Made by a program: the position numbers and the translations under genes | Shown: positions 1 to 26,598 of the stretch, one piece after another | Layout of the letters: each line of letters begins with the position of its first letter | Numbering within the stretch: the stretch's first letter is position 1 | Origin: a virus | Virus record (IMG/VR): IMGVR_UViG_3300010354_000526 | Coordinates: 1 to 26,598 of that record | DNA: 26,598 nucleotides | Direction: 5' to 3' (one strand) | The notes under the pieces: model-generated | Databases searched by the model: none | What the model saw: only the letters and a program-made list of their open reading frames with translations | Told to the model about the DNA's origin: nothing

Positions 1-1
1 A

Positions 2-199
2 TATCATTTTTATAAATCTGGCAATCTAGAAGAATATATTCCAGCAGCATGCAATTATTTAAAATATGATAAAAACAGAAATAGTAATAATTATAAAGAT
101 CTGATAAAGGATCTTATCATGATTCATCAACATGAACAGACATTAAACCAGCAACAGAAGCTTTTAATCAAACAAACTTTAGATAGTATAGAGAAGTGA
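2..199 (+). CDS. C-terminal end of an unidentified gene (5' partial)
   Basis: An open frame enters from the left edge and ends with TGA at 197-199, giving about 65 residues. The peptide is rich in Asn, Lys, Gln and Tyr, and its last third (MIHQHEQTLNQQQKLLIKQ) looks helical and amphipathic. I recognise no family. It reads in the same direction as the next gene, whose ATG begins 3 nt after this stop, so the two are probably co-transcribed. The start lies outside the window. Codon use resembles the neighbouring phage genes. Function unknown. Confidence 0.6.
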   Translation, partial: YHFYKSGNLEEYIPAACNYLKYDKNRNSNNYKDLIKDLIMIHQHEQTLNQQQKLLIKQTLDSIEK

Positions 200-202
200 G
201 AT

Positions 203-727
203 ATGAAGAAAAATTTTAAAGTAGATAAGACAGTTTTAAGTTATATCTATGCTAAAAATTTTTGGCAAGAGGGTGATGCTGACAAATTTAAAACAGTTAT
301 ATCAAATTTGAAATTTGTACCAAAGCAATACGGTCATGAGATAGATGATTTTAATATGACCGATCCTGAACTTGATATGGTGTTTAGTGAAATGCTGGGT
401 GATTGGATTGAGATGAAAGAAAAACAATCGGGAATTTTCAGAATTCCGTATCCAGGAATTCATTTTGAAGATTTCAATAGTTTAAATGAGTGGAGATTTA
501 TTGTTGCGCTAGAAGATAATCAATTTACTATTTTTAATCACAAATCTGGCGTACAAGATGCTAGACAGGGACACAACTTTGATTATAAAAATACTTTAGA
601 ATGGACTATAGATTCTATAGTAAGTATCAAGAAAAATGATTGTTTATTTTATAGACCATGGGTTTTTCATAGTCTAGAACCAAGACCATTATATTACTAT
701 AAACTAATGGTCATCGAGGAAGATTGA
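203..727 (+). CDS. Hypothetical phage protein, possibly a jelly-roll (cupin / 2OG-oxygenase-like) fold
   Basis: A 174-residue protein with no signal peptide or membrane segment. A purine-rich GAGAAGTGAG lies just before the ATG. The second half alternates short beta-like strands with conserved-looking aromatic and charged residues: PGIHFEDF near residue 86, EWRFIVALED near 96, IFNHKSG near 110, and FYRPWVFHSLEP near 150. This resembles the double-stranded beta-helix of 2-oxoglutarate/Fe(II) oxygenases and cupins, which marine T4-like phages often carry. However, I do not see a clear HxD...H...R triad, so the enzyme assignment is inference only. Its stop overlaps the end of the opposing hldD-like gene by 17 nt, a tail-to-tail arrangement. 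Confidence 0.6.
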   Translation: MKKNFKVDKTVLSYIYAKNFWQEGDADKFKTVISNLKFVPKQYGHEIDDFNMTDPELDMVFSEMLGDWIEMKEKQSGIFRIPYPGIHFEDFNSLNEWRFIVALEDNQFTIFNHKSGVQDARQGHNFDYKNTLEWTIDSIVSIKKNDCLFYRPWVFHSLEPRPLYYYKLMVIEED

Positions 728-1496
728 TATAATCTTCTACTGTTATAAATTTCTTATCATAATGTTTACGAGCGCAAGTATAGAACTGATACTTGCGCTT
801 TAGTTTTTCTGGAAACTCAATTTCTTCTACTGTACTGTTATATTTGTCTGCAATAAGATCTGCAACATATTTAAATGAAACTGGATTGGATGTTCCTATA
901 TCATAGATGCCAGAAGGTTTGTTGATTAGCATACAATCAATCACATCTTCCACCCATACAAAGTCTCTAATACAATTTTCTGAATCTTTAAACACTTTGA
1001 TAGATTTGTTTTCTAACGCTTGTTTAGTAAACTGATGAACAGGGGAAGCTTGTTTACCTTTATGATCCTCACCTTCTCCATAAACATTAAAAAATCTTAC
1101 ACCAACAATGTTGTTAAAATCTTTATAATTAGATTCAACCCATATGTCAATATTAGCTTTTGATATTGAATAATGATTTAGTGGGTTATAAGCGTACGTA
1201 TAGCTATTACCATATACAGAAGCTGAAGAAGCGTATACGATAGGAATATTGTATATTTTAGCACGATTAAATAGCTCCATTGTATAGTTAACATTGTATT
1301 CATGAAGCAGATCAAAATCTGTACATGTCGTATCACTTATACCACCTATGTGATATATTTTTTCTACCTTGGCCCAATCAGTTAGAAACAAAGAAGAAAA
1401 GCAATCTTCATATCCAACTAAAATCAGATCTTCTGGTTTAAATCTCTTTACAAGATTGCTACCAATAAACCCTTTATATCCTGTTATCAATATCAT
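711..1496 (-). CDS. hldD: ADP-L-glycero-D-manno-heptose 6-epimerase (HldD-like)
   Basis: Short-chain dehydrogenase/epimerase of about 261 residues that should convert ADP-D-glycero-D-manno-heptose to the L-glycero form used in LPS inner core. Visible: the N-terminal Rossmann motif GYKGFIGSN (Gly6, Gly9, Gly12), YASSASVYG near residue 88, the catalytic Tyr109-x-x-x-Lys113 (YSISK), GVRFFNVYGEGEDHKG, NCIRDFVWVEDV, GIYDIGTSNPVSF, and a C-terminal FPEKLKRKYQFYT, which is diagnostic of HldD rather than other epimerases. It is shorter than the roughly 310-residue bacterial enzyme, mainly between the first strands of the Rossmann fold. An ATG at 1496 is preferred; a TTG sits at 1499. It is the last gene of the leftward operon and overlaps the HAD gene upstream by 23 nt. 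Confidence 0.85.
   Translation of the reverse strand: MILITGYKGFIGSNLVKRFKPEDLILVGYEDCFSSLFLTDWAKVEKIYHIGGISDTTCTDFDLLHEYNVNYTMELFNRAKIYNIPIVYASSASVYGNSYTYAYNPLNHYSISKANIDIWVESNYKDFNNIVGVRFFNVYGEGEDHKGKQASPVHQFTKQALENKSIKVFKDSENCIRDFVWVEDVIDCMLINKPSGIYDIGTSNPVSFKYVADLIADKYNSTVEEIEFPEKLKRKYQFYTCARKHYDKKFITVEDYINLPR
719..737. terminator. Small hairpin at the convergent gene junction
   Basis: GAAGATT (719-725) and AATCTTC (731-737) form a 7-bp perfect stem with a 5-nt loop, exactly where the rightward gene ending at 727 meets the leftward gene ending at 711. There is no following T-run on either strand, so if it terminates transcription it is probably weak. The position is what suggests a role; the stem alone could be chance. 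Confidence 0.3.
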
Positions 1497-1785
1497 CAAA
1501 AAAACTTTCAGCGTTTAGTGCTTTATCGTCTATCCACACATCATATGATGGTTTATTAAAAAGCAATTGTGTATACTTTACATTCCATTCAGATAGTTGT
1601 CGTTTAGTAAGTTCAGACCAATCTTTACCTGAATTGCCACCTCTTGCAGTCCAATATACAATTGAATGACCTTTATCATACATCTCATTGAGAAATTTTA
1701 TTCTATTTACAAACGGTACTGCTTGTTCATACTTACTATCAGTTAACGAACAAATTGTACCATCTATATCAACGAGATATTTCAT
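1474..1785 (-). CDS. Small HAD-superfamily phosphatase, possible GmhB substitute
   Basis: A 103-residue HAD-type hydrolase. The motifs are in order: nucleophile motif DIDGT with Asp6 and Asp8, motif II Thr46 in WTARGG, motif III Lys78 in NKPSYD, and motif IV Asp86-Asp87 in WIDDKA. The start at 1785 is chosen because AGGAGA lies 10-15 nt upstream and the protein then begins MKYLVDIDG. An in-frame ATG at 1848 would add 21 residues with no homology and no ribosome site. Small HAD enzymes of this type (GNSGKDW and QLSEW patterns) are common in capsule/LPS loci. Lying between hldE and hldD, it could provide the heptose-1,7-bisphosphate phosphatase step normally done by GmhB. That role is inferred from context only. 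Confidence 0.8.
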   Translation of the reverse strand: MKYLVDIDGTICSLTDSKYEQAVPFVNRIKFLNEMYDKGHSIVYWTARGGNSGKDWSELTKRQLSEWNVKYTQLLFNKPSYDVWIDDKALNAESFFDDIDNRI

Positions 1786-2137
1786 TCTGACTATCTCCTG
1801 GTAAAACTCTATAACTGTCATGACTATCATCTGAGGTAGATACTTCAAATATAATAGAATTATCTTCTAATGCTTCCAATTGATGTGGGAATCCTCTCTC
1901 ATTTACCCATCTATCACCTGTATAAAGATGAATGTATGATAGTGATGCATCTTCTGGATTAATTAAATAAAGTTTAAATGAACCTTGATTTACATACCAT
2001 GTCTCATGTTTGTTTAAATGATAATGCATCGAACCCTTGCCACCTGTCTTATCAAAAACTAACAGTTTACCGCAATACATGTCATTATCTGCAAATACGA
2101 TTTCTTTTCCCCAGCCTTTTTTTATAATATTAACCAT
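1769..2137 (-). CDS. Cupin-domain protein of the sugar-nucleotide cassette
   Basis: A 122-residue single-domain cupin. The metal-binding pattern is visible as His38 and His40 in SMHYH, Glu45 in NKHETWYV, and His85 in GFPHQLEAL, followed by the IIFEVST strand. Residues 8-13 (GWGKEIVFA) match the opening of phosphomannose-isomerase-like and capsular cupins. It may be a sugar isomerase/epimerase or a binding protein; the substrate cannot be read from the sequence. GAGGA in the leader precedes the ATG by 7 nt. The start overlaps the end of hldE by 8 nt and the stop overlaps the HAD start by 17 nt, so translation is probably coupled across the operon. Standard ADP-heptose synthesis has no cupin step, so its task here is open. 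Confidence 0.8.
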   Translation of the reverse strand: MVNIIKKGWGKEIVFADNDMYCGKLLVFDKTGGKGSMHYHLNKHETWYVNQGSFKLYLINPEDASLSYIHLYTGDRWVNERGFPHQLEALEDNSIIFEVSTSDDSHDSYRVLPGDSQNEISR

Positions 2138-3287
2138 TTAATTTCCTCAACACTCTTGATGTAGAATAACCCTCTACATAAGGTATAATAACCACGTCAG
2201 TGATATCATTGCCCACTACTGTATCTACCGTATAATCACCACCTTTAGTAATGATATCAGGTTGTATTTGTTTTATTAATTCGTATGGTGTATCTTCATC
2301 AAATATTATTACCTCATCAACACAGTCTAATGATTCTAAAACAGCTTTTCTATCTTGCTGGTTATTGATTGGTCTATCATCTCCCTTCAACTTCTTTACA
2401 GAAGTATCCGAATTTAAACCAACAATAAGTTTATCACCTAGTTGTTTTGACTGTTTAAGATATTCAACATGTCCTTTATGTAAAATATCAAAGCAACCAT
2501 TTGTAAAGATAGTATATGCTTTCTTTATATCCTCAGGCTGTAAAACATATGTACCAAATTTAGTAACTGATATACTTGCAAGCTTCACAGCTTTCCTTAC
2601 AGCTTGCTCAACATCGATACCTCTACTTAAGAAATGTGTGAGCACAGCAATAAAGATATCACCAGCACCGGTAACATCTGATACTTGGTGTTGATCTGCT
2701 TCTATGTTTATTATTCTACCTGGTGATATAATTTGTGCACCTTTTGAACCTAAGGTAACAACCAAAGAACCAATTTTATTCTTATAAAGAATATCATCAT
2801 AATTACTATAACCTAAACAATATTGTTTTAGCTCTTTTTCGTTTAGTTTAACAATATCTGCATTCCTATAGTTTTCGATAGATTTCTTAGGATCTACTAT
2901 CACTACACAATCTTTAGATTTACAGTAGTCAATTACATCTTGACTTTTATGTAAAAATCCTTTATTATAATCAGATAGAATAACATACTTAACATCACTT
3001 AAATTATAATCAGGTTTAAAATTGTTAGCAACATACTGCTCATCGTCCATTCTAAACAATATGTGATTGTTTGTTACATATCGATATTTTATAGAATTAT
3101 ATGAACCATATGTGACAACATCTGAACCTAATGATTGAAGATTGGATACAACATTACCAGCTCCACCAGATCTTGTCTGTTGGTCTAGTTTGTTAAAAAT
3201 AGGAATAGGAGATTCTGGCGAGATTCTGCTTACCTCACCAAAAACATAAATATCGGTAATGAAATCACCAATTACACAAATTTTCAT
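2130..3287 (-). CDS. hldE: Bifunctional heptose-7-phosphate kinase / heptose-1-phosphate adenylyltransferase (HldE-like)
   Basis: A 385-residue two-domain enzyme. Residues 1-255 are a ribokinase/PfkB-type sugar kinase with SGGAGN (40-45) and the anion-hole/base motif DVTGAGD (204-210, catalytic Asp210). Residues 258-385 are a nucleotidyltransferase with TNGCFDILHKGH (HxGH at 270-273), GLNSDTSVKKLKG, RPINNQ and the C-terminal GYSTSRVL. The domain order and motifs match HldE/RfaE, which phosphorylates D-glycero-D-manno-heptose 7-phosphate and later transfers AMP to the 1-phosphate. It is compact compared with about 477 residues in E. coli, mostly through loss in the kinase lid region. First gene of the leftward operon; the leader is only about 14 nt from the predicted start of transcription, with TGAGG as ribosome site. 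Confidence 0.9.
   Translation of the reverse strand: MKICVIGDFITDIYVFGEVSRISPESPIPIFNKLDQQTRSGGAGNVVSNLQSLGSDVVTYGSYNSIKYRYVTNNHILFRMDDEQYVANNFKPDYNLSDVKYVILSDYNKGFLHKSQDVIDYCKSKDCVVIVDPKKSIENYRNADIVKLNEKELKQYCLGYSNYDDILYKNKIGSLVVTLGSKGAQIISPGRIINIEADQHQVSDVTGAGDIFIAVLTHFLSRGIDVEQAVRKAVKLASISVTKFGTYVLQPEDIKKAYTIFTNGCFDILHKGHVEYLKQSKQLGDKLIVGLNSDTSVKKLKGDDRPINNQQDRKAVLESLDCVDEVIIFDEDTPYELIKQIQPDIITKGGDYTVDTVVGNDITDVVIIPYVEGYSTSRVLRKLNG
3245..3252 (+). promoter_or_regulatory. Possible late promoter inside the 5' end of hldE (antisense to it)
   Basis: CATAAATA followed by TC, the same sequence as the late promoter core found before gp13 and gp20. It lies on the plus strand about 100 nt upstream of the ATG at 3352, inside hldE codons for Asp-Ile-Tyr-Val. 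No other late-promoter-like box precedes 3352. It may be chance, since the codons alone explain it. Confidence 0.3.
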
Positions 3288-3296
3288 AACAACCTC

Positions 3297-3316
3297 ACTA
3301 TATAATATTATATAGT
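3297..3316. repeat. 20-nt perfect palindrome between divergent units
   Basis: Positions 3297-3316 read identically on both strands (half-site ACTATATAAT). It holds a TATAAT on each strand, the leftward one being the -10 of the hldE promoter. It could be an operator for a dimeric regulator, a cruciform, or simply a symmetric AT-rich promoter. It lies in the only divergent intergenic gap of the window. Confidence 0.6.
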
Positions 3317-3335
3317 ATTGTTTAAAATATTACAA
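3308..3335 (-). promoter_or_regulatory. Sigma70-type promoter for the leftward hldE operon
   Basis: On the minus strand, TTGTAA (3335-3330) is followed after 16 nt by a perfect TATAAT (3313-3308), with transcription expected to begin near 3301 and hldE starting at 3287. The -35 matches 4 of 6 consensus bases. A host-type promoter suggests early expression, unlike the late units to the right. Confidence 0.55.
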
Positions 3336-3351
3336 CTTAGGAGTATACAGA

Positions 3352-3711
3352 ATGAGTCATTTTGCACATATTGATCAAAACAATATTGTAACTCAAGTAA
3401 TTGTAGCAGAACAAGATTTTATCAATTCTGGAGCTGTTGGTGATCCAGCAGAATGGGTACAAACAAGCTATAATACATATGCTGGTCAACATAAAAATGG
3501 CGGAACACCGCTTCGTAAGAATTATGCAGGGATTGGTTATTCTTATGATGCAGGACGTGATGCCTTCATTCCCCCAAAGCCATTTAATAGCTGGACTTTA
3601 GATGAAGATACATGTCTTTGGAATGCTCCAACACCTATGCCTACAGATGGTAAGGTGTACAATTGGAACGAAGATACACTATCTTGGGATGAAATAGTGA
3701 TTCCTCAGTGA
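3352..3711 (+). CDS. Marine-phage tail-associated structural protein (conserved hypothetical)
   Basis: A 119-residue soluble protein beginning MSHFAHIDQNNIVTQVIVAEQ and containing DPAEWVQTSYNTYAG, LRKNYAGIGYSYD, DAFIPPKPFNSW, CLWNAP and GKVYNWNEDTLSW. I recognise this family from tail-fibre neighbourhoods of marine T4-like phages, where it is annotated as hypothetical or virion structural. The repeated Trp-containing strands and PPKPFNSW segment suggest small beta domains. TAGGAGT lies 10 nt before the ATG. It is the first gene of the rightward late block and lies beside the fibre genes, so a role in the fibre or its attachment is likely. The biochemical role is not known. Confidence 0.7.
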   Translation: MSHFAHIDQNNIVTQVIVAEQDFINSGAVGDPAEWVQTSYNTYAGQHKNGGTPLRKNYAGIGYSYDAGRDAFIPPKPFNSWTLDEDTCLWNAPTPMPTDGKVYNWNEDTLSWDEIVIPQ

Positions 3712-3712
3712 T

Positions 3713-3720
3713 CATAAATA
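3713..3720 (+). promoter_or_regulatory. T4-type late promoter for the tail-fibre block
   Basis: CATAAATA preceded by T and followed by TACTAG; one mismatch to the T4 late consensus TATAAATA. It begins 2 nt after the stop at 3711 and ends 28 nt before the next ATG. Late initiation about 5-6 nt downstream would give a leader of roughly 23 nt. Confidence 0.6.
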
Positions 3721-3739
3721 TACTAGAAAACCTAGTATA
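3719..3739 (+). repeat. Inverted repeat overlapping the fibre-block late promoter
   Basis: TATACTAG (3719-3726) and CTAGTATA (3732-3739) form a perfect 8-bp stem with loop AAAAC. The left arm shares bases with the late promoter and the right arm touches the ribosome site AGGA (3739-3742) of the gene at 3749. RNA started at the promoter would lack most of the left arm, so only read-through RNA can fold. Confidence 0.6.
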
Positions 3740-3748
3740 GGATAAAAA

Positions 3749-4768
3749 ATGGCCACCAAAATTTACGTTTCCCAGATTGATACTGCTAATACTACCGGAG
3801 GTCAAGCTCCGGTAGGTGCTTTGATACTTGTTGGATCTAGCGGTCCATATTGGTCAAATGCATCTATTTCAGAACTTCTTGGTATCAATCTTAATGAGAT
3901 TGTAGGATACACAGGTTCCGTAGGATATCAGGGATCTGAAGGTGTTGGGGGGTATACTGGATCTGTTGGATTCCAGGGATCTGTAGGTGGTGATGGTCCA
4001 CAAGGTGCTGTTGGCTATCAAGGTTCAGTTGGTGCAGGTGGTCCAGGTTATGATGGATCGGTTGGATATCAAGGATCTGAAGGTTATCAAGGTTCAGAAG
4101 GTGCTGTTGGATATTCTGGATCGATAGGTGATCAAGGTCCAGTTGGTCCAGCTGGTTATCTTGGTTCTGTTGGATATCAAGGTTCAGTTGGCTTTCAAGG
4201 ATCGTCTGGTGGTCCCGGAACAACTGCATTTGTTGAGTTGACAGACGTACCACAAAGCTATTCTGGTAAGGCAGGAAACTTTGTAAGAGTTAATGCTACT
4301 GCTAACGGTTTGTTCTTTGACTCAAACACCTATACTACTAATACTATTGGTACAGACGTTAACTTTAGTAGCAATACTATATTAAATCCTACTCTTAAAA
4401 ATTATAGTGAAACAGTAAAAGCAACAGGCAATTCTACATCTACTGTATCAGTAGATATTAGAGATGGCAACATCAATACTATAACTTTAAACTCAGCTAT
4501 TGTACAAATAATAATGAGTACTGCAGGGTTGGTTAATGGTCGCCTTTATAGCATAACACTTATGCTTAAGCAAGATGCTTCAGGATCAAGAACTGTAGAT
4601 TGGTCCAATCAAACCATTTACTGGCCTGCAGGTGAAGGTATTTACTCGCCTAATGGTCCTACGCTTTCAACTCAAGCAAATTACACTGACTTTATAACAC
4701 TAATGACAACCAATGCTGGAGCATCTTGGTATGGAGTAATATCTGCTAAAGGCTTCCCAACTTCATAA
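3749..4768 (+). CDS. Collagen-like tail fibre protein
   Basis: A 339-residue protein in three parts. Residues 1-52 are a globular N-terminus (MATKIYVSQIDTAN, PVGALILVGS) that probably attaches to the virion. Residues 53-157 are Gly-X-Y repeats built from GSV, GYQ, GSE and GFQ units, with a register break near residues 98-102 (GPGYDG). These should form a trimeric collagen-like rod. Residues 160-339 are a beta-rich C-terminal domain starting FVELTDVPQSYSGKAGNFVRV, a motif I know from marine phage fibre proteins, and ending SWYGVISAKGFPTS. Gly-X-Y rods and this C-terminal module are typical of phage fibres. AGGA 6 nt before the ATG. It is co-oriented with the collar, lysin and PAAR genes. Probable role: rod segment of a receptor-binding fibre. 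Confidence 0.75.
   Translation: MATKIYVSQIDTANTTGGQAPVGALILVGSSGPYWSNASISELLGINLNEIVGYTGSVGYQGSEGVGGYTGSVGFQGSVGGDGPQGAVGYQGSVGAGGPGYDGSVGYQGSEGYQGSEGAVGYSGSIGDQGPVGPAGYLGSVGYQGSVGFQGSSGGPGTTAFVELTDVPQSYSGKAGNFVRVNATANGLFFDSNTYTTNTIGTDVNFSSNTILNPTLKNYSETVKATGNSTSTVSVDIRDGNINTITLNSAIVQIIMSTAGLVNGRLYSITLMLKQDASGSRTVDWSNQTIYWPAGEGIYSPNGPTLSTQANYTDFITLMTTNAGASWYGVISAKGFPTS
3905..4220 (+). repeat. Degenerate 9-nt tandem repeats encoding the collagen-like rod
   Basis: Units such as GGATATCAAGGATCT and GGTTCAGTTGG recur with third-position variation across the Gly-X-Y region of the fibre gene. The periodicity is protein-driven. The near-identical DNA units offer substrates for slippage or recombination and could change rod length. 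Confidence 0.7.
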
Positions 4769-4779
4769 TGGAATGAAAA

Positions 4780-6246
4780 ATGCCAATATCAAAAGCAGGT
4801 TTACTAAGAACTGATGGTATAAGTTCTGCACCAAAAGAAGAAGCTTACATACCACTTTATTCTGTTCTTTTTTATTACGGAAAAGAAAATGAGTTTACCG
4901 GTGGTACATTAAACTTTGATAATTATAGAAACTATCAAGAAATATATTATCCAAATATAATAATTTACAATGCTGATGGAACACCTTCATTATTAAAATG
5001 TGATCCTTTAATAACTTGCATTGATGCTGATGCTAATTGGAATTCAAATACTGGTGTTTGCTTTGCTCCAACAACAAATCTTCCTAATACAGGGGCAACA
5101 TTATTTGAGTCTCATACTCATAGTCCAACAACACTAGTAAGAACAAATGTCTATAATATACTTGGAGCTAATCCTGGCGAGACACCAGGAACAATAAGCT
5201 ATATTGAACAAAAAGGTTCGTATACACATAACCACACTTCTAACAATATTGCATTAGGGTTAAGAAACGTACAGTATGGTAGATATGATGGTTTTGCTAA
5301 CAGTGTTGCTGGTATAAATGCAATAGCAGTTAAACCTATATTAAGAGATCCTCAGCTAGTAACAAATCTCAATGAAGTCTACAACGAAAAGAAGCTAACT
5401 TATATTCCCAAGAATGTAATTGTGTTTGGTAATGATTTACCAACCAATTCATATTCAAGAAGTGATAGTTTCCATAGCAATTCTGCAACTGGATTTGTGC
5501 TTCCTCTTATTGCCAAGAATGATGATGTAGGAGCTCTTCATACACCAAATACTTTATCGTTTAGTATAACATCAAGTACAGTTTTAAATCACAATCATAA
5601 CCCATATCCACTATCTCAGAAAAGAAGATCTAAAAAGGTGGGTCAAACTGGTTATATTTTAAACGAGGCTGGTGTTCATAATCATGCAGTAACATATACA
5701 TCGAATGTTGAGATAAGATCTAAGATTCTTAAAGCATGGGTAACCACACAAAATAGTACACCTATTGCTAATGGTGTTATTATTGGATATTCTATAGGAT
5801 TAAATACTCTTTATCAAGGAATTTATTCTAACTCAGAAGTTCTTCCAATTAATTGGCATTTTTGTGATGGTAATAATGGTACACCTGATCTAAGAGGTTA
5901 TTTCATTTACGCCAACTTTGATGCAGCTAATACTTGTCACGATACTGTACTTTACAGCTCAAATACAATGACTATTAATTCTATATCAATGGCTGCTAAT
6001 GGTAACCATTCTCATTTAGGTCCTTTAACAGGAGTACAATCTGGAGCAGGGACGCCAGTTGATGCAGGAAGTCATAGTTTTGAAGATATTTTAAATCACA
6101 CTCATGCAATATCAACTGCAAACACATTTAAATATAATGCAACTGATACTGAGGAAGTTACTAATATAAAAGCAGGGCAATCATACACATATGTTCCTCC
6201 TCGTGTTCAGCTTGCTTTTATAATGTATAATGAAAATATAGTATAA
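4780..6246 (+). CDS. Tail-collar-domain fibre protein with six HxH metal-binding motifs
   Basis: A 488-residue fibre-tip-like protein. A collar-type segment sits at about residues 358-372 (NWHFCDGNNGTPDLRGYF), matching the CDG..GTPDLR signature of phage tail collar domains in T4 gp12/gp37. Six His-x-His pairs are spread along the chain: 112/114, 150/152, 271/273, 300/302, 410/412 and 440/442. In the T4 long tail fibre tip gp37, HxH motifs from three chains octahedrally bind a row of iron ions. The same geometry is inferred here. The C-terminus QSYTYVPPRVQLAFIMY resembles the ends of collar proteins. There is a mid-protein basic loop (SQKRRSKKVG). It starts 12 nt after the collagen-like gene and probably forms or caps the receptor-binding tip. 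Confidence 0.7.
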   Translation: MPISKAGLLRTDGISSAPKEEAYIPLYSVLFYYGKENEFTGGTLNFDNYRNYQEIYYPNIIIYNADGTPSLLKCDPLITCIDADANWNSNTGVCFAPTTNLPNTGATLFESHTHSPTTLVRTNVYNILGANPGETPGTISYIEQKGSYTHNHTSNNIALGLRNVQYGRYDGFANSVAGINAIAVKPILRDPQLVTNLNEVYNEKKLTYIPKNVIVFGNDLPTNSYSRSDSFHSNSATGFVLPLIAKNDDVGALHTPNTLSFSITSSTVLNHNHNPYPLSQKRRSKKVGQTGYILNEAGVHNHAVTYTSNVEIRSKILKAWVTTQNSTPIANGVIIGYSIGLNTLYQGIYSNSEVLPINWHFCDGNNGTPDLRGYFIYANFDAANTCHDTVLYSSNTMTINSISMAANGNHSHLGPLTGVQSGAGTPVDAGSHSFEDILNHTHAISTANTFKYNATDTEEVTNIKAGQSYTYVPPRVQLAFIMYNENIV

Positions 6247-6256
6247 GGAGAATATA

Positions 6257-6871
6257 ATGATTACTGAAGAACAAATTAAACACGGATATCCAAGCTCAGA
6301 TTCAGATGTTGTATCAGCTCTAGTTTCTAGTTTAGATACACTTTCAGAAAAATATGAAATTAATTCTGCACTTCGTCTTTCACACTTTCTTGCACAGACT
6401 GCTCACGAGTCAGGTGGATTTAGAGTTATTGAGGAAAACTTAAACTATTCAGCTGATGGTCTTTCAAAAATCTTCCCAAAGTATTTTAGAGATAAAGATC
6501 CAAACGATTATGCAAGACAGCCAGAGAAGATTGCAAACGTAGTTTATTCTTCACGTATGGGAAATGGTGATGAAGCTTCTGGTGATGGTTATAAGTTTCG
6601 TGGTCGTGGTCTGATACAATTAACAGGCCGTTCGAACTACACATCACTTGCTGGTGATATGGGAGTTGATGTTGATCAAGTAGTTGAATATCTTGGAACA
6701 CCAGAAGGTGCAGTTGAATCCGCAGCTTGGTTCTGGCATAAGAATGGTCTTAACAAATTAGCTGATGCTGACGATGTTACTGCTGTGACAAAAAGAATCA
6801 ATGGTGGTACTATTGGTCTTGATGATCGTAAGAAGCACACTGAAGAGTTTAAACAAATACTTGGTGCTTAA
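6257..6871 (+). CDS. Glycoside hydrolase family 19-type lysin (peptidoglycan hydrolase)
   Basis: A 204-residue single-domain GH19 (chitinase class I-like) enzyme; phage members cleave peptidoglycan. The first catalytic Glu is Glu51 in TAHESGGF. The second acidic residue is probably Glu59 or Glu60 in EENLNYSADGL. Other family blocks are YKFRGRGLIQLTGRSNY (about 113-130), SAAWFWHKNGLN and TKRINGGTIGLDDR. There is no signal peptide or membrane anchor, so use as endolysin would need a holin encoded elsewhere. A strong AAGGAGA precedes the ATG. It lies between fibre genes and the PAAR gene and is coupled to the latter through TAATG, so it may instead be a tail-borne lysin acting at entry. Both roles are compatible with the sequence. 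Confidence 0.85.
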   Translation: MITEEQIKHGYPSSDSDVVSALVSSLDTLSEKYEINSALRLSHFLAQTAHESGGFRVIEENLNYSADGLSKIFPKYFRDKDPNDYARQPEKIANVVYSSRMGNGDEASGDGYKFRGRGLIQLTGRSNYTSLAGDMGVDVDQVVEYLGTPEGAVESAAWFWHKNGLNKLADADDVTAVTKRINGGTIGLDDRKKHTEEFKQILGA

Positions 6872-7224
6872 TGGCATTAATTGCTAGACTTGGAGATGGC
6901 AGCAGTCATGGTGGATCTATTATCACTTGCTCTGCTGTCACAAAGACTGAAGGTGTACTAACAGCTAGGGTAGGAGATTTACACTCCTGCCCTATTCCTG
7001 GTCATGGTATAACACCAATTGTAAATGGATCAGGAAATTTTAAAACAGAAGGAAAAGTTACTTCTGTATATGGAAGCAAGACTGGTTGTGGTGCTATAAT
7101 ATACGGAGCAGCATCCGTGTCCAATGCTCCGTTAGAATCTCCTTCTAATTCAGGAAGATTTGGTGGACCTTTAGTATTAGGGGGACCAAGTATTCCTATA
7201 AGTCAATCGTTTATACTGGGATAA
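6871..7224 (+). CDS. PAAR-domain tail spike tip protein (gp5.4-like)
   Basis: A 117-residue protein. Residues 4-78 form a PAAR domain: ARLGD, SSHGGSI, then ARVGDLHSCPIPGHGITPI, GSGNF, GKVTSVYGSKTGCGAII. His13, His38, His45 and Cys73 are the likely zinc ligands. PAAR proteins cap the trimeric membrane-puncturing spike of contractile tails; T4 gp5.4 (97 aa) is the counterpart. A Ser/Gly/Pro-rich tail (about 85-117) follows the domain and may be flexible or help fix an effector. The ATG overlaps the preceding stop (TAATG), which indicates translational coupling with the GH19 lysin. Confidence 0.9.
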   Translation: MALIARLGDGSSHGGSIITCSAVTKTEGVLTARVGDLHSCPIPGHGITPIVNGSGNFKTEGKVTSVYGSKTGCGAIIYGAASVSNAPLESPSNSGRFGGPLVLGGPSIPISQSFILG

Positions 7225-7227
7225 ACT

Positions 7228-7869
7228 ATGGGTGTAACATATTTACAGGGTGATATACTAACTGCAGAAGACCTCAACAATTCGCTTAACGAGGCAGTGA
7301 ATACGTATGGGTATTTTGTGTTTGGTGGTGATCCTTACACTTGGGAAAATAGACCAATTGGTCCTCCTGGTGAACACGTTCATAACGCTAAGTTAACTGC
7401 TAATGGTGTGTTTGTTGTAAACACCAACCCATCCTATTTTTATAGTCAAAGTAATTTTTATAATAACATTAACATATACAGTGGAAACATTGTAGTTAGC
7501 AGTGGTAGTCTTAATGTTACTGGAAATATAGTTTCTACTGGTGTAGTATCTGATAGTATTGGTAGTGTTAGAAAGGTTCCTAGAGATTCTTCTAAACCAA
7601 ATGGATATACAGTACAATCGTCTGATGCTGGTAAATTCATATATGCAACAGGTACTGTTAATATGCCTGGTAATATTTTTAACGTTGGCGATAATGTAAC
7701 TATTTACAACTCTACAGGTGGTAGTATTACAATTGCTCAATCTGGTGGTGTTATGCTTTTAGCAGGTATAGGTACTTCAGGTAATAGAACGTTAGATACT
7801 AAAGGTTTAGCAACTATTCTTTGTGTTGATACTAACACGTACGCTATCACAGGTGCAGGGCTCAACTAA
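7228..7869 (+). CDS. Tail fibre-like protein with a conserved C-terminal beta module
   Basis: A 213-residue protein with no signal peptide. The N-terminus (MGVTYLQGDILTAEDLNNSLNEAVNTYGYF) is partly helical and likely an attachment region. Residues 70-105 are a Ser/Asn/Val-rich repetitive beta stretch (IVVSSGSLNVTGNIVSTG). Residues 122-213 contain SSDAGKFIYATGTVNMPGNIFNVGDNVTIYN, then GVMLLAGIGTSGNRTLDTKGLATILCV, a module I recognise from many phage fibre and neck-fibre proteins. It sits between PAAR and the glycine-rich gene and shares a TAATG junction with the latter. Precise role unknown. Confidence 0.6.
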   Translation: MGVTYLQGDILTAEDLNNSLNEAVNTYGYFVFGGDPYTWENRPIGPPGEHVHNAKLTANGVFVVNTNPSYFYSQSNFYNNINIYSGNIVVSSGSLNVTGNIVSTGVVSDSIGSVRKVPRDSSKPNGYTVQSSDAGKFIYATGTVNMPGNIFNVGDNVTIYNSTGGSITIAQSGGVMLLAGIGTSGNRTLDTKGLATILCVDTNTYAITGAGLN

Positions 7870-9521
7870 TGAGCGGTTATAATATTCTACTAGGTTATGG
7901 TGGAGGTGTTAACACCGGTTCCGGCCTGGTAGGTTTCAACGACGATTCACCAGGAACAAATAAAACATTTACACTTCCTCCATTCAACACAATCAAGTTT
8001 GAGATGTGGGGGGGAGGTGGAGCTGGTGGTGGTGGCGATCACAACGTTGCTGTAAGTGGTGGTGCAGGAACTCAATCAGATGTATTGTTTCCTACATTAT
8101 ATGGTACCTCAGTGGTTAGTAGTAGTGAAACGATTAATTGGAATATTATAGCTGGTGGTGGTGCTGGTGGTGGGGCATATCAACAAAGACCTGGTGCAGG
8201 TGGTGGCGGTGGTGGTGGTTTTGGTGAAGGTTACGCAACTATAAATGGTTCTACTCAATTAACAATTGTTATAGGAGCAGGTGGTGCACCGAGTACTGTT
8301 CCTGGTGTTAATGGAGGTACTGGTAGAGGTAGTGACAGTTATATAACATTTAATGGAAATACTGAAAGAGCTTATGGTGGCGGTAGTGGTGGATTTACTA
8401 CCGGCAGAAACGGATACTCTAATGCTGGTGAAAGTGGAGGATCGGGAGGTGGTTCTGCTTGGACAGCTAATCCTGGTGCTTCTACAAAAGGAACTGGAGT
8501 TTATTCAACGTTTTATGGTAATGCTGGTGGTATGGGATATCTTGATAACAATGGAGGTGGCGGTGGCGGTGGTGCTGATTTAGAAGGATATCCAAGCTAT
8601 GGTGGTGTAGGTGGTACGGGTGGTTTTGGTAAAAGAGCGTTAGATAGTAGAGCTTATGGTGCTGGTGGTGGTGGGGGTAGTGGTAATGGCACTTCAGAGG
8701 TCGGAGCAGGTCCCGATTATGCGGGTAATGGTGGAGGAATGAATTCTTTATCAGGAAGGAATGCTCAGCCTTCTTCAGGAGGAGGTGGAGGAGGTGCTGG
8801 AGGTCCTGGTGGTGATGGAAGTGGTTTTGTTGCTTACGGCGGAAGTGGAGGTTCTGGTATAGTTATATTAAGAATGCCTTCAGGTAGTTATGATGGAAAT
8901 CCACAAGGAGCTTCAAGTGTTCTAAGTTTACCTGGTTATAAAATTTTAGTATTTAAAACATCTACAGTTTATACATTACCTAATTTTACAAATACTATAA
9001 CTGTTCCTTATAACAATGTTTCCATTGTTGCTGGAGGAGGGGGTGGAGGTACTGGTGGTAACAACAATGGTACTAAAACAGGAACTGGAGGGGGTGGTGG
9101 ATCAACTTCTGGGTCACTTCCAGTAGGTACACTTCAATTGGTTAATGGTAAATCTGGTACTAATGCTGTTGATGGTTCTCCAGGTTATGGTGGTGAAGCA
9201 GGTAATGCACCAGGTACTGCAGGTAATCCTGGAAGCACAGGAGGTGCTGGTGGAGCTCCGGGTGGTGGTGGCGGTGGTGGTGGTTATGATAATGGTGCAG
9301 CTCCTGGTGGTGGTAAAAAATCTGGTGGTGGATCAGTAAAAGACTCTGCAGGTGGCGGCGGTGGAGGCGGTGGTGGATATGCATCAGTTTCATTTGTCAA
9401 AGGTCAAATACCTCAAAGAGCTACTATAACTTATTCAGTTGGTGATAGAGGGATTGCGGGACCAGCTGAATATCCTGGTGGATCTGGTGCCAGAGGCAAA
9501 TTTAAGATAACCTGGACATAA
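7869..9521 (+). CDS. Large glycine-rich adhesin-like protein
   Basis: A 550-residue protein dominated by Gly-rich segments (runs of four to eight Gly with Ala, Ser, Asn, Tyr) between beta strands. Two copies of one domain plan are visible. Each starts with a short beta region: FTLPPFNTIKFEMWGGGG near residue 38 and YTLPNFTNTITVPYNNVSIVAGGGG near 362. Each continues through Gly loops and closes with strands such as STQLTIVIGAGGAPS or ATITYSVGDRGIAG. The C-terminus is GARGKFKITW. Gly-rich loops forming packed polyglycine helices are known in T-even-type gp38 adhesins, and similar Gly-rich domains occur in many phage fibres. The context, last gene of the fibre/tip block, fits receptor recognition. 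Assignment to a named family is inference. Confidence 0.65.
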   Translation: MSGYNILLGYGGGVNTGSGLVGFNDDSPGTNKTFTLPPFNTIKFEMWGGGGAGGGGDHNVAVSGGAGTQSDVLFPTLYGTSVVSSSETINWNIIAGGGAGGGAYQQRPGAGGGGGGGFGEGYATINGSTQLTIVIGAGGAPSTVPGVNGGTGRGSDSYITFNGNTERAYGGGSGGFTTGRNGYSNAGESGGSGGGSAWTANPGASTKGTGVYSTFYGNAGGMGYLDNNGGGGGGGADLEGYPSYGGVGGTGGFGKRALDSRAYGAGGGGGSGNGTSEVGAGPDYAGNGGGMNSLSGRNAQPSSGGGGGGAGGPGGDGSGFVAYGGSGGSGIVILRMPSGSYDGNPQGASSVLSLPGYKILVFKTSTVYTLPNFTNTITVPYNNVSIVAGGGGGGTGGNNNGTKTGTGGGGGSTSGSLPVGTLQLVNGKSGTNAVDGSPGYGGEAGNAPGTAGNPGSTGGAGGAPGGGGGGGGYDNGAAPGGGKKSGGGSVKDSAGGGGGGGGGYASVSFVKGQIPQRATITYSVGDRGIAGPAEYPGGSGARGKFKITWT

Positions 9522-9523
9522 AT

Positions 9524-9531
9524 CATAAATA
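9524..9531 (+). promoter_or_regulatory. T4-type late promoter for the neck/terminase unit
   Basis: CATAAATA preceded by T and followed by TC, in the 28-nt gap between the glycine-rich gene and gp13. Initiation about 5-6 nt downstream would leave a very short leader (about 13 nt) with AAGGA close to its 5' end. Confidence 0.6.
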
Positions 9532-9547
9532 TCTAAAAAGGATATTT
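9527..9547 (+). repeat. Inverted repeat overlapping the gp13 late promoter and ribosome site
   Basis: AAATATC (9527-9533) and GATATTT (9541-9547) form a 7-bp stem with loop TAAAAAG. The left arm is part of the late promoter. The right arm and loop contain AAGGA (9538-9542). Only read-through RNA carries both arms, so the ribosome site would be partly hidden in read-through RNA and free in late-initiated RNA. Confidence 0.5.
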
Positions 9548-9549
9548 TC

Positions 9550-10290
9550 ATGGCTACACTAACTACTAGAACTGAATTTAAGGAATATTGCCTTAGAAAA
9601 CTAGGCAAACCTGTTATTGAAATTAACGTTGATGATGATCAAGTTGAAGATCGCATTGATGAAGCATTAAAATACTACTGGGATTACCACTTTGATGGTA
9701 CTGAAAAAGTATATTATAAACACCAGTTTACATCAGAAGATATAACCAACAAATATATCACTCTACCTCAAAATATTATAGGTGCGGTCAATATCTTTGA
9801 TCTTGGTGATTACATTGCAACTAACAATATTTTCAACATCAGATATCAAATTGCTCTCAACGATCTTTACACTTTGACATATCAGTCAATGGTTCCGTAT
9901 TATATGGCATTTCAACAACTACAATTGCTTGAGCAGCTTCTTGTTGGAAAACAACCAATTAGATACAATAGAAATACTAACAAACTTTATATTGATGTTA
10001 ATTGGGATAAAGTTACAGCAGGATATTATCTTGTAGTTGAAGCTTATCAGATTGTAGATCCAGCAACATTTACAGATGTATGGAATGATCGATGGTTACA
10101 AAGATATGCATCAGCGTTGATAAAGAAGCAATGGGGTTCAAATTTAACTAAGTTTATTGGAATGCAGCTTCCTGGTGGTGTTCAGTATAATGGTGAAAAG
10201 ATATACAATGACGCTCATGAAGAAATAGAAAAGCTAGAAAGTGAAATGATTAACAGCTACAGCTTACCAGTTTCAGACATGATTGGATAA
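9550..10290 (+). CDS. 13: Neck protein gp13-like
   Basis: A 246-residue protein that should form part of the head-completion/neck complex joining the packaged head to the tail. It begins MATLTTRTEFKEYCLRKLGKPVIEINVDDDQVEDRIDEALKYY, the characteristic N-terminus of T4-type gp13. This is followed by LPQNIIGAVNIFD, a Tyr-rich middle (YQSMVPYYMAFQQLQLL) and the helical IYNDAHEEIEKLESEM end. T4 gp13 is longer (about 309 aa). It is followed 4 nt later by gp14, as in T4. First gene of the gp13-gp17 unit. Confidence 0.85.
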   Translation: MATLTTRTEFKEYCLRKLGKPVIEINVDDDQVEDRIDEALKYYWDYHFDGTEKVYYKHQFTSEDITNKYITLPQNIIGAVNIFDLGDYIATNNIFNIRYQIALNDLYTLTYQSMVPYYMAFQQLQLLEQLLVGKQPIRYNRNTNKLYIDVNWDKVTAGYYLVVEAYQIVDPATFTDVWNDRWLQRYASALIKKQWGSNLTKFIGMQLPGGVQYNGEKIYNDAHEEIEKLESEMINSYSLPVSDMIG

Positions 10291-10293
10291 TTT

Positions 10294-11022
10294 ATGGCAA
10301 CCTCATTATACTTTAACAATTTTTCTTCTTCTGGTGAACAAAGACTAATAGAAGATTTGGTAATAGAATCTATCAAGATATATGGTGTAGACAACTACTA
10401 TGTACCAAGAAAGATTGTTAATTACAACAATACGTTTAGAGAACAGAACTTTACTGAATATGGTACAGCTGTATCTGTAGAAATGTATGTTCGTAACGTA
10501 GATGGATTTGATGGTGAGGGTGAATTCCTATCTGCATTTGGTGTAGAAGTAAGAGAACAAATAACATTTTCTATGGCATTAAGAACATTTGAAACAGAAG
10601 TTGGTGCTGTTCTTAACAGAGATAGACCACTTGAAGGTGATCTCATATTCTTCCCATTTACTAAAGCTCTTTATGCAATCAAGTTTGTTAATAAGAAGCC
10701 AGTATTCTATCAAATGGGATCACTCCAATTTTATGATGTTGTTTGCGAATTGTTTGAATATTCTAACGAGGTGTTTAATACTGGTGTTGATCTAATCGAT
10801 CAAACATATAATGCATTCCTGACAACCACAGAACCATATTATGTTCAAACAGAAACTGGTTTAACAATTACTGATGAAAATGGTGATCCATTTGTTAGAG
10901 AAGAATATAATATTGATACATTGGATACAACATCACAAAACCAATTGTTTGAAACTGAAGGTTTGAATTTCTTAGATTTTACAGAAAGAGATCCATTTAG
11001 TGAATTTGAAAGGAGAGCCTAA
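10294..11022 (+). CDS. 14: Neck protein gp14-like
   Basis: A 242-residue neck protein, close to the T4 gp14 length (256). It starts MATSLYFNNFSSSGEQRLIEDLVIESIKIYGVDNYYVPRK and continues with GDLIFFPFTKALYAIKFVNKKPVFYQMGSLQFYDVVCELFEYSNE, both typical of the family. The C-terminus is acidic with FLDFTERDPFSEFE. With gp13 it completes the connector before tail joining. The stop overlaps the gp15 ATG (TAATG). Confidence 0.88.
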   Translation: MATSLYFNNFSSSGEQRLIEDLVIESIKIYGVDNYYVPRKIVNYNNTFREQNFTEYGTAVSVEMYVRNVDGFDGEGEFLSAFGVEVREQITFSMALRTFETEVGAVLNRDRPLEGDLIFFPFTKALYAIKFVNKKPVFYQMGSLQFYDVVCELFEYSNEVFNTGVDLIDQTYNAFLTTTEPYYVQTETGLTITDENGDPFVREEYNIDTLDTTSQNQLFETEGLNFLDFTERDPFSEFERRA

Positions 11023-11840
11023 TGATTGGTGGTACATCCTTTTATAACACCCTATTTAAAAAATATGTTACAATATTTGGAACTCTTTTTAATAATATAA
11101 AAATTGAAAGACGAAATGATGCTGGAGTTTTAGAGCAGAACTTTAAGGTTCCTATTGCATACGGTCCTCGTGAAAAATTCTTGGCTCGTATTCAAGATAA
11201 CCCAGATGCTATTGCATTAACTTCAATTAAACTTCCTAGAATGGCATTTCAAATTTCAAATATTCAATATGCTCCTTCTAGAAAATTACAAACTATTAAC
11301 AAGGTTGCATCTAAAAAGGACATAAATGGAGTAAACGTTTACAGCAAAGTATACAATCCAGTACCTTATGATATTGGTTTTACATTACAAATACTATCAA
11401 AAACTATGGAAGATGGTCTAAGAATTGTAGAACAGATTCTTCCTTACTTTACACCAGAATGGACTGTAAGTGCAAAACTATTAGGAACAGAGTTTGATAA
11501 CGTTACTGATATTCCTCTAGTTTTAGATGAAGTACAAATTCAAGATCAATACGAAGATAACTTTCTTGCAAGAAAAGTACTAACATTTACATTAAACTTC
11601 ACAATGAAATGTTACTTCTATGGTCCAGTTACAGAAAGTAAAATTATTAAACTTGCAACTGTTAATGTTTATCCTGATACAACTGCAAATAGCATGCTTG
11701 TAACTACCACCGTAAGACCAGGATTGACTGTAGATGGGGAACCAACTTCTAATGCAGATCTTTCTGTTGCACTATCACTAATTGATGAAGATGATAATTA
11801 TGGATTTATTATTGACATAGTGGATAAAAATAATGCCTAA
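11022..11840 (+). CDS. 15: Tail sheath stabiliser/completion protein gp15-like
   Basis: A 272-residue protein, the same length as T4 gp15. Family blocks: FYNTLFKKYVTIFGTLFNNIKIER near residue 7, KVPIAYGPREKFLARI, SIKLPRMAFQISN, and YNPVPYDIGFTLQILSKTMEDGLRIVEQILPYFTPEW. It caps the finished tail by binding the last sheath ring and mediates head joining. It overlaps the next gene by 8 nt, which is consistent with coupled translation with the terminase small subunit. Confidence 0.9.
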   Translation: MIGGTSFYNTLFKKYVTIFGTLFNNIKIERRNDAGVLEQNFKVPIAYGPREKFLARIQDNPDAIALTSIKLPRMAFQISNIQYAPSRKLQTINKVASKKDINGVNVYSKVYNPVPYDIGFTLQILSKTMEDGLRIVEQILPYFTPEWTVSAKLLGTEFDNVTDIPLVLDEVQIQDQYEDNFLARKVLTFTLNFTMKCYFYGPVTESKIIKLATVNVYPDTTANSMLVTTTVRPGLTVDGEPTSNADLSVALSLIDEDDNYGFIIDIVDKNNA

Positions 11841-12225
11841 AGATATGATTTCACAAACTCTTGGTATTGAACCATTGGAGACTACAAATAAAATAACTCA
11901 AGTTTTACCTGCATTAAAAGCACAAAAAAACGATGATTATGAATATGCTCGTCAAAATCTATATGATATCATAGAAAAAGGTCAAAATGCACTTGAAGAT
12001 ATTATAGATATTGCTAAGCAATCTGAATCTGCACGTGCGTTTGAAGTAGCGACTAATCTTATAAAGACAATGGCAGAGGCAAACAAGGATCTGTTGAACT
12101 TAGCGAAAGCTAAAAAAGATTTAGAAAAAGATGACAGCGTTCCAGATAAACAAGTTACAAACAATAATCTTGTTGTTACCTCTGCCGACCTTCTTAAAAT
12201 GATTAAAGATAAAAGCAATGAGTAA
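11833..12225 (+). CDS. 16: Terminase small subunit gp16-like
   Basis: A 130-residue, mostly helical protein (T4 gp16: 164). The core YARQNLYDIIEKGQNALEDIIDIAKQSESARAFEVATNLIKTMAEANKDLLNL matches the oligomerisation/coiled-coil region of T4-type small terminases. It regulates DNA recognition and stimulates the gp17 ATPase. Its start lies inside the end of gp15 and its stop inside the next small gene, so the packaging genes are tightly coupled. The short N-terminus may lack a separate DNA-binding domain. Confidence 0.85.
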   Translation: MPKDMISQTLGIEPLETTNKITQVLPALKAQKNDDYEYARQNLYDIIEKGQNALEDIIDIAKQSESARAFEVATNLIKTMAEANKDLLNLAKAKKDLEKDDSVPDKQVTNNNLVVTSADLLKMIKDKSNE

Positions 12226-12436
12226 AATAATTCTTCTTACTGATGTTTATGAAACAAAAAGAAGAAAAGAAGAAGAACTAAGATTTTACAATGATCAACT
12301 TGAGAAATTAAAGACTAAGATGTTTTTTTTACAAAAAGATATTGAAATAACTAATTTGTGTATTGAGCTCATAGAAAAAGAAAAAGTTGTTGAAATTAAA
12401 AGAGTAGTAGGAAATGAGCGAGATATATCTAGGTAA
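12218..12436 (+). CDS. Small coiled-coil protein between the terminase subunits
   Basis: A 72-residue, highly charged protein. Residues 12-60 (YETKRRKEEELRFYNDQLEKL and onward to LCIELIEKEKV) have a strong heptad pattern and should form a coiled coil. It overlaps gp16 by 8 nt and gp17 by 23 nt, and both junctions suggest coupled translation, so it is made alongside the terminase. T4 has no separate gene at this place. I believe similar small ORFs occur here in marine T4-like phages but cannot verify it. A packaging accessory role is inference. Confidence 0.7.
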   Translation: MSKIILLTDVYETKRRKEEELRFYNDQLEKLKTKMFFLQKDIEITNLCIELIEKEKVVEIKRVVGNERDISR

Positions 12437-14009
12437 TAAAAACCTAAAAAACAGAGATGTTAAATTACAATATACCAAAGAACAAATTCAAGAGTATATA
12501 AAATGCTCTGAGGATATTGAGTACTTTTGTGAAAAATACGTAAAGATTGTTTCTGTCGATAGAGGTTTAATTCCATTCAAACCTTTTGAATATCAAAAGA
12601 AAATGTACAATACATTTGAGGCAAATAGATTTACTATTTGTAAGATGCCTCGTCAGGTTGGTAAAACTACTGGTGTTGTAGGATATCTGTTACATAAAGT
12701 ATTGTTTAATGAAAACTACAATATTGCAGTGCTAGCTAACAAAGAGCGCCAAGCAAGAGAAATTCTGTCACGTATACAGCTTGCATATGAATGGCTGCCC
12801 AAATGGTTACAGCAAGGAATAGTAGAATGGAACAAAGGTAACATAGAACTTGAAAATGGCTCAAAGATTTTAGCGTCTTCAACATCGTCGTCTGCGGTTC
12901 GTGGTCAATCTTATAATCTGGTTTATCTAGATGAGTTTGCATTCGTTCCTCGTAACGTACAAGATGCATTCTTTGCTTCTGTCTTTCCTACAATTTCATC
13001 TGGTCAATCTTCTAAACTACTTATCACATCTACTCCAAATGGAATGAATTTATTCTATAAAATTTGGATAGACTCAGAAGAAAATAGAAACAATTATGCT
13101 CGTGTAGATGTTCACTGGTCAGATGTTCCTGGTCGTGATGAGAAGTGGAAAGATGAGACTATCAGAAACACTTCTGTTGATCAGTTTAGGCAAGAGTTTG
13201 AATGCGAATTTTTAGGATCTACAAACACACTTATTCACCCATCAACTTTAAACAAGCTAACATTTATTTCGCCTCTCAGAATAACTGGTGGTGTTAAGGT
13301 TTATAAGGAACCCGTCAAGGATCATATATATTGTATGACTGTTGACGTATCAGAAGGATTGGGACTAGATTCATCAACATTTGTAGTTGTAGATTGTACG
13401 TCAGTTCCATATGAGGTAGTTGCAACTTTCAAAGATGCAAATATATCACAATTACTATTTCCAACGCTTATTCACAATGTTGCTAGATATTATAATGATG
13501 CGGCTGTGTTAATTGAAATCAACGTTGGCTCTCAAGTTGTTAATATTCTACATCAAGATCTAGAATATGAAAACGTTGTTATGACAAAAGCTACTGGAAG
13601 AAAAGGGACAGTTGTGGGAACAGCAGCTGGACAATCCAGATTAGGTATTAAAACTACAAAAATAACCAAAAGAATAGGTTGTGCTAATATAAAATCGATA
13701 ATAGAAGATAACAAGATTTTTTTAAATGATTACGATATAATTCATGAGCTATCTACATACGTTGTCGATGGGACCTCGTATAATGCTGAAGAAGGTTATC
13801 ACGATGATTTGGTGATGTGTCTTGTTTTGTTTGCCTGGATGATTCAGCAGAATTATTTCAAGGATGTATCAAATACTGACATCAGACGAAGAATGATAGA
13901 AGAACAAGAAGATACATTCACGCCATTTTTAGTTGACGATCATCACCCAGAAGACCTTTCTCCTAAGACTTTAAGCGATCATTCCTTCGAAAGATTTCTT
14001 CTAAACTAG
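12414..14009 (+). CDS. 17: Terminase large subunit gp17-like (packaging ATPase and nuclease)
   Basis: A 531-residue packaging motor (T4 gp17: 610). The N-terminal ATPase shows the Walker A variant PRQVGKTT (79-86, Lys84), Walker B VYLDEFAF with Asp173 and Glu174, and the coupling motif TSTPNG (205-210). The C-terminal RNase H-like nuclease shows Asp311 in TVDVSEG, Glu368 in LIEIN, and Asp464/Asp465 in GYHDDLVM. It cuts concatemeric DNA and pumps it through the portal. The start is inside the preceding small ORF. It is last in the gp13-gp17 unit; a late promoter follows its stop by 5 nt. All catalytic residues appear intact. Confidence 0.95.
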   Translation: MSEIYLGNKNLKNRDVKLQYTKEQIQEYIKCSEDIEYFCEKYVKIVSVDRGLIPFKPFEYQKKMYNTFEANRFTICKMPRQVGKTTGVVGYLLHKVLFNENYNIAVLANKERQAREILSRIQLAYEWLPKWLQQGIVEWNKGNIELENGSKILASSTSSSAVRGQSYNLVYLDEFAFVPRNVQDAFFASVFPTISSGQSSKLLITSTPNGMNLFYKIWIDSEENRNNYARVDVHWSDVPGRDEKWKDETIRNTSVDQFRQEFECEFLGSTNTLIHPSTLNKLTFISPLRITGGVKVYKEPVKDHIYCMTVDVSEGLGLDSSTFVVVDCTSVPYEVVATFKDANISQLLFPTLIHNVARYYNDAAVLIEINVGSQVVNILHQDLEYENVVMTKATGRKGTVVGTAAGQSRLGIKTTKITKRIGCANIKSIIEDNKIFLNDYDIIHELSTYVVDGTSYNAEEGYHDDLVMCLVLFAWMIQQNYFKDVSNTDIRRRMIEEQEDTFTPFLVDDHHPEDLSPKTLSDHSFERFLLN

Positions 14010-14014
14010 GATTT

Positions 14015-14022
14015 TATAAATA
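14015..14022 (+). promoter_or_regulatory. T4-type late promoter for gp18-gp19
   Basis: A perfect TATAAATA, 43 nt before the gp18 ATG and just after the gp17 stop. It belongs to the TATAAATAA class with no overlapping hairpin. Confidence 0.8.
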
Positions 14023-14065
14023 AACATACTGGATATTGAGTTATTTTATTATAAAGGAGAAACCA

Positions 14066-16087
14066 ATGCCATTTCAAGTAAGTCCTGGTGTAAATGTATC
14101 AGAGGTTGACCTTACTACAATTGTGCCAGCAGTTACTTCCACAGTAGGAGCAATTGCTGGTGTATTTAGTTGGGGACCTGTTGAGGACCGTGTGCTAATT
14201 TCAACTGAAAACGAGTTAGTTAGCACTTTTGGTAAGCCAACATCATCAAATTTCGAAACTTTTTATTCTGCAGCTAATTTTCTAGCGTATGGTAACCAAC
14301 TATATGTTTCAAGAGCAGCTGGTGCAAGCAACTACAATGCTATTGCAAACACTTCTGGTGGAAGCACTTCCACAACTGTCGTAAAAAATAGAACAGATTT
14401 TGATTCTCAAGAATCAACTCTTGCTTCAGGATCAAGCAATTTTGTTGCTAAGTATCCAGGAACAATAGGAAATTCATTAAAGATTTCTGTATGTCCTTCA
14501 GCAGATGCTTATTCAAAAACATTCACAGCTAACACAACTAGCAATGTTCAAGTATACATGGCTCTAGGAACTTCTGCACTATCAATCAATTGCACAGGTT
14601 CTAGTGCAGGTGACATGGCAAACACAATTTATAGTGGTTTGACTGCAGGCGATTACATCCTTATTGGTAATTCAACAATTGGAACTCAGTATGTAAAAGT
14701 ATCTTCAGTTTCGTTGACTGTTGCATCTGGAACTAATAGTTCAGTAGATATCACAACAGAGCAAATTCAAAAACTTAAGACAACATTGGATACATCTGCA
14801 ACTGCTAACACAACATCAGTAACAAGATATTGGGAATTCTTCAATGCTGTTGATGGTGCTCCTGGCACATCAGCATACGTAGCTGATAGAAATGCAAACA
14901 ACACTATCGGTGACGAACTTCATATTGTAGTTTCTGACGAAGATGGAGTTATATCTGGTGTAACTGGAACAATTCTAGAAGTTTGGAAGAATGTTTCAAG
15001 AGCAAGTGATGCTAAGGGTGAACAAGGTGGTTCAATTTTCTACAAAGATGTTCTTAAGAACAATTCAATGTGGGTTTGGCCAGCATCTGATTTCCTAGGA
15101 ACTGCAACAGCAGCAAGTCTAACTGCTGTTAGTGCAAGTGCAGTAGAAACACAATCATTTGGTGGTGGTGGTTCAGATGATGCTGAATCTTCAATCTCAG
15201 TATCTAAAATCATGACAGCTTATGATGTTTTTGCATCTTCTGGTGAAGTTGATATTTCACTAGTTCTTGGTGGTAAGGCTTATGGTGGATCGGGTGAGCA
15301 AGTAGCTAACTATATTATCGACAACATTTGCGAAACAAGAAAAGATTGTGTAGCATTTGTATCTCCTCCAAGCACATCAACAGTTAATGTTCCTGGTCAA
15401 GAATCATCTAACCTAGTAACATTCCGTAACCTTCTACGTTCAACATCTTATGCAGTACTTGATTCAGGTCATAAGTATCAATATGATAAGTATAATGATG
15501 TGTATCGTTGGGTTCCAATGAATGGTGATATTGCTGGTCTTTGTGTTCGTACTGATAACACAAGAGATCCATGGTATTCACCAGCTGGATTCAACCGTGG
15601 AAGCATCAAGAATGTTGTTAAGCTAGCTTACAACCCAGATAAGGCTGATAGAGACCTTCTTTATAAGAGTGGAATTAACCCAGTTGTTAACTTCCCAGGT
15701 CAGGGTGTTGTTCTCTACGGAGATAAGACACTTCTCAATAAGCCTTCAGCTTTTGATCGTATCAACGTACGTAGATTGTTTATCGTACTTGAAAAGGCAA
15801 TTGCAAAAGCAGCTCAATCATCATTGTTTGAATTTAACGATGATTTCACAAGAGCAGCTTTCCGTAACCTCGTAGAACCATATCTACGTGATATCCAAGG
15901 TCGTCGTGGTATCTACGACTTCAGAGTAGTTTGCGACACAACAAACAACACTCCAGAAGTTATTGACCGCAACGAATTCCGTGGTGATATCTTCGTGAAG
16001 CCAGCTCGTTCGATCAACTTCATCCAGCTCAACTTTGTTGCAGTACGCACCGGAGTAGAGTTTGATGAAATCGTAGGCAAGTTCTAA
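14066..16087 (+). CDS. 18: Tail sheath protein gp18-like
   Basis: A 673-residue contractile sheath subunit (T4: 659). The N-terminus MPFQVSPGVNVSEVDLTTIVPAV and GAIAGVFSWGPVEDRVLI are family signatures. The C-terminus (DFRVVCDTTNNTPEVIDRN, then FVKPARSINFIQLNFVAVRTGVEFDEIVG) forms the conserved sheath core that wraps the tube. The ATG at 14066 is chosen because AAAGGAGA lies 5 nt upstream; a TTG at 14036 would add ten residues with no ribosome site. The central part (about 100-350) is Ser/Thr-rich and variable, as expected for surface-exposed sheath domains. From about 15.4 kb codon choice shifts toward C-ending codons and CGT for arginine, as in gp23. Confidence 0.95.
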   Translation: MPFQVSPGVNVSEVDLTTIVPAVTSTVGAIAGVFSWGPVEDRVLISTENELVSTFGKPTSSNFETFYSAANFLAYGNQLYVSRAAGASNYNAIANTSGGSTSTTVVKNRTDFDSQESTLASGSSNFVAKYPGTIGNSLKISVCPSADAYSKTFTANTTSNVQVYMALGTSALSINCTGSSAGDMANTIYSGLTAGDYILIGNSTIGTQYVKVSSVSLTVASGTNSSVDITTEQIQKLKTTLDTSATANTTSVTRYWEFFNAVDGAPGTSAYVADRNANNTIGDELHIVVSDEDGVISGVTGTILEVWKNVSRASDAKGEQGGSIFYKDVLKNNSMWVWPASDFLGTATAASLTAVSASAVETQSFGGGGSDDAESSISVSKIMTAYDVFASSGEVDISLVLGGKAYGGSGEQVANYIIDNICETRKDCVAFVSPPSTSTVNVPGQESSNLVTFRNLLRSTSYAVLDSGHKYQYDKYNDVYRWVPMNGDIAGLCVRTDNTRDPWYSPAGFNRGSIKNVVKLAYNPDKADRDLLYKSGINPVVNFPGQGVVLYGDKTLLNKPSAFDRINVRRLFIVLEKAIAKAAQSSLFEFNDDFTRAAFRNLVEPYLRDIQGRRGIYDFRVVCDTTNNTPEVIDRNEFRGDIFVKPARSINFIQLNFVAVRTGVEFDEIVGKF

Positions 16088-16101
16088 GGGGAGAATGACA
16101 A

Positions 16102-16653
16102 ATGGCTTTCAATGTAAATGACATTCGTGCCCAACTTGCGTTTGGCGGTGCACGTCCTAGTTTGTTCCAAGTAATCATCAGCAACCCAGTAAATCCGGTT
16201 GCTGATATTAAGCTTCCTTTCCTTTGTAAGACAGCTCAGTTACCAAGTTCACAACTTGGATTAATTGAAGTACCTTACTTTGGCAGAAAGCTTAAGATTG
16301 CTGGAGATCGTACTTTTGATCCATGGACAGTTACAATCATTAACGATGAAGACTTCTTGATTCGTAATGCTATGGAGCAATGGAATAACTCAATCCAATT
16401 GTATCAACAAAACGTAACCGCATTGGGTTCTGGAGCACCATCACTCTATAAGTCACAAGCAACCGTAACACAATTTGGTAAGGCTGGTGAAGTTCTTAGA
16501 GTATATCAATTCAACGGTATATTCCCACAAGCAGTAGGTCCTATTGATCTAGCTTGGAATACTGTTGATGAGATCGAAGAGTTCCAAGTCCAGTTCCAGT
16601 ATGATACATTCGAAGTATTGAATAGTATCACTGGTAATGCAGGTGGTGCATAA
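16102..16653 (+). CDS. 19: Tail tube protein gp19-like
   Basis: A 183-residue tube subunit (T4: 163). It begins MAFNVNDIRAQLAFGGARPSLFQVII, then LPFLCKTAQLPSSQLGLIEVPYFGRKLKIAGDRTFDPWTVTIINDEDF and NAMEQWNNSI, the expected order of the tube fold. It forms hexameric rings inside the sheath. GGGGAGA precedes the ATG. It shares the gp18 promoter and is followed by the hairpin at 16665-16693. A distant paralogue lies at 24965-25507. Confidence 0.92.
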   Translation: MAFNVNDIRAQLAFGGARPSLFQVIISNPVNPVADIKLPFLCKTAQLPSSQLGLIEVPYFGRKLKIAGDRTFDPWTVTIINDEDFLIRNAMEQWNNSIQLYQQNVTALGSGAPSLYKSQATVTQFGKAGEVLRVYQFNGIFPQAVGPIDLAWNTVDEIEEFQVQFQYDTFEVLNSITGNAGGA

Positions 16654-16664
16654 TCATTAGAGAT

Positions 16665-16693
16665 AGGGCCGTCATAAATATCTTGACGGCCCT
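16665..16693 (+). terminator. Strong hairpin after gp19 with a late promoter in its apex
   Basis: AGGGCCGTCA (16665-16674) pairs perfectly with TGACGGCCCT (16684-16693), a 10-bp GC-rich stem with 9-nt loop, followed by the pyrimidine-rich CTTTCTCT. It resembles an intrinsic terminator for gp18-gp19 RNA, although the T-run is interrupted by C. The late promoter for gp20 (16673-16680) occupies the end of the left arm and the loop. Confidence 0.65.
16673..16680 (+). promoter_or_regulatory. T4-type late promoter for gp20, inside the gp19 hairpin
   Basis: CATAAATA preceded by T and followed by TC, identical in the core to the site before gp13. Transcription starting about 5-6 nt downstream would begin within the right arm of the hairpin, so gp20 mRNA would not form the terminator. 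Confidence 0.65.
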
Positions 16694-16715
16694 CTTTCTC
16701 TAAGGAAAATATAAT

Positions 16716-18281
16716 ATGGCAGTACAGCTTTTTGGCTTTGAAATTAAAAGAAAAGATGAGACACCTATAGAATCGTTTGCTCCAAGAGTTAACGATGATG
16801 GTGCAGTCGTTGTTGCAGCAGGTGGTGCATATGGCACCTATATTGACCTAGATGGTACTGCAAGAACAGAATCAGAACTAGTTTCCAAATATAGAGAAAT
16901 ATCATTAGAAGCAGACATTGATCGTGCTGTTGATGATATTGTTAATGAAATGATTGACACTGATGCAGATCAGGTTGTCGACATTAATACAGATAAACTA
17001 GAGTATTCTGATACAGTTAAAAATAAAATTAGAGAAGAATTTGAAAACATTCTAGACCTTCTTAACTTCCAAAATGAAGCTTATGAAATAGTTAAGAGAT
17101 GGTATATTGATGGAAGAATGTATTTCCATGTTATTATTGATGAACAAAATCCTCGTCTTGGTATTAGAGAACTACGTTACATTGATCCACGTAAGATCCG
17201 TAAAGTAAGAGAAGTAAGAAAAAGACCAAAAGGTAGTGTTACTGTTACTACTAAGCAAAACGAATATTATGTTTACAATGAAAGAAACTTCCTCCCAGCT
17301 GGTGGTAATGCTGGACTTCCGCTAGACACTGGTGCTACTCAAGGTGTTAAGATATCTGTAGATTCTATTCTACATTGCACATCAGGTCTTATGGATAAGA
17401 ATAATTCATTTGTCTATTCTTATCTACAAAAAGCAATTCGTCCACTAAACCAATTGAGAACACTAGAAGATGCTACTGTCATTTATCGTATTTCTCGTGC
17501 TCCTGAACGCCGCATCTTCTATATTGATGTCGGTAATCTTCCTAAGATCAAAGCAGAACAATACCTTAGAGAAATGATGGTCAAACATAAGAACCGTCTT
17601 GTCTATGATGCTACAACAGGTGAGGTTCGTGATGATCGTAAGTATATGACGATGTTAGAGGATTATTGGCTTCCACGTCGTGAAGGTAATCGTGGTACTG
17701 AAATTACTACATTGCCAGCAGGTCAAAACCTTGGTGAAATGGCAGACGTTGAATACTTCCAACAAAAGCTATTTCAATCACTCAATGTTCCTATCTCACG
17801 TTTAAAGGGTTCTGAAGCAGGTTTTAATCTAGGTCGTGCTGCAGAAATTACACGTGATGAAGTAAAATTTACTAAGTTTGCTGGCCGTCTTAGAAAAAGA
17901 TTCTCACAGCTGTTTATGAAGGCACTTGAGAAGCAATTGATCCTTAAAGGAATTGTTTCAGAACAAGATTGGCCAGAAATATCAAATGCTATTAACTTTG
18001 ATTTTGCTATAGACAATCATTTTGAAGAATTCAAACAAGCTGAAGTTCTTCAGAACAGATTGCAAAATCTAAACAATGTACTTCCATACATTGGAAGATT
18101 CTATTCTGATCTTTGGGTACGTAAGAATGTTCTTATGCAGACCGAAGAAGAAATACAACAAATGATGGAAGAAATAGCTGAGGAAGGTAGCGTTCCAGTA
18201 CCTGAAGATGATGGTAGTGGAGAGCAACCTATACAAGCTAAACCAGGTACAGTTCCTAATATAGACGGAGCTGGAAGGTAA
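16716..18281 (+). CDS. 20: Portal vertex protein gp20-like
   Basis: A 521-residue portal subunit (T4: 524) that forms the dodecameric DNA channel and initiates prohead assembly. Visible blocks: SKYREISLEADIDRAVDDIVNEMIDTD, YIDPRKIRKVREVRKR, SYLQKAIRPLNQLRTLEDATVIYRISRAPERRIFYIDVGNLPK, DYWLPRREGNRGTEITTLPAGQNLGEMADVEYFQQKL and FNLGRAAEITRDEVKF. All are typical of T4-type portals, and the C-terminus is acidic. AAGGA precedes the ATG by 9 nt. It appears to form its own late unit, flanked by late promoters at 16673 and 18294. Confidence 0.95.
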   Translation: MAVQLFGFEIKRKDETPIESFAPRVNDDGAVVVAAGGAYGTYIDLDGTARTESELVSKYREISLEADIDRAVDDIVNEMIDTDADQVVDINTDKLEYSDTVKNKIREEFENILDLLNFQNEAYEIVKRWYIDGRMYFHVIIDEQNPRLGIRELRYIDPRKIRKVREVRKRPKGSVTVTTKQNEYYVYNERNFLPAGGNAGLPLDTGATQGVKISVDSILHCTSGLMDKNNSFVYSYLQKAIRPLNQLRTLEDATVIYRISRAPERRIFYIDVGNLPKIKAEQYLREMMVKHKNRLVYDATTGEVRDDRKYMTMLEDYWLPRREGNRGTEITTLPAGQNLGEMADVEYFQQKLFQSLNVPISRLKGSEAGFNLGRAAEITRDEVKFTKFAGRLRKRFSQLFMKALEKQLILKGIVSEQDWPEISNAINFDFAIDNHFEEFKQAEVLQNRLQNLNNVLPYIGRFYSDLWVRKNVLMQTEEEIQQMMEEIAEEGSVPVPEDDGSGEQPIQAKPGTVPNIDGAGR

Positions 18282-18293
18282 TTGACTAGTTTT

Positions 18294-18301
18294 TATAAAT
18301 A
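18294..18301 (+). promoter_or_regulatory. T4-type late promoter for the prohead core unit
   Basis: A perfect TATAAATA followed by ATTTAT, so that the box lies in a small palindromic AT stretch (ATAAAT-A-ATTTAT, 18295-18307). It ends 26 nt before the ATG at 18328. Confidence 0.75.
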
Positions 18302-18327
18302 ATTTATGGGATTTTTTGGAGGCTATA

Positions 18328-18561
18328 ATGAGTGATATTGAAGACGTTCTAGTTCATGCATGGAATAAAGATGCTGTTAATTTAGCTCCTGCTTTAGATG
18401 CAGTGATGTCATCTAAGGCTGCTGATGCTATTCAGGGGATGTATTCCTCAGTCGCTGCTTCTTTGTTTGGACAAGCCCCAATTGAGCAACAATCAATAGA
18501 AGAGTTACCAACAGATCAAACATATGAGGAACCAGTAGATGTCAACTCAGAACAAAATTGA
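18328..18561 (+). CDS. 67: Prohead core protein gp67-like
   Basis: A 77-residue acidic protein (T4 gp67: 80). The first half is helical (MSDIEDVLVHAWNKDAVNLAPALDAVMSSKAADAIQGMY) and the second half is acidic and Gln/Glu-rich, the arrangement of the T4 core protein. The position immediately after gp20 also matches T4. The ATG at 18328 has GGAGG 5 nt upstream; a TTG at 18316 would add four residues. The acidic tail contains IEE and other candidate sites for gp21 protease. It overlaps the next gene by 23 nt. Sequence identity to T4 is weak, so size, layout and position carry the call. Confidence 0.65.
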   Translation: MSDIEDVLVHAWNKDAVNLAPALDAVMSSKAADAIQGMYSSVAASLFGQAPIEQQSIEELPTDQTYEEPVDVNSEQN

Positions 18562-19801
18562 AGAAGTAGCTGAGCCACTCTCAAAGGGTGAAAAAGCTTT
18601 TAAGGCTTTACATGCAGTGAATCCAAACAAAAAACTTGTTCCTGGAGTTACAGATCAGGATCATGTGTTTAATGGTATGGCTAAAAAATTAGATGCTCCT
18701 ACAGCATCTTTAGAAATTTATAAGTCAGAAGATGAATCAGAAGAAAATTACGATAAGACATTAAAGAGAGATTCAAAGGAAGAAAGTTTCTTTGCGTCAG
18801 TTCTTGGAAGAGTACTTGGTGAAGCTGGAAAACAAAATTGGGATAAAGCTCACAGAGATGATCGTAATGAGCGTGAAGGTGCTAAGGTTGGAAGAAAAAG
18901 CATGAAGCCTTATAGACAACCTGGTGAAGAATCTAAATCAGAAAAAAGAGCTGGCTTAACTTCAATGCCAGGCTACAAAGAAGCTCTTGCTAAGAGAGGT
19001 CTCAAAGAAGCAGAAGATATTACTGATGAAGAACTAAATGAAGTTCTTTCTAAGAATGATTCTGCATCAAAGTGGATTCACGACTTTGTACATTCTGATA
19101 ATCCAAAGTTTAAAGGTAAGTCAACTAAAGAACGTCAGAAGATGGCTTTAGGTGCTTATTATGCTGCACAAAAAGAAGAAGTTGAAATGGATGAAGCATT
19201 AGGTACTATGGCAAATATTAAAGCTGCTACAGAGTTTGGTAAGAATAGTGCACAACGTATTGCTTCAATGGTTCGTAGCGAAAAGCAACGCAAAGCAGCA
19301 GAAAAGAAAGAAGTTAAAAAAGAAGTTAAAGAAGATGTAGATTATGACTATGAAGGTGAAATGGCAAAGACTGAGCTTCGTGCAATGTGCGACAAAGCTG
19401 ACAAGCTAGCCAACATGCTTTCAGATGATCAACAACTTGAAGCATGGCTACAATCAAAGATATCAAAAGCTAAAGACTACATCGATGCAGTTTATGACTA
19501 TATGGTATATCGCGATAAGCCATCAGTAGCTGCTACTCCTGCTATGCCAACTCAATCAGATACAATGGTAGGCACATACGGAACATTTTTAAATAGAATG
19601 GGGGAAGAAATGGAACACGTCGACGAAACTTCACTTGCTGCACTTGCTCCTCCAAAAGATAAAGTAACTAAGAAAGACATCTTAGTAGGTCGTGGAGTTC
19701 TCAAGCAACATCCTAAAAATCCTGACAAGCATGTTTTAGCTAAAGAAGAAATACAAATTAAAAGTCCAGCTCTTGCAAAGGCATTTAATAAAGTAATATG
19801 A
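18539..19801 (+). CDS. Large charged head-region protein of unknown function, probably an internal/core protein
   Basis: A 420-residue Lys/Glu-rich soluble protein with no T4 equivalent at this position. Two compact helical modules can be seen: residues 172-214 (SASKWIHDFVHSDNPKFKG, then ERQKMALGAYYAAQ) and 271-325 (EMAKTELRAMCDKADKLANML, then LEAWLQSKISKAKDYIDAVYDYM). Both look like modules I associate with head genes of marine T4-like phages. Candidate gp21-type cleavage motifs ([ILVM]xE before a small residue) occur at Glu95, Glu157, Glu168, Glu219 and Glu363 and divide the chain into separate pieces. It starts inside gp67, with GAGGA 8 nt before the ATG, and ends in an ATGA overlap with the next gene. 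A role as core or packaged internal protein is inference from position and motifs. Confidence 0.65.
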   Translation: MSTQNKIEEVAEPLSKGEKAFKALHAVNPNKKLVPGVTDQDHVFNGMAKKLDAPTASLEIYKSEDESEENYDKTLKRDSKEESFFASVLGRVLGEAGKQNWDKAHRDDRNEREGAKVGRKSMKPYRQPGEESKSEKRAGLTSMPGYKEALAKRGLKEAEDITDEELNEVLSKNDSASKWIHDFVHSDNPKFKGKSTKERQKMALGAYYAAQKEEVEMDEALGTMANIKAATEFGKNSAQRIASMVRSEKQRKAAEKKEVKKEVKEDVDYDYEGEMAKTELRAMCDKADKLANMLSDDQQLEAWLQSKISKAKDYIDAVYDYMVYRDKPSVAATPAMPTQSDTMVGTYGTFLNRMGEEMEHVDETSLAALAPPKDKVTKKDILVGRGVLKQHPKNPDKHVLAKEEIQIKSPALAKAFNKVI

Positions 19802-21381
19802 ACAATAATCAAGTAAGTAAAGACAGTACAAAAAAAATAGATCACGAAGGAATTCGTAGAGGTATTGTACAAACTTATAGGGACCCACATCCCAATGAAA
19901 AACATATTACAAAAGCTGCTAAACAAATTAATGATAAAATAAAACACTTTAATAGTTCAAGTAAGGGTAGAGGTATCAAAAATATGCCAGAAGAAAAGCA
20001 AACTTTAAGTACTATTAAAGAAGTATCTTCTAAATTGTTAGTTAGAGCAGCAAAATCTGCTTTAGATAAGTCAGAAAATATCAGACAATCTGCAAATCAA
20101 AAAGTAAAAGACATGTATAAGATGACTGATTCAGATACTAATACAATAGTCAAAGGTAAAGAAAAAGAAGCAGATAAACTATCTAAAGAAGTTAATGCTG
20201 ATAGAGATATGTCTGATAAAAAAGCCAAACAAGCTAGATTCTTTGCACGTGCTGCTGCAAGAAGAGCTGTAAAGGAAGAAGCTGTTGATGAGGGTCTAGG
20301 TAAGACATTAGCAGCTGGTGCTCTTGCATTGGGAATAGGTGCTGGTGGTGCTGCTGCTGTTACTAAAGCATATCCAGATAAGCCACTTCACTATCAAGTA
20401 AAAAAGATTGGTGACAAATACAACGTTTATCATAAGAACAATATTGGTGGTAAAATTCATTTTTCTTCTGATAGCGAAAGTAAGGCTAAAGATTGGATGA
20501 AGCAAAACGAACAACTAGAATTAGATGAAGCAAAGCGTGGACGTCCTCCAAAGGTTGGTTCTAAGGCATTCTTAGCTGCTAAATCTAAAGCACAATCTGG
20601 TGAAGGCGAAGAGCAAGAAGCTGATAAGAATATCGTAAATCAAATGAGAAAGAAGCCAGTTGGTGATCACCATACACTAACATTCAACAATGGTGAAAAG
20701 AAGCAAGTTCATGTTCAGCATGTAAACAAAGCTCTTTCAATGTTTGCCAATACTTCAAAACCAGCAGACAAAGAAAAGCTTCAAAACAGTCTTTCTCATT
20801 CACATGATAGATTTATGGCTACAATAAAGTCTGGTAAGCCAGTAGAAGATGCTCCAAGAGCAAAGGTTTCACTTGCTAAGTCTGTAAGAGAAGAAGTAGA
20901 TCCAACTACTACTCCTGCAGCTAGAGGAGCTATTGTAACCAAAGTTGTTAGAAAACCTGATGGTTCATTACAATTAGTAAAAACTAATGTTGGCAGAAAA
21001 TTTCAACGTGATGTAGTTGATGCTCATGAAGCAATAACAATATATGATCCTAAAAAAGAGGAAGAAGAAGAGAAGAAAGAAAAACATGAAAAGCACAAAG
21101 GCTTTAGCATTGATCTAACTTCAGACAGCAGAAAAAAAATGGCAGCTGATCCACTAGCTTCATCTGAAAAAATAGACCTTCCTCCAACATTAGGAAATGT
21201 ATCTGCAGGTGGAGAAGATACTACGTATGGAATGGGCAAATTCTCAGTTGCAGAGAATGAAACCCTAAATAATCTATATGTAGATTTATCAGAAGAAAAT
21301 AAACAAATTTTTAATAATTTAATCCTAACTGATGAAGGTAGAGAAAAACTTCTACAGTTTGCTAGAAATCAAGGGTACTAA
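19798..21381 (+). CDS. Large charged head-region protein with an AT-hook and many candidate protease sites
   Basis: A 527-residue Lys/Glu-rich protein, coupled to the upstream gene by ATGA. Features in order: a basic helical N-terminus; IKE-V at 73-76; VDE-G at 163-166 followed by an 18-residue Ala/Gly hydrophobic stretch (171-188) that could be a membrane-like helix; LDE-A at 242-245 directly before the AT-hook core KRGRPPK (246-252); a His-containing domain at 283-350; and an Asp/Lys/Glu-rich linker (417-434). It ends with YVDLSEENKQIFNNLILTDEGREKLLQFARNQGY, a small helical domain. No known enzyme motif is seen. Being between gp67 and gp21, it is probably an internal head protein that binds DNA after processing. 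This is an inference from motif and position. Confidence 0.65.
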   Translation: MNNNQVSKDSTKKIDHEGIRRGIVQTYRDPHPNEKHITKAAKQINDKIKHFNSSSKGRGIKNMPEEKQTLSTIKEVSSKLLVRAAKSALDKSENIRQSANQKVKDMYKMTDSDTNTIVKGKEKEADKLSKEVNADRDMSDKKAKQARFFARAAARRAVKEEAVDEGLGKTLAAGALALGIGAGGAAAVTKAYPDKPLHYQVKKIGDKYNVYHKNNIGGKIHFSSDSESKAKDWMKQNEQLELDEAKRGRPPKVGSKAFLAAKSKAQSGEGEEQEADKNIVNQMRKKPVGDHHTLTFNNGEKKQVHVQHVNKALSMFANTSKPADKEKLQNSLSHSHDRFMATIKSGKPVEDAPRAKVSLAKSVREEVDPTTTPAARGAIVTKVVRKPDGSLQLVKTNVGRKFQRDVVDAHEAITIYDPKKEEEEEKKEKHEKHKGFSIDLTSDSRKKMAADPLASSEKIDLPPTLGNVSAGGEDTTYGMGKFSVAENETLNNLYVDLSEENKQIFNNLILTDEGREKLLQFARNQGY

Positions 21382-21383
21382 TA

Positions 21384-21635
21384 ATGTCTGCAGTGTATAA
21401 ATTTCTTAATACTGAAATTGCTCTAAGCAATTCTGGAAATACTGTTAATTTAGCTAAAATTGTTAGAGTGACAAATGCTAACAATTCTTTAACAGTATGT
21501 TCAGTTGCTAATTCTACAGCAACATACGCAAACGTTACGCTTGTACCATATGAAGTAGCTACAATAGAAAAATCTCCAACTGATACTTTGGCTGGTGTAA
21601 ATCTAAAAGCTGTATCAATTGCTTATAGGAACTAA
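21384..21635 (+). CDS. Small beta-rich structural protein, possibly a head decoration
   Basis: An 83-residue protein beginning MSAVYKFLNTEIALSNSGNTVNLAKIVRVTN and containing TLVPYEVATIEKSPTDTLAG and LKAVSIAYRN. It lacks charged coiled coils and looks like a small beta-sandwich. Located 2 nt after the previous stop and 4 nt before gp21. Similar short ORFs occur in the head block of marine T4-like phages as far as I recall. It may be a minor capsid or decoration protein, but nothing in the sequence proves this. Confidence 0.6.
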   Translation: MSAVYKFLNTEIALSNSGNTVNLAKIVRVTNANNSLTVCSVANSTATYANVTLVPYEVATIEKSPTDTLAGVNLKAVSIAYRN

Positions 21636-21639
21636 TTAA

Positions 21640-22317
21640 ATGAAACTGATTACTGAAGTCAATGAAGAACTAAATTACATTGCTGAAGAAGGCTCAGAAG
21701 GCAAAAAGAACCTTTATATTGAAGGTATCTTTCTTCAAGGTGGTCTTGTAAATCGCAATGGTAGAATGTATGATCCTGATATTCTTAATAAAGAAGTAGA
21801 ACGCTATACTAACGATGCGATTAACAATAATCGTGCTTATGGTGAATTAGGACATCCATCAGGACCTTCAATCAACCTAGAACGCGTTTGTATGATGATT
21901 AAATCATTAAAGCGTGAAGGTAATAACTTCATTGGTAAAGCCAAAATTATGGAAACACCTTATGGACAGATTGTTAAGAATCTAATGTCAGAAGGTGCTA
22001 GATTGGGTGTTTCTTCAAGAGGAATGGGATCTCTTAAAGAAGTAAACGGTGTTAACATGGTACAGGATGACTTCTATCTTGCTACCGCAGCAGATATTGT
22101 AGCTGATCCTTCCGCTCCTGATGCTTATGTAAATGGCGTTATGGAAGGTGTTGAATGGATCTGGGATAATGGCCTGTTAAAAGCTACACAACCTAAAAAA
22201 GCAGAGGAAATTGCAAGAGTTGCTGAACAGCATGTAAAAGAAATCAAACAGACACCGAAAGCTGATTTGGCAGAAGCTAAGATCAGAGTTTTCAAACATT
22301 TCCTTTCGAAACTATAA
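21640..22317 (+). CDS. 21: Prohead core scaffold protease gp21-like
   Basis: A 225-residue serine protease (T4: 212) that degrades the core and trims gp23 during head maturation. Family motifs: YIEGIFLQGGLVNRNGRMY, then the catalytic His72 in YGELGHP and the Ser pair Ser125/Ser126 in RLGVSSRGMG, one of which is the nucleophile. DDFYLATAADIVADPSAPDAYV follows. A self-processing motif is visible near the C-terminus: Leu210-Ala211-Glu212 before Ala213, which would release a 13-residue tail. IxE motifs also lie at residues 4-6 and 14-16. AGGAA precedes the ATG. It is the last gene of the unit that starts at the late promoter at 18294. Confidence 0.93.
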   Translation: MKLITEVNEELNYIAEEGSEGKKNLYIEGIFLQGGLVNRNGRMYDPDILNKEVERYTNDAINNNRAYGELGHPSGPSINLERVCMMIKSLKREGNNFIGKAKIMETPYGQIVKNLMSEGARLGVSSRGMGSLKEVNGVNMVQDDFYLATAADIVADPSAPDAYVNGVMEGVEWIWDNGLLKATQPKKAEEIARVAEQHVKEIKQTPKADLAEAKIRVFKHFLSKL

Positions 22318-22321
22318 AAAA

Positions 22322-22329
22322 TATAAATA
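22322..22329 (+). promoter_or_regulatory. T4-type late promoter for gp22
   Basis: A perfect TATAAATA in the short gap after gp21. It sits in a near-palindrome (TATAAAT-A-ATTTATA, 22322-22336), similar to the site before gp67. Confidence 0.78.
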
Positions 22330-22355
22330 ATTTATACAACTTTAAGGAGAAAATG

Positions 22356-23447
22356 ATGAGTAACGAAACTAATCAGATTGACGATCAAGTAGAAGTTAGC
22401 GAAGCTGATGCTTCTTCTAACATGGCTACTATCGCAGCAAAGCCTACAGACGTTTCTCGTTCAGACCTTATTTCAAAAATGGTTGCATATGCATCCAAGG
22501 CTGATAAGGGTGAACTAGCAAACTTCATTGCAAGTATTGGTTCAGCACCAGCTAACCCAAATGCAACTACACCAGATGAAGCAGCTGCTGCTGTTTCTGC
22601 TGCTGCAAATGCAGTAGGTGATAATTCAGAAAAGAACAAAGTCACTATTAAATCATCTGGTAAGCCAGCTGATCCAATGCCACACGTAAAAGAAGATCTT
22701 GCTCTTCTTTTTGGTGACTCAGAAGACCTTTCAGAAGACTTCAGAGTTAAGGTAGAATCTCTCTTCGAAGCTGCTGTTTCAACACGTTATAACATTCGTG
22801 CAGCAGAACTTGAAGAACAATATGAAGCAACTACTAAAGAACTTAACGAAAAGTATGAAGCTTCACTTATTGAATCTGTAGAAGAAATTAAAAACGAAAT
22901 GGTTGAGAACATTGACAACTATCTCAACTATGCAGTTGCTGAATGGATTTCAGAAAACAAGCTTGCTATTGAAAACAACATTAAGTCTGAGATTGCTGAG
23001 TCATTCATGACAAGTCTCAAGGGCGTTTTCGAGCAACATTATGTAAACATTCCTGATGATCAAGTAGACGTTGTTGAAGCAATGGCTGCTGAAGTTGAAG
23101 AGCTCAAGGCTAGAGTAAATGAACTCACAGAAACTAACATTGAGCTTTCAAAAGTAGTTAGCGAAAAGGAAATTAAGGATATCGCTGATGAACTTTCAGA
23201 AGGAATGACTGATACTCAGAAGGAAAAGTTTGCAAAGCTTGCAGAAGCAGTTAGCTTTTCTGATGTAGAAGAATTTCGCAAGAAGGCTTCCGTAATTAAA
23301 GAAACATACTTCCCAAAGAATGGTGAAGTCAAAGTTGCACAGGATCAACTTCTTAGCGAAAGCGTAGAGGAGCCAGAAAAGGCACCTGCTATTGATCCAA
23401 TGATGCAAATGTATGTTTCTTCGATTTCAAAAACCGCTAAAAAGTAA
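22356..23447 (+). CDS. 22: Prohead core scaffolding protein gp22-like
   Basis: A 363-residue, acidic, helical scaffold protein (T4: 269). The middle (AAELEEQYEATTKELNEKYEASLIESVEEIKNEM, then ELKARVNELTETNIELSKVV) is coiled coil. The C-terminus AIDPMMQMYVSSISKTAKK matches the conserved end of T4-type gp22. Candidate gp21 cleavage motifs include VSE-A (14-17), LFE-A in KVESLFEAAV, LAE-A and LSE-S. Of two adjacent ATGs (22353 and 22356), the second gives the 5-nt spacing to AAGGAGA that gp18 and gp23 also have. It shapes the prohead and is then degraded. Confidence 0.92.
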   Translation: MSNETNQIDDQVEVSEADASSNMATIAAKPTDVSRSDLISKMVAYASKADKGELANFIASIGSAPANPNATTPDEAAAAVSAAANAVGDNSEKNKVTIKSSGKPADPMPHVKEDLALLFGDSEDLSEDFRVKVESLFEAAVSTRYNIRAAELEEQYEATTKELNEKYEASLIESVEEIKNEMVENIDNYLNYAVAEWISENKLAIENNIKSEIAESFMTSLKGVFEQHYVNIPDDQVDVVEAMAAEVEELKARVNELTETNIELSKVVSEKEIKDIADELSEGMTDTQKEKFAKLAEAVSFSDVEEFRKKASVIKETYFPKNGEVKVAQDQLLSESVEEPEKAPAIDPMMQMYVSSISKTAKK

Positions 23448-23452
23448 GTGAT

Positions 23453-23460
23453 TATAAATA
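23453..23460 (+). promoter_or_regulatory. T4-type late promoter for gp23
   Basis: A perfect TATAAATA followed by AATTAAG, ending 29 nt before the gp23 ATG, which carries the strong ribosome site AAAAGGAGA. This is the best promoter plus ribosome-site pairing in the window, as expected for the most abundant virion protein. Confidence 0.82.
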
Positions 23461-23489
23461 AATTAAGTAAACTCTAAAAGGAGACAAAG

Positions 23490-24842
23490 ATGACAAGTTT
23501 TAATGAAGAAATGGTATCTAAGTGGAAGCCAGTGCTTGAACACCCTGAACTTCCAGCTATTAAGGACTCACACAAGAGACACGTTATTGCACAACTTCTT
23601 GAGAACACTGAGAAGTCAATGCGTGAATCAGGTGGTATGTCACCACAAGCACTTCTCGAAGTTGCTACTAACTCAGTAGGAACTGGTGGTTATACTGGCG
23701 CAGCATCAGCAACTGGTGGTGTAGCTGGTTACGATCCAATTCTTATCTCATTGATTCGTCGTGCAATGCCTAACCTCGTTGCATACGACATCTGCGGCGT
23801 ACAGCCAATGACTGGACCAACTGGTCTTATCTTCGCAATGCGCTCACAATATGCTAACTCAACTTCAAGAACAACTACAAACGGTGAAGCATTCTATGAT
23901 GAAGCTCTAACTTCATTCTCAACTGTACGTTCAGGTGCTAACACAATTGGTAATGCACACACTGGAACAACTCCAGCACTTGGTGCAGATGCTTATAACT
24001 TTGCTGGTGGTGCAAACACAGCTACTGCTGAAGCTCTTGGCGTTGCTGCTGATTCATTCCCAGAAATGGCATTCACTATCGATAAGGTTTCTGTAACAGC
24101 TCGTTCACGTGCTCTAAAGGCAGAATACACTATCGAACTTGCACAAGATCTTAAGGCAGTTCATGGTCTTGATGCTGAAACAGAACTTGCGAACATCCTT
24201 CAGTCAGAAATTCTTGCTGAAATCAACCGTGAAGTTGTTCGCACAATCAACCTTTCAGCTCGTGCAGGTGCTCAAGATAGCAGCACAACAACTGCAGGTA
24301 CATTCGACCTTGATACAGATTCAAACGGCCGTTGGTCAGTTGAAAAGTTCAAGGGCTTAATGTTCCACATGGAAAGAGAAGCTAACAAGATTGCCAAGGA
24401 CACACGTCGTGGTAAGGGTAACATGGTTATCGTCTCAACAGACGTTGCCTCTGCTCTTGCAATGACAGGTCTACTTGACTACAACTCAGCACTATCAGGT
24501 CAAACAAACCTAGCAGTTGACGACACAGGCAATACCTTCGCAGGTACATTGTTCGGTCGCATCAAGGTTTATGTTGATCCATATTCTGTTTCTGGAACAG
24601 ACTATGTCGTAGTAGGATACAAGGGAACCAACGCTTATGACGCTGGCTTGTTCTACTGCCCATACGTTCCATTGCAGATGGTCCGTGCTGTCGACCCACA
24701 AACCTACCAGCCAAAGGTTGGCTTCAAGACACGTTATGGTCTAGTAGCAAATCCATTCGCAACATCAGCTGGCACAGGTGCTCTAGCCAACAACACGAAC
24801 TACTACTATCGTAAGTTCCAAGTGTTGAACATCAATCAATAA
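23490..24842 (+). CDS. 23: Major capsid protein gp23-like
   Basis: A 450-residue HK97-fold capsid protein (T4: 521), with the shorter length seen in marine T4-like phages. The N-terminal MTSFNEEMVSKWKPVLEHPELPAI is the cleaved delta region. A gp21 site is predicted after Glu57 (ALLE before VATN), corresponding to Glu65 of T4. Next come DPILISLIRRAMPNLVAYDICGVQPMTGPTGLIFAMRSQY and SVTARSRALKAEYTIELAQDLKAVHGLDAE, highly conserved in the family. The end is YRKFQVLNI. Codon use favours C-ending codons and CGT arginine much more than neighbouring genes, fitting very high expression. It is a separate unit between the late promoter at 23453 and the terminator at 24899. Confidence 0.97.
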   Translation: MTSFNEEMVSKWKPVLEHPELPAIKDSHKRHVIAQLLENTEKSMRESGGMSPQALLEVATNSVGTGGYTGAASATGGVAGYDPILISLIRRAMPNLVAYDICGVQPMTGPTGLIFAMRSQYANSTSRTTTNGEAFYDEALTSFSTVRSGANTIGNAHTGTTPALGADAYNFAGGANTATAEALGVAADSFPEMAFTIDKVSVTARSRALKAEYTIELAQDLKAVHGLDAETELANILQSEILAEINREVVRTINLSARAGAQDSSTTTAGTFDLDTDSNGRWSVEKFKGLMFHMEREANKIAKDTRRGKGNMVIVSTDVASALAMTGLLDYNSALSGQTNLAVDDTGNTFAGTLFGRIKVYVDPYSVSGTDYVVVGYKGTNAYDAGLFYCPYVPLQMVRAVDPQTYQPKVGFKTRYGLVANPFATSAGTGALANNTNYYYRKFQVLNINQ

Positions 24843-24898
24843 TTGATGGGCTAATAAGTTATTGCCGACTTGACAAAAACAATAAGGCAAAGAACTGG

Positions 24899-24925
24899 GG
24901 GGAGTCGAAAGACTCCCCTTTTTTT
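24899..24925 (+). terminator. Intrinsic terminator after gp23
   Basis: GGGGAGTC (24899-24906) and GACTCCCC (24911-24918) form a perfect 8-bp stem with a stable GAAA tetraloop, followed immediately by seven T (24919-24925). This is the textbook rho-independent form and the clearest terminator in the window. On the minus strand there is no T-run after the stem, so it should act rightward only. Confidence 0.93.
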
Positions 24926-24929
24926 ATAC

Positions 24930-24937
24930 CCTAAATA
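24930..24937 (+). promoter_or_regulatory. Weak late-promoter-like box before the gp19-like paralogue
   Basis: CCTAAATA matches 6 of 8 bases of the late consensus. It lies just after the gp23 terminator and 28 nt before the ATG at 24965, the same distance as the other late boxes, which is the main argument for it. Confidence 0.4.
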
Positions 24938-24964
24938 AATGTATCGGTTTCCGGAATCTTAAAG

Positions 24965-25507
24965 ATGACAGCAAACTTAAGAACACCAACAAATACAGAC
25001 TTACTCCAAAGTACAAAATTTAGAGTAACATTTGATCGTTTGCCTGGAGCAACTTATTATTGCCAAGCAGCAAATGTTCCTGGAGTTTCATTGACGGAAA
25101 TTCCAAGAGTAACACCATTTATTGATTTGTATGTTCCTGGCGAAAAGATGATATATGATACTTTCAATATCACTTTCCTAGTTGATGAAGATATGCGTAA
25201 CTGGACAGAGATCCATGATTGGATTCGCGGAATGACCTTCCCAACAGATTTCAAAGAGTATGTCGATCTAGAACGACAAGCAAGAGCACCATATATTCGT
25301 GGACGCGAGAAGAATAAACCACAATACAGCAGCGCAGTTATGACGCTTTACACGAATAAAAATAATCCAAATTTTCGTGTTAAGTTTGTTGACTTGTTCC
25401 CAACATCAGTGGGAACTATATTGTTTAATGCGCAAGATACAGCAGAGAATATTGCGATTGCGGATGCTACGTTTAGATTTTCTTACTATGAATATGACAG
25501 ATTATAG
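24965..25507 (+). CDS. Second gp19-type tail tube-family protein
   Basis: A 180-residue protein that follows the tube-fold plan of gp19: a short lead (TPTNTDLLQSTKFRVTFDRL), then ATYYCQAANVPGVSLTEIPRVTPFIDLYVPGEKMIYDTFNITFLVDEDMRNWTEIHDWIRGM. This aligns by eye with LPFLCKTAQLPSSQLGLIEVPYF..LKIAGDRTFDPWTVTIINDEDF of the gp19 at 16102. It ends with a beta-rich VKFVDLFPTSVGTILFNAQDTAENIAIADATFRFSYYEYD. It could be a tube-initiator or terminator ring. Genes at this position in related phages may also be labelled gp3 (tail completion). The exact role is not determined. Confidence 0.65.
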   Translation: MTANLRTPTNTDLLQSTKFRVTFDRLPGATYYCQAANVPGVSLTEIPRVTPFIDLYVPGEKMIYDTFNITFLVDEDMRNWTEIHDWIRGMTFPTDFKEYVDLERQARAPYIRGREKNKPQYSSAVMTLYTNKNNPNFRVKFVDLFPTSVGTILFNAQDTAENIAIADATFRFSYYEYDRL

Positions 25508-25546
25508 TATATAACTTGAGATAACCATTCATCCTCGACATAGTCT

Positions 25547-25575
25547 ATTATATCCATGTATAGTCAAGTTGTCAA
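25547..25575 (-). promoter_or_regulatory. Consensus-perfect leftward sigma70 promoter in the gap before uvsY
   Basis: On the minus strand TTGACA (25575-25570), a 17-nt spacer, then TATAAT (25552-25547): all twelve hexamer bases match the consensus. Transcription would start near 25540 and run leftward, antisense to the gp19-like gene and then gp23. No convincing leftward gene follows. Confidence 0.6.
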
Positions 25576-25584
25576 ACTATTGTT

Positions 25585-25613
25585 CTGACTTGCCTTTTAC
25601 AACAATCTATAGT
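25585..25613 (+). promoter_or_regulatory. Probable sigma70-type promoter for uvsY-uvsW
   Basis: CTGACT (25585-25590; 4 of 6), 17-nt spacer, TATAGT (25608-25613; 5 of 6), with an expected start near 25620 and the uvsY ATG at 25649. An overlapping alternative is TTGCCT (25590) with TAAGAT (25613). No late box is present, which fits early or middle expression of recombination genes. Confidence 0.4.
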
Positions 25614-25648
25614 AAGATTATACATCTATTTCCTTACATTATTTGTTT

Positions 25649-26095
25649 ATGACAATTCAAACACCGCCTCTTGAAGAATTATTGGCTCAATGGGAAAAGG
25701 ATTCAGAAGTTGATGCTACTGAACCAGGCAAAGAAATTCTTCGTATCCCAATACTCCATAACAAGTATAACAAATTCTTATCGCTACACAATCTTGCTGC
25801 TAAACGTGCATCGATTGAGTTTGATAAGATGAAAAAACTCAAGTGGATGTATTACAGTGGCAAGTTAGATCAAGAAGAATTAGATAAACTTGGTTGGGAA
25901 CCATTTCGGTTCACTCTTAAATCAGATATGCAAGTTTATCTTGATGGTGATGATGATTTAAATAAACTCAAGCGCAAAAAATCGTATCATGAGGAAGCAG
26001 CAAGTTTTTGCACCAACGTCATGAAAGAATTGAACAATCGCACTTGGCAGTTAAAAGAATATATGGGTTGGGAGAAGTTTATTCAAGGTGCTCGT
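25649..26095 (+). CDS. uvsY: UvsY-like recombination mediator
   Basis: A helical, charged protein of about 149 residues (T4 UvsY: 137), which loads the UvsX recombinase on gp32-covered single-stranded DNA. The core LHNKYNKFLSLHNLAAKRASIEFDKMKKLKWMYYSGKLDQEELDKLGWEPF matches the T4 layout (KWLNKHS, then ALKARLDYYSG), followed by a Lys-rich loop and a C-terminal helix. The ATG at 25649 is preferred over a TTG at 25643; no strong ribosome site is seen, so initiation may be weak. The sense codons end at 26095 and the TGA stop (26096-26098) shares one base with the uvsW ATG. This adjacency to uvsW supports the identification. Confidence 0.85.
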
Positions 26096-26097
26096 TG

Positions 26098-26598
26098 ATG
26101 TGTGATGTTAAAGTTGAGAAAGTAAATAATATCTATGCTCAGGTAAATGCTGATGATGGCATTTTGCAAGAGATGTCAGAATTTTTTACATTCTCAACTC
26201 CTGGCTATCAATTTTCACCAGCCTTCCGCAATAAATATTGGGACGGAAAGATTCGACTCTTAAATGTAAAGACCAAGCAAATTTATCTTGGTTTAATTCC
26301 GTATATTAAAAAATTCTGTAAAGATAGCGGTTATTCAGTTGAGGTTCTAGATGAAGACAAGGAAGTCCACCCGATTGACACGAAAAATCTTGCAACTGCT
26401 CTATCACTTCCAATGGAGCCGAGAGATTATCAGTTGCTCGCGTCTAGCGTCGGACTTACGAAAAAGAGAACTGTACTCATTTCACCAACCGCGAGTGGAA
26501 AATCACTAATCATCTATATGATGATTCGCCACTTGTTGAATAGTGGTAAGAAACGAGGCTTGTTAATTGTTCCTACGATCAACCTCGTCACTCAGATG
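26098..26598 (+). CDS. uvsW: UvsW-like helicase, 3' partial
   Basis: The first 167 residues of a superfamily 2 helicase that runs off the window. The N-terminal domain (EMSEFFTFSTPGYQFSPAFRNKYWDGKIRLLNVKTKQIYLGLIPYIKKFC) matches the T4 UvsW N-terminal region (FFSFEADGYRFNPRFR, NWDGRIRLLD). It is followed by a Q-motif-like PMEPRDYQ and Walker A SPTASGKS, then RGLLIVPTINLVTQM (motif Ia). UvsW unwinds R-loops and drives branch migration, shutting down origin-dependent replication in T4. TGATG junction with uvsY. Confidence 0.93.
   Translation, partial: MCDVKVEKVNNIYAQVNADDGILQEMSEFFTFSTPGYQFSPAFRNKYWDGKIRLLNVKTKQIYLGLIPYIKKFCKDSGYSVEVLDEDKEVHPIDTKNLATALSLPMEPRDYQLLASSVGLTKKRTVLISPTASGKSLIIYMMIRHLLNSGKKRGLLIVPTINLVTQM

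Follow-up and report, generated by a model that had tools for sequence, protein, structure and literature searches.

A cupin as a probable substitute for GmhA in an ADP-heptose gene cassette of T4-like marine phages

The window analyzed here, a single contig of 26.6 kb from a T4-like marine phage, carries four overlapping minus-strand open reading frames (ORFs) for an HldE-like fusion protein, a cupin, a small HAD phosphatase, and an HldD-like epimerase (Table 1). Successive ORFs overlap by 8, 17, and 23 nucleotides, and the catalytic motifs are intact in all four; an alternative, longer TTG frame of the HAD ORF extends to 1848. The first-pass annotation had described four overlapping leftward genes, two of them with HldE and HldD signatures, located next to fiber genes. 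The ORFs, found at the position it gave, and their family matches confirm the former statement, and a collagen-like gene (3749-4768) and a tail-fiber-like gene (4780-6246) bear out the latter. Sites like the possible sigma-70-like promoter before hldE turn up just as often when the sequence is shuffled. The late-promoter motif TATAAATA is absent upstream of hldE, with an overall count not above chance, and an Rfam search returned no match.

Table 1. Features of the cassette and its upstream region
Feature	Positions	Strand	Size and evidence
hldE-like; PfkB heptose-7-phosphate kinase (N-terminal) fused to heptose-1-phosphate adenylyltransferase	2130-3287	-	385 aa; Pfam/NCBIfam, PDB matches, motifs
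Cupin; proposed to stand in for GmhA as sedoheptulose-7-phosphate (ketol) isomerase	1769-2137	-	122 aa; invariant residues, 2y0o, swap with GmhA in DPANN, AlphaFold
Small capless HAD phosphatase; proposed to stand in for GmhB as heptose-1,7-bisphosphate 7-phosphatase	1474-1785	-	103 aa from ATG; invariant motifs, 9iqw, exclusivity with GmhB-like HAD
hldD-like; ADP-glycero-manno-heptose 6-epimerase (SDR)	711-1496	-	From ATG; TIGR02197, PDB 1eq2
Possible sigma-70-like promoter, TTGTAA-17-TATAAT, upstream of hldE	3307-3335	-	10/12 match; weak

The HldE-like protein is a fused kinase-nucleotidyltransferase, with Pfam PfkB (9.9e-25) and CTP_transf_like (2e-22) domains and intact DVTGAGD and GCFDILHKGH motifs. 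Its top NCBIfam match is HldE (PRK11316; 302 bits, curated cut-off 521), its nucleotidyltransferase domain scores 177 bits against a cut-off of 181.5, and its best PDB matches are a cytidylyltransferase (5x9q) and a heptose-7-phosphate kinase (4e84). The kinase half falls short of the normal fold by about 30 residues, a point that the first-pass annotation had overlooked. The HldD-like protein belongs with the ADP-heptose 6-epimerases: TIGR02197 is its best family (200 bits, cut-off 275), compared with 41 bits for GalE, and PDB 1eq2 matches at 9.2e-37 and 130 bits, compared with 50 for the first non-HldD structure, in an alignment that covers YxxxK and the RxFNVYGxxExHKGxxAS segment. For both proteins, the family next in rank has a much lower score, and the scores under the curated cut-offs are consistent with compact, diverged phage versions. 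The assignment of the locus as an ADP-heptose cassette is well supported.

An SIS-fold GmhA was not found on the 26.6-kb contig, which has no TIGR00441 or SIS_2 match. The same holds for the phage records searched, 8 complete cyanophage genomes included: TIGR00441 matched 0 of 47 records, and at E ≤ 0.1 SIS_2 matched 0 of 39. Of the partners of phage HldE, the cupin is the most constant. It occurs in every phage HldE locus that is not cut by a contig end, and the 11 loci that lack it are all truncated or chimeric.

Residues K24, H38, H40, K43, E45, H85, E98, and D107 of the cupin are invariant among 53 sequences and correspond to the active site of the D-lyxose isomerase TsLI (K62, H75, H77, K86, E88, H143, E156, and D163; PMC8378251), with the H-x-H, K-x-E, and H-(13)-E spacing preserved. 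They include the metal ligands H, H, E, and H as well as counterparts of the catalytic K86, E156, and D163, D107 being matched by position only. The first-pass annotation had not noted these isomerase-type residues either. Among single-domain PDB entries, D-lyxose ketol-isomerase 2y0o matches best, and the AlphaFold model has a pLDDT of 94.7. Like the cupin D-lyxose isomerases (2y0o, 7nzo, and 3kmh), the phage protein is a single cupin domain that keeps the four ligands and the catalytic K and E, and probably D; it differs in being shorter and in lying within a heptose-phosphate operon, and the identity is only about 20%. Cysteine dioxygenases hold iron with three histidines and are not known to use a glutamate as ligand. 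The label "cysteine dioxygenase" (PHROG_7851) was rejected for the cupin on the grounds that E45 is invariant as a fourth ligand-type residue and that isomerase-type residues are present.

A comparable exchange is seen in DPANN archaea. Among 24 independently drawn genomes with a strong HldE nucleotidyltransferase, 16 have only a GmhA-type SIS protein, 5 only the cupin, 1 both, and 2 neither (Fisher p = 0.0027). Otherwise matching operons (isomerase-HldD-kinase-phosphatase/nucleotidyltransferase) begin either with a bona fide GmhA (L209 and L213; TIGR00441, 229 and 218 bits, above the cut-off) or with the cupin (L197 and L198), and the kinases of both operon types fall into a single clade with 99% support. 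In addition, L199 and L203 carry the cupin fused to the kinase C terminus, where L216 has an SIS domain. Evidence on the other side is that the cupin and stand-alone SIS proteins are both present in G051, G054, and G159, and that in the tree the archaeal operon cupins form a clade apart from the phage cupins, so their functions could differ.

On the grounds of co-occurrence, active-site residues, and the archaeal swap, the cupin is probably a sedoheptulose-7-phosphate isomerase in place of GmhA. Since the cupin most likely supplies the GmhA step, the earlier view that the cassette covers every step except this one is probably mistaken. We consider it unlikely that ADP-heptose is made with the GmhA of the host while the cupin performs another step, such as a late sugar epimerization or oxidation. 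Cupin folds catalyze many reactions, and the fold search did not discriminate among them (quercetinase, oxalate decarboxylase, and KdgF score as high as isomerases). Moreover, the family is seen outside heptose operons, adjoining a GDP-mannose-dehydratase-like gene in Binataceae, adjoining UvdE in phages, or alone. However, reliance on host GmhA fits poorly with the replacement of GmhA by the cupin in matching archaeal operons and kinase fusions, with the conserved ketol isomerase residues, and with the constancy of the cupin beside phage HldE.

The small HAD is capless and has invariant D6-x-D8, T46, K78, and D87. With its DxDGT, T, K, and DD motifs and its homology to the phage sugar-bisphosphate phosphatase 9iqw (2.9e-19; also the top fold match), it is a small HAD of the AfhF/EcbF type. 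It matches EcbF-BcbF weakly, but not GmhB, a protein of about 190 aa (PRK08942 and TIGR00213). Across related phage loci, the small HAD occurs in 43 and a GmhB-like HAD in 19, with none having both; some phage cassettes lack the HAD. This exclusivity, and the fact that the nearest solved relative is a sugar-1,5-bisphosphate phosphatase, support the first-pass idea of the small HAD as a GmhB replacement, which is probable. The substrate of this relative is arabinose bisphosphate, not heptose. The name "phosphoheptose isomerase" (PHROG_1238) was rejected for the HAD, as the members carry HAD motifs and no SIS domain; PSSM2_311 of P-SSM2 matches HAD families only.

The same relative raises an improbable alternative, in which the activated product of the cassette is a pentose or another sugar destined for hypermodification of phage DNA, along the lines of the arabinose pathway in the T4-like phages RB69 and HY126, and the cupin is an arabinose-5-phosphate-type isomerase. 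The small HAD is homologous to HY126 AfhF (34% identity), deposited as D-arabinose 1,5-diphosphate phosphatase (9iqw), and in both cases a sugar bisphosphate on the way to a phage nucleotide sugar would lose a terminal phosphate. The HAD gene of HY126 adjoins a nucleotidyltransferase gene and one for an SIS isomerase of the KpsF/KdsD type, and the two systems thus share their enzymatic logic. But the HY126 nucleotidyltransferase is GlmU-like and unrelated to HldE, and its system, unlike that of the window, has an SIS isomerase and adjoins a thymidylate-synthase-like gene. Furthermore, HldD falls specifically among the heptose epimerases, and pentoses lack the C6 on which such an enzyme acts; among the part of the window ORFs that was family-searched, there is no dCMP-hydroxylase/hydroxymethylase-like or DNA glycosyltransferase gene. 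That these are decaying or unused moron genes whose pathway does not work is highly improbable: the NCBIfam equivalog scores under the cut-offs and the shortened kinase would fit, but the catalytic motifs are invariant across dozens of diverged phage homologues, and the frames are intact, overlapping, and co-conserved.

We therefore favor an ADP-heptose route and consider it likely that the four genes encode it with the cupin as the GmhA substitute and the small HAD as the GmhB substitute. The cupin would convert sedoheptulose 7-phosphate to D-glycero-D-manno-heptose 7-phosphate, the HldE kinase would add the C1 phosphate, the HAD would remove the C7 phosphate, the HldE nucleotidyltransferase would add AMP, and HldD would invert C6. 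A glycosyltransferase of the phage or its host probably then uses the product, either in a surface glycan or to glycosylate the phage fibers. As in the bacterial ADP-L-glycero-beta-D-manno-heptose pathway (GmhA, HldE, GmhB, and HldD), the same chemical steps would be covered, and HldE and HldD are homologous. Unlike in that pathway, SIS-fold GmhA is apparently replaced by a cupin, the HAD-IIIA GmhB has a capless HAD of 103 aa as its counterpart, and HldE and HldD are shortened.

Cyanophage clusters (P-SSM2, S-CAM1, S-CAM3, P-TIM68, S-SM2, Sf-FS3, and S-T4) likewise contain the kinase, nucleotidyltransferase, HAD, and cupin, and all except S-T4 have an HldD homologue of the window type; those of P-SSM2, S-CAM1, and S-CAM3 adjoin tail-fiber genes. 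In place of the fused HldE of the window, they have one gene each for the kinase and the nucleotidyltransferase, in a different order, and their annotations misname the HAD and the cupin. The first-pass annotation had put forward remodeling of the lipopolysaccharide (LPS) core, for example to block superinfection, a role that draws no support from these data. Heptosyltransferases were not identified on the 26.6-kb contig, and in a PDB sequence search of the two neighboring glycosyltransferase candidates, the GT9-like family A5 had no match and A6 had mainly TPR matches. According to reviews, heptose is absent from the LPS of cyanobacteria (PMC4390846 and PMC4377996), which are infected by the best-known of the related phages.

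Heptose genes in cyanophages are already known. What appears to be new is a cupin as sedoheptulose-7-phosphate isomerase, common to phages and archaea; we found no report of a cupin in heptose synthesis in the open-access literature. The cupin family of many T4-like marine phages and DPANN archaea is probably a second, unrelated isomerase for the first committed step to heptose, and the phage pathway would then be complete, needing only sedoheptulose 7-phosphate from the host. If so, a new enzyme family is predicted, an apparent gap in a widely annotated phage pathway is closed, and two misleading names in public records, which misname the HAD as "phosphoheptose isomerase" and the cupin as "cysteine dioxygenase", are corrected. 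The ADP-heptose route of archaea and phages could run without GmhA, and the puzzle of a full heptose pathway in phages whose hosts reportedly lack LPS heptose would become sharper.

The full 26,598-base IMG/VR record is itself a piece of a T4-like phage genome, with a terminase whose nearest relatives are those of Methylophilales phage Melnitz (55%) and marine cyanophages. The first-pass annotation of four overlapping leftward genes beside fiber genes was borne out: successive genes of the hldE-cupin-HAD-hldD cassette overlap by 8, 17, and 23 nt on the strand opposite to that of the structural genes, and the plus-strand neighbors code for a collagen-like and a tail-fiber-like protein as well as a small phage protein. 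An ORF of 174 amino acids is convergent with hldD (17-nt overlap) and had no match in Pfam, NCBIfam, and PHROG searches; its HFED motif, together with an H farther along, suggests a fold like that of 2OG oxygenases. Relatives of this ORF (31 to 35% identity) are found in loci L014, L017, and L018, and in P-SSM2 a 2OG oxygenase gene likewise adjoins the hldD homolog.

Coordinates of the cassette genes and the convergent ORF in the window
Feature	Positions	Strand
hldE	2130-3287	minus
cupin	1769-2137	minus
small HAD	1474-1785	minus
hldD	711-1496	minus
174-aa ORF	203-727	plus

HldE matches PRK11316 at 302 bits, each of its kinase and nucleotidyltransferase domains belonging to the expected family (PDB matches: D-beta-D-heptose 7-phosphate kinase 4e84 and cytidylyltransferase 5x9q). 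Compared with archaeal kinases, part of an alpha/beta unit (about 30 residues) is missing from the kinase half, despite which the KxR...RxDxE segment and GAGD are retained; the kinases of phage relatives are similarly short. HldD scores 200 bits against ADP-heptose 6-epimerase versus 41 against GalE, and its best PDB match is 1eq2 (130 bits; first non-HldD, 50 bits). All HldE and HldD scores lie below curated cutoffs, as expected because these are compact phage proteins.

Judging from genomic context and residues, the cupin probably replaces GmhA, the standard SIS-fold isomerase, and would be the new element of a heptose cassette that is partly known. Its reaction would yield a manno-configured aldose phosphate and would chemically resemble the formation of mannose 6-phosphate from fructose 6-phosphate. 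In 53 homologs from phages, bacteria, and archaea, W9, G10, E12, Y21, K24, S36, H38, H40, K43, E45, G52, H85, E98, S100, and D107 are invariant. D-lyxose ketol-isomerase 2y0o is the top PDB match over a single domain, with YCxK, HxH, KxE, H, and ExS aligned; oxalate decarboxylases rank close to it through the sum of two domains. In the Thermofilum lyxose isomerase, K62, H75, H77, K86, E88, H143, E156, and D163 contact the sugar and metal, and activity is lost when the residues equivalent to K86, E156, and D163 are changed (PMC8378251). K24, H38, H40, K43, E45, H85, E98, and D107 of the window cupin correspond to these residues (D107 by position only), and the spacing of HxH, KxE, and H-13-E is common to both proteins. 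The AlphaFold model of the cupin is confident (pLDDT 94.7), but a fold search did not separate isomerases from other cupins.

The kinase, nucleotidyltransferase, HAD, and cupin are all present in cyanophages P-SSM2, S-CAM1, S-CAM3, P-TIM68, S-SM2, Sf-FS3, and S-T4, all of which except S-T4 also have an HldD homolog of the window type. In these phages the kinase and nucleotidyltransferase are separate genes, whereas they are fused as HldE in the window; the set adjoins tail-fiber genes in P-SSM2, S-CAM1, and S-CAM3. Because these cyanophages carry the set and heptose genes in marine phages were reported previously (PMC7378029, PMC7029224), such genes are not new. In NC_006883.2 and other cyanophage records, the HADs are labeled phosphoheptose isomerase (PHROG_1238) and the cupins cysteine dioxygenase (PHROG_7851); both labels are contradicted by the motifs.

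IMG/VR scans using HldE and the cupin yielded 96 loci, in which the cupin is present at every HldE locus that is neither cut by a contig end nor chimeric (11 have no cupin). For GmhA, TIGR00441 matched 0 of 47 phage records and SIS_2 matched 0 of 39 (E <= 0.1), a set that covers 8 complete cyanophage genomes and in which many IMG/VR records are fragments. A Nudix hydrolase gene lies near hldE in 62 phage loci (L025 to L090), and some contigs assigned to MAGs of bacteria or archaea (L143, L145, L161, L163, L165, L172, and L174) resemble cyanophage fragments with the cassette.

When bacterial and archaeal genomes were scanned, the cupin turned up in DPANN operons that also encode HldD, heptose kinase, GmhB, and the nucleotidyltransferase. 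We sampled 148 genomes from one DPANN phylum for the nucleotidyltransferase and tested strong matches for GmhA-type SIS and cupin. Among 24 DPANN genomes not picked via the cupin, 16 have SIS only, 5 cupin only, 1 both, and 2 neither (Fisher P = 0.0027, with genomes counted regardless of kinship). In the single genome of these 24 with both, the cupin belongs to the heptose operon and a separate contig encodes the SIS protein. A limit on the swap is that G051 and G054 have the cupin plus stand-alone SIS proteins. Operon order is GmhA-HldD-kinase-(nucleotidyltransferase/GmhB) in L209 and L213 and cupin-HldD-kinase-(nucleotidyltransferase/GmhB) in L197 and L198, and the kinases of these four loci form a single clade (99% support). 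The four operon GmhA proteins tested score 217 to 229 bits, exceeding the curated cutoff of 209. The kinase tree requires five switches between cupin and GmhA, at least two of them forced by well-supported branches. L199 and L203 encode a kinase with the cupin fused behind it; in L216, an SIS domain takes that position. Some archaeal cupins score above the Pfam cutoff of the D-lyxose isomerase family or that of the C-terminal domain of mannose-6-phosphate isomerase. Three Woesearchaeota operons (L171, 8323-9249; L178, 8339-9250; L182, 8324-9247) have an unidentified protein of about 305 amino acids between cupin and kinase, the expected place of HldD.

In the cupin tree, archaeal operon cupins stand apart from phage cupins, and family members elsewhere occur beside a GDP-mannose-dehydratase-like gene, beside UvdE, or alone. 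Since the clades are separate and the family extends outside the cassette, extending the function to the phage cupin depends on the shared catalytic residues and the constant link of that cupin to HldE. In another phage group (L095 to L104), a related cupin gene adjoins a UvdE-type UV endonuclease gene without HldE.

The small HAD has a full set of HAD catalytic residues. Of the IMG/VR loci, 43 have a GmhB-like HAD (PRK08942, 137 bits for a representative), 19 have the small HAD, and none has both; this exclusivity is suggestive and not independent proof, because the phosphatases sort partly by phage lineage. The nearest solved relative of the small HAD (9iqw, 34% identity) was deposited as the D-arabinose 1,5-diphosphate phosphatase AfhF of phage HY126. 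The genes around AfhF in HY126 encode an SIS isomerase of the KpsF/KdsD type, a nucleotidyltransferase resembling GlmU, and a thymidylate-synthase-like protein. The HY126-type pathway is an apparent route to DNA arabinosylation in T4-like phages (PMC13390438), and through this kinship the cassette might serve DNA modification. However, we rate this as having low probability because the HY126 nucleotidyltransferase is unrelated to HldE, the window HldD is of the heptose type, and no DNA modification genes were identified among the part of the contig's ORFs that was family-searched.

No heptosyltransferase was identified on the 26,598-nt contig. Some relatives have a GT9-like protein beside a carbamoyltransferase, a candidate phage heptosyltransferase with only weak matches to PF01075 and heptosyltransferase III; others have sulfotransferase, APS-kinase-like, and methyltransferase genes. 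Either set of neighbors suggests glycan decoration. The GT9-like protein is conserved (NGGAGRVxCSIPAxE) near the cassette in L002, L003, L005, L006, L010, L032, L051, L072, L083, and L174, adjoining the carbamoyltransferase in most of these ten loci. Sulfotransferase and methyltransferase genes flank the cassette in L014 to L018 and L022, with an APS-kinase-like gene too in L014 to L018, and a sulfated or methylated glycan is possible there. According to reviews, heptose is absent from cyanobacterial LPS (PMC4390846, PMC4377996); the classic LPS-core role is therefore doubtful for cyanophages. The product of the cassette may be used in fiber glycosylation, in changing the host surface, or in DNA modification.
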